Shown in pieces: positions 1-64,000 of a stretch of 64,000 bases of DNA. The DNA comes from Microbacterium terricola. Its GTDB lineage: Bacteria > Actinomycetota > Actinomycetes > Actinomycetales > Microbacteriaceae. Under the pieces are notes generated by a model. It was given only the letters and a program-made list of their open reading frames with translations. It was not told the origin of the DNA and ran no database searches. The stretch spans positions 1,860,001-1,924,000 of the forward strand of contig NZ_AP027141.1 of the NCBI RefSeq assembly GCF_027943945.1, read 5' to 3'. Both the position numbers and the translations under genes were made by a program. How positions within the stretch are numbered: the stretch's first letter is position 1; each line of letters opens with the position of its first letter.

Positions 1-68
1 CGCTCAGCGCCGAGCAGCTGCGCGGTCACCGCGATGCGGCGCGCCTCGGTGGCAGCGAGGGTGCGCAT
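1..68 (-). CDS. Winged-helix DNA-binding / YcaQ-like protein, N-terminus only (partial)
   Basis: Only the first 22 codons lie in the window; the gene continues past the left edge. The ATG start is 2 bp downstream of the stop of the HtpX-like protease gene, so it is the last visible gene of a minus-strand run lemA-htpX-this gene. The visible N-terminus (MRTLAATEARRIAVTAQLLG) resembles the opening of the winged-helix family that includes E. coli YcaQ, a DNA glycosylase acting on interstrand crosslinks; members often start with an EARRIALxAQ-like segment. The family call rests on that short stretch and the spacing alone, so the function is inferred. Confidence 0.5.
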   Translation of the reverse strand, partial: MRTLAATEARRIAVTAQLLGAE

Positions 69-70
69 GG

Positions 71-958
71 TCAGAAGTGCCCGCCGATGTCGCGCAGGCG
101 CGCGACCCGGTCGGCGATCGGCGGATGGGTCGCGAACAGGCGCGTCAGGGCACCGGGCCTGAGCGGGTCGGCGATCCACAGGTGGGCCATGGAGGTGTTC
201 GCCTTCGCGAGCGGCTGAGCGTGCTGCCCGAACTTCTCCAGCGCGGATGCGAGCCCGTCCGGGTCGCGTGTGGTGAGGGCGCTCGTCGCGTCGGCGAGGT
301 ACTCCCGCTGGCGCGACACGGCGGCTTGCACGCCGGCGGCGATCAGCGGCGAGACGATCGCCGCGACGACCCCGAAGACGAGGAAGAGCAGCTGCGCCTG
401 ATTGCCGCCGCCACGCCCGCGGCTCCCGAAGAACGCGGCGCGCATCGTCAGGTCGGCCAGGACCCCGACGGCCACGACGAGCCCGAAGACGATCAGCGAG
501 ACGCGGATGTCGTAGTTGCGGATGTGACCGAGCTCGTGGCCCAGCACGCCGTCCAGCTCGCGATCCGTCATGAGCTCGAAGAGCCCCGTCGTCACGGTGA
601 TCGACGCGGTCTCGGGCGTGCGTCCGGTCGCGAACGCGTTGGGCGCCGCATCCTGCACGACGTACAGCTTCGGCATCGGGGTGCCGGTCGCGATGCACAG
701 GTTCTCGACGAGGCGGTGGTACCGGGGCGCGTCCTCGCGCCCCACCTCGACGGCGCCCGACATGGCGAGGGCCTCGCGATCAGCGAGGAAGTACTGGAAC
801 GTCGCGTAGCCACCGGCGAACAGCAGCACGAAGGCCGTGATCCACCAGTTGTTGCCGGCGAGCCAGCCCGCCAGCAGCCCCACGGCGCCGAGGAACAGCA
901 CGAACGCGATCACGATGAGCCACGTGTTGCGCTTGTTCCGGCTGATCGCGGTGTACAA
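71..958 (-). CDS. htpX: HtpX-like M48 membrane zinc metalloprotease
   Basis: This 295-residue protein is a membrane-bound M48 peptidase of the HtpX group, which degrades misfolded or damaged membrane proteins. Two hydrophobic segments near residues 13-34 and 38-56 precede the catalytic motif HELGH (about 141-145), where two histidines bind zinc and Glu142 is catalytic. The third zinc ligand is probably Glu219 in RQREYLAD. Two further hydrophobic stretches lie at about 152-172 and 189-213. The start is TTG with no strong Shine-Dalgarno sequence; the N-terminus MYTAISRNKR resembles actinobacterial HtpX proteins, which supports it. The gene lies 18 bp downstream of lemA, a pairing seen in many bacteria. 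Confidence 0.88.
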   Translation of the reverse strand: MYTAISRNKRNTWLIVIAFVLFLGAVGLLAGWLAGNNWWITAFVLLFAGGYATFQYFLADREALAMSGAVEVGREDAPRYHRLVENLCIATGTPMPKLYVVQDAAPNAFATGRTPETASITVTTGLFELMTDRELDGVLGHELGHIRNYDIRVSLIVFGLVVAVGVLADLTMRAAFFGSRGRGGGNQAQLLFLVFGVVAAIVSPLIAAGVQAAVSRQREYLADATSALTTRDPDGLASALEKFGQHAQPLAKANTSMAHLWIADPLRPGALTRLFATHPPIADRVARLRDIGGHF

Positions 959-976
959 CGAGGCGGGTGCGAGCGG

Positions 977-1546
977 TCAGAACTGGACGCGAGGGGGTTC
1001 CGAGATCGCTGCCCCGTCGACGACCTCGAAGTACTCGCGGGTCGGGAATCCCAGGTTGCGTGCGAAGAGGTTGTTCGGGAACACCGCGATCTTGGTGTTC
1101 AGCTCGCGCACGCCCCCGTTGTAGAACCGCCGCGACGCCTGGATCTTGTCTTCGGTGTCGACGATCGACTGCTGCAGCTGCAGGTAGTTCTGGCTGGCCT
1201 GGAGCTGCGGGTACGCCTCTGCCACGGCGAACAGCGACCTCAGCGCCAGCTCCATGTGCCCTTCGGCGACGCCCGCGTCAGCCGGACGGCGGGCGGCGAG
1301 GGTCTCGGCGCGGGCTCTGGTGACGTTCTCGAACACCGCCTTCTCGTGCGCGGCGTAGCCCTTCACCGTCTCGATGAGGTTCGGCAGCAGATCGGCTCGG
1401 CGCTTGAGCTGCACGGTGATGTCGCTCCAGGCCTCCTCGACGCGCGCGTTCAGCCCGACGAGCGAGTTGTAGGTCGCCCAGAGGTAGACGCAGCCGATGA
1501 CGATGAGCGCCACCGCGATGAGGACCGGAATAAGCCATTCCCACAT
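977..1546 (-). CDS. lemA: LemA family protein
   Basis: This 189-residue protein has an N-terminal membrane anchor (about 4-24) followed by a helical LemA domain. Family hallmarks are visible: YNSLVGLNARVEEAWSDI and LKRRADLLPNLIETVKGYA. LemA proteins expose a short N-terminus outside and a long helical region inside; their biochemical role is unclear, although they are often co-transcribed with HtpX-type proteases, as here. A TAGGAT hexamer ends 6 bp before the ATG (1553-1558), so the transcript is probably leaderless and starts the lemA-htpX operon. Confidence 0.9.
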   Translation of the reverse strand: MWEWLIPVLIAVALIVIGCVYLWATYNSLVGLNARVEEAWSDITVQLKRRADLLPNLIETVKGYAAHEKAVFENVTRARAETLAARRPADAGVAEGHMELALRSLFAVAEAYPQLQASQNYLQLQQSIVDTEDKIQASRRFYNGGVRELNTKIAVFPNNLFARNLGFPTREYFEVVDGAAISEPPRVQF

Positions 1547-1552
1547 GCGGCC

Positions 1553-1558
1553 ATCCTA
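1553..1558 (-). promoter_or_regulatory. Predicted -10 box of leaderless lemA promoter
   Basis: On the minus strand the sequence reads TAGGAT, then six bases, then the lemA ATG. Transcription would begin at or next to the A of the start codon. No clear -35 element is visible. Confidence 0.5.
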
Positions 1559-1605
1559 TCCACGTGCCCGACCCGTCGAACGGGTGCGTTCGCTACTCCC
1601 AGTCG

Positions 1606-2919
1606 TTACTCACCCAGCACGCGATCGAGGTAGCGGTTGCGGAACATCCGGTCGGGATCGAGCCGGTCGCGCAGGGCCACGAAGTCGTCGAAACGGGGGT
1701 AGCGCTCGCGCAGGATCGACGCGTCGAGGGTGTGCATCTTTCCCCAGTGCGGGCGCCCGCCGAAGGAGAGCATGATCTGCTCGACGGCCTCGAAGTACTC
1801 GGTGGGGTCCTCGCGCCAGTACCGGTGCACGGCGATGTAGCCGGATGCCCGCCCGTGGGCGGTCGAGAGCCACAGATCGTCGGCAGCCGCGAAGCGCACC
1901 TCGATCGGGAACGAGATCCGCCAGCCGCGCTCGTCGATCAGCGCGCGCACGGCGTCGAAGGCGGGCCGCACGTTGTCAGCCGGAAGGGCGTACTCCATCT
2001 CGCGGAAGCGGACGTCGCGGTTTGTCGCGAAGACGCGGTGGGAGGCGTCGGTGAACTCGCGATCCCCCCAGATCTTCGCCGCCGCGCGGTTGACCGCGGG
2101 GATGCTGGCGGGCGCGAGCTTGCCGAGCCGGCAGACCGCCTCGTGCACCGCGGTTCCGATGACCACGTCGTCGAGCCACTTGCCGACAGCCGGCAGCGGA
2201 TGACGCGGGGCATCGGCGGGCAGACGGGTGTTGGTCTTGGTCATGCCGCGGTCGGTGTGCGGGAACCAGTAGAACTCGAAGTGGTCGGCTGCGTCCGCGC
2301 GGTCGTCGAGCGTCCCGAGCACGTCGCCGAGCAGCTCGGGCCGCTCGACCGCGTGCAGCACGAAGGAGGGCACGCACTGCACGGTGACCTCCACGAGGAT
2401 GCCGAGCGCCCCGAGTCCGAGGGCGACCGCCGGCAGCAGCTCGGCGTTCTCGTGCTCGTCCACCGTCAGCACCTCGCCGTCGGCCGTCACGAGCTTCGCG
2501 CCGACGACCTGGGTGGAGATGCCGCCGAAGCGGCTTCCGGTGCCGTGGGTGCCTGTCGAGATCGCACCGGCGATCGACTGGCGGTCGATGTCGCCGAGAT
2601 TCGCCATCGCCAGGCCGTAGGGCTCGAGCAGGGCGGGGATCTGGTGCAGGCGCGTTCCGGCCCGCAGCGTCACGCGGCCGCGCTCGCGGTCGACGTCGAC
2701 CAGCCCAGTCAGGTCGGTGAGGTCGAGCAGGACTCCCGGCGCCACCGCGATGCCGGTGAAGCTGTGGCCGGCGCCGACCGCCTTGATCAGCATCCCGCGG
2801 GTCTTCGCCGCCTGCACGGCGCGCTGGACCGCATCCGTGCTGCGCGGGAACTCCACTCGCTGCGGACGGACATGCGCCGAGCGACCCCAGTTCTGCCAGG
2901 TTCCTTCAGGTCGGGTCAC
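1606..2919 (-). CDS. FAD-linked oxidase of the D-arabinono-1,4-lactone oxidase / gulonolactone oxidase type
   Basis: This 437-residue flavoprotein has the FAD_binding_4 plus ALO architecture. The N-terminal half carries GAGHSFTGIA, where the histidine corresponds to the covalent FAD attachment site of sugar-lactone and alditol oxidases, and GAISTGTHGTG, which binds the pyrophosphate. The C-terminal ALO domain ends with HWGKMH and DPDRMFRNRYL, both typical of the family. Related enzymes oxidise aldonolactones or sugar alcohols with O2 or another acceptor; the substrate here is unknown. The GTG start overlaps the TGA of the upstream PLP enzyme (GTGA), indicating translational coupling. Confidence 0.85.
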   Translation of the reverse strand: MTRPEGTWQNWGRSAHVRPQRVEFPRSTDAVQRAVQAAKTRGMLIKAVGAGHSFTGIAVAPGVLLDLTDLTGLVDVDRERGRVTLRAGTRLHQIPALLEPYGLAMANLGDIDRQSIAGAISTGTHGTGSRFGGISTQVVGAKLVTADGEVLTVDEHENAELLPAVALGLGALGILVEVTVQCVPSFVLHAVERPELLGDVLGTLDDRADAADHFEFYWFPHTDRGMTKTNTRLPADAPRHPLPAVGKWLDDVVIGTAVHEAVCRLGKLAPASIPAVNRAAAKIWGDREFTDASHRVFATNRDVRFREMEYALPADNVRPAFDAVRALIDERGWRISFPIEVRFAAADDLWLSTAHGRASGYIAVHRYWREDPTEYFEAVEQIMLSFGGRPHWGKMHTLDASILRERYPRFDDFVALRDRLDPDRMFRNRYLDRVLGE

Positions 2920-4148
2920 AGGAACGTCTTCCCCTCGCCGCGGTAGGTGGGAGCCTCGCCGACGATGCGGTCGCCGTCGATGAGGTGGTAGCGGTCGACG
3001 CGCTCGGCGAGCTCGCCGCTCTTGGAGTGGCGGAACCAGACGCGGTCGCCGACCGAGAGTCCGCGCGCGGACTCGCCCTGCAGGGGCGTCTGGACCTCGC
3101 CCGCGCCCTCGCGGGCGAGCGTGCTCAGACCCTGCGGCCACACCGGCAGCGGCTGTCGCGAGGCCACCGGCGGGCCGGAGGCGATCCAGCCGCCGCCCAG
3201 CACGGTGGCGATGTCGGGCGCGGGCTTGCGCACGACCTCGAGCGAGAACGCGGCAGCGGGCGCCGGGTCGAAGATGCGGTAGCCGTCGAACAGGTGCCCC
3301 GCGAGCAGGCCGCTGCCCGCCGTGAGCTCCGTGACGGAGAGGTCGGAAGCGGTGTACTCCAGCGAGCCGGTGCCGCCGCCGTTGACGAACTCCAGCGGCG
3401 CGACAGCGTGCACCGCCTCGACGATGGCGCCGCGGCGGTCGAGGAGCTCCTGCGACGAGCGGCGCTGCATCCAGCGGATCATCGCGTCGCCCGAGCCGGT
3501 GGCGTCGCCCTGGCCGGCGATCTGAGCCTCGTACATCATCAGGCCGACGAGCCGGAAGCCCGCGCGACCGGCGATCGCGCGCGCGAGCGCGGCGACCTCG
3601 TCGGGCGTGTGCACCGGCGAGCGGCGCACGCCGATGTGGCCGAGGCCGGGCGCCCGCCATGAGGCGTCGGCGTCGATGGCGAGACGGATGACGGCGCGTC
3701 CGGCAGGTGCGACGATGCCGTCGATGAGATCGAGCTGGGCGAGATCGTCGACCATCAGGGTGACGCGGGAGGCCGCAGCCTCGTCGGCCGCGAGCGCGGC
3801 GATCGCGGCGCGGTCGGCCGTCGGGTAGCCGAGCACGACGTCGTCGTGCGTCTCGGCCAGCCAGAGCGCCTCCGGCAGGGTGAAGGCGAGGATGCCGTGG
3901 TAGCCGGGCAGGGCGAGCGTCGCGTCGACGACCTGGCGCACGCGCACCGACTTGCTCGCGACGCGGATGGGCACCCCGCTGGAGCGCACGACCATGTCGA
4001 GCGCGTTGTAGCGCAGCGCGGGCAGGCTGATGGCCGCGACGGGCCCGGACAGGTCCGCGACGGCACGCGTCATCGCCGGCCAGTACTCGGCCGGATTCCG
4101 CCAGGACTCGGTGGACGCCGCGGTGGCATCCAAGAGGTCGATGCTCAT
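2916..4148 (-). CDS. PLP-dependent alanine racemase-fold enzyme (D-threonine aldolase / amino acid deaminase-like)
   Basis: This 410-residue protein has an alanine racemase N-terminal TIM barrel followed by a D-serine-dehydratase-like C-terminal beta domain. The PLP lysine is probably in PIRVASKSVRVRQV (about residue 60), and FVNGGGTGSLEY matches the phosphate-binding glycine-rich loop. Family members cleave D-threonine-type beta-hydroxy amino acids or deaminate D-amino acids; the substrate cannot be read from sequence. The ATG at 4148 is preceded by AAGGAG at good spacing, and TAGGCT (4184-4189) is a plausible -10. It overlaps the downstream FAD oxidase by 4 bp, so the two are likely made together. 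Confidence 0.78.
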   Translation of the reverse strand: MSIDLLDATAASTESWRNPAEYWPAMTRAVADLSGPVAAISLPALRYNALDMVVRSSGVPIRVASKSVRVRQVVDATLALPGYHGILAFTLPEALWLAETHDDVVLGYPTADRAAIAALAADEAAASRVTLMVDDLAQLDLIDGIVAPAGRAVIRLAIDADASWRAPGLGHIGVRRSPVHTPDEVAALARAIAGRAGFRLVGLMMYEAQIAGQGDATGSGDAMIRWMQRRSSQELLDRRGAIVEAVHAVAPLEFVNGGGTGSLEYTASDLSVTELTAGSGLLAGHLFDGYRIFDPAPAAAFSLEVVRKPAPDIATVLGGGWIASGPPVASRQPLPVWPQGLSTLAREGAGEVQTPLQGESARGLSVGDRVWFRHSKSGELAERVDRYHLIDGDRIVGEAPTYRGEGKTFL

Positions 4149-4306
4149 CGGTTTCGGGCTCCTTCGCTTCGACACAAGCGATCAGCCTACGCGTTCTCCG
4201 GGGGTGTCTCCGACCACGCCGCTCCCCCGCGTGGCGGACCCGTTTCCGGCGTCGGTTTCGCCAGCATCCGTCCGCCCCGCTGAGCATGTCGACAGCGCGG
4301 ATCCTG

Positions 4307-4383
4307 TGGTACCCCCACTGGGACTCGAACCCAGACTGAAGCGATTTTAAGTCGCCTGCCTCTGCCGATTGGGCTATGGGGGC
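4307..4383 (-). tRNA. tRNA-Leu (anticodon UAA), short variable loop, CCA encoded
   Basis: A 77-base cloverleaf folds on the minus strand. The acceptor arm is GCCCCCA with TGGGGGT (a G1-U72 wobble at the end), the anticodon stem GGCGA/TCGCT holds loop CTTAAAA, so the anticodon is UAA. The T arm is CTGGG TTCGAGT CCCAG, and the discriminator A is followed by encoded CCA. The variable loop has only five bases, so this is a class I shape rather than the long-armed class II form normal for leucine tRNAs. Leucine identity is assigned from the anticodon only. Confidence 0.93.
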
Positions 4384-4397
4384 GCGCCGCGAAACGA

Positions 4398-4442
4398 CGA
4401 TCGCCGCGACGTCAGACTAGTGCGTCGACGTCGCGGCGATCG
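4398..4442. terminator. Perfect 16-bp inverted repeat between ndh and tRNA-Leu
   Basis: Arms 4398-4413 and 4427-4442 are exact reverse complements (CGATCGCCGCGACGTC) around a 13-base loop. The repeat lies 21 bp after the ndh stop on the minus strand, so it probably ends ndh transcription. There is no U-tract, as is common in actinobacterial terminators. It also sits just upstream of the tRNA-Leu 5' end. Confidence 0.7.
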
Positions 4443-4463
4443 AGGACCGCGGATGCGGGAGGG

Positions 4464-5918
4464 TCAGGCCTTGGCCTTCACCTTGGCAGGTGCCTTGGCG
4501 GCGGGTTCGGCGTTCTCCTTGGCGATGCTCTTCGGGTCGATGGCCGGTGCCGGCGCGGCCTCGGGGGCCGGCTGCGCGGGGCGCGGCCGGGCCGCGAACT
4601 CCTCGAACACGTAGCGGGGGTTCTGCACGGTCTGCAGCGAGACGTTGTCGCGGTGCAGCCAGAAGTTGTGCCACCAGTCGCCGATGACGCGCCACTTGCG
4701 CTCCCACGACGGCATCGCCAGGCCGTGGTAGCCGCGGTGCGCGCACCAGGCGATGAAGCCCTTGAGCGCGAACTTGCCCGACTGGAAGACGCCGTTGTAG
4801 AGGCCGAGGCCGGCCACGGCGCCGAGGTTCTTGTGGATGTACTCGCGGGGCACCTCTCCGCGGAGCACGGCGACGAGGTTCTTCGCGAGCAGCTTCGCCT
4901 GACGCACGGCGTGCTGGGCGTTGGGCACGCAGTATCCGCCCACGCCGCCGCCGGTGAGGTCGGGCACGGCGGAGACGTCGCCGGCCGCCCAGGCGCCCTC
5001 GACGATCTCCTCGTCGCTGCCCACCCGCAGGTCGGCGCGGGTGCGGATGCGGCCGCGCTCCTCGACGGGCAGGTCGCTGCCGCGCACGACGGTGGGGTTG
5101 GCCATGACGCCCGCGGTCCAGACGATGAGGTCGGTCGGGATGACCTCGCCCGTCGACAGCTCGACGTTGCCGTCGATCGCACCGGTGAGCTGCGTGTCGA
5201 GGTGCACGTTGGCGCCGCGGGTGGCGAGGCTCTTCAGCACCCACTCGCTCGTCTTCAGCGACACCTCCGGCATGATGCGCCCCATCGCCTCGATGAGGTG
5301 GAAGTGCGTGTCGTCGAAGCTCAGCTGCGGGTAGTCCTTGAGCAGCGAGGATGCCAGGGCGCGCAGCTCGGCGAAGACCTCGATGCCGGCGAAGCCGCCG
5401 CCGACGACCACGACGGTCAGCAGGCGGTCGCGCTCGGGGCCGGGCGCGAGGTTCGCCGCGCGGTCGAAGTTCGTCAGGATGCGGTCGCGGATGGCGACGG
5501 CCTCCTCGATCGTCTTGAGGCCGATCGCGTTGTCGGCGATGCCGGGGATCGGGAAGGTGCGCGAGACGGCACCGGCGGTGACGACGATCTGGTCGTAGGT
5601 CTCCTGCCACGGCTCGCCCTCGGCCGGGGTGAGCGTCGCGGTCTTGGACGCGTGGTCGATCTGCGTGACCTTCGCGGTGACCACGCGGGTGCGCTTGAGG
5701 TGGCGGCGCAGGCCGACGATGACGTGGCGCGCCTCGATCTCGCCCGCGGCGACCTCCGGCAGGAACGGCTGGTAGGTCATGTAGGGCAGCGGGTCGACGA
5801 TGGTGACGTCGGCCTCGCCCTTGCGGAGGTGCTTCTCGAGTTTCCAGGCCGTGTAGAAGCCGGCGTAGCCGCCGCCGACGATGAGGATCTTGGGCACGGC
5901 GGTCACAGTGCTGGACAC
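4464..5918 (-). CDS. ndh: Type II NADH dehydrogenase (NDH-2)
   Basis: This 484-residue FAD enzyme oxidises NADH and passes electrons to menaquinone without pumping protons, working at the inner face of the membrane. The first dinucleotide-binding motif is ILIVGGGYAGFYTAWKLEK close to the N-terminus, followed by a YQPFLPEVAAGEIE quinone-site-like segment; the second nucleotide motif is VVVVGGGFAGIEVFAEL. A third motif, AAGDVSAVPD, holds the FAD ribityl chain. The C-terminal region has an amphipathic membrane-binding stretch, then an Ala/Pro/Lys-rich tail (about 450-484). I chose GTG at 5918 because a GAGGAG element lies 11 bp upstream and translation then starts just before the Rossmann fold. 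It follows the subtilase gene by 22 bp. Confidence 0.9.
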   Translation of the reverse strand: MSSTVTAVPKILIVGGGYAGFYTAWKLEKHLRKGEADVTIVDPLPYMTYQPFLPEVAAGEIEARHVIVGLRRHLKRTRVVTAKVTQIDHASKTATLTPAEGEPWQETYDQIVVTAGAVSRTFPIPGIADNAIGLKTIEEAVAIRDRILTNFDRAANLAPGPERDRLLTVVVVGGGFAGIEVFAELRALASSLLKDYPQLSFDDTHFHLIEAMGRIMPEVSLKTSEWVLKSLATRGANVHLDTQLTGAIDGNVELSTGEVIPTDLIVWTAGVMANPTVVRGSDLPVEERGRIRTRADLRVGSDEEIVEGAWAAGDVSAVPDLTGGGVGGYCVPNAQHAVRQAKLLAKNLVAVLRGEVPREYIHKNLGAVAGLGLYNGVFQSGKFALKGFIAWCAHRGYHGLAMPSWERKWRVIGDWWHNFWLHRDNVSLQTVQNPRYVFEEFAARPRPAQPAPEAAPAPAIDPKSIAKENAEPAAKAPAKVKAKA

Positions 5919-5940
5919 GATGGGTGGGACTCCTCGCGGA

Positions 5941-7269
5941 TCAACGGCTCGACGTGCGGGATGCGCGCGCCAATCGGATGCGTCGGACAGCAACGGTGAC
6001 GCCGAGCGCTATCAGTATACCGCCCATGGTCCCCCCCATCAGCGGCAGGCTCCCGTAGAGCAGCGTCTCCCGCGACGGCAGCAGCGGCGACGAGGGCCGC
6101 GTCGGCACCTCCGCGCGCGGCAGCGGCGCGATCTCGACGGGGGTCGCCGTGGGCACGGGCGCGGGGATCGCGTCGGCGCGCCGGTACAGCCGTACCCAGT
6201 CGGCGAGGCTGCCCATCGGGTTCACGCTGACGAGCGGGACGTCCTCGGTGACGGCGGCCTCGGCATCCACGAGTCCGTACCCGTAGAGCGGGTCGGGCAC
6301 CGCGGTCGCGTCGTCCGCGGGCCGCGCGGTGCGGATGATCCGGTTGATGACGTTGACGGCGTCGAGCTCGGGGTGCGCGGAGCGGATGAGCGCGGCGACG
6401 CCCGCCACGATCGGCGCCGCGCCGCTGGTGCCGTTCCACTGCACGAGGTCGCCGTCGGCGGAGACCCCGAGCAGCTCCTCGCTCGGCGCCGAGACGCCGA
6501 TGGTGATGCCCTGCGTCGACGCCTCGACGCTGGCCTCACCGTTCCGATCGACGCCGGCCACCGTGAGCACCCCGGGGATCGTCGCCGGTGCACCCACGCG
6601 CGAGGTTCCGCTGCCCCGGTTGCCGGCGGCCACGACCACGACGACGTCGTTCTCGAACGCGTACAGGAACGCGTCGTCCCAGCTCTCGTCCCAGCCCGCG
6701 GAGTTGGTCGTCAGGGAGAGGTTGATGACATCCGCACCGTGATCGACCGCCCAGCGCATGGCCGTGGCGATCTGCTCGTCGAAGGGCACCGTCACCGACG
6801 ACCCGAAGCCCACCGAGATCGAGAGGATCTCGGCTTCGGGGGCCACGCCGATCATGCCGGTGCCCTTGCCGGTGCCGCGGGACGCCGCAAGCGAGGCGAC
6901 CCAGCTGCCGTGGTTGCCGTCCACCGCGCCGACCGGGGTGCGCCCGTCCGGCGAGCCCATGCCCGACACGTCGGTGCCGTCCACGACGGCGCCCTGGAAC
7001 TCCTCGGGCTCGCGCCCCACACCGGTGTCGATGACGGCGATGCGCACGCCGGCGCCTTTCGAGCTCTTCCAGGCGTCCTCGACGCCGTAGTCGTCGAGCC
7101 AGTACTCCTTGGCCCGGACGGGATCGGGCGCCGGGGTCTCCTCGACCTCGGTGGTCTCGTCGACGCCGACGTGCTCGACGTCGACCTGGTCGTCGATCTC
7201 AGGGGCCGCCCCGACGAGCAGCGCCGTGGCGACGAGCGCCGCGGCGGCTGCGGTGAGGCGGCGCCTCAT
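5941..7269 (-). CDS. Mycosin-like S8 subtilisin family protease, membrane-anchored
   Basis: This 442-residue protein begins with a signal peptide (about 1-22) and ends with a transmembrane helix (about 405-430) and a short basic tail, the layout of actinobacterial mycosins. The catalytic triad is visible: Asp81 in IAVIDTG, His120 in GNHGSW and Ser282 in GTSGAAP, with the oxyanion Asn217 in AAGN. A proline-rich linker joins catalytic domain and anchor. Mycosins are known from type VII secretion loci, but no EccC, EsxA or related gene is in this window, so a link to secretion is not shown. Its ATG overlaps the DUF501 stop (ATGA), which places it in the eno-ftsB-DUF501 operon. Confidence 0.88.
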   Translation of the reverse strand: MRRRLTAAAAALVATALLVGAAPEIDDQVDVEHVGVDETTEVEETPAPDPVRAKEYWLDDYGVEDAWKSSKGAGVRIAVIDTGVGREPEEFQGAVVDGTDVSGMGSPDGRTPVGAVDGNHGSWVASLAASRGTGKGTGMIGVAPEAEILSISVGFGSSVTVPFDEQIATAMRWAVDHGADVINLSLTTNSAGWDESWDDAFLYAFENDVVVVVAAGNRGSGTSRVGAPATIPGVLTVAGVDRNGEASVEASTQGITIGVSAPSEELLGVSADGDLVQWNGTSGAAPIVAGVAALIRSAHPELDAVNVINRIIRTARPADDATAVPDPLYGYGLVDAEAAVTEDVPLVSVNPMGSLADWVRLYRRADAIPAPVPTATPVEIAPLPRAEVPTRPSSPLLPSRETLLYGSLPLMGGTMGGILIALGVTVAVRRIRLARASRTSSR

Positions 7270-7784
7270 GCGCCCTTGCCCGGGTGCGCGCAGACGCAGC
7301 GGTCCGGCGACCAGTTGGACAGGGCGAGCGCGCGGTCGCCGATCGGGTTCACGCCGGGCCCAGCGGCCAGCGCATGAGCGGCCAGCGCGTGCAGGCACTT
7401 GACGCGGGTGGGCATGCCGCCGGCGGAGATGCCGTCGATCTCCTCGACGTGGCCGAACGGCTCCCGGTCGCGCAGGTAGGCCTCGTGCGCACGCGTGTAG
7501 GCGGCAGCGAGCTCCTCATCCGCGGCGAGGTCGTCGGCGAGGGCTCGCATGACCTGACCGGCCTCGAGCGTCGACATCGCCGCGGTCGCCGCGGGATGGG
7601 TGAGGTAGTAGAACGTCGGGAACGGCGTGCCGTCGGGCAGCCGGGGCGCGGTGGCAGCCACGGTCGGGTTGCCGCAGACGCAGCGCGCCGCGATGCCGAC
7701 GACACCCCGTGCGGGGCGGCCGAGCTGCTCGCGCATGACCTCGAGGTCAGCGTCGTCGACGGGAGGATACGGCGGGGTGCTCAC
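7266..7784 (-). CDS. DUF501 family protein
   Basis: This 172-residue cytoplasmic protein belongs to the DUF501 family, found next to eno and ftsB in most actinobacteria (the Rv1025 position in M. tuberculosis). Conserved features are RCVCGNP near the N-terminus, TPFPTFYYLTHP in the middle, and GMPTRVKCLHAL with a C-terminal CVCAHPGKG segment. The paired cysteines could bind a metal, but no function is established. Starting at GTG 7784 gives the normal N-terminus; TAGCCT lies 7 bp before it, so the gene may also have its own leaderless transcript. Confidence 0.85.
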   Translation of the reverse strand: MSTPPYPPVDDADLEVMREQLGRPARGVVGIAARCVCGNPTVAATAPRLPDGTPFPTFYYLTHPAATAAMSTLEAGQVMRALADDLAADEELAAAYTRAHEAYLRDREPFGHVEEIDGISAGGMPTRVKCLHALAAHALAAGPGVNPIGDRALALSNWSPDRCVCAHPGKGA

Positions 7785-7791
7785 GCCGCCC

Positions 7792-7797
7792 AGGCTA
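7792..7797 (-). promoter_or_regulatory. Predicted -10 box before DUF501
   Basis: TAGCCT on the minus strand is followed by seven bases and the GTG start of the DUF501 gene. It lies in the 38-bp gap after the ftsB-like gene and would give an internal, leaderless promoter in the operon. Confidence 0.4.
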
Positions 7798-7822
7798 CCG
7801 GCCCCGGCTGGGACGGCGCTGA

Positions 7823-8314
7823 TCAGTCCGCCTCGCCGGACACGGTCTCGGCCAGGCCCGCGGCCGTCACCGAGCGCACCAGCTGCGCCATCCAGTCGGT
7901 GTGCGTCGCCTCGACGTCCTCGCTGACCGGCGCCTCCTCCTGCGGGGTGGCGGACGCCGGCAGGTCGTTGTCGACGAGATAGACCACTTCGCCCGGCTGC
8001 ACGTAGTACAGCCGCTCCCGCGCCTGCGTGGTGATGTACGCGGGGTCGCTCCAGCGATCGCGCTGCGCCCGGAGCGCGGCGACCTCGTCGTTCGCGAGCT
8101 GCACCGACTCCTCGAGCGCGGCGACCTTCTGGCGCTGATCGATGTACGTGCCGATCGTGGGCACCAGCACGAACGCGGCGAGCACGACGAGGCCGAGCAT
8201 GATGACCATGAACCCGGAGAGCCGGATGCCGCCGAGCCACCCGCGCACGTCCACGCGCCCGCGCACCGCGCGCGTCCCGCGGGCACGGGAAGGGGGAGCC
8301 GTCGTGTCGCTCAC
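7823..8314 (-). CDS. FtsB/DivIC-like septum formation initiator
   Basis: This 163-residue bitopic membrane protein has a basic cytoplasmic N-terminus, one transmembrane helix (about 32-55) and an extracytoplasmic coiled coil (about 58-90, IDQRQKVAALEESVQLANDE). The DivIC/FtsB signature follows as DPAYITTQARERLYYVQPGE. These proteins join FtsL and FtsQ in the division complex. The C-terminal 50 residues are acidic and low in complexity. The gene follows eno by 22 bp, the usual actinobacterial order, and the GTG start has a GAGGGGGAG Shine-Dalgarno sequence. Confidence 0.88.
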   Translation of the reverse strand: MSDTTAPPSRARGTRAVRGRVDVRGWLGGIRLSGFMVIMLGLVVLAAFVLVPTIGTYIDQRQKVAALEESVQLANDEVAALRAQRDRWSDPAYITTQARERLYYVQPGEVVYLVDNDLPASATPQEEAPVSEDVEATHTDWMAQLVRSVTAAGLAETVSGEAD

Positions 8315-8336
8315 GGCTCCCCCTCTCGATCGTGCG

Positions 8337-9671
<1,335 letters not shown>

Positions 9672-9731
9672 TCATCGGTCCGAGCCCGAGTCTAGTGATC
9701 AGGATGCCGTCGCCACAGGTCCCCTCGCCTG

Positions 9732-10400
9732 TCAGACGACGATGGCGACCGCGACGCCGTCCCATCCCTTCGCGTCGAGCGTCTGCAGGGCGGTGGCGTC
9801 GAACCGCGGGTCGGCGCCGAGCATCTGCAGCCCGGCGCGCGTGCCATCCACCTGCGAGCTGCCGGTGTCCGCGTGGGCGACCTGACCGCCCCTGCCGATG
9901 TTGTCGACGACCACGACCGTGCCGGGGTGGCCGAGCCGGGCCGCCCAGTCGAGGTAGATGGTGTTGGACTCCTTGTCGGCGTCGATGAAGACGAGGTCGA
10001 AGGGCTCGCCGCCCTCGAGGGTCGGCAGGACATCGGCGCCGCGGCCGACGAGGATCTCGACCTTGTCCCCCACGCCCGCCCGCTCGAGGTTGGCGCGGGC
10101 GATCGCGGCGTTGCGCCCCTCGGCCTCGATGGTCACGACCCGCCCGTCCGCCGGCAGGCCGCGGGCCATCCAGATCGTGGAGTAGGCGCCGAGGGTGCCG
10201 ATCTCGAGCACCCGTCGGGCGCCGCTGATCCGTGCCAGCAGATGCAGGAACTTGCCATTCAGCGGCGCCACCTCGATCGGCGGCAGCCCGGCGGCGTTCT
10301 GCTCGGCCAGCGCGCGCTCGAGATCGCTGTCGTGGCCGACGAGGGTCTCGGCGAGGTAGCTGTCGACGGCCGCCCAGGCCGCGGGGGTGGGATCGCTCAT
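9732..10400 (-). CDS. Class I SAM-dependent O-methyltransferase (YrrM/caffeoyl-CoA family)
   Basis: This 222-residue protein carries the Methyltransf_3 fold: a SAM-binding motif at VLEIGTLGAYSTIWMARGLP, an acidic ribose contact VVTIEAE, a metal/substrate Asp in DLVFIDADKE, and VVVVDNIGRGG, which is typical of catechol-type O-methyltransferases. Such enzymes methylate hydroxyl groups of small aromatic or tRNA substrates in a divalent-metal-dependent way; the substrate here is not known. The gene diverges from the DUF4442 gene across a gap of 101 bp, which must carry both promoters. Confidence 0.85.
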   Translation of the reverse strand: MSDPTPAAWAAVDSYLAETLVGHDSDLERALAEQNAAGLPPIEVAPLNGKFLHLLARISGARRVLEIGTLGAYSTIWMARGLPADGRVVTIEAEGRNAAIARANLERAGVGDKVEILVGRGADVLPTLEGGEPFDLVFIDADKESNTIYLDWAARLGHPGTVVVVDNIGRGGQVAHADTGSSQVDGTRAGLQMLGADPRFDATALQTLDAKGWDGVAVAIVV

Positions 10401-10490
10401 GTGGTCAGCCAACCGCCTCGGACGCCCGGTCGCAACGGTGCATTGTGGGTCTTCGACCATCGATGTGCGCAGCATCCGTCTCCTCCGGCA

Positions 10491-10496
10491 CACTCT
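10491..10496 (+). promoter_or_regulatory. Possible -10 box before the DUF4442 gene
   Basis: CACTCT lies five bases before the ATG at 10502. It is a weak match to TANNNT, but its position fits the leaderless pattern of this window. Confidence 0.3.
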
Positions 10497-10501
10497 CGGT
10501 C

Positions 10502-10975
10502 ATGCAGATCACCCCCCGACGCCTGGCCATCGGCATGAGCCTGTGGGCGCCGAACCTGTTCAGCGGCATCCGCATCAGGCGGTTCTCGGACGACTGGACG
10601 CGCGCCACCGTCGAGCTGCACGTCAACCGGATCACCCGCAACTACGTGAAGACGGCGTTCGGCGGATCGATGTCGGCGATGACCGATCCGTACTTCTTCA
10701 TGCTGGTGATGCACCAGCTCGGCCGCGACTACGTGGTGTGGGACACGCGCGGCGAGATCGAGTTCGTCAAACCGGGGAGCGGCGTGCTCACCGCGCAGTT
10801 CCACGTGCCGCCGGAGAAGGCGGCCGAGCTGCGCGAGCGCGCCCGCGGCGGCGCGAAGGTGCTCGAGTGGTTCGAGACCGAGATCACCGATGCCGCCGGC
10901 GACGTCGTCGCGCGGGTGCGCCGCGAGGTGTACGTGCGCGAGAAGAAGCGCGTCACCTCGTCGACGGCAGGCTGA
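10502..10975 (+). CDS. DUF4442 hotdog-fold putative thioesterase
   Basis: This 157-residue protein fits the DUF4442 family, which adopts the hotdog fold of acyl-CoA thioesterases. Typical features are a long N-terminal helix (RLAIGMSLWAPNLFSGIRI), the N-Y-x-KTAFGGSMSAMTDP segment around the putative active-site helix, and the C-terminal strand VVARVRREVYV. No catalytic residue is certain and the acyl substrate is unknown. It is a single-gene unit diverging from the O-methyltransferase and converging with hisS. Confidence 0.75.
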   Translation: MQITPRRLAIGMSLWAPNLFSGIRIRRFSDDWTRATVELHVNRITRNYVKTAFGGSMSAMTDPYFFMLVMHQLGRDYVVWDTRGEIEFVKPGSGVLTAQFHVPPEKAAELRERARGGAKVLEWFETEITDAAGDVVARVRREVYVREKKRVTSSTAG

Positions 10976-10999
10976 TCCCGCGGGTTCCCGGCAGCGGCG

Positions 11000-12286
11000 T
11001 CAGGCGAGCGGCTTGATCTCCAGGTCGGCGAGTGCCGCGCCTGCCGTCACGGTCGCGAACGACGTGTACCCGTCGGCGGCCGATCGCTCGAGCAGCGCCT
11101 TGAGGTTCTTGGTGCGCTGCTCGAGGCGCACGCGGGCGCCATCCGCGAGGAGCCCGGCCTTGATCGCCAGGAGCTCCCCCAGGGGCACGTCGCGATCGTG
11201 GACGAGCACGATCGCGCTGGCGGCTGCGGCGTCACCGTCCGCGATGAGGTCGACGATGCGCTCGAAGCCGATCGAGAAGCCGACGGCCGGCACGTCCTGG
11301 CCGAGGAAGCGGCCGATCATGCCGTCGTAGCGGCCGCCGCCGCCGAGCGAGTAGTCGACGCTCGGGTGCGCCAGCTCGAAGATCGTGCCCGTGTAGTAGC
11401 CCATGCCGCGGACGAGGAAGGGGTCGAAGACGAGCGGAACGTCGCCGTCGCCGCTGCGCGCTGCCGCCACCGCCTCGCCGATGCCGACGAGGTGTCCGAC
11501 GACCTCGTCGGGTGCGCCCTCGGGGAGCGCCTTGCGGATCTGCCGCTCGCCGTACGGGTGGTACTCGAGGGTCTGCGGCCGGGTCAGGAACGCCTCGAAC
11601 GCATCGACGGCGGTCGGAGTCGTCCCGCGACCGCGCAGCTCCGCGGCGACGCCGGCGGGCCCGATCTTGTCGAGCTTGTCGATCGTGATGAGCACGCCCG
11701 GCTTCTCGTCGTCCGTGAAGCCGAAGCTCGCCAGCATCCACTCGAGGACGCGGCGGTCGTTCACGCGCACGGAGCCTCCGTCGAGGCCGAGCGCGTCGAC
11801 CGTGTCGAGCGTGGCGACGATCAGCTCGGCCTCGGCGCGCGCCGATCCGTCGCCGATGATGTCGATGTCGCACTGCACGAACTGGCGGTAGCGGCCCTTC
11901 TGCGGGCGCTCGGCGCGCCACACCGGTGCGATCTGGATCGAGCGGAAGACGGACGGCAGCTCGCCGCGGTGGCTCGCGTAGAACCGCGCGAGCGGCACCG
12001 TGAGGTCGTAGCGCAGGCCGAGGTCGGCGAGCGCGGCAGGGTCGTCGGCGCCCGCCCGGATCGCGTCGGCGTCGAGACCGCGCTTGAGCACGTTGTACGC
12101 GAGCTTCTCGTTGTCGCCGCCGATGCCTGCGTGCAGGCGGGAGTACTCCTCGACGACCGGTGTCTCGATCTCGTCGAACCCGTGGGCGCGGTAGCGCTCG
12201 CGGATGACGGCGAGCACGCGCTCGCGGCGGGCCTTGTCGGCGGGGAGGAAGTCGCGCATGCCGCGCGGCGGGTTCACGGATGCCAC
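11000..12286 (-). CDS. hisS: Histidyl-tRNA synthetase
   Basis: This 428-residue class II synthetase charges tRNA-His. The N-terminal PPRGMRDFLP, motif 2 around APVWRAERPQKGRYRQFVQCD, the histidine-binding segment RGMGYYTG and motif 3 in PAVGFSIGFERI are all present, followed by a C-terminal anticodon-binding domain. The start is GTG at 12286, right before the conserved N-terminus. AAGAAT lies 6 bp before this GTG (12293-12298), so a leaderless start is possible but the hexamer is weak. Confidence 0.95.
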   Translation of the reverse strand: MASVNPPRGMRDFLPADKARRERVLAVIRERYRAHGFDEIETPVVEEYSRLHAGIGGDNEKLAYNVLKRGLDADAIRAGADDPAALADLGLRYDLTVPLARFYASHRGELPSVFRSIQIAPVWRAERPQKGRYRQFVQCDIDIIGDGSARAEAELIVATLDTVDALGLDGGSVRVNDRRVLEWMLASFGFTDDEKPGVLITIDKLDKIGPAGVAAELRGRGTTPTAVDAFEAFLTRPQTLEYHPYGERQIRKALPEGAPDEVVGHLVGIGEAVAAARSGDGDVPLVFDPFLVRGMGYYTGTIFELAHPSVDYSLGGGGRYDGMIGRFLGQDVPAVGFSIGFERIVDLIADGDAAAASAIVLVHDRDVPLGELLAIKAGLLADGARVRLEQRTKNLKALLERSAADGYTSFATVTAGAALADLEIKPLA

Positions 12287-12346
12287 AGCACCATTCTTCC
12301 AGGTCGCGGTGGGCGCCCCGCAGTCGGCCCGGCCGCCGCGCGCCGA

Positions 12347-12414
12347 AACACCTGTTCTGGCGAGGGGAGGTGGTTTCAGGGCCACGTCGTCCTGTGCCCG
12401 CCGGAACAGGTGTT
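12347..12414. repeat. 16-nt inverted repeat containing two SOS-box-like palindromes
   Basis: Arms 12347-12362 (AACACCTGTTCTGGCG) and 12399-12414 match as inverted copies at 15 of 16 positions, separated by 36 bases. Each arm includes a dyad: GAAC-AGGT-GTTC at 12404-12415 is a perfect match to the GAAC-N4-GTTC core of actinobacterial LexA boxes, while the copy at 12346-12357 has one mismatch (AAAC). The element lies between the mazG stop and the hisS start in a 204-bp gap that also has a run of nine G (12447-12455). It may be a mazG terminator hairpin, a LexA site, or a dispersed repeat. Confidence 0.5.
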
Positions 12415-12490
12415 CTGGGCAGGCGGGGGTGCGTTGCGGGGCGGACGGGGGGGGGTGCGCTGCGGCGCGGACTCCGAGCCGGGGGCGGGA

Positions 12491-13143
12491 TCAGCCGGTG
12501 GGGCCCGATTCGGCCTGGCGGATGTCGGTCTGCAGCGTCCGCAGCCGCTCGCGGAGGGCGCGTTCGGCGTCCCACCCGCGGGCGCGCGCGGTGGCGACCA
12601 GCGCCAGGAGGGCGTCGCCGAGCTCGGCTTCGGACGCGGGCCCGGGCGACGTGCCGCGCTCCGCGTCGACGGGACTTCCCACCTGGGCCGCCTTGCCGAC
12701 GAGCTTCTGCGCGAGCGCGAGCGACGGCATCCGCTCGCTCACTCCGTCGAGCACACTCGTGCGGGTGTGCTTCTCGGCCGCCTTGGCCGCGTTCCACAGC
12801 ACCAGCACCTGCTCGGGCGTCTCGGCGGTCTCACCGGCGAACACATGCGGATGCCGTCGCACCATCTTCTCGGTCAGCCCGCGGGCGACGTCGTCGATGT
12901 CGAACGGGTCGTCCGGGTCGCGCGAGGCGATCTCGGCGTGGAACAGCACCTGCCAGAGCAGGTCGCCGAGCTCCTCGCGCAGCTCAGCGCGGGGTCCCTC
13001 CTCGACCGCGTCGATCAGCTCGGCGCTCTCCTCGATGAGGTAGGGCACGAGGTCGCGGTGCGTGATCTGCTGCGACCAGACGCAGCGGTCGCGCACGGCC
13101 CTCATGGTGTCGGCGGCGCTGCGCAGCGGGTCGGCTGAATCGG

Positions 13144-13147
<4 letters not shown>
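12491..13147 (-). CDS. mazG: MazG nucleotide pyrophosphohydrolase
   Basis: This 218-residue protein is an all-alpha NTP pyrophosphatase that removes non-canonical or excess NTPs and dNTPs. The metal-binding core is clear: CVWSQQITHRDLVPYLIEE, ESAELIDAVEE and ELREELGDLLWQVLFHAEI, followed by FDIDDVARGLTEKMVRRHPHVF, typical of MazG. E. coli MazG (263 aa) has two such domains; this shorter form keeps one complete domain and a helical C-terminus, as other actinobacterial MazG proteins do. Its ATG overlaps the nhaA stop (ATGA), so it is translationally coupled to nhaA. Confidence 0.92.
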
Positions 13148-14289
<1,142 letters not shown>

Positions 14290-14413
14290 GGGGTACCGGC
14301 CTTTCGAGGAGTGCACAAATGGATGCCGACCAGACTTCCCGGCGCTCCTCGGGACCATCGTAACCATGCGTCTCGGGCGGCCCCGGTGTGACAGAGGCGT
14401 AACAACGCCGCGC

Positions 14414-14419
14414 TAGCGT
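14414..14419 (+). promoter_or_regulatory. Predicted -10 box of leaderless ppc promoter
   Basis: TAGCGT is followed by six bases (GGAGGG) and the ppc ATG. The GGAGGG looks like a Shine-Dalgarno sequence but is too close to the ATG to act normally, which favours a leaderless reading. Confidence 0.5.
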
Positions 14420-14425
14420 GGAGGG

Positions 14426-17089
14426 ATGCGTGAGCTCACCCAGACCGAAGTGATCGACCTCGTCGGCCGATTCGAGGCAGGCCAGGAGATCCCGAGCCCG
14501 ATGCGCTCGGATGTGCGGATGCTGGGCGGCCTGCTCGGCCGGGTCCTGCGCGAGAGCGGCTCGGCCGACCTGTACGACGACGTCGAGCGCCTGCGCGCGG
14601 CGACGATCCAGGCCTACACGGATGAGACGCCCGAGGCGTTCGAGCGCGCCGCGGCGATCGCGGACTCCTTCTCCGCCGCCCGCGCGGAGGAGGTCGCCCG
14701 CGCGTTCACGTGCTACTTCCACCTGGTGAACCTCGCCGAGGAGCACCAGCGCGTGCGCGTCCTGCGCGAGCGCGACGGCCGCCCCGACCGCGAGGACGCC
14801 ACCGACTCCGTCGCGGCCGCCTTCGTGCGCCTGGCCGCGGAGGTCGGCGACGACACGGCGCTGCGCCGCCTGCAGTCGCTGCGGTTCCATCCCGTCTTCA
14901 CAGCCCACCCGACCGAGGCCCGCCGGCGCGCGGTGTCCACCAGCATCCGGCGCCTCGCCGGCCTGCTCGACGAGTACGAGGCGTCGCTGCGCGGCGGCGC
15001 CGACCAGCGCCGCGCGGAGCGGCGGATGCTGGAGGAGATCGACACGCTGTGGCGCACGGCGCCGCTGCGGCCGGAGAAGCCCTCGCCCACCGACGAGGTG
15101 CGCGCGGTCATGGCGGTGTTCGACGAGACGCTCTACACCGCGATCCCGCACGTGTACCGGCGCGTGGACGACGCGCTGCAGGGTGTCGCGGCGGGCAGCC
15201 GCGAGCCGGTGGTGCGCCCCTTCGTGCGCATCGGCTCCTGGGTCGGCGGCGACCGTGACGGCAACCCGTTCGTGACGTCGTCGGTCACCCGCGCGGCAGC
15301 CGCGATCGCGAGCGAGCACGTGCTGCTGGGCCTCGAGCGCACGGCGCTGCGCATCGGCCGCGGACTCACCCTCGACGCCGACACGACCCCGCCGAGCGCG
15401 GCGCTGGTCGCGCTGTGGGACCGCCTCGCCGCCGAGGACGCGGATGCCGCGCGGGAGATCGCGCAGCGCTCGCCCGACGAGCACCACCGGCGACTGCTGC
15501 TGCTGATCGCCCGGAAGATCGGCGCGACCCGGGCGAGCGAGCAGGACCTCGCGTACGCCGACCCGGAGCACCTGCTGGCCGACCTGCGCGTCGTGCAGCA
15601 GTCGCTCGCACTGGCGGGCGCACCGCGCCAGGCGTACGGGCACCTGCAGCAGCTGATCTGGCAGGTGGAGACCTACGGCTTCCACCTCACCGAACTCGAG
15701 GTGCGCCAGCATTCCGCGGTGCACGCGAAGGTGCTCGCCGAGCTCGACTCCGGCGCCGCGCGCACGGAGCAGACCGAGGAGGTGCTCGAGGTGTTCCGCA
15801 CCATCGCGCACCTGCAGGCGCAGTACGGTCCGCGCGCCGCTGGTCGGTACATCGTGTCGTTCACGCAGTCGGCCGACGACCTCGCCGCGGTGCACCGGCT
15901 CGCCCGGCACGCCACCGGCGACGGCGTGCCGCCGGTGCTGGACGTCATCCCCCTCTTCGAGACCTTCGCCGACCTGCAGGCCGCGCCCGCGATCCTCGCC
16001 GAGATCGTCCAGCATCCCGAGTTCGCCGCGCGGCTGGAGGCCACGGGGCGGCGCCTGGAGGTCATGCTCGGCTACTCCGACTCGTCGAAGGACGTCGGAC
16101 CCGTCGCCGCGAACCTGGCGCTCTACGAGGCGCAGGCCCTGATCTCGGCCTGGGCGCTCGAGGAGGGCATCGAGCTCACCCTCTTCCACGGCCGCGGCGG
16201 CGCCCTCGGCCGCGGTGGCGGGCCGGCGAACTCCGCCGTCATGGCCCAGCCGCCCCACTCCGTCGACGGACGCTTCAAGCTCACCGAGCAGGGTGAGGTC
16301 ATCTTCGCCCGTTACGGCGACCCCGCGATCGCGATGCGCCACATCGATCAGGTGGCCGCCGCGGTGCTGCTCGCCTCGGCGCCCTCGGTCGAGAAGCGCA
16401 ACTCCGAGGCGGCGGAGCGGTACGCCGCGATGGCGGCGACGATGGACACCGCGTCGCGGGAGCGCTTCTTCTCCCTCGTGAAGGCGCCGGGCTTCGCCCC
16501 CTGGTTCGCGCGGGTCACCCCGATGGAGGAGATCGGCCTGCTCGCGCTCGGCTCGCGCCCTGCGCGGCGCGGGCTCTCGGTCGAATCGCTGGAGGACCTC
16601 CGCGCCATCCCGTGGGTGTTCGCCTGGTCGCAGGCCCGCATCAACCTGGCCGGCTGGTTCGGGCTGGGCACTGCCCTCGAGGCTGTCGGCGACGAGGAGA
16701 CCATCGCCCGCGCCTACGAGGAGTGGCCGCTCTTCCGCACCATGATCGACAACGTCGCCATGAGCCTCGCGAAGGCCGACGACCGGATCGCCCGGCGCTA
16801 CCTCGCCCTCGGCGACCGCGACGATCTCGCCGCGCTGGTGGTCGAGGAGATGGAGCTCACCCGCTCGTGGGTCATCCGCGCCACCGCGGGCACCGAGCTG
16901 CTCGGCGGCAAGCCGGTGCTGCAGCGGGCCGTGAAGATGCGCAGCCCGTACGTCGACGCCCTGTCGCTGCTGCAGCTGCGGGCGCTCCGGGCGCTGCGCG
17001 ACGAGTCGCACCCGGCGCCCGCGGATGCGCAGCGCCTGCTGCTGCTGTCGGTCAGCGGCGTGGCCGCCGGCCTGCAGAACACCGGGTGA
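14426..17089 (+). CDS. ppc: Phosphoenolpyruvate carboxylase
   Basis: This 887-residue enzyme makes oxaloacetate from PEP and bicarbonate to refill the TCA cycle. Signature motifs are FTAHPTEARRR with the catalytic histidine, GYSDSSKDVG, LFHGRGGALGRGGGP and the conserved C-terminal end LQNTG. Length and motif order match bacterial PEPC. It stands alone on the plus strand, divergent from nhaA, with the mini zinc-ribbon gene following after 47 bp. Confidence 0.97.
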   Translation: MRELTQTEVIDLVGRFEAGQEIPSPMRSDVRMLGGLLGRVLRESGSADLYDDVERLRAATIQAYTDETPEAFERAAAIADSFSAARAEEVARAFTCYFHLVNLAEEHQRVRVLRERDGRPDREDATDSVAAAFVRLAAEVGDDTALRRLQSLRFHPVFTAHPTEARRRAVSTSIRRLAGLLDEYEASLRGGADQRRAERRMLEEIDTLWRTAPLRPEKPSPTDEVRAVMAVFDETLYTAIPHVYRRVDDALQGVAAGSREPVVRPFVRIGSWVGGDRDGNPFVTSSVTRAAAAIASEHVLLGLERTALRIGRGLTLDADTTPPSAALVALWDRLAAEDADAAREIAQRSPDEHHRRLLLLIARKIGATRASEQDLAYADPEHLLADLRVVQQSLALAGAPRQAYGHLQQLIWQVETYGFHLTELEVRQHSAVHAKVLAELDSGAARTEQTEEVLEVFRTIAHLQAQYGPRAAGRYIVSFTQSADDLAAVHRLARHATGDGVPPVLDVIPLFETFADLQAAPAILAEIVQHPEFAARLEATGRRLEVMLGYSDSSKDVGPVAANLALYEAQALISAWALEEGIELTLFHGRGGALGRGGGPANSAVMAQPPHSVDGRFKLTEQGEVIFARYGDPAIAMRHIDQVAAAVLLASAPSVEKRNSEAAERYAAMAATMDTASRERFFSLVKAPGFAPWFARVTPMEEIGLLALGSRPARRGLSVESLEDLRAIPWVFAWSQARINLAGWFGLGTALEAVGDEETIARAYEEWPLFRTMIDNVAMSLAKADDRIARRYLALGDRDDLAALVVEEMELTRSWVIRATAGTELLGGKPVLQRAVKMRSPYVDALSLLQLRALRALRDESHPAPADAQRLLLLSVSGVAAGLQNTG

Positions 17090-17124
17090 CGCGCGTCGCT
17101 GCCGAGTGAGCGGCGGCCCGGGGT

Positions 17125-17130
17125 TACCGT
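17125..17130 (+). promoter_or_regulatory. Predicted -10 box before the 58-residue zinc-ribbon gene
   Basis: TACCGT precedes the ATG at 17137 by six bases, the same spacing as at lemA and ppc. It supports the small gene being real and transcribed without a leader. Confidence 0.45.
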
Positions 17131-17136
17131 GTCGGC

Positions 17137-17313
17137 ATGACACGATCCGTCGTCGTAGAGATGTGCCCCGGCTGCGGCTCGCTCGATGTCCGTGTCGTCG
17201 AGCCGCACTGGTTCGCGATCGACCTCGAGCGGCGCAGGGAGCTCGGACACGAGCAGGGGTGGGTCGACCGCCTCGAGTTCGGCTGCCGCGACTGCGGCCT
17301 GCTCTGGTCCTGA
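17137..17313 (+). CDS. Small zinc-ribbon-like protein, 58 residues
   Basis: This short gene encodes 58 residues with two CxxC pairs: CPGC at about 10-13 and CRDC at about 50-53. The spacing fits a zinc ribbon. The middle holds an aromatic, charged stretch (EPHWFAIDLERRRELGHE). I support it as a gene because it has the GC-rich third-codon pattern of its neighbours, starts six bases after a TACCGT box and ends 13 bp before the next gene. I do not recognise a named family; roles as a small nucleic-acid or protein-binding adaptor are only possibilities. Confidence 0.62.
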   Translation: MTRSVVVEMCPGCGSLDVRVVEPHWFAIDLERRRELGHEQGWVDRLEFGCRDCGLLWS

Positions 17314-17326
17314 CCCGCCGCGCCGG

Positions 17327-17926
17327 TCAGTCCACGCGCTCGTCGCGGGAGTGGCGCGCGAGGCTGCTGCCGTAGCGCTCGGTGAGCTGCACCATCAGGT
17401 CCGGTGTCTGCCGGTCGAGCCCGAACACGTAGCCGGGGAAGTCGAGGTCCTTCTGCAGCGCCCAGATCTCTTCGTGCCGGTCGGGTGAGAGCAGCTGAGC
17501 GGGGTCGCCGACCGCGACCCAGCCGATCGGGACGACCGACTCCGCAGGCAGCACCGTGCGCAGATGCACGACGGCGTTGATCCGCACCTCGCTGCGCTCC
17601 CCCACCCGTGCGCCGTTGAAGACCCGGGTGCCGGTCGCGAGGAAGACCTCCTCGCCGATGGTGGCGCCCGAGATGCTCGCCATCGGCCCGACCAGGGTGT
17701 GGTCTCCGATGTGCACCGGATGGGTCGCGCTCGCCCGGATGAGCGCGTTCTCCATCACGATGACGCTCGCGCCGAGCGTGATCGGGCCGCCCTCGGCGGT
17801 GATCACCGCGCCGTGCAGCACCTGGCAGTCTGCGCCGATCTCGACGTCGCCGCTGATGACGGCCGTGGGTGCGATCACCGCGTCGCGATGGATGCGGGGC
17901 CTCGCCCCGAGGTGCTGGAACTCCAC
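17327..17926 (-). CDS. Gamma-carbonic-anhydrase-like left-handed beta-helix protein
   Basis: This 199-residue protein is built of hexapeptide repeats (for example IHRDAVIAPTAVISGDVEIG, VIVMENALIRA, HIGDHTLVGPMASISG), the left-handed beta-helix of the gamma-CA/YrdA family. These trimers bind a metal between subunits through histidines; HPVHIGDH may supply some here, but the full three-histidine set is not certain, so carbonic anhydrase activity is not proven. I prefer GTG at 17926, preceded by AGGGAGG, over an upstream GTG at 17965. It converges with the zinc-ribbon gene and diverges from the permease. Confidence 0.78.
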   Translation of the reverse strand: MEFQHLGARPRIHRDAVIAPTAVISGDVEIGADCQVLHGAVITAEGGPITLGASVIVMENALIRASATHPVHIGDHTLVGPMASISGATIGEEVFLATGTRVFNGARVGERSEVRINAVVHLRTVLPAESVVPIGWVAVGDPAQLLSPDRHEEIWALQKDLDFPGYVFGLDRQTPDLMVQLTERYGSSLARHSRDERVD

Positions 17927-17985
17927 GCTGCCTCCCTCGAACGGTGCCAGCGTATCGCCGCGCACCCTCGGAGCGGCGGACCTGC

Positions 17986-17991
17986 CATCCT
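17986..17991 (+). promoter_or_regulatory. Predicted -10 box of leaderless permease promoter
   Basis: CATCCT is followed by six bases and the GTG start of the amino-acid permease at 17998. One base departs from TANNNT. Confidence 0.4.
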
Positions 17992-17997
17992 GGGTGC

Positions 17998-19413
17998 GTG
18001 ACCGAGAACACCACCGCGCCCGCGCGGCTGTCGATGCTGACGCTGAGCGGCCTCGTCGTCGGGTCCATGGTCGGCGCAGGCGTCTTCTCGCTGCCTGGAC
18101 GCTTCGCCGCAGAGACCGGGGTCGCCGGCGCCCTCATCGCCTGGGCGGTCGCCGGCACGGGCACGTTCATGCTCGCCCTCGTCTTCCAGCGGCTCGCGAT
18201 CCGCAGGCCGCACCTCGACGCGGGGGTCTACGCGTACGCCAAGGCGGGGTTCGGGCAGTATCCGGGCTTCTTCTCCGCGTTCGGCTACTGGGCGAGCGCG
18301 GTCGCGGGGAATGTGTTCTACCTCGTGTTCATCATGTCGACGCTCGGCGCGATCGCCCCGGTCTTCGGCGCGGGCGACACCCCCGCCGCGGTCCTCGTGG
18401 CCTCGGTGCTGCTTTGGACGTTCTTCTTCCTCATCCGGCTGGGTGCGCGGCAGGCCGCCGCGATCAACCGGGTGGTCACGGTCGCGAAGATCGTGCCGAT
18501 CCTCGTCTTCGTCGCACTGTGCGTGTTCGCGTTCGACCCCGCCGTGTTCGCGGCGAACTGGGCGGGCGGCGACGACGCGGGCTCGCTCTTCTCGCAGGTG
18601 CGGGCCACGATGCTCGTCACCGTCTTCGTCTTCCTGGGAGTCGAGGGCGCCAGCGTCTACTCCCGACACGCGCGTCGGCGTCAGGACATCGGCCGTGCGA
18701 CGACCCTGGGCTTCGCGAGCGTGTTCGCCGTGTTCGCGTCCGTCACGATCGTCTCGTACGGCATCCTCCCGCGCGAGAAGATCGCGGCGCTGCGGCAGCC
18801 GTCGATGGCCGGCGTGCTCGAGGCGGTCGTCGGCCAGTGGGGGGCGATCCTGATCAGCATCGGCCTGATCGTCGCGGTGCTCGGCGCATACCTGGCGTGG
18901 ACGCTGATGGCCGCCGAGGTGCTGCTGGCGGCGGCCCGCGACGACGACATGCCGCGCTTCCTGCGCACGACGGACCACCGCGACGTGCCGGTGTCGGCCC
19001 TGCTGATGACGGCCGCCGTCGCCCAGGTCGGCCTTGTCGTCGTGCTGTTCTCGGCCGACGCGTTCAACTTCGCCCTCGATCTCACCAGCTCTCTGATGCT
19101 GGTCCCGTACCTCCTGGCCGCGGGCTACGCGCTGCGCATCGCGCTGACCGACCCGGACGGCCGCGGGCGCGCGGATCTGCCCGTCGCCCTGCTCGCGACG
19201 GCCTACGCCATCTTCCTGCTGCTCGCGTCCGGCACGACCTATCTGCTCGTCTCGCTGATCGTCTACGCGCCCGCGACCGTGCTGTTCGCGATCTCGCGCC
19301 GCGAGCAGGGACGCCGCATCTTCACCCGCGGCGAGGCGGTGATCTTCACGGTCGTCGCACTGGGGGCGATCGTGGGCGTGGTCGCGCTCGTGACCGGGTG
19401 GATCTCGATCTGA
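17998..19413 (+). CDS. APC-superfamily basic amino acid / polyamine permease or antiporter
   Basis: This 471-residue membrane protein has about 12 hydrophobic segments. TM1 holds LSGLVVGSMVGAGVFSLPG, the unwound GxG region that binds substrate in APC transporters, and the TM6 region has VFLGVEGASVYSRHARRRQDIG, the segment typical of the arginine/ornithine antiporter (ArcD-like) group. The probable role is exchange or uptake of basic amino acids; the exact substrate is unknown. It sits next to gdhA, so both act in nitrogen metabolism, but gdhA has its own promoter region. Confidence 0.85.
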   Translation: MTENTTAPARLSMLTLSGLVVGSMVGAGVFSLPGRFAAETGVAGALIAWAVAGTGTFMLALVFQRLAIRRPHLDAGVYAYAKAGFGQYPGFFSAFGYWASAVAGNVFYLVFIMSTLGAIAPVFGAGDTPAAVLVASVLLWTFFFLIRLGARQAAAINRVVTVAKIVPILVFVALCVFAFDPAVFAANWAGGDDAGSLFSQVRATMLVTVFVFLGVEGASVYSRHARRRQDIGRATTLGFASVFAVFASVTIVSYGILPREKIAALRQPSMAGVLEAVVGQWGAILISIGLIVAVLGAYLAWTLMAAEVLLAAARDDDMPRFLRTTDHRDVPVSALLMTAAVAQVGLVVVLFSADAFNFALDLTSSLMLVPYLLAAGYALRIALTDPDGRGRADLPVALLATAYAIFLLLASGTTYLLVSLIVYAPATVLFAISRREQGRRIFTRGEAVIFTVVALGAIVGVVALVTGWISI

Positions 19414-19429
19414 GCCGGCCCGCGTCACA

Positions 19430-19440
19430 TGGTCAGACCA
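19430..19440. promoter_or_regulatory. TGGTC-A-GACCA palindrome in the gdhA promoter
   Basis: An 11-bp perfect dyad lies directly upstream of a TAGGCT -10 box (19456-19461) and covers the expected -35 position, where a bound protein would block RNA polymerase. TGGT-N3-ACCA is the core recognised by FadR-subfamily GntR regulators. No GntR gene is in this window, so any regulator acts in trans. Confidence 0.5.
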
Positions 19441-19455
19441 CTGGGGGCGCAAAGC

Positions 19456-20868
<1,413 letters not shown>

Positions 20869-20898
20869 CCCGGAGGGGTCCGTCGCCACGGCGCCCGG

Positions 20899-23800
20899 CT
20901 ACGCCTCAGCGCGCACCGGCGCCGGATCCTTTACCGGCCACAGCTGATCGAGCAGCTGCGCGACCCAGGCGATGAGCTGCGCGTCGCCGAGCGGCTCGCC
21001 GCCGGCGGTCGGCAGGGGCACGATGAGCGCGTCGCCGCCGGCGAGGACCTTCGCCCTGGGGTGCAGGCGCTGCAGGCGCACGCGCATCGAGTCGGCGAGA
21101 TGCGCCGGCGCGATGCGCAGGTTGGGGCCCATCGCCACGACATCGGCCAGCCCTGCCTGCGCGGCGCGCCGACGCAGCCGCGCGACCGCAAGCAGACCCT
21201 CGACATCGGCCGGCGGCTCGCCGTAGCGGTCGCGCAGCTCGTCGATCACCAGGTCGATGGCGTCGTCCTTCGCGGCGGCGGATGCTGCCGCCGACAGCTT
21301 CTGGTACGCCTCCAGCCGCAGGCGCTCGCTGTCGATGTAGGTCTCCGGGATGCGCGCCTGGATGGGCAGCTCGAGCCGGAGCTCGGTCGGCCCCTCGACG
21401 TCATCCCCGCGGAAGGTGGAGACCGCCTCGCCGATCATGCGGAGGTACAGGTCGAACCCGACGCCGGCGATGTGCCCGGCCTGCTCGGCGCCCAGCATGT
21501 TGCCGGCGCCGCGGATCTCGAGGTCCTTCAGGGCGACCTGCATGCCCGAGCCCAGATCGTTGTTGACCGCGATCGTCTCGAGCCGGTCGGCGGCGGTCTC
21601 GGACAGCGGCTTCATCTCGTCGTAGAGGAAGTACGCGTACGCGCGCTCACGGGCGCGGCCCACTCGGCCGCGCAGCTGGTGCAGCTGCGACAGCCCGTAC
21701 TTGTCGGCGCGGTCGATGATGATCGTGTTGGCGTTGGAGATGTCGAGGCCCGTCTCGACGATCGTGGTGCACACCAGCACGTCGAACTTGCGCTCCCAGA
21801 AGCCGTCGACGACCTCCTCGAGGGCGTGCTCGCCCATCTGCCCGTGCGCCACCGCGATGCGGGCCTCGGGGACGAGCTCGGCGAGGTCTGCGGCGACCCG
21901 CTGGATCGACTGCACCCGGTTGTGCACGTAGAAGACCTGGCCCTCGCGCAGCAGCTCACGGCGGATCGCTGCGGCGATCTGCTTGTCGTTGCGCGGCCCC
22001 ACGTACGACAGGATCGGGTGGCGGTCCTCCGGCGGGGTCTGCAGCGTCGACATCTCGCGGATCCCGGTGACCGCCATCTCGAGGGTGCGCGGGATCGGCG
22101 TCGCGCTCATCGCGAGGATGTCGACGTTGGTCTTCATCTTCTTGAGCGTGTCCTTGTGCTCCACGCCGAACCGCTGCTCCTCGTCGATGATCATGAGGCC
22201 CAGATCCTTGAAGATGACCTTCTCGGTGAGGATGCGGTGGGTCCCGATCACCATGTCGACCGTGCCGTCGGTGAGCCCGGCCAGCACGTCCCTGGCCTGC
22301 TTGTCGGTCTGGAAGCGGGAGAGCGCCTTCACCTTGACCGGGAAGCCGGCGAACCGCTCGGTGAACGTCTCGAGGTGCTGCTTGACGAGCAGGGTCGTCG
22401 GCACGAGCATGGCGACCTGCTTGCCGTCCTGGATCGCCTTGAACGCGGCGCGCACGGCGACCTCGGTCTTGCCGAACCCGACGTCGCCGGAGAGGAGCCG
22501 GTCCATCGGGATCGGCTTCTCCATGTCGGCCTTGATCTCGTCGATCGTCTGCAGCTGGTCGAGGGTCTCGGCGAACGGGAACGCCTCCTCGAGCTCGCGC
22601 TGCCACGGCGTGTCGGGCCCGAACGCGTGCCCCTTGGCCGCCATCCGCGCCGAGTACAGCTTCACCAGCTCGACAGCGATGTCGCGGACGGCCTTGCGCG
22701 CCTTGCCCTTGGCCTGCGCCCAGTCGGATCCGCCCATCTTCGACAGCGTCGGAGCTTCACCGCCGACGTAGCGCGAGAGCAGGTCGAGCTGATCGGTCGG
22801 CACGAACAGCTTGTCGCCGGGGTGCCCGCGCTTGGAGGGCGCGTATTCGAGCACGAGGTACTCGCGGACGCTCTTGATCGCATTGCGTCCACCGCTGGAG
22901 ACCTCGCGCTGGGTCAGCTCGACGAACTTGCCGATGCCGTGAGTGGTGTGGACGACGTAGTCCCCCGCCTTGAGCTGCAGCGGGTCGACGACGTTGCGGC
23001 GACGTGAGGCGAGCTTCTTGACGACCCCGCGCTCGCCGCTGATCGTGCGCCCGTAGAACTCCGACTCGGTGAGCACCGCGATCTTCGCGTCGGGCATCTC
23101 GAAGCCGCGCTCGAGGGCGCAGGTCACCAGATGGGCGACGCCGCCCTCCGGCGCATCGATGAGGGTGTCGACCTTGCGCGCGGCGATGCCCCGCTCGGCG
23201 AGGACGTCGCGCGCGCGCTCGACGAGACCAGTGCCCTCCGACACGACGACGACGCGCCAGCCGTCGGCGACCAGCTGGCCGATGTGGGCGGTCGCCCCGT
23301 CGACGTTGCCCTGGAACGAGGGCACGGCGACGCCGGGGACACGCACCACGGCGCGCGCTTCGAGGGCGGCGTCCACGCCGAAGAGGCCCTCCGCCGCCGC
23401 ATCCGCCTCGCCGGAATCGAAGCTGGAGAGTGTCCACCAGACCTGCCCTCGCCGGCTCGCCGCTTCGCGGAGCGCCGGCAGGGTCAGGAAGTCGCCCGCG
23501 CCCAGGTCGATCGGGCTCTCGGCACCGGCGGTCGCCGCGTTCCATGCGGCCTCGAGGAACTCGCGGTTGGTCTCGCCGAGGGTGATCGCGCGGGTCACGG
23601 CGCGCTCGGGATCGGCGAGTGCGATCGCCGCTCCCTGGGGCAGGTAGTCCACGAGCGTCACGAGAGCATCGACGACGGCGGGCATGAGCGACTCCATGCC
23701 CTCCACCGGAATGCCCTCGGACATCTTCTCGAGCATGCCGCGCAGCCCGGGGAACTGGGCCGTCAGCGTGGCGGCACGCTCGCGCACCGCGGGGGTGAGC

Positions 23801-24510
23801 AGCAGCTCACGGCTCGGCAGCACCTCGATCCCGTGGACGTCGTCGGGGAGCGACCGCTGATCGGCGACCGAGAACGAGCGGATCTGCTCGACCTCGTCGC
23901 CGAAGAACTCGATGCGGAACGGGTGCGGCGCCGTCGGCGGGAAGACATCGAGGATGCCGCCGCGGACGGCGAACTCGCCGCGACGCGAGACCATGTCGAC
24001 GCGGTGGTACGCGAGCTCGACGAGCTGCGCCGCGACCTCGGTGAGCTCGTAGCCGCGCTCGCCCGCGACCAGCCGCAGCACCGGCGCATCGGTCAGCCCC
24101 GCCGCCAGGGGCTGGATCGCCCCGCGCACGGACGCGGTGATGACGAGGGGCGTCTCGCCCGTCCACCGCGCGATGTGCGCCAGCACCTCGAGCCTGCGCC
24201 CGACGATCTCGGCGCTCGGGCTGAGCCGCTCGTGCGGCAAGGTCTCCCACGCGGGGAAGTGGAGCACCTCCGACCCCGGCAGCAGCGCGCCCACGGCGGG
24301 GCCGAGCGCCTCCGCCCGCCGACCGGTCGGGGCGACGGCCAGGAGGAGCGGGGGGTGCCCCGCCGTGCGGCGCCGGTCGAGCATCGCCGCGAGCAGGGGG
24401 GCATCGAGGCCCTCGACGAGCGAGAACTCCCCGTCGACGGAGGAGGAGGCGACGGCATCCCGGAAGGATTCCGCCTGCTCGAGGGCGCGCACGATCCCGG
24501 GAATTGTCAC
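20899..24510 (-). CDS. mfd: Transcription-repair coupling factor
   Basis: This 1203-residue ATPase removes RNA polymerase stalled at DNA damage and recruits UvrA. Domain order is as expected: a UvrB-like N-terminal part (about 1-350), the RNA-polymerase-interacting CarD/Tudor-like domain around KAGDYVVHTTHGIGKF (about 510-570), and the two RecA-like translocase domains with Walker A GDVGFGKTEVAVRAAF and DEEQ box MIIDEEQRFGV. Motif VI is in QLRGRVGRARERAYAY, and a TRCF C-terminal domain follows. The start is GTG, with TAGACT six bases upstream, indicating a leaderless transcript. Confidence 0.97.
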   Translation of the reverse strand: MTIPGIVRALEQAESFRDAVASSSVDGEFSLVEGLDAPLLAAMLDRRRTAGHPPLLLAVAPTGRRAEALGPAVGALLPGSEVLHFPAWETLPHERLSPSAEIVGRRLEVLAHIARWTGETPLVITASVRGAIQPLAAGLTDAPVLRLVAGERGYELTEVAAQLVELAYHRVDMVSRRGEFAVRGGILDVFPPTAPHPFRIEFFGDEVEQIRSFSVADQRSLPDDVHGIEVLPSRELLLTPAVRERAATLTAQFPGLRGMLEKMSEGIPVEGMESLMPAVVDALVTLVDYLPQGAAIALADPERAVTRAITLGETNREFLEAAWNAATAGAESPIDLGAGDFLTLPALREAASRRGQVWWTLSSFDSGEADAAAEGLFGVDAALEARAVVRVPGVAVPSFQGNVDGATAHIGQLVADGWRVVVVSEGTGLVERARDVLAERGIAARKVDTLIDAPEGGVAHLVTCALERGFEMPDAKIAVLTESEFYGRTISGERGVVKKLASRRRNVVDPLQLKAGDYVVHTTHGIGKFVELTQREVSSGGRNAIKSVREYLVLEYAPSKRGHPGDKLFVPTDQLDLLSRYVGGEAPTLSKMGGSDWAQAKGKARKAVRDIAVELVKLYSARMAAKGHAFGPDTPWQRELEEAFPFAETLDQLQTIDEIKADMEKPIPMDRLLSGDVGFGKTEVAVRAAFKAIQDGKQVAMLVPTTLLVKQHLETFTERFAGFPVKVKALSRFQTDKQARDVLAGLTDGTVDMVIGTHRILTEKVIFKDLGLMIIDEEQRFGVEHKDTLKKMKTNVDILAMSATPIPRTLEMAVTGIREMSTLQTPPEDRHPILSYVGPRNDKQIAAAIRRELLREGQVFYVHNRVQSIQRVAADLAELVPEARIAVAHGQMGEHALEEVVDGFWERKFDVLVCTTIVETGLDISNANTIIIDRADKYGLSQLHQLRGRVGRARERAYAYFLYDEMKPLSETAADRLETIAVNNDLGSGMQVALKDLEIRGAGNMLGAEQAGHIAGVGFDLYLRMIGEAVSTFRGDDVEGPTELRLELPIQARIPETYIDSERLRLEAYQKLSAAASAAAKDDAIDLVIDELRDRYGEPPADVEGLLAVARLRRRAAQAGLADVVAMGPNLRIAPAHLADSMRVRLQRLHPRAKVLAGGDALIVPLPTAGGEPLGDAQLIAWVAQLLDQLWPVKDPAPVRAEA

Positions 24511-24516
24511 CGGACG

Positions 24517-24522
24517 AGTCTA
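24517..24522 (-). promoter_or_regulatory. Predicted -10 box of leaderless mfd promoter
   Basis: TAGACT on the minus strand precedes the mfd GTG by six bases. It lies in the 43-bp gap after pth, so mfd need not depend on the rplY-pth transcript. Confidence 0.5.
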
Positions 24523-24553
24523 TTGCGCTCCACCGACAGCGCGGCCGGCGCGG

Positions 24554-25138
24554 TCACGCCCGCGGGGCGTGGTGCTTCTGCTGTGCGGCGAGGAGGCCCT
24601 CGCCGATGAGCTGCTCCACCGCATCCGCCGCATCGCCCAGCAGGATCGGCAGGTTCTGCCGCTCGGTCGCGCCGAACGGGTCGAGCACCCAGTCCGCCGC
24701 GTCCTGACGCCCGGGCGGCCGGCCGATGCCGACCCTGACGCGCGGGAACTCCGCGGTGTCGAGAGCCTTCGCGACGTCACGCACCCCGTTGTGGCCGCCG
24801 TGCCCGCCGCCGATCTTCAGCTTGACGGTGTCGAACGGGATGTCGAGCTCGTCGTGCACGACGACGATGCGGTCCGGCTCGATGCCGTAGAACTTCGCGA
24901 GGCCCGCGACGGGGCCGCCGGAGACGTTCATGAACGAGTTCGGCTTGGCGAGGATGATCTTCGGCCCGCCCGGGCGCAGCCAGGTCTCGGCCACGCGCGC
25001 GTTCGCCTTGTGCGCCTTGAAGCCCTCGCCGCGGCGCTCCGCGAGCACATCGACGACGAGCTGGCCCACGTTGTGGCGCGTCAGCTCGTAGCGCGGACCG
25101 GGGTTGCCCAGTCCCACGACCAGCCACGTCTCGGCCAT
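24554..25138 (-). CDS. pth: Peptidyl-tRNA hydrolase
   Basis: This 194-residue enzyme recycles peptidyl-tRNA released from ribosomes. Family motifs are present: WLVVGLGNPGPRYELTRHNVG with the catalytic histidine in TRHNVG, LAKPNSFMNVSGGPV, and HDELDIPFDTVKLKIGGGHGGHNG. The ATG at 25138 starts right before the conserved N-terminus. It lies downstream of rplY in the conserved rplY-pth order, separated by a 66-bp gap with a hairpin. Confidence 0.96.
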   Translation of the reverse strand: MAETWLVVGLGNPGPRYELTRHNVGQLVVDVLAERRGEGFKAHKANARVAETWLRPGGPKIILAKPNSFMNVSGGPVAGLAKFYGIEPDRIVVVHDELDIPFDTVKLKIGGGHGGHNGVRDVAKALDTAEFPRVRVGIGRPPGRQDAADWVLDPFGATERQNLPILLGDAADAVEQLIGEGLLAAQQKHHAPRA

Positions 25139-25159
25139 GACATCCCTCTCGACGACGAA

Positions 25160-25191
25160 GCCCGCCCCCACCGGTGACGGCGGTGACGGGC
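25160..25191. terminator. Imperfect GC-rich hairpin between rplY and pth
   Basis: Segments 25160-25173 and 25178-25191 pair at 11 of 14 positions around a four-base loop. Its location just after the rplY stop suggests a partial terminator or processing stem that would lower pth expression relative to rplY. No U-tract follows. Confidence 0.4.
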
Positions 25192-25204
25192 TCCGGACGG
25201 TGAC

Positions 25205-25843
25205 TTACTCGGCGGCGGCGTCCTCGGCGGGTGCCTCGGCGGCGGCCTCGGCCGTCGCGGCGACAGCGGCGTCAGCAGCCTCGTCGTCGGCGGTCGGCGC
25301 GGCCGGGGTCGCGATGGCGACGATGAGCAGCTCCGGGTCGCCGGCCAGGGTCGCGCCCTTGGGCAGCTTCAGGTCGGCGGCGGTGATGTGCGCGCCCTCC
25401 TCGAGGCCCTCGACGTCGACCTCGATGTGCTGCGGGATGTGCGTGGCCTCGACCTCGAGCGACACCGTGGTGTTGTCGAGGTTGACGATGGTGCCGGCGA
25501 ACGACTCGCCCACGACGACGATCGGCACGTCGACGGCGAGCTTCTCGCCCTTCTTCACGACGAGGAGGTCGATGTGCTCGATGATCTGGTGCACCGGGTC
25601 CTTCTGCACGTCCTTGACGAGCGCGAGGTGGCTCTTGCCCGCGATGTCGAGCTCGAGCAGTGCGTTCGCGCGGCGGATGAGCAGCGCGACCTGGTGGCCG
25701 GGCAGCGCGACGTGCACCGGGTCGGTGCCGTGGCCGTACAGGACGGCGGGGATCTGGCCGGCGGCGCGCAGACGGCGGGCGAAGCCCTTGCCGAAGTTCT
25801 CGCGCAGCTCGGCGGTGACCTTGTTGTCGGTTTCGGTCGACAT
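25205..25843 (-). CDS. rplY: 50S ribosomal protein L25 (CTC/TL5 long form)
   Basis: This 212-residue protein binds 5S rRNA. The L25 domain is at the N-terminus (KVTAELRENFGKGFARRLRAAGQIPAVLYG) and the CTC-type TL5 beta domain follows (about 95-185). The C-terminal 30 residues are an Ala/Glu-rich acidic tail, common in actinobacteria. The ATG has an AAGGAG Shine-Dalgarno element. TAGACT at 26010-26015 on the minus strand is a likely -10, giving a leader of roughly 160 bases. Confidence 0.94.
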   Translation of the reverse strand: MSTETDNKVTAELRENFGKGFARRLRAAGQIPAVLYGHGTDPVHVALPGHQVALLIRRANALLELDIAGKSHLALVKDVQKDPVHQIIEHIDLLVVKKGEKLAVDVPIVVVGESFAGTIVNLDNTTVSLEVEATHIPQHIEVDVEGLEEGAHITAADLKLPKGATLAGDPELLIVAIATPAAPTADDEAADAAVAATAEAAAEAPAEDAAAE

Positions 25844-26028
25844 GATGGAATCTCCTTGCAGGGCACACGGGCCCGGATGTGGGGCTGGGGTTCGACTCGA
25901 ACGCATGCGCGTGAGGAAAGCCGTGTGAGCCTGCTTCACCGCGTCGATCACGGATGCCTGTGCTCACCCTTGCGGGTCGCGGGCACCCCTCGCCGAAGTA
26001 CGAATCCCAAGTCTACCAGCGCCGTCAC

Positions 26029-26034
26029 TACGAT
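26029..26034 (+). promoter_or_regulatory. Predicted -10 box upstream of the 41-residue membrane peptide
   Basis: TACGAT would place transcription start near 26041, about 26 bases before the ATG with its GGAGG. It faces the rplY promoter on the other strand. Confidence 0.4.
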
Positions 26035-26066
26035 GGAGACGCTGCCCCTTTCCCGATGGAGGACCC

Positions 26067-26192
26067 ATGATCGACAGCCAGCTCGCCTCGAACATCCTGC
26101 TCGGCGTGATCGGTCTCATCGCCCTCGGCGGCGTGGTCGGCACGGCCGCGGCGTTCTTCTCGATGGGCCGCTCCGCCTACCGCAAGGACTGA
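26067..26192 (+). CDS. Small single-pass membrane protein, 41 residues
   Basis: This 41-residue ORF starts at ATG 26067 behind a good GGAGG ribosome-binding site. It encodes one hydrophobic helix (about 10-32, NILLGVIGLIALGGVVGTAA) and a short basic end (GRSAYRKD). Codon use matches the neighbours. I do not recognise a named family; single-pass peptides of this size often regulate or stabilise a larger membrane complex, but nothing here shows the partner. Its last 16 bases overlap the gluconokinase 3' end on the opposite strand. Confidence 0.65.
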   Translation: MIDSQLASNILLGVIGLIALGGVVGTAAAFFSMGRSAYRKD

Positions 26193-26695
26193 TCCGCCAG
26201 CGCGGCGGACGCGTCCGCGGCCACATCGTCGATCGCTCCTGCGGCGCTGATCCGCACGCCCGCCTCGTCGGCGGCGAGCGGCTCGAGCGTGCTCAACTGG
26301 GACGCCAGGAGCGCGGGCGGCATGAAGTGCTCGCGCTCGGCCATGCGCCTCGCCAGCTCGTCCGGGGTCACCTCGAGCTCCACGAACACCGCGTCCGGCG
26401 CCTGCGCGCGGATCCGGTCCCGGTACCTGCGGGCCAGCGCCGAGCAGGCCACGACGACCTCGCCCCGCTCGCGCAGCGCGCGGCCGACGTCGTCGAGCCA
26501 CGGCATCCGGTCGTCGTCGTCCAGTGGGATGCCCGCCGCCATCTTCGCGATGCTGGCGGCGGGATGCAGATCGTCGGCGTCGATGAACAGCGCTCCGTGC
26601 AGGGCGGCCAGACGTGCGCCGATCACGGTCTTGCCCGAGCCGCTCGGCCCCATCACGACCACCGGCCGGACCGTGCGCGCACGCTCGCTCACCAT
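26177..26695 (-). CDS. gntK: Gluconokinase (GntK/IdnK type)
   Basis: This 172-residue P-loop kinase phosphorylates D-gluconate to 6-phosphogluconate. It has the Walker A motif VVVMGPSGSGKTVIG, the acidic pair FIDADDLHPAASIAKMAAG, the family segment DDDRMPWLDDVG, and EHFMPPALLASQLSTLE, all typical of gluconokinase. I chose ATG 26695 because it precedes the P-loop by the normal distance. It diverges from gnd, whose enzyme uses the product 6-phosphogluconate, so the two form a gluconate-to-pentose-phosphate module. Confidence 0.92.
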   Translation of the reverse strand: MVSERARTVRPVVVMGPSGSGKTVIGARLAALHGALFIDADDLHPAASIAKMAAGIPLDDDDRMPWLDDVGRALRERGEVVVACSALARRYRDRIRAQAPDAVFVELEVTPDELARRMAEREHFMPPALLASQLSTLEPLAADEAGVRISAAGAIDDVAADASAALADQSLR

Positions 26696-26754
26696 CGGCT
26701 CCCTCGTCGCGGGGGCATCCAGCCCTCGCGGTGCAACACGCACACGTCAGACTC

Positions 26755-26760
26755 TAGGCT
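26755..26760 (+). promoter_or_regulatory. Predicted -10 box of the gnd promoter
   Basis: TAGGCT lies 26 bp before the gnd GTG, leaving a short leader that holds an AGGAG ribosome-binding site. Confidence 0.45.
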
Positions 26761-26786
26761 GGAAGCGAACGACGACAGGAGAGTGC

Positions 26787-28238
26787 GTGTCTGAGGCAGT
26801 GGCGAATATCGGTGTGGTGGGCCTTGCGGTCATGGGGTCGAACCTGGCCAGGAACCTGGCCAGCCGCGAGGGGAACACGGTGGCGGTGTACAACCGCAGC
26901 CGTTCGAAGACCGATGAGCTGCTCGCCGAGCACCCCGAGGCCGGCTTCGCTCCCGCTTTCACGTACGAGGAATTCGCGGCGACGCTGACGAAGCCGCGCA
27001 CGGCGATCATCATGGTCAAGGCCGGCGCAGGCACCGACGCCGTGATCAACGCGCTCGTCGAGGTCTTCGAACCGGGCGACATCATCGTCGACGGCGGCAA
27101 CGCGCTGTTCACCGACACGATCCGCCGTGAGAAGGCCGTCCGCGAGACCGGCATCAACTTCGTCGGCGCCGGGATCTCCGGCGGCGAGGAGGGCGCGCTG
27201 CTCGGCCCGTCGATCATGCCGGGCGGCTCGGACGAGTCGTGGGTCACCCTGGGCCCGATCCTGAAGTCGATCGCCGCGGTCGCCGAGGGCGAGCCGTGCG
27301 TCACGCACATCGGCCACGACGGCGCAGGGCACTTCGTGAAGATGGTGCACAACGGCATCGAGTACGCCGACATGCAGCTGATCGCCGAGGCCTACGACCT
27401 CATCCGCCGTGGCACCGGCAAGAGCCCGGCCGAGATCGCCGACGTCTTCGCCGAGTGGAACCGCGGCGAGCTGGAGAGCTACCTCATCGAGATCACCGCC
27501 GAGGTGCTGCGCCAGGTCGACGCCGCGACCGGCCAGCCGCTGGTGGACGTCATCCTCGACCAGGCCGGCGCGAAGGGCACCGGCGCCTGGACGGTGCAGA
27601 CCGCGCTGAACCTGGGCACCCCGGTCTCCGGCATCGCCGAGGCCGTGTTCGCCCGCTCGCTGTCGAGCCACCCCGAGCAGCGCGCCGTCTCGCGCGACCT
27701 GCCCGGCCCCTCGGCCTCCACCGGGTTCGTCGACGACGCCGACGCCTTCATCGAAGACGTGCGGCTCGCGCTGTACGCCTCGAAGATCGTCGCGTACTCG
27801 CAGGGGTTCGACGAGATCCGCGCCGGCGCAGCCGAGTACGACTGGACCATCGACCTCGGCGCCGTCTCGAAGATCTGGCGCGGCGGCTGCATCATCCGCG
27901 CCCAGTTCCTCAACCGCATCGCCGACGCCTACGCCGAGGCTCCCGAGCTGCCGGTGCTGCTCACCGCCCCGTACTTCGTCGAGGCCCTCGGCCGGGCGCA
28001 GGACTCGTGGCGGCGCATCGTGCAGTCCGCGGCGGGCACCGGCATCCCGGCTCCCGCGTTCGCGTCGTCGCTGGCGTATTACGACGGGCTGCGCGCCGAG
28101 CGCCTGCCGGCCGCGCTCGTGCAGGGTCAGCGCGACTTCTTCGGCGCGCACACGTACAAGCGCGTCGACCGCGACGGCACCTTCCACACGCTCTGGTCGG
28201 GCGATCGCACCGAGATCGAGGCCGAGGACACGCACTGA
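26787..28238 (+). CDS. gnd: 6-phosphogluconate dehydrogenase, decarboxylating
   Basis: This 483-residue enzyme converts 6-phosphogluconate to ribulose 5-phosphate, CO2 and NADPH. The NADP fold begins at NIGVVGLAVMGSNLARNLA. The substrate segments FVGAGISGGEEGALLGPSIMPGG and HFVKMVHNGIEYADMQ hold the catalytic lysine and glutamate, and the C-terminal helical domain is intact. Length matches the dimeric Gnd class. The start is GTG 26787 with AGGAG upstream. Confidence 0.97.
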   Translation: MSEAVANIGVVGLAVMGSNLARNLASREGNTVAVYNRSRSKTDELLAEHPEAGFAPAFTYEEFAATLTKPRTAIIMVKAGAGTDAVINALVEVFEPGDIIVDGGNALFTDTIRREKAVRETGINFVGAGISGGEEGALLGPSIMPGGSDESWVTLGPILKSIAAVAEGEPCVTHIGHDGAGHFVKMVHNGIEYADMQLIAEAYDLIRRGTGKSPAEIADVFAEWNRGELESYLIEITAEVLRQVDAATGQPLVDVILDQAGAKGTGAWTVQTALNLGTPVSGIAEAVFARSLSSHPEQRAVSRDLPGPSASTGFVDDADAFIEDVRLALYASKIVAYSQGFDEIRAGAAEYDWTIDLGAVSKIWRGGCIIRAQFLNRIADAYAEAPELPVLLTAPYFVEALGRAQDSWRRIVQSAAGTGIPAPAFASSLAYYDGLRAERLPAALVQGQRDFFGAHTYKRVDRDGTFHTLWSGDRTEIEAEDTH

Positions 28239-28243
28239 GTTCG

Positions 28244-28705
28244 GTGAGCTCGGTCCCCGCGTCGCTGCGCGTGCAGCGGGCGACCGCGCGGATCGTGCTC
28301 GCCGTGCTCAGCGCCGCCTATCTGTGGGCGGTGGCCTGGCTGACGCTGCGGGCACGTCCGTACGGATCCGACATCGCCGACGCGCTCGACCGGCTGCTGG
28401 TCTGGCTGGCGCAGCGCGAGTCGACGGCGTGGATCACGTTCGACCGCGTCGAATTCGCCGCCAACGTCGCGATGTTCGTGCCGCTCGGGGTGTTCGCCGT
28501 GCTCTGGTTCGGCGTCCGCGGGTGGTGGACCGCTCCCCTGCTCGGCCTCGCCGTCAGCGGGGCGATCGAGACGCTGCAGGCCGCCTACCTCGACTCGCGG
28601 GTTCCCGACGTGCGGGACATCGTCGCGAACACGCTCGGCGCGACGATCGGGATGCTGCTCATGCTGCTGCTGGCCTTCCTGCTCCTGCCCCGCCGCGACC
28701 GCTGA
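28244..28705 (+). CDS. VanZ-like membrane protein
   Basis: This 153-residue protein has about four hydrophobic segments and the VanZ-like signature FAANVAMFVPLGVFAVLW with SGAIETLQAAYLDSRVPDVRDIVANTLGATIG. VanZ gives low-level teicoplanin resistance in enterococci; most chromosomal VanZ-like proteins have no proven role. Its GTG is 6 bp after gnd, so it is probably in the gnd transcript. It ends 7 bp from the convergent corA gene. Confidence 0.8.
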   Translation: MSSVPASLRVQRATARIVLAVLSAAYLWAVAWLTLRARPYGSDIADALDRLLVWLAQRESTAWITFDRVEFAANVAMFVPLGVFAVLWFGVRGWWTAPLLGLAVSGAIETLQAAYLDSRVPDVRDIVANTLGATIGMLLMLLLAFLLLPRRDR

Positions 28706-28712
28706 CGGCTCG

Positions 28713-29726
28713 TCAGAGCCAGCCCTGCCGCCGGAACAGCACATACAGCGCGCCGCTGACCGCGGCCATCAGCCCGAGCGCCATCGGATACCCCCACACC
28801 CAGTCGAGTTCGGGCATGTAGCGGAAGTTCATGCCGTACACGGTGCCGACCAGGGTCGGCGCGAAGCCGATGGCCGCCCACGCCGAGATCTTCTTGACCT
28901 GGTCGTTCTGGGCGAGACCCTGCTCCGACATCCGCCGCATGGCGACGTTGTTCTGCTGCTCGATGAGCGTGGCGTGCACGGTCAGGGCGGCGTCGAGGGT
29001 GTGCCGGAATCCGTCGATGCGCTCCACGACATGCTGGGCGCGGTCGGAGCTCGCCCGCAGCGCCGCGGAACCCGCGCTCTTGCCCTGCGCGGTCAGGGTC
29101 TCCTCCAGGCGCCGGATGACGTCAGGGAGCGCGGAGGTCGCGTGCTGGAGGTCGATCACCTCGCGCTGCAGGTCGAAGATCCGCCGCGTCACATGCGGGT
29201 GATCGGAGAACAGCTCCTCCTCGATCTCGTCGATGTCGTTCTCGACGCCGTCCGCGACCGGGCGGTAGCCGCTGAGCACCTCCTCGACGAGCGCCCAGAC
29301 GACGCCGTAGGGGCCGCGCGCCAGCACCTCGGGGTGCGCCTCGAGGCGCTGACGCACCGCATCCGTGTCGATGTCGTCGTCGTCCTGGACGGTCACGATG
29401 TAGTCGGGGCCGACGAACACGTCCACCTCGCTGGACTCGACCCGCTCGGTCTCGTCGATGTACGTGGCCGGATGCAGCACGACGAACACGGTCTTGCCGA
29501 AGTGCTCGATCTTGGCACGCTGATGGCCGGCGAGGCTGCCCTGCACGGCGAGCGGATGCAGCCCGAGCAGGTCGGCGATCACGCGGAGCTCGTCGCCGTC
29601 CGCCCTGCGCAGCCCGATCCAGGCCATCCCCCCGTTGGTCCGGGCGCGGGCGATGGCGTCGGAGGGTGCGTCGCCGGAGGCGATCCGCACCCCGTCGACG
29701 TAGACCCCCGAGTCGATGACCGTCAT
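28713..29726 (-). CDS. corA: CorA family Mg2+/Co2+ transporter
   Basis: This 337-residue protein is a pentameric divalent-cation channel. The large N-terminal cytoplasmic domain is followed by a long coiled helix and two C-terminal transmembrane helices; the selectivity motif YGMNFRYMPE sits at the end of TM1. Length and layout fit CorA. I chose ATG 29726 over GTG 29735 because TATCGT ends 7 bp before it, which fits a leaderless start. Confidence 0.93.
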   Translation of the reverse strand: MTVIDSGVYVDGVRIASGDAPSDAIARARTNGGMAWIGLRRADGDELRVIADLLGLHPLAVQGSLAGHQRAKIEHFGKTVFVVLHPATYIDETERVESSEVDVFVGPDYIVTVQDDDDIDTDAVRQRLEAHPEVLARGPYGVVWALVEEVLSGYRPVADGVENDIDEIEEELFSDHPHVTRRIFDLQREVIDLQHATSALPDVIRRLEETLTAQGKSAGSAALRASSDRAQHVVERIDGFRHTLDAALTVHATLIEQQNNVAMRRMSEQGLAQNDQVKKISAWAAIGFAPTLVGTVYGMNFRYMPELDWVWGYPMALGLMAAVSGALYVLFRRQGWL

Positions 29727-29733
29727 GATGCCC

Positions 29734-29739
29734 ACGATA
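29734..29739 (-). promoter_or_regulatory. Predicted -10 box of leaderless corA promoter
   Basis: TATCGT on the minus strand precedes the corA ATG by seven bases; the competing GTG start lies inside this hexamer. Confidence 0.42.
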
Positions 29740-29762
29740 CGTCCACGACCGGGGGTCTCCGG

Positions 29763-30491
29763 TCAGCGCGTGATGTCGCGGATGCTGCCGCGCTCGAGCT
29801 TCAGGCGTCGGCTCGCCCTGCGGGCGACCGCCGAGTCGTGGGTCACGACGATGAGCGTCAGCCCCTCCTCGTTCAGGCTCCGCAGCAGCGTGAGGATCTC
29901 GTCGCGCATGCTCTCGTCGAGGTTGCCCGTCGGCTCGTCGGCCAGGAGCACCGTCGGTCGCTTCACGATCGCGCGGGCGATCGCGACGCGCTGCTGCTGG
30001 CCCCCGGAGAGCTCGCCCGGCTTGTGGTCGGCGCGGTCGGCGAGGCCCACGTGGGTGAGCGCCTCGGTGACTCGGTCGGCCCGCTCCTGCCTCGGCAGGC
30101 CGAGCGGCTCGAGGCCCATGTCGACGTTCTCGTGCGCGGTCAGCGTCGGGATGAGGTTGAACCCCTGGAACACGAACCCGATCTCGCGGGCGCGCAGCGC
30201 CCCGAGCTGGGCGCTCGTCGCGGTCGCCATGTCGAGGTCGCCGAGCCGCAGCGATCCGCTGGACGGCTTGTCGAGGGCGCCGAGCAGCTGCAGGAGGGTC
30301 GACTTCCCGCCGCCGGTCGGTCCCTGGATGGTCGCGAACTCCCCCGCGGCGATGTCGAGGTCGACGCCGTCGAGCGCCTTCACGATCCGGCCCTTCTGCC
30401 GGTAGGTGCGCGTGACCTGCGCGAGCCGGTAGATGGGGACGGGGGATGCGGGTGCCGCCGGCGTCTCGGCGTGCACGTCTGCGATGGTCAT
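29763..30491 (-). CDS. ABC exporter ATP-binding subunit, MacB/LolD type
   Basis: This 242-residue ATPase has Walker A GPTGGGKSTLL, signature LSGGQQQRVAIARAIV, Walker B VLLADEPTGNLD and the H-loop VVTHD. The DEPTGNLD form and QGFNLIPTLTAHENV are typical of the MacB/LolD/FtsE subfamily, which works with FtsX-like permeases to move substrates outside the membrane or act as mechanotransducers. The ATG has AGGAGA five bases upstream. It lies 51 bp downstream of its permease. Confidence 0.92.
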   Translation of the reverse strand: MTIADVHAETPAAPASPVPIYRLAQVTRTYRQKGRIVKALDGVDLDIAAGEFATIQGPTGGGKSTLLQLLGALDKPSSGSLRLGDLDMATATSAQLGALRAREIGFVFQGFNLIPTLTAHENVDMGLEPLGLPRQERADRVTEALTHVGLADRADHKPGELSGGQQQRVAIARAIVKRPTVLLADEPTGNLDESMRDEILTLLRSLNEEGLTLIVVTHDSAVARRASRRLKLERGSIRDITR

Positions 30492-30542
30492 GTTCTCTCC
30501 TGTCGTGGAGGCCTGCGGGTCGGAAAGGGCGGGTTCCATCGG

Positions 30543-32021
30543 TCAGCCCACCGATCGGAGGGCTTCGGCCGGGCTGAGCCGCGCGGCGCGCCAGCCGCCG
30601 AACGCCCCGGCGAGCAGGCCGCCGGCGACGGCGAGGCCGACCGCGGCGACGATCACCCACGGCGTGAGCGGGGCGTGCAGGACGATGTCGGCGGCGGTCT
30701 GCGACGCCTGCGCGAACGGTCCGCCGCCGCCCATCATCATCTGGCCGCCGCCCGGTCCGGTCTGCGTCGCGGCAGCGGGAGCCGCCGAGATCGTCGGGGA
30801 GATGAGGTTGATGGCCGCGATGCCCGCCAGCCCGATCACGAGACCGGCCGCGCCGCCGATGAGGCCCTGCACGACCGACTCGCCGGCGACCTGGCCGACG
30901 ACGCGTCCGTTGGACCAGCCGATGGCCTTGAGCGTGCCGAACTCGCGCGTGCGGCGCGAGACGCCGGAGATGGTGAACAGCACCGCCATCGCCAGGGCGA
31001 CCGCGAGCACGATGATGGACAGCCAGGTGCCGAGGTTCGTGATCAGCGACGTGGCACTGGAGAGCGAGCCGGAGACGGTCGCGGCGAGATCGGACTGCGA
31101 ACTGACGGTGGCGTCGGGCAGCTCCGCCTCGATCGCCGACTGCACGGAGGCGATGGCGTCGGCCGACTCGGCCTGCACGTACACCGTCGACACGACGTCG
31201 TCGAGGCCGGCGATGGTCTGCGCGGTGTCCAGCGGCAGGTATACGTTCGCGGCGGTGTCGGCCTCGCTGCCGGTGGCGGAGACGATGCCGACCACCTCGA
31301 CGTCGGTGCCGCCCACGTCGATGGTGTCGCCCACGGCGAGCTCGCTGGTCGAGGCGTAGGTCGCGTCCAGCACGGCGACGTCCGCCCCGGCGTCGGACGA
31401 CGCGAGCCCGCGCCCGTCCGTCACCTCGACGGCCGACAGCGGTCCGACCGCGGTGTCGGCGGGGTCGATGCCCAGCACGGTGTAGGACTCGACGTCGAAC
31501 GAGCCGCCGCCGAAGCCGCCGCCCGCGCCGCCGCCGTCGCCCTGCGGAGGCGCCTGCCCCTGCGTCTCGGTGGTCGCGCCGGAGTCATCGGGGCGCTGCG
31601 GGAGCTCGCCCGAGAAGGTGGCGTTGGTGAGGCTGAGGGCGCCGGATGCGGCGGCCACGCCGTCCAGGCCTGCGACGGTGTCGACGGTCGAGGCCTCGAG
31701 CGTTCCGCGCATCATGTCGGCGGTCAGCCGCGACTGGCTGAGCGAGGTCGTGCCGTCGTCGGCGGTCGTGCCGCCCTCCTCGTCGAACTCGAACCGGCCG
31801 CCCTGGCCGCCCTCCCCCGGCTCCGCCATCGAGCCGGTGACGGTGATGTCGGTGCCGACGCCGTAGACCGACTCGAGCGCCTGGGACTGCGCGTCGCGGA
31901 CGCCGGCCGCGAGTGCGTTGACGATGATGACGAGCGCGATGGCGATCGCGAGGCCGGTGGCGACGATGATCGTCTGCTTCTTCCGGCCGGCGAGCTCGCG
32001 CCGTAGGTACGTGCCGTACAT
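30543..32021 (-). CDS. MacB/FtsX-type ABC transporter permease
   Basis: This 492-residue permease has one N-terminal transmembrane helix (about 19-40), a large extracytoplasmic MacB_PCD domain, and three C-terminal helices with the FtsX core (about 335-485). The outside domain carries Gly/Gln/Pro-rich insertions (for example QGQAPPQGDGGGAGGGFGGG). The loop between the last helices contains a methionine cluster, GGGQMMMGGGGPF, that could bind a soft metal or be a flexible spacer. The substrate is unknown. The ATG at 32021 has AAGGAG. It diverges from the two-component system, which suggests joint control. Confidence 0.88.
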   Translation of the reverse strand: MYGTYLRRELAGRKKQTIIVATGLAIAIALVIIVNALAAGVRDAQSQALESVYGVGTDITVTGSMAEPGEGGQGGRFEFDEEGGTTADDGTTSLSQSRLTADMMRGTLEASTVDTVAGLDGVAAASGALSLTNATFSGELPQRPDDSGATTETQGQAPPQGDGGGAGGGFGGGSFDVESYTVLGIDPADTAVGPLSAVEVTDGRGLASSDAGADVAVLDATYASTSELAVGDTIDVGGTDVEVVGIVSATGSEADTAANVYLPLDTAQTIAGLDDVVSTVYVQAESADAIASVQSAIEAELPDATVSSQSDLAATVSGSLSSATSLITNLGTWLSIIVLAVALAMAVLFTISGVSRRTREFGTLKAIGWSNGRVVGQVAGESVVQGLIGGAAGLVIGLAGIAAINLISPTISAAPAAATQTGPGGGQMMMGGGGPFAQASQTAADIVLHAPLTPWVIVAAVGLAVAGGLLAGAFGGWRAARLSPAEALRSVG

Positions 32022-32100
32022 GGGTCTCCTTCTGGCGGCGGGGGCCTGCCTCACGAGGATGACGGTACGAGCGGCGGCGATGCGGCGGTTCAGCGCGCCT

Positions 32101-32172
32101 TATGGAATCCGTATGAGCGCGGAGCTCACAGCATCCGCATAGGTTCTTCCACAGCAGGCCCATAGGAATGCG
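32101..32172. promoter_or_regulatory. Repeated motifs in the exporter / two-component divergent promoter
   Basis: ATCCGTATG (32107-32115) recurs as ATCCGCATA (32133-32141), and TATGGAATCCG (32101-32111) recurs as ATAGGAATGCG (32162-32172). These near-direct repeats lie between the ABC permease and the response regulator and upstream of the predicted -10 at 32175. They are candidate response-regulator sites for both directions. Confidence 0.4.
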
Positions 32173-32174
32173 CG

Positions 32175-32180
32175 CACAAT
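32175..32180 (+). promoter_or_regulatory. Predicted -10 box of leaderless response-regulator promoter
   Basis: CACAAT is followed by six bases and the ATG at 32187. No good -35 is visible, which fits an activator-dependent promoter. Confidence 0.42.
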
Positions 32181-32186
32181 GAACCC

Positions 32187-32921
32187 ATGACCGCGATCGC
32201 TCCCGCCACCGCCCTCCACCGCCCCGACGGCACGCCCCTGCGCGTGCTGGTCGTCGACGACGAGCAGATGCTCACCGATCTGCTGTCGATGGCGCTGCGG
32301 ATGGAGGGATGGGACGTGCGCACGGCCGCGAGCGGCTTCCAGGCGCTGCAGTCGGCGCGGGAGTTCGAGCCGGACGCCATGGTGCTCGACATCATGATGC
32401 CCGACCTCGACGGCATGGCGGTGCTGCAGCGGCTGCGCCACTCCGGCAACGACGTGCCCGTGCTGTTCCTCACCGCGAAGGATTCCGTCGGCGACCGGGT
32501 CGCCGGCCTCACCGCGGGCGGAGACGACTACGTCACCAAGCCGTTCAGCCTCGAGGAGGTCGTGGCGCGGCTGCGCGGCCTCATGCGGCGCGCGGGCAGC
32601 GCCCTCGCCGACGAGGCCGAGCCCATCCTGCGGGTCGCCGACCTGTCGCTGAACGAGGACAGCCACGAGGTCGAGCGCGCCGGCCAGGCGATCGAGCTGA
32701 CCGCGACCGAGTTCGAGCTGCTGCGCTTCCTCATGCGCAACCAGCGCCGGGTGGTGTCGAAGGCGCAGATCCTCGACCGGGTCTGGAACTACGACTTCGG
32801 CGGGCGCTCCAGCGTCGTCGAGCTGTACATCTCGTACCTGCGGAAGAAGATCGACGCGGGCCGCGAGCCGCTCATCCACACTGTGCGCGGCGTCGGCTAC
32901 ATGATCAAGGCGCCCCAGTGA
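32187..32921 (+). CDS. OmpR/PhoB-family response regulator
   Basis: This 244-residue protein has a receiver domain with the acidic pair in VLVVDDEQ, the phosphoacceptor Asp68 in VLDIMMPD and the conserved Lys118 in DDYVTKPF. The C-terminal winged helix shows ELTATEFELLRFLMRN and the recognition region SSVVELYISYLRKKID. It binds direct-repeat DNA after phosphorylation. Its TGA overlaps the kinase GTG (GTGA). The divergent MacB-type exporter is the most likely target, in addition to its own promoter. Confidence 0.93.
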   Translation: MTAIAPATALHRPDGTPLRVLVVDDEQMLTDLLSMALRMEGWDVRTAASGFQALQSAREFEPDAMVLDIMMPDLDGMAVLQRLRHSGNDVPVLFLTAKDSVGDRVAGLTAGGDDYVTKPFSLEEVVARLRGLMRRAGSALADEAEPILRVADLSLNEDSHEVERAGQAIELTATEFELLRFLMRNQRRVVSKAQILDRVWNYDFGGRSSVVELYISYLRKKIDAGREPLIHTVRGVGYMIKAPQ

Positions 32922-34423
32922 CGCAGACCGCCGACGCGGAGCCGGCCGAGCCGTCCCCCACCACGGCGCCGAGGCTGCGCTGGAGCCTGCAGACGCGACT
33001 GATGGTCGCGGTGATCGGCATCGTGTCGCTCATGCTCGTGATCATCGCCGTGGCCACGAGCGCGGTCTTCGGCACCGTGCTGCAGGACAATCTGAACGCC
33101 AAGCTGCAGACCACGCAGCAGCAGACCGGCCAGGTGCTGCTGCAGCTGCAGTACGGTCCCCCTGGCGAGCCCATCACGGCGTACGACGTGCTCGAGGCCG
33201 GCCGTGAGCAGCCGGGCACGCTGCTGATCGTGCGCGCGCCGGAGGGCACGACCACCGGCGCCGTCGTCGCGTCGGACACGGACGTCGAGACCCTCTCCGA
33301 CGAGCAGGTCGACGCGGTCGTCGAAGGGATCAGCCAGCCGGAGCACGATGTCGACGTGCCCGGTCTCGGCGAGTACCGCGTGACCGCCTACCAGGCGCAG
33401 AGCTACGTCGCCGTCGCCGGCCTGCCCCTGAGCGAGGTGCAGACGACGATCACCCAGATGCTCACCACGATGCTGCTGGTCACCGCGGGCGGCCTGCTGC
33501 TGCTCGCGGCGGTGATCGCCCTGGTCATCAGGGCCAGCCTCGCGCCGCTGCGCGCCGTCGCCGACACCGCCACCCGCGTGGCCGCCATGCCGATGTCCGA
33601 GGGCGCGGTGACGATCAGCGAGCGCGTGCCGGGCGATCAGGCCGACGAGCACACCGAGATCGGGCGCGTCGGCCACGCGCTGAACACGCTGCTCGACCAC
33701 GTCGACGAGTCGCTCGACGCGCGACAGCGCAACGAGGAGCGGATGCGTCGCTTCGTCGCCGACGCGAGCCACGAGCTGCGCACGCCGCTGGCATCGATCC
33801 GCGGCTACTCGGAGCTGTCGCTGCGGGCGCCCGACCTCTCTGAGAACACGGAGTCGTCCCTCGAGCGCATCCAGGCGCAGTCGCTGCGGATGACGACCCT
33901 GGTCGAGGACCTCCTGCTGCTGGCGCGGCTCGACGAGGGCCAGGAGCTCGTGTACGGCTCCGTCGACCTGTCGCAGCTGGCGATCGAGGCGGTCGCCGAT
34001 GCGCGGCCGGCCGGCCCCGACCACATCTGGCAGCTCGACCTGGGCGAGGATCCCGTCGTGGTCGCCGGCGACGCGGTGCGCCTGCACCAGGTCGCAGCGA
34101 ACCTGCTCGCGAACGCCCGGACGCACACCCCTGCCGGCACGACCGTCACGGTGAGCGTGCATCGTGCCGACGGTCAGGCGGTGCTGCGGGTGCACGACGA
34201 CGGCCCCGGGGTCGATCCGGCGATCGCCGACGACCTGTTCGAGCGCTTCTCGCGGGCCGACCGGTCGCGCGCGCGGAAGACCGGCGGCACCGGTCTCGGC
34301 CTGTCGATCGCGAAGGCCATCGTCGACGCGCACGGCGGGACGCTGAGTGTGCAGAGCACCCCCGGCGACACCACGTTCGAGCTGCGTCTGCCGGCGCGCC
34401 CGGCCGACGCGGCCGAGGCCTGA
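32918..34423 (+). CDS. Membrane sensor histidine kinase (EnvZ/BaeS type)
   Basis: This 501-residue kinase has two transmembrane helices (about 28-52 and 183-206) around an extracytoplasmic sensor domain of about 130 residues, then a HAMP region. The H-box has His285 in FVADASHELRTPLASIRGYSEL; the N-box is VAANLLANARTHTP and the G-boxes are VHDDGPGV and TGGTGLGLSIAKAIV. It phosphorylates the overlapping upstream response regulator. The signal is unknown; the divergent exporter suggests an envelope stress or antimicrobial compound. Confidence 0.93.
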   Translation: MTQTADAEPAEPSPTTAPRLRWSLQTRLMVAVIGIVSLMLVIIAVATSAVFGTVLQDNLNAKLQTTQQQTGQVLLQLQYGPPGEPITAYDVLEAGREQPGTLLIVRAPEGTTTGAVVASDTDVETLSDEQVDAVVEGISQPEHDVDVPGLGEYRVTAYQAQSYVAVAGLPLSEVQTTITQMLTTMLLVTAGGLLLLAAVIALVIRASLAPLRAVADTATRVAAMPMSEGAVTISERVPGDQADEHTEIGRVGHALNTLLDHVDESLDARQRNEERMRRFVADASHELRTPLASIRGYSELSLRAPDLSENTESSLERIQAQSLRMTTLVEDLLLLARLDEGQELVYGSVDLSQLAIEAVADARPAGPDHIWQLDLGEDPVVVAGDAVRLHQVAANLLANARTHTPAGTTVTVSVHRADGQAVLRVHDDGPGVDPAIADDLFERFSRADRSRARKTGGTGLGLSIAKAIVDAHGGTLSVQSTPGDTTFELRLPARPADAAEA

Positions 34424-34461
34424 CCGACGCGCGCCGCGGCACAGCATCCCTGAGGTCGGCC

Positions 34462-34643
34462 CGGATGAGGGTCACTCGGTGTCGCCTGCGCGCGCCCGGG
34501 CGACCCGAACTGCCACCTGACGGCCGGCCGGCCGGGATGAGGTGTCACGAACTGTCGCATCGCCCACGCGCAGCGACAAGAACTGCCACCTGACGGAGCG
34601 GAGCAGCATCCCTCATTCAGCCTGGATGAGCTGCCACCTGACG
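34462..34643. repeat. Cluster of short interspersed repeats GARCTGYCRC / GGATGAG
   Basis: The 234-bp gap after the kinase gene holds four copies of GARCTGYCRC at 34507-34516, 34549-34558, 34580-34589 and 34628-34637. Three of them extend to the longer CTGCCACCTGACG. GGATGAG recurs upstream of or within the units near 34462, 34534 and 34624. Spacing is irregular (42, 31 and 48 bp). There is no ORF with matching codon use. It looks like a degenerate intergenic repeat family. Confidence 0.6.
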
Positions 34644-34657
34644 CCCAGCGGTGGCGC

Positions 34658-36253
34658 TCAATAGCCGCTGAAGGCGTCGGTCGTGATCGAGCGGGCCCGC
34701 TCGAGGGCCGGCGCGAGGTCGGCGATGAGGCCGGCCGGGCCGGAGATGTACGCGTGGCGCGCCGAGATGTCGGGCACGACCGCGAGGAGGCCGTCGGCGT
34801 CCAGGCGCACGCCGCCCGCCCACCGCCAGTGCGCCGGCAGCGACTCCGGCTCGTCGCGGGTGAAGACCACCACCGGGACGCGGGTGGCGGCCAGCTCGTC
34901 GCGGAAGGCCAGCTCGGCCGCGGTCGACGCGATGTACACGAGCACGATGTCGCGGTCCTCCGCCGCGGCGCTGACGTGGCGCAGCTGCGACACGAACGGG
35001 GTCACGCCGATGCCCGCGGCGACCATGAGAACGGGTGCGCCGTGACGGCTCGGCAGCAGGAAGTCGCCCCACACGCCGGTCGCCGCCAGTGCGCCCCCCG
35101 GCGACACCTGCGCGAGGGCCTTCTTGTACGAGCTCTGCGGCTTGCCGTCCGGTCCGGTCGACTCCTTGAACGCGACGACGAGCTGCGGAAGGTCCTCCGG
35201 CGCCGACGCGATGCTGAATTCGCGCCGGGTGCCCCGGGCATCGGGATGCGGATGCGGCACCTCGAGCTCGACGTACTGGCCCGGCGAGAAGGCGAGGCGG
35301 CGCGCGGTCCGGAACGTGAGCTGCTGCACGCTCGCGGTGATCTGCTCACGCGAGACGAGGGTGAGCCGCACCGCCGCGCGGAACGAGAACGCGAAGGCGA
35401 CGAGGTTGCCGATCAGCAGCGCCCGCTCCTGGCCCAGGGTGATCTCGCCCAGCGGGATCGGCCATCCGGCGAGCACACCGACGACCGCGGCGACCGTGGA
35501 CTGCTGCCAGCGCCGCGGCGGCAGGGTGAGCGGCTCGGACAGCATGAACGCGCCGAGGAACAGGAACGGCGAGGACCACAGCACGCTCCAGAGCACCTGG
35601 CCGTAGTCGATCTCCAGGCCGGCCGCCTGGTACTGGGCCACGGTGCGCAGGAGCGCCACCGCGACCGCGATGAGGAGGAAGATCCCGACGACCCGGAGCT
35701 TCTCGGTGCGCCAGAGCACCGCCACCCCGACGAGGATCACGGGCGCGGCCATCGCCGGAGTCCCGACCCACCACGACGAGGCGCCGAGCTCGGGCCACGG
35801 GATGCTGAGCAGCGTCAGCACGGTCGCGCCGACCGCGGCGGGGTTGAAGATGTGGCGCCCGCGCCAGGCCAGCGCGTACTTCGAGAGCGACGCGACGGCC
35901 GCGGCCACGGCGAGCCCGACCAGCGCGACCGGCTCGAGCGTGGGTCGCAGCACGAACAGCAGGATGTGAGCCGTGATCAGGGACGACTCCACCCGTGCCG
36001 GGAGTCCCAGCATCCGCTGGGCGACCGCGTCCACCACGACGCAGACGCCGCACAGGACGGCGAGACTGACGACCAGCTCGAGGGGCGTGGGGGCGACCAG
36101 CCCGAAGAACGACAGGATGAGGGCCACCAGCGCGAGCGCCGCGAGCCCGAGCAGCACCAGCCGGTACATCGAGAGCCGGCCGAGCTGCGCGTAGACGCGG
36201 TTCCACAGCGCGGTGAGGGTTCCGGTCATGACGTGCACGGGCGCTTCGCTCAC
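34658..36253 (-). CDS. RnfD/NqrB-like membrane domain fused to ferredoxin-NADP reductase-type flavoprotein
   Basis: This 531-residue fusion has about eight to ten hydrophobic segments in residues 28-300, with the RnfD/NqrB-like motif HIFNPAAVGATVLT at about 135-148. A soluble FNR module follows: the FAD segment GQYVELE (325-331), REFSIAS (344-350) in the place of the usual RxYS, and the NAD(P) segment AAGIGVTPF (412-420). The layout suggests electron transfer from cytoplasmic NAD(P)H across the membrane to an outside flavin acceptor. It is the last gene of the cassette with apbE and the FMN lipoprotein. The start is GTG 36253, six bases after TAGCGT. The VGAT segment could be a covalent FMN site, but this is uncertain. 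Confidence 0.82.
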   Translation of the reverse strand: MSEAPVHVMTGTLTALWNRVYAQLGRLSMYRLVLLGLAALALVALILSFFGLVAPTPLELVVSLAVLCGVCVVVDAVAQRMLGLPARVESSLITAHILLFVLRPTLEPVALVGLAVAAAVASLSKYALAWRGRHIFNPAAVGATVLTLLSIPWPELGASSWWVGTPAMAAPVILVGVAVLWRTEKLRVVGIFLLIAVAVALLRTVAQYQAAGLEIDYGQVLWSVLWSSPFLFLGAFMLSEPLTLPPRRWQQSTVAAVVGVLAGWPIPLGEITLGQERALLIGNLVAFAFSFRAAVRLTLVSREQITASVQQLTFRTARRLAFSPGQYVELEVPHPHPDARGTRREFSIASAPEDLPQLVVAFKESTGPDGKPQSSYKKALAQVSPGGALAATGVWGDFLLPSRHGAPVLMVAAGIGVTPFVSQLRHVSAAAEDRDIVLVYIASTAAELAFRDELAATRVPVVVFTRDEPESLPAHWRWAGGVRLDADGLLAVVPDISARHAYISGPAGLIADLAPALERARSITTDAFSGY

Positions 36254-36259
36254 ACGTCC

Positions 36260-36265
36260 ACGCTA
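36260..36265 (-). promoter_or_regulatory. Predicted -10 box built on the apbE stop codon
   Basis: The TAG stop of apbE forms the first half of TAGCGT, followed by six bases and the GTG of the RnfD-FNR fusion. This would give the fusion gene its own leaderless promoter inside the cassette. Confidence 0.45.
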
Positions 36266-37156
36266 TCGCCCCGTGAAGAGGGTCGCGCCGCAGCCTGGTG
36301 ACCACTCCACCCGGCCGTCGGTCGTCATCCGCACCCATTCGACGCCCCACCGGTGCGCCAGCGCCGGTCCGCCGTCGAAGAAGAGCGCGGTCGCGGCCGC
36401 ATCCGCGTGCATGGCGTCTGGTGCGAGCGCCCAGGTCGCGGCGATGGTGCGCACCGGCTCGCCGGTGCGGGCGTCGAGCACATGGTGCAGCCCGTCGCCC
36501 CAGGCGCGGCGATTCGTCGCCGATGCGCAGAGGGCCGCATCGGCGACCTCCCAGACGCCGATCGCGCGCTGCGGGTCGTACGGGTGCTCGAGCGCGATCC
36601 GCTGCGCCGCGCCGCGCACGGCGATGTCTCCCCCTGCGTCGACCACGAGGTCTCCCCCGGCGGCGTGCTGCGTCTCCGCGAGCACCAGATCCACCAGGCG
36701 CCCCTTCCCGAGCGCGCCGACGTCGATCAGCGCGGGTGCGGCGAGGGCGAGTCGCCCGTCCCGCCAGGTCAGGAGGTCGGTCCATGCGGCCGGTGCCGCG
36801 GACGGCCCCTCGTCGCGCAGCGAGTAGGCGGCGTCGTAGCCGCGCCGCGCGAGGGGTCCGCCGACGAGCGGGTTCACGGCGCCGTCCGTGGCCTCCGACA
36901 GCTCCGCGTAGACCGCGAGCATCGGCGCGGCGTCCGCCGGCGCGGGTGCCGACCCGCCCGCCGCGAGCCGCGACACGAGCGAGTCGTCGCGGAACCGCGA
37001 CCACTCCAGGTCGAACGAGGCGATCGTCTCCGTCACGGTCGTCCGCACCGACGGGGGAAGCGCGTGGGCGGACTCGATCTCCCACACGGTGCCGATGGCC
37101 TCGAACCGCCACACGACCCGCTCCGGCGCCCTGCTCACGGGATCAGGCCGCCGCAT
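36263..37156 (-). CDS. apbE: FAD:protein FMN transferase (ApbE)
   Basis: This 297-residue enzyme moves FMN from FAD onto a Thr/Ser of target proteins outside the membrane. Family motifs include GAVNPLVGGPL, LIDVGALGKGRLVDLVL, LVVDAGGDIAVRG and HHVLDARTGEP, with the Mg2+-site region DAMHADAAATALFF. No obvious signal peptide is seen, which is odd for an enzyme that usually acts outside. I chose ATG 37156 (overlapping the upstream stop by 14 bp, AAGG upstream); GTG 37138 is possible. The FMN-binding lipoprotein encoded just upstream is its obvious substrate. Confidence 0.9.
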   Translation of the reverse strand: MRRPDPVSRAPERVVWRFEAIGTVWEIESAHALPPSVRTTVTETIASFDLEWSRFRDDSLVSRLAAGGSAPAPADAAPMLAVYAELSEATDGAVNPLVGGPLARRGYDAAYSLRDEGPSAAPAAWTDLLTWRDGRLALAAPALIDVGALGKGRLVDLVLAETQHAAGGDLVVDAGGDIAVRGAAQRIALEHPYDPQRAIGVWEVADAALCASATNRRAWGDGLHHVLDARTGEPVRTIAATWALAPDAMHADAAATALFFDGGPALAHRWGVEWVRMTTDGRVEWSPGCGATLFTGR

Positions 37157-37628
37157 CCGCCTTGATCTGATCGATCGCCTCGTTGAACCCGCCGCTCGTG
37201 AGCGAGGAGCCGGCGACCCGGCTGACCGAGATCTCGTCGATGTCCTTGCCCACGACGACATCGGCGATCCCGCCGATGAACTCGCCCTGGTACTGCTCGG
37301 ACTCGCGCCTGGTCGGGTTGCCCGTCACCTCGACGGCGGTGATGACGTCGTCTGCGAGGGTGACCGTGACGGAGATGGTCTCGACCGATTCGGGCGTCGC
37401 GTACGACCCCTCGGCCGTGTAGGTGCCGTCGGCGTAGCTCGCGGTCGACGAGTCGCCCGTGTCGCCGGACGCGCTCGACTCGCTGCTCGGCGCGCTGGAC
37501 TGCTCGCCGTCGACGTCGGTGGTGCCGCCGCCGGTCGTGGAGCAGCCGGCGAGCAGGACGATCCCGGCGACGCCGGCGAGACCGGCTCCGACGCGGAGCG
37601 GACGGGGGGCGGCGGGAGTGCGGATCAT
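37143..37628 (-). CDS. FMN-binding domain lipoprotein
   Basis: This 161-residue protein has a lipoprotein signal ending in LLAGC with the lipidated Cys29. A Ser/Thr/Gly/Asp-rich linker (30-65) leads to an FMN_bind domain (about 66-160) with the segment VAGSSLTSGGFNEAID (138-153). In NqrC-like proteins the equivalent S/T-G-A-T-x motif carries covalent FMN; here it reads G-S-S-L-T-S, so Thr144 or a nearby Ser is the candidate. It would be anchored on the outer face and shuttle electrons. Its ATG has AAGGAGG, and TAGCGT (37666-37671) is the likely -10. First gene of the cassette with apbE and the RnfD-FNR fusion. Confidence 0.88.
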   Translation of the reverse strand: MIRTPAAPRPLRVGAGLAGVAGIVLLAGCSTTGGGTTDVDGEQSSAPSSESSASGDTGDSSTASYADGTYTAEGSYATPESVETISVTVTLADDVITAVEVTGNPTRRESEQYQGEFIGGIADVVVGKDIDEISVSRVAGSSLTSGGFNEAIDQIKADAAA

Positions 37629-37665
37629 GGGGTCCTCCTTCTGCAGCGGTACGGGGGGATGTCCC

Positions 37666-37671
37666 ACGCTA
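37666..37671 (-). promoter_or_regulatory. Predicted -10 box of the flavin cassette
   Basis: TAGCGT on the minus strand lies 37 bp before the FMN lipoprotein ATG, leaving a leader of about 30 bases with a strong AAGGAGG. Confidence 0.4.
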
Positions 37672-37706
37672 GGCGGGTCCGCTCGCCATGGTTGCCGAAC
37701 CGCCTA
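37670..37706. terminator. TAGGCGG / CCGCCTA hairpin after the P-type ATPase
   Basis: Seven-base arms at 37670-37676 and 37700-37706 form an inverted repeat 16 bp after the ATPase stop on the minus strand. The downstream arm merges into the -10 of the flavin cassette. No U-tract. Confidence 0.35.
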
Positions 37707-37721
37707 TGAGACCGCTTTGAA

Positions 37722-40439
37722 TCAGCGTCGCGGCCCGGCGTCGCGCGTGCGCAGCACGCCCTTGAGCACCTCGACGAGGAAGAAGATCACGACGGACAGC
37801 AGCAGCGGCAGCAGCCACGACTGCGCGCCCAGCGGGACCGACTCGAAGAGCACGTTCATGAACGGCACGTAGGTGAACACGAGCTGCAGCGCGATCAGCG
37901 CGGCGGCCGAGATCCACACCATCCGGTTGCCGCGGAACACGTCAGTTGTGATGCTCGACCGCGTCAGGAACCGGCAGTTGAGCAGGTAGGCGAGCTGACC
38001 GAGTGCGAGCATGAGCACGGCCTGGGTCCGTGCGTACTCGACGGCCACGCCGACGGCCACCTGCGTGTAGAACACCCCCATCGCGGCGGCCGCGATGAGG
38101 ACGGACACCACCAGCACGAACCCGAACTCGCGCCCGTCGATGATGCCCCCGCCCGTGCGGCGAGGCGGCCGCGACATGATGCCCCGCTCGGCAGGCTCGT
38201 ACGCGAGCGCGAGCGAGAGCGTCAGCGCCGTCACCATGTTGACCCACAGCACCTGCACCGAGGTCAGCGGCAGGGTGAGCCCGAAGACCACGGCGATGAG
38301 GATGACCAGCGACTGCGCGCCGTTGGTGGGCAGCAGGAAGACGACCGACTTCCGGAGGTTGTCGTAGATGCGGCGGCCCTCGCGGATCGCGCTGCGGATC
38401 GTGGCGAAGTTGTCGTCCGCGAGGACGATCTCGGCGGCCTCCTTGGTCGCCTCGGTGCCCTTGATGCCCATCGCGATCCCGACGTTCGCCCTGGTGAGGG
38501 CCGGCGCGTCGTTGACCCCGTCGCCGGTCATCGCGACGACCTCGTCGTGTGCCTGCAGCGCGCGCACGATGCGGATCTTGTGCTCGGGGCTGGTGCGGGC
38601 GTAGACGTCGACGTCGCGCACCACCCGGGTGAGCTGGTCCTGGCTCAGCGCCTCGAGCTCGGCGCCGGTGAGGACGCGCACGTCGTCGCCGCTGACCAGG
38701 CCCATCTCGCGTCCGATCGCGAGCGCCGTGCCCGCGTGGTCGCCCGTGATCATCTTCACGCTGATGCCGGCGTGGTGGCAGTCCGCGATCGCCTCGATCG
38801 CCTCCGGCCGCGGCGGGTCGACGATGCCCCACACGCCGAGGAACTCGAGGTCGTGCAGATCGTCGATGCCGAGCCCGTCGGTTCCGGCGGGCACCGGCCG
38901 ACGCGCGGCGGCGAGCACCCGCAGCCCCTGCGCGCTGAGCTCGTCGACGACCCCGTCCCACCGCGCGCGGTCGAGCGGCTCGGCCCCCCGCAGGCCGCGC
39001 TGCGATCCGGACCGATCGAGCAGCCGGTCAGGAGCCCCCTTCACGAGGATCGCCCGCGACGAGTCGGAACCCTCGTTGAGGGTCGCCATGAACTTGTTCG
39101 CGGAGTCGAAGGGCAGCACGCCGACGCGGGTGCTGCCGCCGGCGTTCACGGCACCCTTCATCGCGACGACCTTCAGGGCACCCTCGGTGGGCTCCCCGAC
39201 CAGCGCCCAGCCTCCGTCGCCGGAGGCCGCGGCGGGGTCGGCCACGATGTGGGCGTCGTTGCACAGGGTCGCCACGGCGAGGATCGCGGCGAGGTCGCCG
39301 CCGGACTGCCCCTCGCGCGGCTCGATCGCGCCGTCGGGGTCGTACCCGAGACCCGTCACGTCGTAGGTCGCGACGGGGGTCACGATGCTGCGCACGGTCA
39401 TCTCGTTCTTCGTCAGCGTCCCGGTCTTGTCGGAGCACACCGTGGTGACCGAGCCCAGGGCTTCGACCGCGGGGAGCTTGCGGGTGATCGCCTGCCGCTT
39501 GGCCATCTGCTGCACGCCGATCGCCAGGGTGATCGTGACCAGGGCGGGCAGCCCTTCCGGGATGGCGGCGACCGCGAAGCCGATCGCCGCGGAGATGAGG
39601 TCGTCGAACGGCATCTGGTGCAGGAACCGGCCGATCAGCAGCATCACGGCCGCCATCGCGAGGATGACGATCGTGAGGAGCCGCCCGAAGTCGTCGAGCT
39701 GCCGGGTGAGGGGCGTGGCGAGCGAGCCGGCCTCGTCGGCGAGCGTCTGGATCTTCCCGATCTCAGTCGAGACGCCGGTGCCGGTGACGACGCCCCGGCC
39801 CTGTCCGGCGGCGACGATCGTGCCGGAGAACGCCATCGACGTGCGGTCGCCGACACCGGCGTCGTCGTCGACGGGGGCGAGGTCCTTGGATGAGGGCACC
39901 GACTCGCCCGTCAGCGCCGATTCGTCCACCCGCAGCTGGAAGGCCTGCGTCAGCCGCACATCGGCGGGAACACGATCGCCGGGCATGAGCCGGACGATGT
40001 CGCCGGGGACGAGGTCGGACGACGGGATCGTGCCCCACCCTCCGTCACGGCGCACGCTCGCGTCGGCGGACAGCATCCCCCTGATCCCGGCCAGCGCCTT
40101 CTCGGCGCGCCCCTCCTGGATGTAGCCGATGACGGCGTTGATGATCGCGACCGCCATGATCACCCAGAAGTCCAGCCAGTCCCCCATCACCGCCTTGATG
40201 ACGGCGGCCGCGAGCAGGATGTAGATCAGGGTGTCGTTGAAGTGCACGAGGAAGCGCACGATCGCGGGCTTGCGGGCGGGCTCCGGCAGCTGGTTGGGGC
40301 CGACGCGTGCGAGTCGCGCGCGCGCCTCCTCGCTCGAGAGACCGTGGCCGTCGGTGCCGAGCGCGGTGACGACGTCGTCCGCCGACCGGGCGTGCGGACG
40401 GACGATCGCGAGGTCGGCGTCGGTGAGCTGAGCTGTCAT
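37722..40439 (-). CDS. Cation-transporting P-type ATPase (P2A, PMR1/SERCA-like)
   Basis: This 905-residue pump has the P2 ATPase order: N-terminal cation-ATPase domain, actuator with ALTGESVPS, membrane motif [18 protein letters not shown], phosphorylation motif [10 protein letters not shown], hinge [12 protein letters not shown] and six C-terminal helices. The PEGLPA signature and overall length fit Ca2+-ATPases of the PMR1/SERCA group, so Ca2+ (or Mn2+) export is most likely; ion specificity is not proven. The ATG 40439 has GGGAGG, and TAGCCT (40465-40470) is a likely -10. It lies 34 bp after prs on the same strand. Confidence 0.9.
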
Positions 40440-40473
40440 GGTTCCTCCCGGATCCGGCAAGCTCAGGCTAGTG

Positions 40474-41508
40474 TCAGGCGGCTCCGTCGAACATGCTCGT
40501 GACGGATCCGTCTTCGAAGACCTCGTGGATCGCCCGGGCCAGCAGCGGGGCGATCGGCAGGATCGTGAGCGTCGGGAAGCGCTTGTCTTCGGGCACAGGC
40601 ACGGTGTCGGTGACGACGACCTCGTCGATCGCCGGGCTCTGCAGGCGGTCGGTGGCGGGCGCGCTGAAGATCGCGTGGGTCGCGGCGACGATGACGCGCT
40701 CGGCGCCGTTCTTCTTCAGTGCCTCCGCGGCTTTCACGATCGTGCCGCCGGTGTCGATCATGTCGTCCACCAGCAGGCAGACGCGACCGGCGACCTCGCC
40801 GACGATCTCGTTGACGGTGACCTGGTTCGCCACATTCGGGTCGCGGCGCTTGTGGATGATCGCCAGCGGGGCGCCGAGGCTGTCGGACCACTGGTCGGCC
40901 ACGCGCACGCGGCCGGTGTCGGGCGAGACGACGGTGAGGAGCGCGCGGTCCGCCTCGGAGAGCGTCTTCTCGAAGTACTCGAGCAGCACCGGCTTGGCGA
41001 ACAGGTGGTCGACGGGCCCGTCGAAGAAACCCTGGATCTGCGCGGCGTGGAGGTCGACGCTCATCACGCGGTCGGCACCGGCGGTCTTCATCAGGTCGGA
41101 GACGAGGCGGGCGCTGATCGGCTCACGGCCGCGGCCCTTCTTGTCCTGGCGCGAGTACGGGTAGTACGGGGCGACGACGGTGATGCGCTTGGCGGACGCG
41201 CGCTTGGCCGCGTCGAGCATGATGAGCAGCTCCATCAGCCACTCGTTCACGGGCGGGCCGAAGGACTGGATGATGAAGGCGTCGCAGCCGCGGATCGAGA
41301 CCTCGAACCGGGTCAGGATCTCGCCGGAGGCGAAGGTGCGGTGCTCGGTCGGCACCAGCTCGGTGCCGATCGCCTCGACCACCTGCCGCGCGAGCTCGGG
41401 GTGCGAGCTTCCGGTCAGGACGACGAGTCGCTTCTTGGTCTTGGCGACCAGACCCGGCGCGATGTCGTGCTCGCGATCGAGATCAACCGTCTTCTTCTTG
41501 CGAGCCAT
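40474..41508 (-). CDS. prs: Ribose-phosphate pyrophosphokinase
   Basis: This 344-residue enzyme makes PRPP from ribose 5-phosphate and ATP for nucleotide, His and Trp synthesis. Motifs include FASGEILTRFEVSIRGCD, the flexible-loop region YPYSRQDKKGRGREPISARL, the metal site SVDLHAAQIQGFF and the PRPP loop LLVDDMIDTGGTIVKAAE. An N-terminal Lys-rich stretch (MARKKKTVD) precedes the core. The ATG 41508 lies inside the end of glmU (26-bp overlap), so prs is translationally linked to glmU. The glmU-prs order is conserved in actinobacteria. Confidence 0.96.
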   Translation of the reverse strand: MARKKKTVDLDREHDIAPGLVAKTKKRLVVLTGSSHPELARQVVEAIGTELVPTEHRTFASGEILTRFEVSIRGCDAFIIQSFGPPVNEWLMELLIMLDAAKRASAKRITVVAPYYPYSRQDKKGRGREPISARLVSDLMKTAGADRVMSVDLHAAQIQGFFDGPVDHLFAKPVLLEYFEKTLSEADRALLTVVSPDTGRVRVADQWSDSLGAPLAIIHKRRDPNVANQVTVNEIVGEVAGRVCLLVDDMIDTGGTIVKAAEALKKNGAERVIVAATHAIFSAPATDRLQSPAIDEVVVTDTVPVPEDKRFPTLTILPIAPLLARAIHEVFEDGSVTSMFDGAA

Positions 41509-42955
41509 CGTCCGCCTTCTGTGCGGACCGAGCCTTGACCACGGCCTCTGCCGCGCCCGTTCCCGGTCTGTTCTTCTCGACCCACCCCTCGACATTGCGC
41601 TGAGGGGCGACGCTGAGTGCGAGGGCCCCGGGTGGCACATCCTTGCGGATGACGGCACCGGCTCCGGTCTTCGCTCCGTCTCCGATCCTAACGGGCGCGA
41701 CGAAGACGTTGTGCGAACCGGTGTGGACCTCGTCGCCGATCTCGGTGCGGTGCTTGGCCAGGTCGTCGTAGTTCGCCGTGATCGCCCCCGCGCCGAGGTT
41801 GACGTGCTCCCCGATCGTGGTGTCGCCGATGTACGACAGGTGGGGCACCTTGCTGCCCCGGCCGATCGACGAGTTCTTCGTCTCTACGAAGGTGCCGATC
41901 TTGCCGTCGGCGGCGAGCACGGTGCCCGGCCGCAGGTACGCGAACGGGCCGACTGTCGCCCCGGCGCCGATCACCGCGAGGGTCGCGTCGGTGCGGCGCA
42001 CGGTGGCGCCCTCGCCCACCTCGCAGTCCACCAGGCTGGTGTCGGGGCCGATGATCGCGCCCTCGGCGACCGTGCTGGCCCGCAGGATGTGCGTGTTCGG
42101 CAGCACGGTCACGTCCGGCGCGAGCGTCGCCGTCACGTCGATCCAGGTGGTCGCCGGGTCGAGGATCGACGCGCCGGCGAGCTGCCAGCGGCGCACGGTG
42201 CGCGCGTTCAGCAGCCGCGCCGCCTCGGCCAGCTGGGCACGGTCATTGACTCCGAGCGTCAGCGCCACGTCACGGACGACGGATGCCGCCACCCCGAGGG
42301 CCTGGGCACGCAGCAGTCCGATCACGTCGGTGAGGTACTTCTCGCCCTGCGCGTTGGCGGTGCCCACCTGCGCGAGCTGGGCGCGCAGCGGCTCGGCCTG
42401 GAAGACGTAGACGCCGGCGTTGATCTCGGTGACCGCCGCCTCGTCGTCGGTGGCGTCCTTCTGCTCGACGATCCGGTCGACGTCGCCCGCCTCGTCCCGG
42501 ATCACCCGGCCGTAGCCGGTCGCGTCCTCGAGCACGGCGCTCAGGAGAGTGACCGCGGTCCCGCCGGCGCGATGCGCCCGGATCAGGCCGCTGAGGGTGT
42601 CTGCATCGAGGAGCGGCACGTCGCCGCTGAGCACCAGGACGTCTCCCGAGTAGTCGGGCAGCGCGGCGAGCGCCACCTCGACGGCCCTGCCGGTGCCGGG
42701 GACGTCGTCCTGGTCGACGACGACGATCCCCGGCGAGACGCCCATGACGGCCTCGGCGACCTGGTCGCGCTCGTGGCGCACCACGACGAGCACGTGCGCG
42801 GGCGCGAGATCGCGCGCGGTGTCGAGCACGTGGCCGACCAGCGGCCGGCCGCCGATGCGGTGCAGCACCTTGGGCACCGACGACTTCATGCGGGTGCCCT
42901 GGCCGGCGGCCAGGATGATCACGGCGAGCGACGGATCCGCGGTGTTCTCGGTCAT
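41483..42955 (-). CDS. glmU: Bifunctional GlmU: GlcN-1-P acetyltransferase / GlcNAc-1-P uridyltransferase
   Basis: This 490-residue enzyme makes UDP-GlcNAc for peptidoglycan. The N-terminal uridyltransferase opens with VIILAAGQGTRMKSSVPKVLH and holds LSGDVPLLD and YGRVIRD. The C-terminal left-handed beta-helix has PFAYLRPGT, FVETKNSSIGRGSKVPHLSYIGD and GAGAITANYDD, the acetyltransferase site. A polar C-terminal tail follows. The ATG lies one base after the tRNA-Gln discriminator base, so its ribosome-binding region (GGCGGAG) is part of the tRNA acceptor stem. Confidence 0.97.
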   Translation of the reverse strand: MTENTADPSLAVIILAAGQGTRMKSSVPKVLHRIGGRPLVGHVLDTARDLAPAHVLVVVRHERDQVAEAVMGVSPGIVVVDQDDVPGTGRAVEVALAALPDYSGDVLVLSGDVPLLDADTLSGLIRAHRAGGTAVTLLSAVLEDATGYGRVIRDEAGDVDRIVEQKDATDDEAAVTEINAGVYVFQAEPLRAQLAQVGTANAQGEKYLTDVIGLLRAQALGVAASVVRDVALTLGVNDRAQLAEAARLLNARTVRRWQLAGASILDPATTWIDVTATLAPDVTVLPNTHILRASTVAEGAIIGPDTSLVDCEVGEGATVRRTDATLAVIGAGATVGPFAYLRPGTVLAADGKIGTFVETKNSSIGRGSKVPHLSYIGDTTIGEHVNLGAGAITANYDDLAKHRTEIGDEVHTGSHNVFVAPVRIGDGAKTGAGAVIRKDVPPGALALSVAPQRNVEGWVEKNRPGTGAAEAVVKARSAQKADDGSQEEDG

Positions 42956-42956
42956 G

Positions 42957-43028
42957 CTCCGCCGCCAGGATTCGAACCTAGACCTCACAGCTCCAAAGGC
43001 TGTCGTGCTGCCATTACACCACGGCGGA
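42957..43028 (-). tRNA. tRNA-Gln (anticodon UUG), no encoded CCA
   Basis: A 72-base cloverleaf folds on the minus strand. The acceptor arm is TCCGCCG with CGGCGGA, the anticodon loop is CTTTGGA (anticodon UUG), and the T arm is CTAGG TTCGAAT CCTGG. The discriminator G is followed directly by CATG, where ATG is the glmU start, so CCA must be added by enzyme. The 5' end overlaps the arm of an upstream terminator-like hairpin by three bases. Confidence 0.95.
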
Positions 43029-43058
43029 CCGCGGCCGCCGGTGGTGCGGCCGCGGTCC
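43026..43058. terminator. Perfect 13-bp GC-rich hairpin after the GH53 gene
   Basis: Arms 43026-43038 and 43046-43058 (GGACCGCGGCCGC) pair exactly around a seven-base loop, 15 bp after the galactanase stop. It probably ends that transcript. Its distal arm includes the first three bases of tRNA-Gln, so it must unfold for the tRNA to form. No U-tract. Confidence 0.7.
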
Positions 43059-43072
43059 AAGTCTGCCAGCCC

Positions 43073-46748
<3,676 letters not shown>

Positions 46749-46779
46749 TCTCTCGCACGCGTCGAGCGGAATCAACCCC

Positions 46780-46785
46780 CATAAT
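46780..46785 (+). promoter_or_regulatory. Predicted -10 box of leaderless marR-family promoter
   Basis: CATAAT is followed by six bases and the GTG start at 46792. It lies 32 bp from the operator pair, so factors bound there could affect it. Confidence 0.45.
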
Positions 46786-46791
46786 GGGCGG

Positions 46792-47289
46792 GTGGCACAC
46801 GAGTCCGACGAGGTCGATCGCATCGTCGAGGCCTGGCTCGCCCAGCGGCCCGACCTCGACTTCTCCCCCCTCGAGGTCCTGTCGCGGGTCGACCGGCTCT
46901 CGCGTCACCTCGACCGCGCCCGGCGCGAGGCGTTCCGGCGCAGCGACCTGGAGCCGTGGGAGTGGGACGTGCTGTCCGCGCTCCGCCGGGCGGGCGAGCC
47001 GTACCGGCTGAGCCCCAAGCAGCTGCTGCAGCAGACGCTCGTCTCCAGCGGCACCATGACGAACCGCATCGACCGCCTCGTGGGCCGGCGGCTCGTGCGA
47101 CGAGAGGCCGACCCGGACGACGGGCGCAGCATCCTGGTCATCCTGACCGAGGACGGCCGCACGCGCGTGGATGCCGCCATCACCCGGCTGGTCGACGCGG
47201 AGGCCGTGCTGCTCGGCAGCCTCAGCCGCGCCGACCGGGAGCGGCTCGCGGCGCTCCTCCGCAAGCTCAGCCTGGGCTTCGACGCCTGA
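46792..47289 (+). CDS. MarR-family transcriptional regulator
   Basis: This 165-residue protein has the MarR winged helix: the recognition helix is in QQTLVSSGTMTNRIDRLVGRRL and the wing is VRREADPDDGRSILVILTEDG, with long N- and C-terminal dimer helices. It probably represses its own gene or a neighbour in response to a small ligand. It diverges from the galactanase gene, with the palindrome pair between them, and converges with the ABC-F gene. Confidence 0.9.
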   Translation: MAHESDEVDRIVEAWLAQRPDLDFSPLEVLSRVDRLSRHLDRARREAFRRSDLEPWEWDVLSALRRAGEPYRLSPKQLLQQTLVSSGTMTNRIDRLVGRRLVRREADPDDGRSILVILTEDGRTRVDAAITRLVDAEAVLLGSLSRADRERLAALLRKLSLGFDA

Positions 47290-47310
47290 CCATCGCCCGT
47301 GCCGCGGCGC

Positions 47311-49113
47311 TCAGCCGACGAGTTCGGTGAGCTCGAACCAGCGGCCCTCGGCGTCATCGCGCTCGGCCTCGAGTCCGCTGATGCGCTGCATCTCGGCGGC
47401 CAGTCCGACGTAGTCGCCCTGGTCGTGCTCGGCGAGCGCCGTGCGCGCGGCGGTGATCTGCGCCTCGAGCTTCTCCATGCGGCGCTCCAGCGCGGCGAGC
47501 TCCTTCGTGGCCGCGCGCAGCTCCGCTCCGGCCAGGCCGGCGGGCGCAGCGACGGCGGCGGCGGGCCCCTGCACGGCATCCGCGTCGTCGCGACGGCGCA
47601 GACGCAGGTACTCGTCGACGCCGCCGGGCAGATGCCGCAGACGCCCGTGCAGGATCGCGTACTGCTGGTCGGTGACGCGCTCCAGGAAGTACCGGTCGTG
47701 CGAGACGACGAGGAGCGTGCCCGGCCAGCTGTCCAGCAGGTCCTCCAGCGCCGCGAGCATGTCGGTGTCGAGGTCGTTGGTGGGCTCGTCGAGGATCAGC
47801 ACGTTCGGCTGGTCGAGGAGGATCAGCAGCAGCTGCAGGCGCCGCTTCTGACCGCCGGAGAGGTCCTTCACGGGGGTCGACAGCTGGGCGCTGGCGAAGC
47901 CCATCCGCTCGAGCAGCTGACCGGGGGTGAGCTCCTGCGCCTTGGACCCCGCACCGAAGGTGTAGGTGGTGCGCAGGCGCGCGATGACCACGCGCACCGG
48001 GTCGTCGAGGTGCTGCTCGAGCTCGTCGAGGCGCTGGGTGAGGGTCGCGACCTGCACGGTCTTGCCGCGCTTGACCCGCCCCGACGTGGGCTCGACGGTG
48101 CCGGCCACGAGGCCGAGCAGCGTGGACTTCCCCGCGCCGTTCACACCGAGGATGCCGGTGCGCTCGCCGGGTGCGATACGCCACTCGACGTCGCGCAGCA
48201 CCTCGTGCGCGCCGACGGGTGCCGGGTACGAGACGCCCACGTCGAGCAGGTCGACGACGTCCTTGCCCAGCCGGGACACCGCGAGCGACTGCAGGCCGAC
48301 CCGGTCGCGGATCTCCGGCACGTCCTCGATCAGGGCGTTCGCCGCGTCGATGCGGAACTTCGGCTTCGAGGTGCGCGCGGGCGCCCCTCGGCGCAGCCAG
48401 GCGAGCTCCTTGCGGGCCAGGTTCTGGCGGCGCTGCTCGATGACGGCCGACTGCCGGTCGCGCTCCACGCGCTGCAGGATGTAGGCGGCGTAACCGCCGT
48501 CGAAGGGCTCGACGATGCGGTCGTGGACCTCCCACGTGCGGGTGCAGACCTCGTCGAGGAACCACCGGTCGTGCGTGACGATGAGGAGCCCGGCCGCGTT
48601 CGCGGGCCACCGGGTCTTCAGGTGCGCGGCGAGCCAGGCGATCGCCTCGACGTCGAGGTGGTTGGTCGGCTCGTCGAGCATGATGATGTCGTGGTCGCCC
48701 GTGAGCAGCTGCGCGAGGGCCACCCGCCGCCGCTGTCCGCCGGAGAGCGAGCCGAGCCGCGCGTCCCAGGGCAGTCCGCCCAGGAGTCCCGCGATCACGT
48801 CGCGCACCCGCGCGGAGCCCGCCCACTCGTGCTCGGGAGTGTCGCCGACGACCGCGTGGCCGACGGTCTCGTCGTCGGGGAGGGTGTCGGCCTGGTCGAG
48901 GACGCCCACCGTCACTCCCCCGCGCACGGTCACGCGGCCGGCGTCCGGCTCCATCCGCCCCGCGAGCATGGCGAGCAGGCTCGATTTGCCGTCGCCGTTG
49001 CGGCCGACGATGCCGATGCGGTCGCCCTCGTCGATGCCGAGGGAGACGGCGTCGAAGACGACCTTGGTCGGGAATTCGAGGTGGAGGGCTTCAGCCCCCA
49101 GAAGATGCGCCAT
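47311..49113 (-). CDS. ABC-F family ATPase (Uup-like)
   Basis: This 600-residue soluble protein has two ABC cassettes and no membrane part. Cassette 1 has GRNGDGKSSLL, LSGGQRRRVALAQLL and DEPTNHLD; cassette 2 has GVNGAGKSTLL, LSGGQKRRLQLLLIL and DEPTNDLD. A linker of about 60 residues joins them, and the C-terminal 70 residues form a coiled coil (AATKELAALERRMEKLEAQI) as in Uup. ABC-F proteins act at the ribosome; Uup-type members also affect DNA branch intermediates. Nothing marks it as an antibiotic-resistance type. Confidence 0.92.
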   Translation of the reverse strand: MAHLLGAEALHLEFPTKVVFDAVSLGIDEGDRIGIVGRNGDGKSSLLAMLAGRMEPDAGRVTVRGGVTVGVLDQADTLPDDETVGHAVVGDTPEHEWAGSARVRDVIAGLLGGLPWDARLGSLSGGQRRRVALAQLLTGDHDIIMLDEPTNHLDVEAIAWLAAHLKTRWPANAAGLLIVTHDRWFLDEVCTRTWEVHDRIVEPFDGGYAAYILQRVERDRQSAVIEQRRQNLARKELAWLRRGAPARTSKPKFRIDAANALIEDVPEIRDRVGLQSLAVSRLGKDVVDLLDVGVSYPAPVGAHEVLRDVEWRIAPGERTGILGVNGAGKSTLLGLVAGTVEPTSGRVKRGKTVQVATLTQRLDELEQHLDDPVRVVIARLRTTYTFGAGSKAQELTPGQLLERMGFASAQLSTPVKDLSGGQKRRLQLLLILLDQPNVLILDEPTNDLDTDMLAALEDLLDSWPGTLLVVSHDRYFLERVTDQQYAILHGRLRHLPGGVDEYLRLRRRDDADAVQGPAAAVAAPAGLAGAELRAATKELAALERRMEKLEAQITAARTALAEHDQGDYVGLAAEMQRISGLEAERDDAEGRWFELTELVG

Positions 49114-49146
49114 GTCCTCTCCAGGGTAGGCGCATGGTTCCGGGTG

Positions 49147-49446
49147 CTACGCCACCTCGACCTCTTTCCAGAAGGCGAGGTAGCCGGAGAAGTCCCTGCC
49201 GACGCGCTCGATGCCGGTCGGATACGGGGTGGGATAGGCCCATGCGCGGTCGGCGAGCGTCTGGTCGCCCTCGTGGACCGAGTAGTACTGGCACTCGCCC
49301 TTCCAGGGGCAGGTGTACGGCGTCGGGCTCTCCTGCAGCAGACTGAAGTCGACGCTTGCGGGCGGGAAATACCAGTTGCCTTCGATGCGGATCAGGTCGG
49401 ACTCCGGGGCCTCGGCGTAGACGGTGTCACCGATTCGTGCTCTCAA
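49147..49446 (-). CDS. DUF427 family protein
   Basis: This 99-residue protein is a single DUF427 domain, a small beta fold of unknown function. Typical residues are the NWYFPPASVDFSLLQ segment, TPYTCPWKGECQYYSV and DRAWAYPTPYP. The start is TTG with AAGGAG six bases upstream; TAGGCT (49474-49479) is a likely -10. It is a single-gene unit between the ABC-F and acetyltransferase genes. Confidence 0.85.
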   Translation of the reverse strand: MRARIGDTVYAEAPESDLIRIEGNWYFPPASVDFSLLQESPTPYTCPWKGECQYYSVHEGDQTLADRAWAYPTPYPTGIERVGRDFSGYLAFWKEVEVA

Positions 49447-49505
49447 CGCAGCTCCTTGCTCTCGCGTCCTCCGAGCCTACGTGGCGTGCGCGGGGCGGGG
49501 GCCGA

Positions 49506-50825
49506 TCAGTACCAGAAGCTCAGCCGCGGGCTCTCGTGCCACGCGAATGTGCGCGCGAGAGCCACCACATCCGACGCGCGCAGGCGCCCGGCGGTGGCGA
49601 GCGCCGCAGCGGAGACGCCGCCCAGATACAGGGCCGAGAGCTCCGCCGTGCCCAGCTGGACGCGCACCGCGCCCTCGGGGGCGTCCCCCTCCCACGGTGA
49701 CACCGCTCCCGCGCCGTCCGCGTCGACCCGCAGCACCCAGCGGCCTCCGCCGATGCCGAGCGGGTCGGCCACGTCGAGCGCGAAGACGCCGGCAGCGCCG
49801 TAGCGCCGTGCTGTGAGGGCGGCCGGCACGTCGAGCACCCGGACGTACTGATGGTCGCGCACCGTGATCACGGCGGCCCGCTGGTCGGCGATCATCCACA
49901 GCAGCGGCTCGTCCAGCGAGAGCTCGCTGGCGCGCACCTCGCCGATCAGGTCGAGCTGCAGGAAGAACCGCCACAGGCCCGCGTACGCGTCGTCGTCCCC
50001 CGCGAGCAGCAGGTGGACGTGCGCGATCGACTTCGTGAAGTCGTCGTGGTTCTCCTCCACCGAGTAGACCGCGACCCCGGTCACGTCGCCGTCGAGGCCC
50101 GCGTACTGCACGGCGCGGACCTTGCCCGGATCCTCCGCGTCGGGGCGCGTGCGCGCGAGCCGATCCCAGTGGCCGCCGGGCATCTCGATCTCCCCCGCCC
50201 TGCGGGTGCGCCCTCGTTCGTGCACCTGCGGGGCGAGCTCGCGCCACCGCTCCCGCGAGATGAAGTCCACGCGGCCGGGGGCGGCGGGCCCGGTCCAGCC
50301 GGCGCGGCGTGTCTCGATGCGCAGCGACACGGCGGCAGCGGCCGAGGCGAACCCGTAGCGGCCGTAGAGAGTGGACTCGCTGACCGTGAGGACGGCGACG
50401 GGCACGCCGAGTGCGTCCGCGGCGCGCAGCTCGCCCTCCATCATCGCCCGGGCGATGCCGCGCCGGTGGTGGGTGGGCGCGACCGTGACCGAGCTGATGG
50501 CGCAGGACGGGATGCTGGTGCCCCCCGGCACCGTGAGCTCACTCACCCACGAGGCGAAGGTGCCCACCGGCACGGTCGGCTCCGGTGCGCTGTCGTCGAA
50601 CACGCCGATCAGCCGCCGCTGGCCGAGCCGCTCGAACGCGGCGGCGCGGTGCAGATCGCTGCGCTCGCCGTCGAGGAAGCCGCGCGCGACCGCATCCAGC
50701 CAGGAGCCGAAGCCCGGTCGGTCGTCGTTCGGCACGCGCGTCAGCCGCAGGCCCCGGTCGGCCAAGGCCGCCGCTGCGGCGCCGTCCACCGGCCCGTCGT
50801 GGTGGGTGCGCACGAGATCGTCCAT
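49506..50825 (-). CDS. Eis-like GNAT N-acetyltransferase
   Basis: This 439-residue protein has the three-part Eis layout: an N-terminal GNAT domain with the acetyl-CoA motif ISSVTVAPTHHRRGIARAMM, a second GNAT-like domain and a C-terminal SCP2-like domain. The chain ends in PRLSFWY; in Eis the C-terminal carboxylate acts in catalysis. Eis of M. tuberculosis acetylates aminoglycosides and host proteins; here the substrate is unknown, so a resistance role is only possible. It lies 26 bp downstream of ispE. Confidence 0.87.
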   Translation of the reverse strand: MDDLVRTHHDGPVDGAAAAALADRGLRLTRVPNDDRPGFGSWLDAVARGFLDGERSDLHRAAAFERLGQRRLIGVFDDSAPEPTVPVGTFASWVSELTVPGGTSIPSCAISSVTVAPTHHRRGIARAMMEGELRAADALGVPVAVLTVSESTLYGRYGFASAAAAVSLRIETRRAGWTGPAAPGRVDFISRERWRELAPQVHERGRTRRAGEIEMPGGHWDRLARTRPDAEDPGKVRAVQYAGLDGDVTGVAVYSVEENHDDFTKSIAHVHLLLAGDDDAYAGLWRFFLQLDLIGEVRASELSLDEPLLWMIADQRAAVITVRDHQYVRVLDVPAALTARRYGAAGVFALDVADPLGIGGGRWVLRVDADGAGAVSPWEGDAPEGAVRVQLGTAELSALYLGGVSAAALATAGRLRASDVVALARTFAWHESPRLSFWY

Positions 50826-50851
50826 GGTCGCTCCGTTCTGGGGGGGGTCGG

Positions 50852-51781
50852 TCAGACCGGCATGACGCGCGCGCCCGGCACCGGTCCGTGCACGTGCAGG
50901 GCGGGGTGGCGGGCCGCGGCGAGGGTCACCTGCAGCTCGAGGGCCTCCTCGGCGCCGCCGGCGAGGAAGGCGAGCGTCGGCCCCGATCCGGACACGAGGC
51001 CGGCGAGCGCACCCGAGCGCTCCGCGGTCTCGAGCACGTCGCGCAGTTCGGGGCGGGTCGAGAGCGCTGCGGCCTGCAGGTCGTTGCGCACGTAGGCGGC
51101 GAGCGCCACGGCGTCGCCGGCCCGGAGGGCGTGCAGCACCCCGGGGTCGACGGCGGGAACGCGCGGCGCAGGGGCGATGTCGGGCCCTGCGCGCAGCTCG
51201 TCGAGGCGGCGGTAGACCTCGGGGGTCGACAGGCCCTCCTCCGATGTCACGATGACCCAGTCGAAGCGCCCCTTCGCCAGCGCAGGGCTGAGCTGGTCAC
51301 CGCGGCCGGTGCCGATGGCGGTGCCGCCCATGAGCGCGAACGGCACATCCGCGCCGAGCCGGGCGGCGAGGCGGTGCAGCCCGTGCGTGCCGAGCTCCGC
51401 GCCCCAGAGCGCGTCGCAGGCGACGAGGGCGGCGGCGGCATCCGCCGAGCCTCCGCCCATCCCGCCCGCGACGGGGACGTGCTTGACGATGTCGAGGTGC
51501 ACGCCGCCGTCGTGGCCGATCTCCTTCGCGACCAGCCGCGCCGCCCGGAGCGCGAGATTGCGGTCGTCGGCGGGAACGCCGGTCACATCGACGGTGCCGG
51601 AGATCGACACCGTGAAGTCGCGTGCCGGCTCCGCCCAGACGTCCTCGTACAGCGAGACGGCCTGGTACGCCGATGCCACGTCGTGGTACCCGTCGGCCTG
51701 TGCACCGCCGACTTCGAAGAAAACGTTGAGCTTGCCGGGTGCCCGCACGTGCACGCGGTCGGCGACCAGGACCTCCGTCAC
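50852..51781 (-). CDS. ispE: 4-diphosphocytidyl-2-C-methyl-D-erythritol kinase
   Basis: This 309-residue GHMP kinase catalyses the ATP step of the MEP isoprenoid pathway. Motifs are [17 protein letters not shown] at the N-terminus, the ATP loop [18 protein letters not shown], and the C-terminal [14 protein letters not shown]. The GTG start overlaps the aldo/keto reductase stop (GTGA), so it is coupled to a gene that does not belong to its pathway. Confidence 0.95.
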
Positions 51782-52845
51782 AGCTGTGCCGACTCAGCCC
51801 ACAGGTCGACGTCGATGCCGTCCGAGAGGGAGTCGATCTGCTCCAGCTCCTCGGCCGAGAAGCCGGGACCGGTCAGCGCCGCGATGTTCTCGTCGAGCTG
51901 TGCGGGGCGGCTCGCGCCGATGAGCGCCGAGGCGACCACGCCGTCGCGCAGGACCCACTGGATCGCCAGCTGCGCGAGCGTCTGCCCGCGCTCCTTCGCG
52001 ATGACGTCGAGTCCGCGCAGCGTCGCCAGCCCGTGCGCGGAGAGCTGCTGCTGCGGCAGCGACGAGCGCTGCTGCGCGCGCTGCGCCGTGCCGTCGCCGA
52101 GGTACTTGTCGGTGAGCAGCCCCTGCGCGAGCGGGGTGAACGCGATCGCGCCCATGCCCTCCTGCTTCAGCACGCCGCTCAGGCCGTCCTCGACCCAGCG
52201 ATTCAGGATCGAGTAGGCGGGCTGGTGGATCACCAGGGGCGTGCCCAGGTCGCGCGCGACGGCCGCGGCGACCGCGGTGCGCTCCGCGCTGTACGACGAG
52301 ATGCCGACGTACAGCGCCTTGCCCTGCCGCACCAGCGTGTCGAGCGCCCCGATGGTCTCCTCGATGGGGGTGACCGGGTCGACCCGGTGCGAGTAGAAGA
52401 TGTCGACGTAGTCGAGGCCCATGCGCGTGAGCGACTGCTCGGCGCTGGCGAGGATGTACTTGCGGCTGGCGAGGTCGCCATACGGACCGGGCCACATGTC
52501 CCATCCGGCCTTCGACGAGATGATCAGCTCATCGCGGTACGGGCGGAAGTCCTCGGCGAAGATGCGGCCGAAGTTCTTCTCGGCCGAGCCGTATGGCGGG
52601 CCGTAGTTGTTGGCCAGGTCGAAGTGGGTGATACCCCGGTCGAACGCGTGGCGCAGCAGCGTGCGCTGGTTGTCGATCGGGATGTTGTCGCCGAAGTTCC
52701 ACCACAGCCCGAGCGACAGCGGCGGCAGGTACAGTCCCGAGGTGCCGACCTGGCGGTACTCGGTGCTCGCGTAGCGGTCGTCGGCGGCCGCGTAGGGCCG
52801 GTGGATATCGGCGACGTCGGGGCGGAAGCGCGGTGCGTCGGTCAT
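51778..52845 (-). CDS. Aldo/keto reductase (YghZ/GpR-like)
   Basis: This 355-residue NADPH-dependent reductase has the AKR TIM barrel: [32 protein letters not shown] with the catalytic Asp/Tyr, and [16 protein letters not shown] holding the lysine. YFSHR-like [14 protein letters not shown] follows. It is closest in layout to E. coli YghZ, which reduces L-glyceraldehyde 3-phosphate and methylglyoxal; the true substrate is unknown. TAGGGT lies six bases before the ATG and shares TAG with the rsmA stop. Confidence 0.9.
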
Positions 52846-52851
52846 CCTTCG

Positions 52852-52857
52852 ACCCTA
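52852..52857 (-). promoter_or_regulatory. Predicted -10 box built on the rsmA stop codon
   Basis: The TAG stop of rsmA starts TAGGGT, followed by CGAAGG and the ATG of the aldo/keto reductase. This gives a leaderless internal promoter for the reductase-ispE pair. Confidence 0.5.
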
Positions 52858-53712
52858 GCGAGCGAGCGGGCCCGCCGCGCGGGCGATGCGCACGAAGTCG
52901 TCGACCCCGAGCTCCTCGCCGCGGGCCGTGGGTACGACGCCTGCGGCGACGAGGATGTCGGATGCTGCGGCCGCCGACCCGCCGAGCACGCTCGACAGTG
53001 CCTGACGCAGCATCTTGCGCCGCTGCTGGAAGGCGGCGTCGACGATCGCGAAGGTGCGGCGGCGCTCGTCCTCGTCGGTGCGCGGCTCGGCGTCGCGGCG
53101 GAACGCGACCAGCACGCTGTCGACGTTGGGCACCGGCCAAAACACCTGGCGCGAGACCGTGCCGGCCAGCCGCCACGGGCCGTACCAGGCCGCCTTCACG
53201 CTCGGTGCGCCGTAGACCTTCGACCCTGGTGGGGCGGCCAGGCGCTCGCCCACCTCGGCCTGCACCATCACGACGCCGCGCTGCAGGTGCGGGAAGGTCT
53301 CCAGGAAATGCAGCAGCACCGGGACGCTCACGTTGTAGGGCAGGTTCGCGACCAGCACGCTGGGCTCGCCCGGCAGCTCCGACACGCGCAGCGCATCGGC
53401 GTCGACGACGGTCAAGGCGTCGGGGGCGACGCCGTGCGCCGCGGCCGTCTCCGGCAGCCGGGCGGCCAGGCGGTGGTCGATCTCGACGGCGGTGACCGCG
53501 GCCCCGGTCTCCAGGATCGCGAGCGTGAGCGATCCGAGCCCTGGCCCCACCTCGACGACGTGCTCCCCGGTTTGCACGCCGGCGACCTGCACGATCTTGC
53601 GCACGGTGTTGGCGTCGACGACGAAGTTCTGCCCGAGCTTCTTGGTCGGCGTCACGTCGAGTTCAGCGGCGAGCGCGCGGATCTCGCCGGCGCCGAGGAG
53701 GGTCACGGGCAT
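52855..53712 (-). CDS. rsmA: 16S rRNA (adenine1518/1519-N6) dimethyltransferase
   Basis: This 285-residue enzyme dimethylates two adenines near the 3' end of 16S rRNA in late 30S assembly. Motifs are [21 protein letters not shown] motif [24 protein letters not shown] and the catalytic [15 protein letters not shown]. The C-terminal helical domain is present. TAGGGT lies six bases before the ATG, predicting a leaderless mRNA. In related genomes it is next to tatD or rpfB; here an 8.7-kb block separates it from tatD. Confidence 0.96.
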
Positions 53713-53718
53713 GCGTTC

Positions 53719-53724
53719 ACCCTA
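53719..53724 (-). promoter_or_regulatory. Predicted -10 box of leaderless rsmA promoter
   Basis: TAGGGT on the minus strand is followed by GAACGC and the rsmA ATG. It lies in the 147-bp gap shared with the divergent exopolysaccharide operon. Confidence 0.5.
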
Positions 53725-53859
53725 CCCAGTCGGCATCCAGCCAATCGTCACGCGACGTTCACAGAGCGGGTACCCCGCCGTCGCGCGCCGCGCACATCAT
53801 GGGGGTTCAGGCGTCGACGTGGCCGCGGAGGAAGCACCGACATCACTCCGGGGGGAAAG

Positions 53860-55575
53860 ATGCCGATCACCCGACCACCCACACAGCTCACCCGATTCGA
53901 CCGCGGCGGACGCGTCGTCCGCGTCAGCGAGACCTCCGCACTGTTCGTGCTGGTCTCGGTGCTCGCCACCCTCGGGGTGGTCGCGTACGCGCTGTTCCTG
54001 CTCAACCCGGCGAACCGCGGCGACCTGCTGCCCTACAGTCTCGTGCTCATCGCCGAGACGGTGCTGGTCGTGCAGGCGCTGCTGTCGATGTGGACGATCC
54101 TGTCCTCGGGGTACGAGCCGCGGGACTTCGCGTACCACGAGGCCCGCAGGACCCTGCTCGCAGACGGCGACGACACCGTCCGGCTCGGCGGCAGGGAGGT
54201 GCTCGTCGACGTCTACATCACGGCGTACGGCGAAGACCTCGACACCATCAGGCGGACCGTGGCTGCCGCGGTGGCGATGCGCGGCGCGCACCGCACCTGG
54301 GTGCTCGACGACGGGCGCTCGGACGCGCTCAAGGACGCCACGGCGGAGCTCGGCGCCTGGTACATCCGCCGGCTCAGCTCGAACGGCGCGAAGGCCGGCA
54401 ATATCAACCACGCACTGTCGGCCACCACGGGCGAGTTCTTCGCGGTCTTCGATGCGGACTTCGTCCCCGACCCGGACTTCCTGGTCGAGACGGTGCCGTT
54501 CTTCACGGACGACAACGTGGCGTTCGTGCAGACCCCGCAGGCGTACGGCAACCTGCACACGGTCATCGCGCGCGGCGCCGCCTTCATGCAGACGGTGTTC
54601 TACCGGTTCGTCCAGCGCGGCCGCAACCGCTTCAACGCGGCCTTCTGCGTCGGCACGAACGTCATCTTCCGCCGTGCGGCGATCGACGACATCGGCGGCA
54701 TCCACACGGACTCGAAGTCGGAGGATGTCTGGACCGCGCTGTCGTTGCACGAACGGGGCTGGCGCTCGGTCTACATCGCCGACATCCTCGCCGTCGGCGA
54801 GGCGCCCGAGACGATCGAGGCGTACAGCAAGCAGCAGCTGCGCTGGGCGACAGGCGGCTTCGAGATCCTGTTGACGCACAATCCGCTCAGCCCGCGTCGA
54901 CGGCTGACGGGCGACCAGCGCGTGCAGTACTTCGTGACGGCGACGTTCTACCTCACCGGCATCTGCCCGCTGCTGCTCCTGCTCGTGCCGCCGCTGGAGA
55001 TCTACTTCGACCTCCGCCCGATGAACCTCACCATCACGGCGGTGACGTGGGCGCTGTACTACGCGGGCTTCTACCTCATGCAGGTCGTGCTGGCGTGGTT
55101 CGTGGTCGGGTCGTTCCGGTGGGAGACGCTCACGCTCGCGACGGTCTCGTTCCCGATCTACACGAAGGCGCTCTGGAACGTGATCACCGGGAAGGACGTC
55201 GGCTGGCATGTCACCGGGTCGGCGTCCCACAGGTCGCCGTTCGAGTTCATCGTGCCGCAGGTGCTGTTCTTCGTGTTCCTCGCCCTGACCTCGGTGGTCG
55301 CGATCTGGCGGGATCTGCAGAACGGCACGCCCACGCTCGCGACGGCATGGAACCTCACGAACACCGTGATCCTCGGGGCGTTCATCGGCGCCGCGTTCCG
55401 CGAGCAGCACCTGGTGCGCCACCCGCAGCGGGTGCTCTCGACGTCGCCCCCCGCCGAGACGCCCGAGCTCGTCACGATCGTCGCCAGGCCGCTGCCTGTC
55501 CCCGCCGTCCCTGACGAGGTGCTCGTGGGACGTGCCGCCGCACGGGCCGCCATCGCCGAGCGGAGCATCGCATGA
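53860..55575 (+). CDS. Membrane GT2 processive glycosyltransferase (cellulose/curdlan synthase-like)
   Basis: This 571-residue protein has two N-terminal transmembrane helices (about 27-48 and 57-82), a cytoplasmic GT-A domain (about 112-330) and about four to five C-terminal helices. The processive-synthase residues are all present: VLDDGRSD (149-156), DAD (198-200), SED (287-289) and QQLRW (325-329), with the FCVGTN acceptor segment. There is no PilZ domain. It should polymerise and thread a beta-glucan through the membrane, using UDP-sugar; beta-1,3 linkage is inferred only from the GH81 neighbour. The ATG 53860 has GGGGGGAAAG. It overlaps the next gene by 4 bp. Confidence 0.9.
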   Translation: MPITRPPTQLTRFDRGGRVVRVSETSALFVLVSVLATLGVVAYALFLLNPANRGDLLPYSLVLIAETVLVVQALLSMWTILSSGYEPRDFAYHEARRTLLADGDDTVRLGGREVLVDVYITAYGEDLDTIRRTVAAAVAMRGAHRTWVLDDGRSDALKDATAELGAWYIRRLSSNGAKAGNINHALSATTGEFFAVFDADFVPDPDFLVETVPFFTDDNVAFVQTPQAYGNLHTVIARGAAFMQTVFYRFVQRGRNRFNAAFCVGTNVIFRRAAIDDIGGIHTDSKSEDVWTALSLHERGWRSVYIADILAVGEAPETIEAYSKQQLRWATGGFEILLTHNPLSPRRRLTGDQRVQYFVTATFYLTGICPLLLLLVPPLEIYFDLRPMNLTITAVTWALYYAGFYLMQVVLAWFVVGSFRWETLTLATVSFPIYTKALWNVITGKDVGWHVTGSASHRSPFEFIVPQVLFFVFLALTSVVAIWRDLQNGTPTLATAWNLTNTVILGAFIGAAFREQHLVRHPQRVLSTSPPAETPELVTIVARPLPVPAVPDEVLVGRAAARAAIAERSIA

Positions 55576-56303
55576 CCTGGGGCGCCCGCATCCGGCTCCT
55601 CCTCGGGTTGCTGGTCGTGTTCGCGATCGTCGCCGCGTGCACGCTCGTGTTCACGCAGCGCCAGTCGAGGGCCGAGAGCCGGTCGGCGTCGATCACCGCC
55701 GAGTCGTTCACGGTCGGCAGCGCCTACCCGGGCACGGTGACGACCATGGACGCCGCAGTCGGCGACGAGGTCGAGGAGGGCGAGACGCTGTTCGAGGTGC
55801 GCAGTCCGCAGCTGGCGCGCGACCTCGAATCCGACGTCGTCACCGCGGACGACCTCGGCATGCCGGTCGACGACGACGGCACCTACGCCATCGTCTCGAC
55901 CGTGGACGGCACGCTCTCGGAGGTGCTCGCCCCGGTGGGCGACTTCGTGCAGGGCGGCGAGGTGCTCGCGACCATCAACCGGGCGGGCACCCTGGCCGTG
56001 GCCGCCGAGTTCGTGCTGACCCCGCGGGACTACGGCCGCATCGGCGAGGGCTCGAGCGTCGAGGTGTCGCTGCCGGACGATCAGGTCGTCACCGGCACCG
56101 TGAGCACCATCGACGTCGACACGGTCGACGGCCAGGCGAGCTCGACGATCGTCATCGACAGCAAGGCCCTCGCCGCCGAGCCGATCGGGGGTCTCTACCA
56201 GCCGGGCACGCCGGTCACGGCGACCCTCCAGCTGCGCGATGACGGCCCGCTCGCGGGTGCCGCCGATGCGGCGCGCGACTTCCTGCGCAAGGTCGGGTGG
56301 TGA
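55572..56303 (+). CDS. Membrane-anchored lipoyl/HlyD-like periplasmic adaptor protein
   Basis: This 243-residue protein has one N-terminal transmembrane helix (about 8-29) and an outside region made of barrel-sandwich (biotinyl-lipoyl-like) and beta-barrel parts. Two lipoyl-type hairpins are visible: TTMDAAVGDEVEEGETLFEV (about 57-76) and LSEVLAPVGDFVQGGEVLAT (about 115-134). There is no long helical hairpin. Such domains occur in HlyD adaptors and in the Alg44 copolymerase of alginate synthesis. Its ATG overlaps the GT2 stop, and its stop overlaps the GH81 start, so it most likely works with the synthase during polymer export. Confidence 0.82.
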   Translation: MTWGARIRLLLGLLVVFAIVAACTLVFTQRQSRAESRSASITAESFTVGSAYPGTVTTMDAAVGDEVEEGETLFEVRSPQLARDLESDVVTADDLGMPVDDDGTYAIVSTVDGTLSEVLAPVGDFVQGGEVLATINRAGTLAVAAEFVLTPRDYGRIGEGSSVEVSLPDDQVVTGTVSTIDVDTVDGQASSTIVIDSKALAAEPIGGLYQPGTPVTATLQLRDDGPLAGAADAARDFLRKVGW

Positions 56304-58291
56304 GCATCCGAGGCGGACGACGGATGCTGCGCCTCACCGCGATCGCCGCGGCGGCTGTGCTGTTGGGCGGCTGCACGGCGGCGGGCACCGACGCGGACAC
56401 CGACGCGGGCCCCTCCGCCGCGCCGCTCGCCGACGTGCCGATGCAGCGCACCGCCACCCTCGACATGAGCAGGCTCGCCGAGGGGGTCACGCCGCCGACC
56501 AACCGCTGGTACTCGGGCCTCGCGTTCGGCGCCGACCCGCAGCCGGTGTACCCGTACCCCCTCGCGTTCGCCGCGTCGGCCGACGGCTTCGCGGTGGACC
56601 TGCCCCCGGTCACAGCGAGCGCGACCACGGTGTCCGCGCTGTTCGCCGGCGGTCTGGGCGTCGACCTCGCGGCCACCGGCTTCCAGGTCGTGCGCGCGGA
56701 TCCCGTCTCGGTCACGCTGCGCTACTCGGACGGCGACGGCGCGATCGGCGACGTCACCGTCGCGGAGGGCTGGCCCGTCGTCGGGTTCACCGCCGCACGC
56801 GACGCCACCCTCACCCCGGCCGCTGCCCTCACGCCCTCGGGAGACGGGGTGTGGGCTGCTTCTGCCGACGAGACGTCCTTCGGCGTGACGGCTCCCGGCG
56901 CCGAGTGGGACGGCGGCGGCCTCCACGTCGCCGTCGGCGCGAGCGCGCAGTGGTTCGCCGTGCCCGCCGATTCCACACTGGCGGCGTGGACGGCGGCCCT
57001 GTCAGCACCGGTGGACGCCGTCGCCGTCTCCCACTCGACGACGGCCGAGACGGCCACGACCACCCTGGAGTACGAGGGCACCTCCGCGACCGTGCTCGTC
57101 CCGTTCGCCGGACGCGACGGCGCGGACGACTGCGGACTCGGCAGCTTCCCGACCGCCTACGGCACCGCATCCGCCTGCGCCGCGACCGGGCTCGAATGGG
57201 ACGTGCCGCGGCTGGAAGCCCGCGATGCGTACGACCTCGCCCGGCTGGACGAGTCGGAGCGCGCGCGTCTCGCCACGCAGATCGACGCCGACCTCGCCGC
57301 CACCGGGCCGCTCCCGGTGGACACCTACTACGGCGGCAAGGCGCTCGCGCGGCTCGGCGATCTGCTCTCCCTCGCCCGTTCGATCGGGGCCGATGCGCTG
57401 GCTGACGAGGTGGCCGACCGGCTCGACGAGGAGCTCGCGCCCTGGATCCAGGCGGACGGGTGCGCGACACGCACCGCGCAGTGCGTCACCTACGACGACG
57501 CCCTGCACCTCGTGGTCGGGCGCGAGCCCTCGTTCGGCTCCGAGGAGGGCAACGACCACCACTTCCACTACGGGCACTTCCTGCTCGCGGCCGCGGCCCT
57601 CGCCGAGCACCGCCCCTCCGCCGCCGCCGCGCTCGCCCCCGTGATCGACCTCCTCGCCGCCGACATCGCCACCGGCGCCGACGACCCCGACCTGCCCGCG
57701 CTGCGGGTCTTCGACCCCTACCGCGGCCACTCGTGGGCGTCCGGCCCCGCGCCGTTCGCCGACGGCAACAACCAGGAGTCCAGCTCCGAGGCCGTCGCGG
57801 CGTGGAACGGCCTCGCGCTGTGGGCGCAGGTGCGCAGCGACGACGCCCTGGCGGCGACGGCGGAATGGATGCTGTCGGCCGAGGCCGAGGCCGCCCGCAC
57901 ACTCTGGCTGGAGCCGAAGGATCTCGCCGACGGGTACGAACACGGGATCGTCTCGCTGAGCTGGGGCGGCAAGCGCGACTACGCCACCTGGTTCAGCGCC
58001 GAGCCCTCGGCGATCCTCGGCATCCAGCTGCTGCCGATGGGTCCGCTCGCCCAGGAGTACCTCGCCGGCGACCCCGATCGGATCGCGCGGAACGTCGCGG
58101 AGGCGGGGGGCGCAGCATCCTTCCGTGGACCACTGGGCGACTACGTACTGATGTACTCCGCCCTCGCCGGCGCCGACGCGCTCGCCGTCGCGCAGGCCGC
58201 GCTGGCCGACCTGCCCGACGACGCCATCGACGACGGGAACTCCCGCTCGGCGATGCAGGCGTGGGTCGCCGCCGTCCACCTCGGTGGCTAG
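56300..58291 (+). CDS. GH81 endo-beta-1,3-glucanase lipoprotein
   Basis: This 663-residue protein has a lipoprotein signal ending in LLGGC (about residue 26), then a GH81 domain spanning the rest. Family motifs include TNRWYSGLAFG near the N-terminus, EGNDHHFHYGHFLLAAAAL with the probable catalytic Asp, PYRGHSWASGPAPFADGNNQESSSEA with the probable catalytic Glu, and YATWFSAEPSAILGIQLLP. GH81 enzymes invert and cut beta-1,3-glucan. The GTG 56300 overlaps the upstream stop (GTGA); ATG 56324 is a possible alternative start. An outside-anchored glucanase in a synthase operon suggests chain release or length control. Confidence 0.88.
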   Translation: MSIRGGRRMLRLTAIAAAAVLLGGCTAAGTDADTDAGPSAAPLADVPMQRTATLDMSRLAEGVTPPTNRWYSGLAFGADPQPVYPYPLAFAASADGFAVDLPPVTASATTVSALFAGGLGVDLAATGFQVVRADPVSVTLRYSDGDGAIGDVTVAEGWPVVGFTAARDATLTPAAALTPSGDGVWAASADETSFGVTAPGAEWDGGGLHVAVGASAQWFAVPADSTLAAWTAALSAPVDAVAVSHSTTAETATTTLEYEGTSATVLVPFAGRDGADDCGLGSFPTAYGTASACAATGLEWDVPRLEARDAYDLARLDESERARLATQIDADLAATGPLPVDTYYGGKALARLGDLLSLARSIGADALADEVADRLDEELAPWIQADGCATRTAQCVTYDDALHLVVGREPSFGSEEGNDHHFHYGHFLLAAAALAEHRPSAAAALAPVIDLLAADIATGADDPDLPALRVFDPYRGHSWASGPAPFADGNNQESSSEAVAAWNGLALWAQVRSDDALAATAEWMLSAEAEAARTLWLEPKDLADGYEHGIVSLSWGGKRDYATWFSAEPSAILGIQLLPMGPLAQEYLAGDPDRIARNVAEAGGAASFRGPLGDYVLMYSALAGADALAVAQAALADLPDDAIDDGNSRSAMQAWVAAVHLGG

Positions 58292-58294
58292 TGT
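58289..58294 (+). promoter_or_regulatory. Predicted -10 box built on the GH81 stop codon
   Basis: The TAG stop of the GH81 gene forms the start of TAGTGT, followed by seven bases and the GTG of the sugar porter at 58302. Confidence 0.4.
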
Positions 58295-58301
58295 GACAGG
58301 A

Positions 58302-59765
58302 GTGACCGACTCCTCCGCGATTCCCGCCAAAGCCTTCTCCCTCCGCAGCCCCTACGGGCGCCGAGCCGTCGGCCTGTCGGTCGCGGCGGCGGTCGGCGGG
58401 TTCCTGTTCGGCTTCGACTCCTCGGTCATCAACGGCGCGGTCGAGTCCATCCAGGGCAACTTCGAGATGGGCGAGGTCCTCACCGGCTTCGTCGTCGCGG
58501 TCGCCCTCCTCGGCTGCGCGGTCGGCGCGGTCATCGCGGGCAACCTGTCCGACCGGTGGGGCCGACTCAAGGTCATGATGCTGGGCTCGGCGATGTTCCT
58601 GATCAGCTCGATCGGGTCGGCGCTGTGCTTCAGCGTGCCCGACCTGATCCTGTGGCGCATCATCGGCGGCCTCGGCATCGGCATCGCCTCCGTCGTCGCC
58701 CCCGCCTATATCGCCGAGATCGCGCCCCGCCAGATCCGCGGCGGACTCGCCTCGCTGCAGCAGCTCGCGATCACCCTGGGCATCTTCGTCGCCCTGCTCA
58801 GCGACGCCCTGTTCGCGTGGGGCGCAGGCGGCGCCTCCGAGACCTTCTGGCTGGGCCTGGAGGCGTGGCGCTGGATGTTCCTCGTCGGCGTGATCCCGGC
58901 CGCCGTCTACGGCATCCTCGCCTTCACGATGCCCGAGTCGCCCCGCTACCTGCTCGCGAAGGGCCGCACCGACGAGGCGCGCGCGATCTTCGCCCGGCTC
59001 GTGCCGGAGGCCGACCTCGAGAAGACCGTCACCGAGCTGACCAACGCGATCGAGACGGATCGCAAGCACGCCGGCGTCTCGCTGCGCGGCCCCGTCTTCG
59101 GCCTGCAGGGCATCGTCTGGGTCGGCATCATCCTGTCGGTGTTCCAGCAGTTCGTCGGCATCAACGTGATCTTCTACTACTCGACGAGTCTCTGGCAGTC
59201 GGTCGGATTCCCCGAGGAGGCGGCCACCGGCATCAGCGTGGTGACGTCGATCACCAACGTGCTCATCACGCTCGTCGCGATCTTCCTGGTGGACCGGGTG
59301 GGCCGCAAGCCCATCCTCCTCACCGGCTCCGTGCTGATGACGGTGTCGCTCGCGGTGATGGCGATCTCGTTCGTGTTCTCGACCACCGATGCCGACGGTG
59401 CGGTCGTGCTGCCGGCCCCGTGGGGTCCGATCGCGCTCGTGGCCGCGAACGTGTTCGTGATCGGGTTCGGCGCGTCCTGGGGTCCGCTCGTCTGGGTGCT
59501 GCTCGGCGAGATCTTCCCGAGCCGCATCCGCGGCAAGGCGCTCGGCGTCGCAGCCGGTGCGCAGTGGGTCGCCAACTTCCTGGTGACTGTGAGCTTCCCG
59601 GCGATGTCGGCCTGGTCGCTCCCACTGACGTACGGTATGTATGCGGTGTTCGCTGCCCTCTCGTTCGTCTACGTGGCATGGAAGATCCCCGAGACCAAGG
59701 GCATGGAGCTCGAGCAGACCGAGACGCTGTTCACCCGACCTGCGAAGAAGTCGCGCGGCGACTGA
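58302..59765 (+). CDS. MFS sugar porter
   Basis: This 487-residue transporter has 12 hydrophobic segments and all sugar porter signatures: GFLFGFDSSVINGA in TM1, DRWGRLKVM between TM2 and TM3, PESPRYLLAKGR after TM6, QQFVGINVIFYYS in TM7, VDRVGRKPILL between TM8 and TM9, and PETKGMELEQTE after TM12. It should import a hexose or pentose with protons. Start GTG 58302 is preferred because TAGTGT lies seven bases upstream; GTG 58293 is possible. It may take up sugars released by the GH81 enzyme. Confidence 0.9.
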   Translation: MTDSSAIPAKAFSLRSPYGRRAVGLSVAAAVGGFLFGFDSSVINGAVESIQGNFEMGEVLTGFVVAVALLGCAVGAVIAGNLSDRWGRLKVMMLGSAMFLISSIGSALCFSVPDLILWRIIGGLGIGIASVVAPAYIAEIAPRQIRGGLASLQQLAITLGIFVALLSDALFAWGAGGASETFWLGLEAWRWMFLVGVIPAAVYGILAFTMPESPRYLLAKGRTDEARAIFARLVPEADLEKTVTELTNAIETDRKHAGVSLRGPVFGLQGIVWVGIILSVFQQFVGINVIFYYSTSLWQSVGFPEEAATGISVVTSITNVLITLVAIFLVDRVGRKPILLTGSVLMTVSLAVMAISFVFSTTDADGAVVLPAPWGPIALVAANVFVIGFGASWGPLVWVLLGEIFPSRIRGKALGVAAGAQWVANFLVTVSFPAMSAWSLPLTYGMYAVFAALSFVYVAWKIPETKGMELEQTETLFTRPAKKSRGD

Positions 59766-59842
59766 GACAGGCACAGCGGCGAAATCTCCGCGAAACCGCA
59801 CGCGCCTACCCTGGGCGCACCGCATTTCGAAGGAGGACGCCC

Positions 59843-61429
59843 ATGAACGCGTTGACCGCGCTGCCCGCAGGATCCGTCCCCTGGTCCGCCCTGCTCGATC
59901 GAGACGACGTCGTGCTCGAGCGTGGCATCCTGCACCTCCACGACCCCGCCGCGACGCCGGATGCGGCGCGCACCGCCGATCTGCTCCTGATCGCCGACGC
60001 GCTCGAATCCGCCGGCATCGCCGTCGTGCTCATCCGCCACGGGCTGCACTCCCCCGCACTCGCGATCGACGCGACCCACCGCAGCGCCGCCGTCGCGGCC
60101 CTGACCGCGCTCGGCGCGCGCGAGCCGCTCTACGTCAAGCCCAAGGGAGCCGCTCCCGTGCTGTTCGCCGAGGCGGCCAAGGAGCCCCGCACCGACGCGC
60201 TGCGCCTGTTCCGGCCGCGGCTGGTGCGCGCGGGGGTGCTCGCGTACGGCGTCGAGTCCAGCGTCCGCGTCGAGTTCTGGCGCACCGAGGACGGCATCGT
60301 CCACGCGCCGCGCGAGAACGCCGTGATGCGCCGCGCGACCCCCGCGGAGGACGTGGAGCAGGTCGAGATCGAGCGCTTCGGGCGCACCTGGTCGAGCATC
60401 GCCGGCATGTTCGACCCGCACCCGGACGAGTTCACCGCCGACGTCGACATCGTCTTCTCGTGGGTGGACGGATCGTCGACCGAGTTCCAGCGCCAGCGCG
60501 CGGCCCGGCTGGCCGAGTACGTCGTGGGCGAAGGCGACGACGGCCCCGCCCGCTACCGGCACGTCGACGAGCTCCGCTACGCCCTGCGCAGCGTGCACAT
60601 GTACGCGCCGTGGGTGCGGCGGATCTTCATCGCCACCGATTCCCCCGCACCGGCCTGGCTGCTCGATCACCCGAAGGTGACGATCGTCCGCAGCGAGGAG
60701 TTCTTCGCCGACCCGACGGTGCTGCCGACGCACAACTCGCACGCCGTCGAGGCCCAGCTGCACCGCATCGACGGACTCGCCGAGCACTTCCTGTACTCGA
60801 ACGACGACATGTTCTTCGGCCGCCCGGTCGACCCCGAGCTGTTCTTCACGCCCGGCGGGGTCTCGAAGTTCGTCGAGTGCGGCGTCCGCATCGGCACCGG
60901 CCCGACGCGCCTCGAGCGCAGCGGCCACGACAATGCGCTGCGCGTGAACCGCGCCCTCCTGCAGGAGCGCTTCGGCCGCGTGATCACGCGCGACCTGGAG
61001 CACTGCGCGACGCCGCTGCGCCGCAGCGTCATGGCCGAGCTCGAACGCGAGTACGCCGACGACTTCGCCCGCACTGCGGCATCCCGCTTCCGCGCCGCGA
61101 CCGACATCTCCGCGACCAACTGCCTGTACCACTACCACGCGCTGTTCACGGGGCGTGCGATCGCGACGAACGAGCCGCGGGTGCGCTACGTGCAGACCAC
61201 GATGGCCTCGGCACTGCCGCGGCTGGAGCGCCTCACCTCCGACCGGCGCGTCGACATGTTCTGCCTGAACGACGGCGGGGCAGCCGACGTGCCGGAGTCC
61301 GTGCGGGTGCGCGCCGTGGTGGACGCGCTGGAGCGCATGTTCCCCGTGGCAGGACCCTGGGAGCGCCCCGAGGTCAGCGCAGTACCGGCAGCGGCTGAGT
61401 CGGCGGCGCGCTCCGGCGCGGGCCGCTGA
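59843..61429 (+). CDS. Stealth-family capsule polysaccharide phosphotransferase
   Basis: This 528-residue protein shows all four Stealth regions: CR1 in [13 protein letters not shown]2 in [20 protein letters not shown] with IFIATD, CR3 in [16 protein letters not shown] followed by [15 protein letters not shown], and CR4 near [15 protein letters not shown]. Stealth enzymes link sugar 1-phosphates into cell-surface polysaccharide through phosphodiester bonds. The ATG 59843 has AAGGAGGA. It is 77 bp after the sugar porter and overlaps the metallophosphoesterase by 56 bp tail to tail. Confidence 0.9.
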
Positions 61430-62306
61430 CCGCCGCGGGTCCGATGCCCGCCTCCGCGAGGCGGCGCAGCGCCTCCGCTGCGTCGACGTACTCGAGCGGA
61501 TGCGGCGCGGCCGCCACCGGGACGACGGAGTGGACGACCGTGTCGTCGTAGACGTGCACGAGGTTGTACCCCTGAGCGCCGTCCTGCGGCCGGGTGCCCC
61601 CGACCGGCACGGTGAGGTCCTGCGTGTAGCAGGTGGCCGACGCCACCGAGACGGGAATGCCCGCGAAGGTCGCGAACGTCGAGTAGTGCAGGTGCCCCGC
61701 GATGATCGCGCGCACGTCGCTGCCGCGCAGCACGCCGCTGAGGCGCGCCTGATCGCGCAGTTCGACCGTGGCCGCGAGCGGCAGCACGCTCGGGACGGGC
61801 GGGTGGTGCATGGCGAGGATCGTGCCCAGCGGCGCCGGCGTGGCCAGCACGTCGCGCAGCCACCTGAGCTGCTCATCGCGCAGCTCTCCGTGGTGGTGGC
61901 CAGGCACGGTGGTGTCCAGGGTGACGAGACGAAGCCCGTCGAGCTCATCGACCCGATCGACAGGGGCGAGCGAGGCGGCTTCATCGCCGTGGAGGACGGT
62001 GCGGAACGCGGCCCGGTCGTCGTGGTTGCCCATCACCCACAGCACGCGGGTGCCCAGGCGCGCGGCGAACGGCTCGACGAGGGCACGCAGCTGCAGATAG
62101 GCCGCGGGCTCGCCGTAGTCGGCGAGATCGCCGGTGACCACCACGGCGTGCGGGCGCAGGCCGCTCGCCTCGATGGAGGCGAGCACGCGACCGAGACGCT
62201 CGGCCGCGTCGATCTCGTCGTACAGCTTCGAGCCTGCCGCGCGCAGGTGCGTGTCGCTCAGATGCACCAGCACGCGCTCGGGCGCGGTGTACTCGGCGGA
62301 GCGCAT
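61374..62306 (-). CDS. Class III metallophosphoesterase (CpdA/Icc-like)
   Basis: This 310-residue phosphodiesterase has the calcineurin-like metal motifs: [35 protein letters not shown] and IAGHLHYS. This set matches 3',5'-cyclic-AMP phosphodiesterase CpdA and relatives, including glycerophosphodiesterases, so the substrate is uncertain. The ATG 62306 has AGGGGGA upstream. Its last 56 bases overlap the Stealth gene on the opposite strand. Confidence 0.87.
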
Positions 62307-62423
62307 GCGGTCCCCCTGCCTCGGGTGCCGAGATCGTGAGGTCACTCGACTTCCGCAGAATGTTACCGGCATGTTTCGTACAGCTGGGGACGCGCCGATG
62401 ACCGGCGTGTGAACGCGAGGGCG

Positions 62424-63329
62424 TCAGTCGGCGAACGAGCCGTACACCGCGACGGTGTTCGCCGCGATCTGCGCGCAGAACGCGTCGAGGTCGACACCGA
62501 GCTCCGCGGCCATGAACCGCACCGTGACGGGGATCAGGTACGGCGCGTTGGGACGGCCGCGGTAGGGCGTCGGGGTGAGGAACGGCGCGTCGGTCTCGAC
62601 GAGGATCCGCTCCAGCGGCGTCACCGCGAGCGCGTCGCGGAGGGTCTGCGCGTTGCGGAATGTGACGTTGCCGGCGAACGACAGGTAGTAGCCGCGCTCC
62701 GCGCTGAACCTGGCCATCGCCTCGTCGCCCGAGAAGCAGTGGAACACCGTGCGCTCCGGCGCGCCCACCCGCTCCAGGGTCTCGAGCACCGGCGCATGCG
62801 CATCACGGTCGTGGATCTGCATCGCGATGCCGTGCTTCTTGGCGAGGGCGATGTGCGCCTCGAAGCTCTCGAACTGCGCGGGCATCCCGGTCTCGTCGGT
62901 GCGGAAGACATCGAGCCCGGTCTCTCCGATCGCCCGCACGCGCGGCTGCGCGGCCAGCTCGTCGATGACGGCGATCGCCTCGTCGAGTCGCCCCGCCGCG
63001 GCGTACAACGGCGCCTCGTTCGGGTGGATCGCGACCGCCGCGAGCACCCGCGGGTGGGATGCCGCCGCCCAGGCGGACCACCGGCTCGACTCGATGTCGC
63101 CGCCCGCCTGCACGACCCCGATCACACCGACGGACTCGGCGCGCGCGAGCTGCTCGTCCAGGCTCAGTCCGTCCGCGGCGGAGTCCGACTCCGACGAGGG
63201 CCCGTCCTGGATCTCGAGGTGCGCGTGGTTGTCGTACACCGGCACGGCCAGCGGCTCGGGCGCGGGCGGATAGCTCACGTCGCGCGACCCCTTCTCGCGC
63301 TGCCGCACGTACTGGCTGGGGTCGGTCAC
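62424..63329 (-). CDS. tatD: TatD family metal-dependent hydrolase / DNase
   Basis: This 301-residue TIM-barrel hydrolase has metal motifs DNHAHLE, GETGLDVFR, QIHDRDAH, FHCFSGDE and VETDAPFLTP. TatD enzymes act as 3'-5' exonucleases on DNA or RNA and in quality control. The GTG start overlaps the metG stop (GTGA), the usual metG-tatD coupling. The next minus-strand gene downstream is the metallophosphoesterase, 117 bp away. Confidence 0.93.
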   Translation of the reverse strand: MTDPSQYVRQREKGSRDVSYPPAPEPLAVPVYDNHAHLEIQDGPSSESDSAADGLSLDEQLARAESVGVIGVVQAGGDIESSRWSAWAAASHPRVLAAVAIHPNEAPLYAAAGRLDEAIAVIDELAAQPRVRAIGETGLDVFRTDETGMPAQFESFEAHIALAKKHGIAMQIHDRDAHAPVLETLERVGAPERTVFHCFSGDEAMARFSAERGYYLSFAGNVTFRNAQTLRDALAVTPLERILVETDAPFLTPTPYRGRPNAPYLIPVTVRFMAAELGVDLDAFCAQIAANTVAVYGSFAD

Positions 63330-64000
63330 GCGCTCTCCACACGGGGGAACAGCGGCGCGAGCTGCTGCACCGTCGTCCCCGCCGGCAGGAGGCCCCATGC
63401 TCCGGCTTCGCGCAGCGGCTGGTCGACGAGCGCCCCGAGGGCTCCGTCGGCGCCGAGCGCGACCCACAGCTTGGCGGTCGCCGCCGGGATCACGGGCGAC
63501 AGCAGCACGGCCAGGGCGCGCAGCCCCTCCGCCGCCGTGTACAGGACGGTGCTCAGGCGCGCCCGGTTCTCCGCGTCCTTGGCCAGCGCCCACGGCTCGT
63601 TCTCGGTGATGTACCCGTTCAGCGCGTCGACGATGGTCCAGACCGCGGCGATCGCCTCGTCGATGCGGAAGCGCTCGATGGCGGCGTCCGCCGCCCTCGC
63701 GGCATCCGCCACCGTCTTCTGCACGGCCAGGTCGCCGTCCGTGTACTCGCCGGCCGCAGGCACGACGCCGTCGAAGTACCGCTCGATCATGGCGATCGTG
63801 CGCGAGGCGAGGTTGCCGAAGCCGTTCGCGAGCTCGGCCTGATAGCGCGCGGCGAGGTCCTCCCACGAGAAGGAGCCGTCCTGGCCGAACGCGATCGCCG
63901 ACAGGAAGTAGAACCGGTAGGCGTCCGACCCGAACACGTCGGTGATCTCGGTCGGCGCGATGCCGGTGAGCTTCGACTTCGACATCTTCTCGCCGCCGAC
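63326..64000 (-). CDS. metG: Methionyl-tRNA synthetase, C-terminal part (partial)
   Basis: Only the C-terminal 224 residues are in the window; the 5' part lies beyond 64000. The class I signature EKMSKSKLTG is at the visible start, followed by GSDAYRFYFL, the anticodon-binding helical domain with NGFGNLASRTIAMIE and NEPWALAKD, and the normal C-terminus. The stop overlaps the tatD start. Identity is clear despite truncation. Confidence 0.95.
   Translation of the reverse strand, partial: VGGEKMSKSKLTGIAPTEITDVFGSDAYRFYFLSAIAFGQDGSFSWEDLAARYQAELANGFGNLASRTIAMIERYFDGVVPAAGEYTDGDLAVQKTVADAARAADAAIERFRIDEAIAAVWTIVDALNGYITENEPWALAKDAENRARLSTVLYTAAEGLRALAVLLSPVIPAATAKLWVALGADGALGALVDQPLREAGAWGLLPAGTTVQQLAPLFPRVESA

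Follow-up and report, generated by a model that had tools for sequence, protein, structure and literature searches.

A conserved synthase, HlyD-type adaptor and GH81 lipoprotein gene trio in Actinobacteria: a candidate machine for beta-1,3-glucan

Introduction

Curdlan is a commercial gelling polymer, and in the Agrobacterium crdASC genes the GT2 synthase gene adjoins that of an HlyD-type partner. In Sinorhizobium bgsBA the genes for an HlyD-type adaptor and a GT2 overlap (as at our loci L100 and L101). Cellulose synthesis by bcsABZ, ccsZAB and cslA-glxA-cslZ likewise unites a core synthase, an unrelated membrane partner and an endoglucanase, the product being cellulose and the glycanases being active on cellulose (PMC11022532, PMC7710045).

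The polymer described from Cellulomonas is curdlan, whose chemistry has long been described (a 1990 patent and later papers are cited) and which has been suggested to serve C. flavigena for storage, its route of reuse being called unclear (PMC3544764). The same 2013 paper named the GT2s Cfla_3154, Celf_3456 and Celgi_1506 as weak curdlan-synthase homologues; the available text of the paper reports no adaptor, GH81 link or functional test for them. Here we describe a gene trio in a window of the Microbacterium terricola genome (the whole 64,000-nucleotide stretch that was analysed), in which a GT2 synthase, a short HlyD-type adaptor and a GH81 lipoprotein are encoded in this order by overlapping genes on the plus strand (Table 1).

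Organization of the Locus

The GT2 gene begins with an ATG at 53860, preceded by GGGGGGAAAG, and ends at 55575. A preliminary description of this DNA had reported an ATGA overlap at 55572 and a GTGA overlap at 56300; both coordinates and overlaps are correct, and the trio genes, as read from the sequence, are coupled through them. No RNA elements at gathering score were detected in 53000-60000, the promoter scan found none, and terminator-like sites numbered 1 against 1.3 expected.

Table 1. Features of the trio and its 3' neighbour, in window coordinates.
Feature	Position	Strand	Details and basis
Processive GT2 glucan synthase (predicted)	53860..55575	+	571 aa; Pfam, NCBIfam, tree, fold matches
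Asp-Asp D150, D151, nucleotide site of GT2	54307..54312	+	invariant in 35-row alignment A2
DAD motif, residues 198-200	54451..54459	+	alignment
SED motif, residues 287-289 (BcsA: TED), with catalytic base Asp	54718..54726	+	alignment
QQLRW motif, residues 325-329	54832..54846	+	second position Gln in 112/112 trio rows
Variant gating loop W-H-V-T-G, residues 449-453, replacing FxVTxK	55204..55218	+	alignment
ATGA stop/start overlap, GT2-adaptor	55572..55575	+	sequence; overlap counts over 76 loci
Short HlyD/MFP-type membrane adaptor	55572..56303	+	243 aa, one N-terminal helix; Pfam, fold model, hhalign
GTGA stop/start overlap, adaptor-GH81	56300..56303	+	sequence; overlap counts over 76 loci
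GH81 endo-beta-1,3-glucanase lipoprotein (predicted)	56300..58291	+	663 aa, start GTG; family match, motifs
Lipobox LGGC, residues 22-25, Cys25	56363..56374	+	read from sequence; permissive pattern scan of relatives
Asp419 in NDHHFHYG	57554..57556	+	D in 77/77 aligned GH81s
Glu493 in NNQESSSEA	57776..57778	+	E in 76/77 aligned GH81s
MFS sugar porter, directly 3' of trio	58284..59765	+	Pfam Sugar_tr; accessory, outside conserved unit

The GT2 Synthase

The GT2 matches the Pfam families Glyco_trans_2_3 and Cellulose_synt, and possesses the D, DxD, (T)ED and QxxRW motifs of BcsA-type processive GT2s together with their membrane channel fold (predicted). The processive-synthase residues claimed for it earlier are all present (D150/D151, DAD198-200, SED287-289 and QQLRW325-329). 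Its best NCBIfam match is CelA (TIGR03030) at 242 bits, below the cut-off of 699, while PgaC scores 65 and NodC 40, and cellulose synthases fill ranks 1-20 of the PDB matches to the predicted fold. These family scores and fold ranks rule out a hyaluronan, chitin or poly-GlcNAc synthase and agree with the earlier placement of the GT2 on the glucan-synthase (BcsA) branch. No PilZ domain was found in the GT2 with Pfam at E 0.1, and the C-terminal tail of the predicted structure is modelled with low confidence.

The QxxRW second position is Gln in every trio row (112/112, a set that includes some genes fetched twice, motif counts being taken by alignment column) and, with a single exception, Arg in the non-trio synthases aligned. 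The FxVTxK gating motif has been described as fully conserved over BcsA, CrdS and BgsA (PMC6821405); in the trio it is replaced by W-x-[V/A/S]-T-G, with W, T and G in 112/112 rows, while seven actinobacterial BcsA-like rows retain F, V, T and K. The channel-entrance residues of the CrdS type are Q237, K270, H374, W422 and H442 (PMC6821405). All 112 trio rows carry Q237 and Q259 of the CrdS/BgsA type, which differ from proteobacterial BcsA, and all 112 have the BgsA-type Arg at residue 270 in place of CrdS K270, while H374, W422 and H442 are missing from the trio GT2s. Because these three residues are absent and the gating loop is unusual, the linkage cannot be read off the synthase.

The trio GT2s form a clade of their own, with support of 97/97 in a first tree and 100/100 in a later one; the first, in which PgaC served as outgroup, grouped long branches with one another and was set aside for placement. 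In the later tree the clade stands next to BcsA-like proteins of actinobacteria, with 98/98 support and long branches. A topology constrained to unite the trio GT2s with CrdS is rejected at AU p 0.0005, the tree containing only two CrdS-type references, recognised by residues and gene order and not by name; Streptomyces CslA and Romboutsia RiGT2 lie outside the synthase comparison. Simple kinship with curdlan synthase, for which the preliminary description had proposed a tree, is therefore not supported, the absence of H374, W422 and H442 pointing the same way. At two loci with a CrdS-like GT after an HlyD gene (L147, L150), by comparison, 15 of the 15 AtumCrdS positions tested match, two of them implied by QxxRW. 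The GT2 is a predicted BcsA-family glucan synthase with its own QQxRW and W-x-V-T-G signatures and is not a CrdS orthologue.

The Adaptor and the GH81 Lipoprotein

The adaptor combines a family match of the HlyD/membrane fusion protein type (Pfam HlyD_3 at 7e-11, HlyD_D23 and Biotin_lipoyl) with a predicted barrel-sandwich/beta-barrel fold. It had been described as carrying two lipoyl hairpins; the HlyD/lipoyl type holds, and the count does not. In the AlphaFold2 model (mean pLDDT 91) the two lipoyl half-motifs form a single barrel-sandwich, so the protein is relabelled as having one lipoyl-type hybrid domain with a minimal helical hairpin and a beta-barrel-like domain. Fold matches include ZneB, EmrA and MexA at E 1.4e-9 or better, and hhalign against a CrdA/BgsB-type set gives 95.7%. 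An HlyD-type partner is present in the seven CrdS/BgsA-branch loci examined, and BcsB in three annotated BcsA loci.

The third protein matches Pfam Glyco_hydro81C (PF17652, 156 bits), and its lipobox LGGC and active-site motifs are consistent with the lipid-anchored member of a beta-1,3-glucanase family predicted earlier. From the GH81 mechanism we take Asp419 to be the catalytic acid and Glu493 the catalytic base. A lipobox, near-lipobox or N-terminal helix occurs in 73/73 trio GH81s with a readable start, broken-frame loci (L018, L035, L078) being excluded from this count only; trio GH81s thus appear, from their sequence signals, to be membrane-tethered wherever the start is readable, with the active site kept. 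GH81 is an endo-beta-1,3-glucanase family, and the enzyme from Bacillus binds beta-glucan in the form of intertwined chains (PMC8949617).

Conservation of the Trio

A search of actinobacterial genomes for the three-gene order, as had been suggested, gave 70 named loci with a GT2 orthologue; 69 of these have all three genes in that order (counting L078, where the trio is present in broken frames only), and in the remaining locus the contig ends within the GT2. All of the five additional loci from 394 genomes of the class have the trio as well, and the order recurs across six families and two orders. Four-base stop/start overlaps join GT2 to adaptor at 65 of 76 loci and adaptor to GH81 at 47 of 76, counts that include the three broken-frame loci and L072, with its implausible GT2-adaptor gap of -741. 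Since the order recurs so widely and these overlaps occur at most of the 76 loci, the trio is a real unit, beyond chance. The trio occurs in scattered soil actinobacteria.

Co-occurrence was also followed in genomes with and without the synthase. In the Cellulomonas group (81 genomes), a GH81 is found in 51/51 genomes with the GT2 versus 4/30 without it, and it lies no more than 6 kb downstream at 52 of 53 GT2 places, the sole miss being 1.36 kb from a contig end. Among relatives, GH81 is present in 5/5 with an orthologous GT2 and in 1/53 others (Fisher 1.3e-6, shared descent ignored). Two more distant synthases, read by the same method (L084, L091), are without both partners. Judged by gene linkage alone, core synthase, membrane partner and endoglucanase are fixed together as a synthase-partner-glycanase (A-B-Z) set, and the Gram-positive synthase, adaptor and beta-1,3-glucanase unit proposed in the preliminary description is borne out at the level of genes by order, overlaps and co-occurrence.

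A larger conserved operon, with genes for UDP-glucose supply, a regulator or a porter, was not seen: a simple frame-and-cluster method placed no other neighbour family at over 16 of 77 loci. Of the trio itself, this method picked up the GT2 at 74 of the 77 loci, the GH81 at 64 and the adaptor at 44, and neighbours that are short or change fast could therefore escape it. The porter has a close same-strand match in 2/70 loci (L009, L017), with contig ends truncating some flanks.

Proposed Function and Alternatives

The trio is probably a self-contained machine at the surface of Gram-positive cells that would make, export and trim a glucan with beta-1,3 linkages, of the curdlan type. As suggested by family and predicted fold, the GT2 would polymerise UDP-glucose and pass the chain across the membrane in a channel of its own. 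The adaptor, beside the channel mouth, may guide the chain or hold the complex together in a role like that of BcsB, CrdA or BgsB. The tethered GH81 would cut emerging chains at the mouth, preventing jamming or premature bundling; alternatively, cutting might release chains through the thick wall or permit later sugar recovery. Both companions of the synthase, the HlyD-type protein and the beta-1,3-glucanase, suggest a product of the curdlan type; also in favour of a curdlan-like polymer are the expected GH81 specificity and the occurrence of the trio in C. flavigena, a species that produces curdlan. A more specific version, to which we give slightly under an even chance, is a Gram-positive curdlan machine of non-CrdS descent: beta-1,3 specificity would have arisen on another branch of the cellulose-synthase superfamily, where the gating loop (W-x-V-T-G) and the QQxRW site were rebuilt, and the machine would depend on a membrane-tethered GH81 editing nascent chains before triple-helix winding.

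The trio is present in genomes putatively assigned to C. flavigena, C. fimi and C. gilvus, and Cfla_3154, Celf_3456 and Celgi_1506 appear to be its GT2s, the locus tags being matched by inference from position (PMC3544764). The curdlan work concerns C. flavigena strain KU (PMC3544764) and the trio the sequenced strain, a point against our explanation. The putative C. flavigena genome also holds a second BcsA-family synthase, named in the 2013 paper according to the same positional matching; it could be the curdlan synthase of this species, which counts against our explanation. A storage role, in which extracellular beta-1,3-glucan made under carbon excess is cut by GH81 and re-imported by the porter, is compatible with a curdlan-type machine and is a possible, somewhat doubtful addition to it. 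It would suit the storage proposal for C. flavigena curdlan (PMC3544764), the MFS porter directly 3' of the trio in the window, and a second GH81 directly behind the trio in nine Cellulomonas-group genomes (one scanned has CBM6 and fn3), but the porter is shared by only 2/70 loci. Because C. fimi and C. gilvus, which have this GH81, do not grow on supplied curdlan (PMC3544764), a main role of the enzyme in reuse is disfavoured.

The product could instead be a mixed-linkage (1,3;1,4)-beta-glucan like that of S. meliloti BgsA/BgsB, with GH81 trimming 1,3-rich stretches or editing. A GT2 with an HlyD adaptor is what bgsBA encodes in S. meliloti (L100) and R. phaseoli (L101; PMC9495663), R270 is of the BgsA type throughout the 112 rows, and grouping the trio with CrdS, BgsA and their kin is not rejected (AU p 0.107). 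Against this stand the endo-beta-1,3 class of GH81, whose Bacillus member binds intertwined chains (PMC8949617), and curdlan as the described Cellulomonas polymer (PMC3544764), and we regard a mixed-linkage product as unlikely. Cellulose or another beta-1,4-glucan, with a BcsZ-like GH81 of relaxed specificity, is more improbable still: the best NCBIfam and fold matches are cellulose synthases, the clade sits beside BcsA-like proteins on long branches, and the tree test narrowly fails to reject grouping with the BcsA of proteobacteria (AU p 0.058), but the GT2 lacks PilZ, its partner is HlyD-type and not BcsB, Q237/Q259 and the gating loop are unlike BcsA, and every trio read comes with a beta-1,3-family glycanase. 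A chance position of the GH81 gene behind the synthase gene, its product having an unrelated digestive or antifungal function, seems highly improbable. Other Cellulomonas GH81s do look secreted, and one scanned has CBM6; order, overlap and co-occurrence nevertheless persist in six families, and the trio GH81 is compact and signal-tethered, six other GH81s being 33-35% identical to the window protein versus about 40-62% for full-length trio GH81s.

If the curdlan-type reading is correct, the trio would explain how some Gram-positive bacteria make a curdlan-like polymer and would be a synthase-partner-glycanase module for a beta-1,3-glucan, of which the literature considered describes none. Curdlan synthesis and polymer reuse in Cellulomonas become addressable gene by gene, where the available text of PMC3544764 offered weak CrdS homologues only. 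The trio suggests that the pairing of a glucan synthase with a linkage-matched glycanase extends from cellulose to beta-1,3-glucan; the identity of the glycanase may therefore indicate what an uncharacterised synthase makes. With its altered gating loop the synthase also offers a natural experiment in the control of linkage and translocation.

Comparison with Known Systems

The trio GH81 shares its catalytic domain and motifs with the GH81s 6FOP and BH0236 (E 1.7e-59 and 1.2e-42). It is compact, signal-tethered and part of a synthase operon, whereas the other GH81s read from these genomes are larger proteins of a different kind. In contrast to the cellulose modules, the glycanase of the trio belongs to a beta-1,3 family and is membrane-tethered, and the partner is HlyD-type. 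The bgsBA genes share R270 with the trio but have the reverse gene order and no named glycanase, and BgsA (664-669 aa) has a c-di-GMP-binding tail (PMC5567048), compared with 571 aa for the trio GT2. Finally, the trio differs from crdASC in its separate GT2 clade (AU p 0.0005), in the length of its adaptor (243 aa with a minimal hairpin, against 463-484 aa for crdASC-type partners), in its GH81 third gene and in its Gram-positive host.

Gene Organization and Conservation

The trio consists of overlapping genes for a GT2 synthase, a short HlyD-type adaptor and a GH81 lipoprotein. Re-reading of the coordinates confirmed the positions of these genes, and the ATGA and GTGA overlaps between them, that were given in the preliminary description. 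The window covers 1.86–1.92 Mb of a 3.25-Mb single-contig genome. The open frame of an MFS sugar porter starts 8 bases before the end of the GH81 gene; among 70 loci, a close same-strand match to this porter is found at this place in L009 and L017 only. Behind the porter lies a Stealth-family protein with all four CR regions; the same protein also occurs in L010, L011, L012 and L017, there ~2 kb ahead of the GT2 on its upstream side.

Genes of the trio and their downstream neighbors in the window
Gene	Start	End	Strand	Features
GT2 synthase	53860 (ATG)	55575	+	571 aa; Pfam Glyco_trans_2_3 / Cellulose_synt
Adaptor	55572	56303	+	243 aa; ATGA overlap with GT2; Pfam HlyD_3 / HlyD_D23 / Biotin_lipoyl
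GH81	56300 (GTG)	58291	+	663 aa; GTGA overlap with adaptor; Pfam Glyco_hydro81C
MFS sugar porter	58284	59765		
Stealth-family protein	59843	61429		

A search of genome contigs with the window GT2 yielded 70 named loci, the closest of which come from Microbacterium. The order GT2, adaptor, GH81, whose conservation across actinobacteria had been put forward as a check, is kept in 69 of these 70 loci (in L078 only as broken frames); the exception is L068, where the contig stops inside the GT2. By NCBI names, the loci belong to Microbacteriaceae (36), Demequinaceae (13), Propionibacteriaceae (11), Cellulomonadaceae (6), Nocardioidaceae (3) and Promicromonosporaceae (1). Six further loci were read: the four orthologues (L080–L083) have the whole trio as far as the sequence reaches, and both adaptor and GH81 are missing from the two whose synthases are more distant (L084, L091). 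In a sample of 394 genomes from the class, 8 contain a GT2 with E ≤ 1e-90, and both partners accompany it in all five new loci read from these; the other three genomes are the window's own and G042 and G045, which were checked earlier. Together with the named loci, these results indicate that the trio is a rare and patchy, yet almost indivisible, unit.

Exact four-base stop/start overlaps join the GT2 and adaptor genes in 65 of 76 loci (60 ATGA, 5 GTGA) and the adaptor and GH81 genes in 47 of 76. Tandem GT2-adaptor pairs precede a single GH81 in two Demequina loci (L020 and L025, each with a second GT2) and in one Cellulomonas-group genome (G102, L141). No additional neighbor family was common to more than 16 of 77 loci using a simple frame-and-cluster method, a soft result since, of the 77, this method recovered 74 with the GT2, 64 with the GH81 and just 44 with the adaptor.

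The GT2 and GH81 also co-occur at the genome level. GH81 is present in 6 of 58 relatives, including all five with an orthologous GT2 (>600 bits), and in only 1 of the 53 relatives lacking this GT2 (Fisher 1.3e-6, which ignores shared descent). Among all 81 genomes of the Cellulomonas group, the 51 with a GT2 (E 1e-100 or better) all contain GH81, as do 4 of the 30 without, a comparison that likewise ignores shared descent. A same-strand GH81 lies within 6 kb downstream at 52 of 53 GT2 places in this group, the remaining one (G073) being 1.36 kb from a contig end. At nine of these places a second GH81 directly follows the first; the one scanned is 1118 aa with CBM6 and fn3 domains, and the three of nine that were read appear, by eye, to be secreted.

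The GT2 Synthase

The preliminary description proposed a synthase of a curdlan-like or mixed-linkage glucan and called for its comparison in a tree with CrdS, BcsA and mixed-linkage synthases. The family assignment was upheld, as the GT2 scores 242 bits against CelA (cut-off 699) versus 65 against PgaC and 40 against NodC, whereas a single group of trio GT2s and CrdS was rejected (AU test, p 0.0005). Forcing the trio with CrdS, BgsA and their kin was not rejected (p 0.107), and forcing it with proteobacterial BcsA was not quite rejected (p 0.058). In the tree, which has 36 rows, all trio GT2s group in a single clade (100/100) adjoining actinobacterial BcsA-like proteins (98/98), a junction at which the program warned that long branches meet. 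The CrdS references are the glycosyltransferases of L147 and L150, each preceded by an HlyD gene; they agree with AtumCrdS at all 15 positions taken from the available text of PMC6821405, two of which are implied by QxxRW.

Among the fold matches to the AlphaFold2 model of the GT2 (mean pLDDT 79; below 50 at residues 1–24, 256–262, 449–456 and 524–571), ranks 1–20 are BcsA and plant CesA and rank 21 is CslF6; hyaluronan synthases follow. The gating loop falls in a low-pLDDT region and is poorly modeled.

Diagnostic residues were counted in 112 trio rows, in which some genes were fetched twice (AtumCrdS numbering). All 112 rows share Q237 and Q259 at the channel entrance with CrdS and BgsA, and R270 with BgsA; the CrdS residues H374, W422 and H442 are absent. 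The trio is set apart from the other aligned synthases by two features. The second position of QxxRW is Gln in 112 of 112 rows and Arg, or in one case His, elsewhere, and a W-x-V-T-G gating loop, whose W, T and G are invariant over the 112 rows, replaces FxVTxK, a motif described as fully conserved across BcsA, CrdS and BgsA in the available text of PMC6821405.

The Adaptor

The adaptor model (AlphaFold2, mean pLDDT 91) shows helices at both termini, the C-terminal one at lower confidence, and two domains, a barrel-sandwich whose hairpin is very short and a β-barrel-like one; the domain names are our reading of secondary structure and matches. Foldseek matches include ZneB, EmrA and MexA, and hhalign relates the adaptor to a CrdA/BgsB-type set over 114 columns (95.7%). 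The adaptor is predicted to lack a long coiled-coil hairpin, and the short hairpin would suit a cell without an outer membrane. An HlyD-type partner adjoins the glycosyltransferase in 7 of 7 CrdS/BgsA-branch loci examined (L100, L101 and L146–L150, with L102 not counted), and BcsB is the partner in 3 of 3 annotated BcsA loci (the unannotated L099 and L152 were left out). In L147 and L150 the crdA place ahead of the CrdS-like synthase holds an HlyD-family adaptor gene. The available text of PMC9495663 describes an HlyD-like domain in a BgsB homologue that likely aids glucan expulsion.

The GH81 Lipoprotein

A permissive lipobox pattern is matched by 60 of 76 trio GH81s, with a near-match in L022, and a hydrophobic N-terminal stretch takes the place of the lipobox in 12 of 76 (10 from the Cellulomonas group plus L065 and L070); the start is unreadable in L018, L035 and L078, where the frame is broken. 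As two predicted anchor types reach one outcome, these signals suggest that membrane retention of the GH81 matters. The Asp of NDHH and the Glu of NNQE, which we take to be the catalytic residues, are conserved in 77 of 77 and 76 of 77 aligned GH81s, respectively. The nearest solved structures to the window GH81 by sequence are 6FOP (1.7e-59) and BH0236 (1.2e-42).

Relation to Curdlan in Cellulomonas

According to the available text of PMC3544764, the only match in the open-licence PMC literature to four Cellulomonas GT2 locus tags, C. flavigena makes abundant curdlan, the reuse of which is called unclear; the curdlan studies cited there by title concern strain KU, and the sequenced strain may also produce the polymer. 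The same text reports no growth of C. fimi and C. gilvus on supplied curdlan, a result that argues against the breakdown of external curdlan being the chief role of the GH81. The trio is complete in G126, G069 and G081, putatively C. flavigena, C. fimi and C. gilvus, and by arithmetic on relative position their trio GT2s probably correspond to Cfla_3154, Celf_3456 and Celgi_1506. Each of these genomes contains two strong BcsA-family synthases, one of which is the trio GT2; the second is the main alternative candidate for curdlan synthesis. Judged by eye, this second synthase (L169, L170) sits among small STAS and anti-sigma-like genes, and one neighbor in L170 is a secreted-looking protein of 1929 aa.

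Proposed Mechanism and Comparison with Known Systems

The sequences directly show that the three genes are linked and overlap, that the GH81 carries anchoring signals and retains its active site, and how the GT2 clade is structured. In the proposed mechanism, the GT2 would extrude a β-1,3-glucan, the adaptor may hold or guide this polymer in a putative complex, and the tethered GH81 would probably act by trimming it. No GT2-HlyD-GH81 set is described in the titles or abstract beginnings among the matches listed from the open-licence PMC literature. Another synthase-glycanase neighborhood is seen in S. meliloti (L156), where a GT2 adjoins UDP-sugar genes and a GH26 gene. Synthase-partner-glycanase sets for cellulose are described for Gram-negatives, Clostridia and Streptomyces in the available text of PMC7710045 and PMC11022532, where the glycanase is thought to aid release. 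The trio follows the same pattern as these cellulose sets, but its glycanase is of the β-1,3 type.
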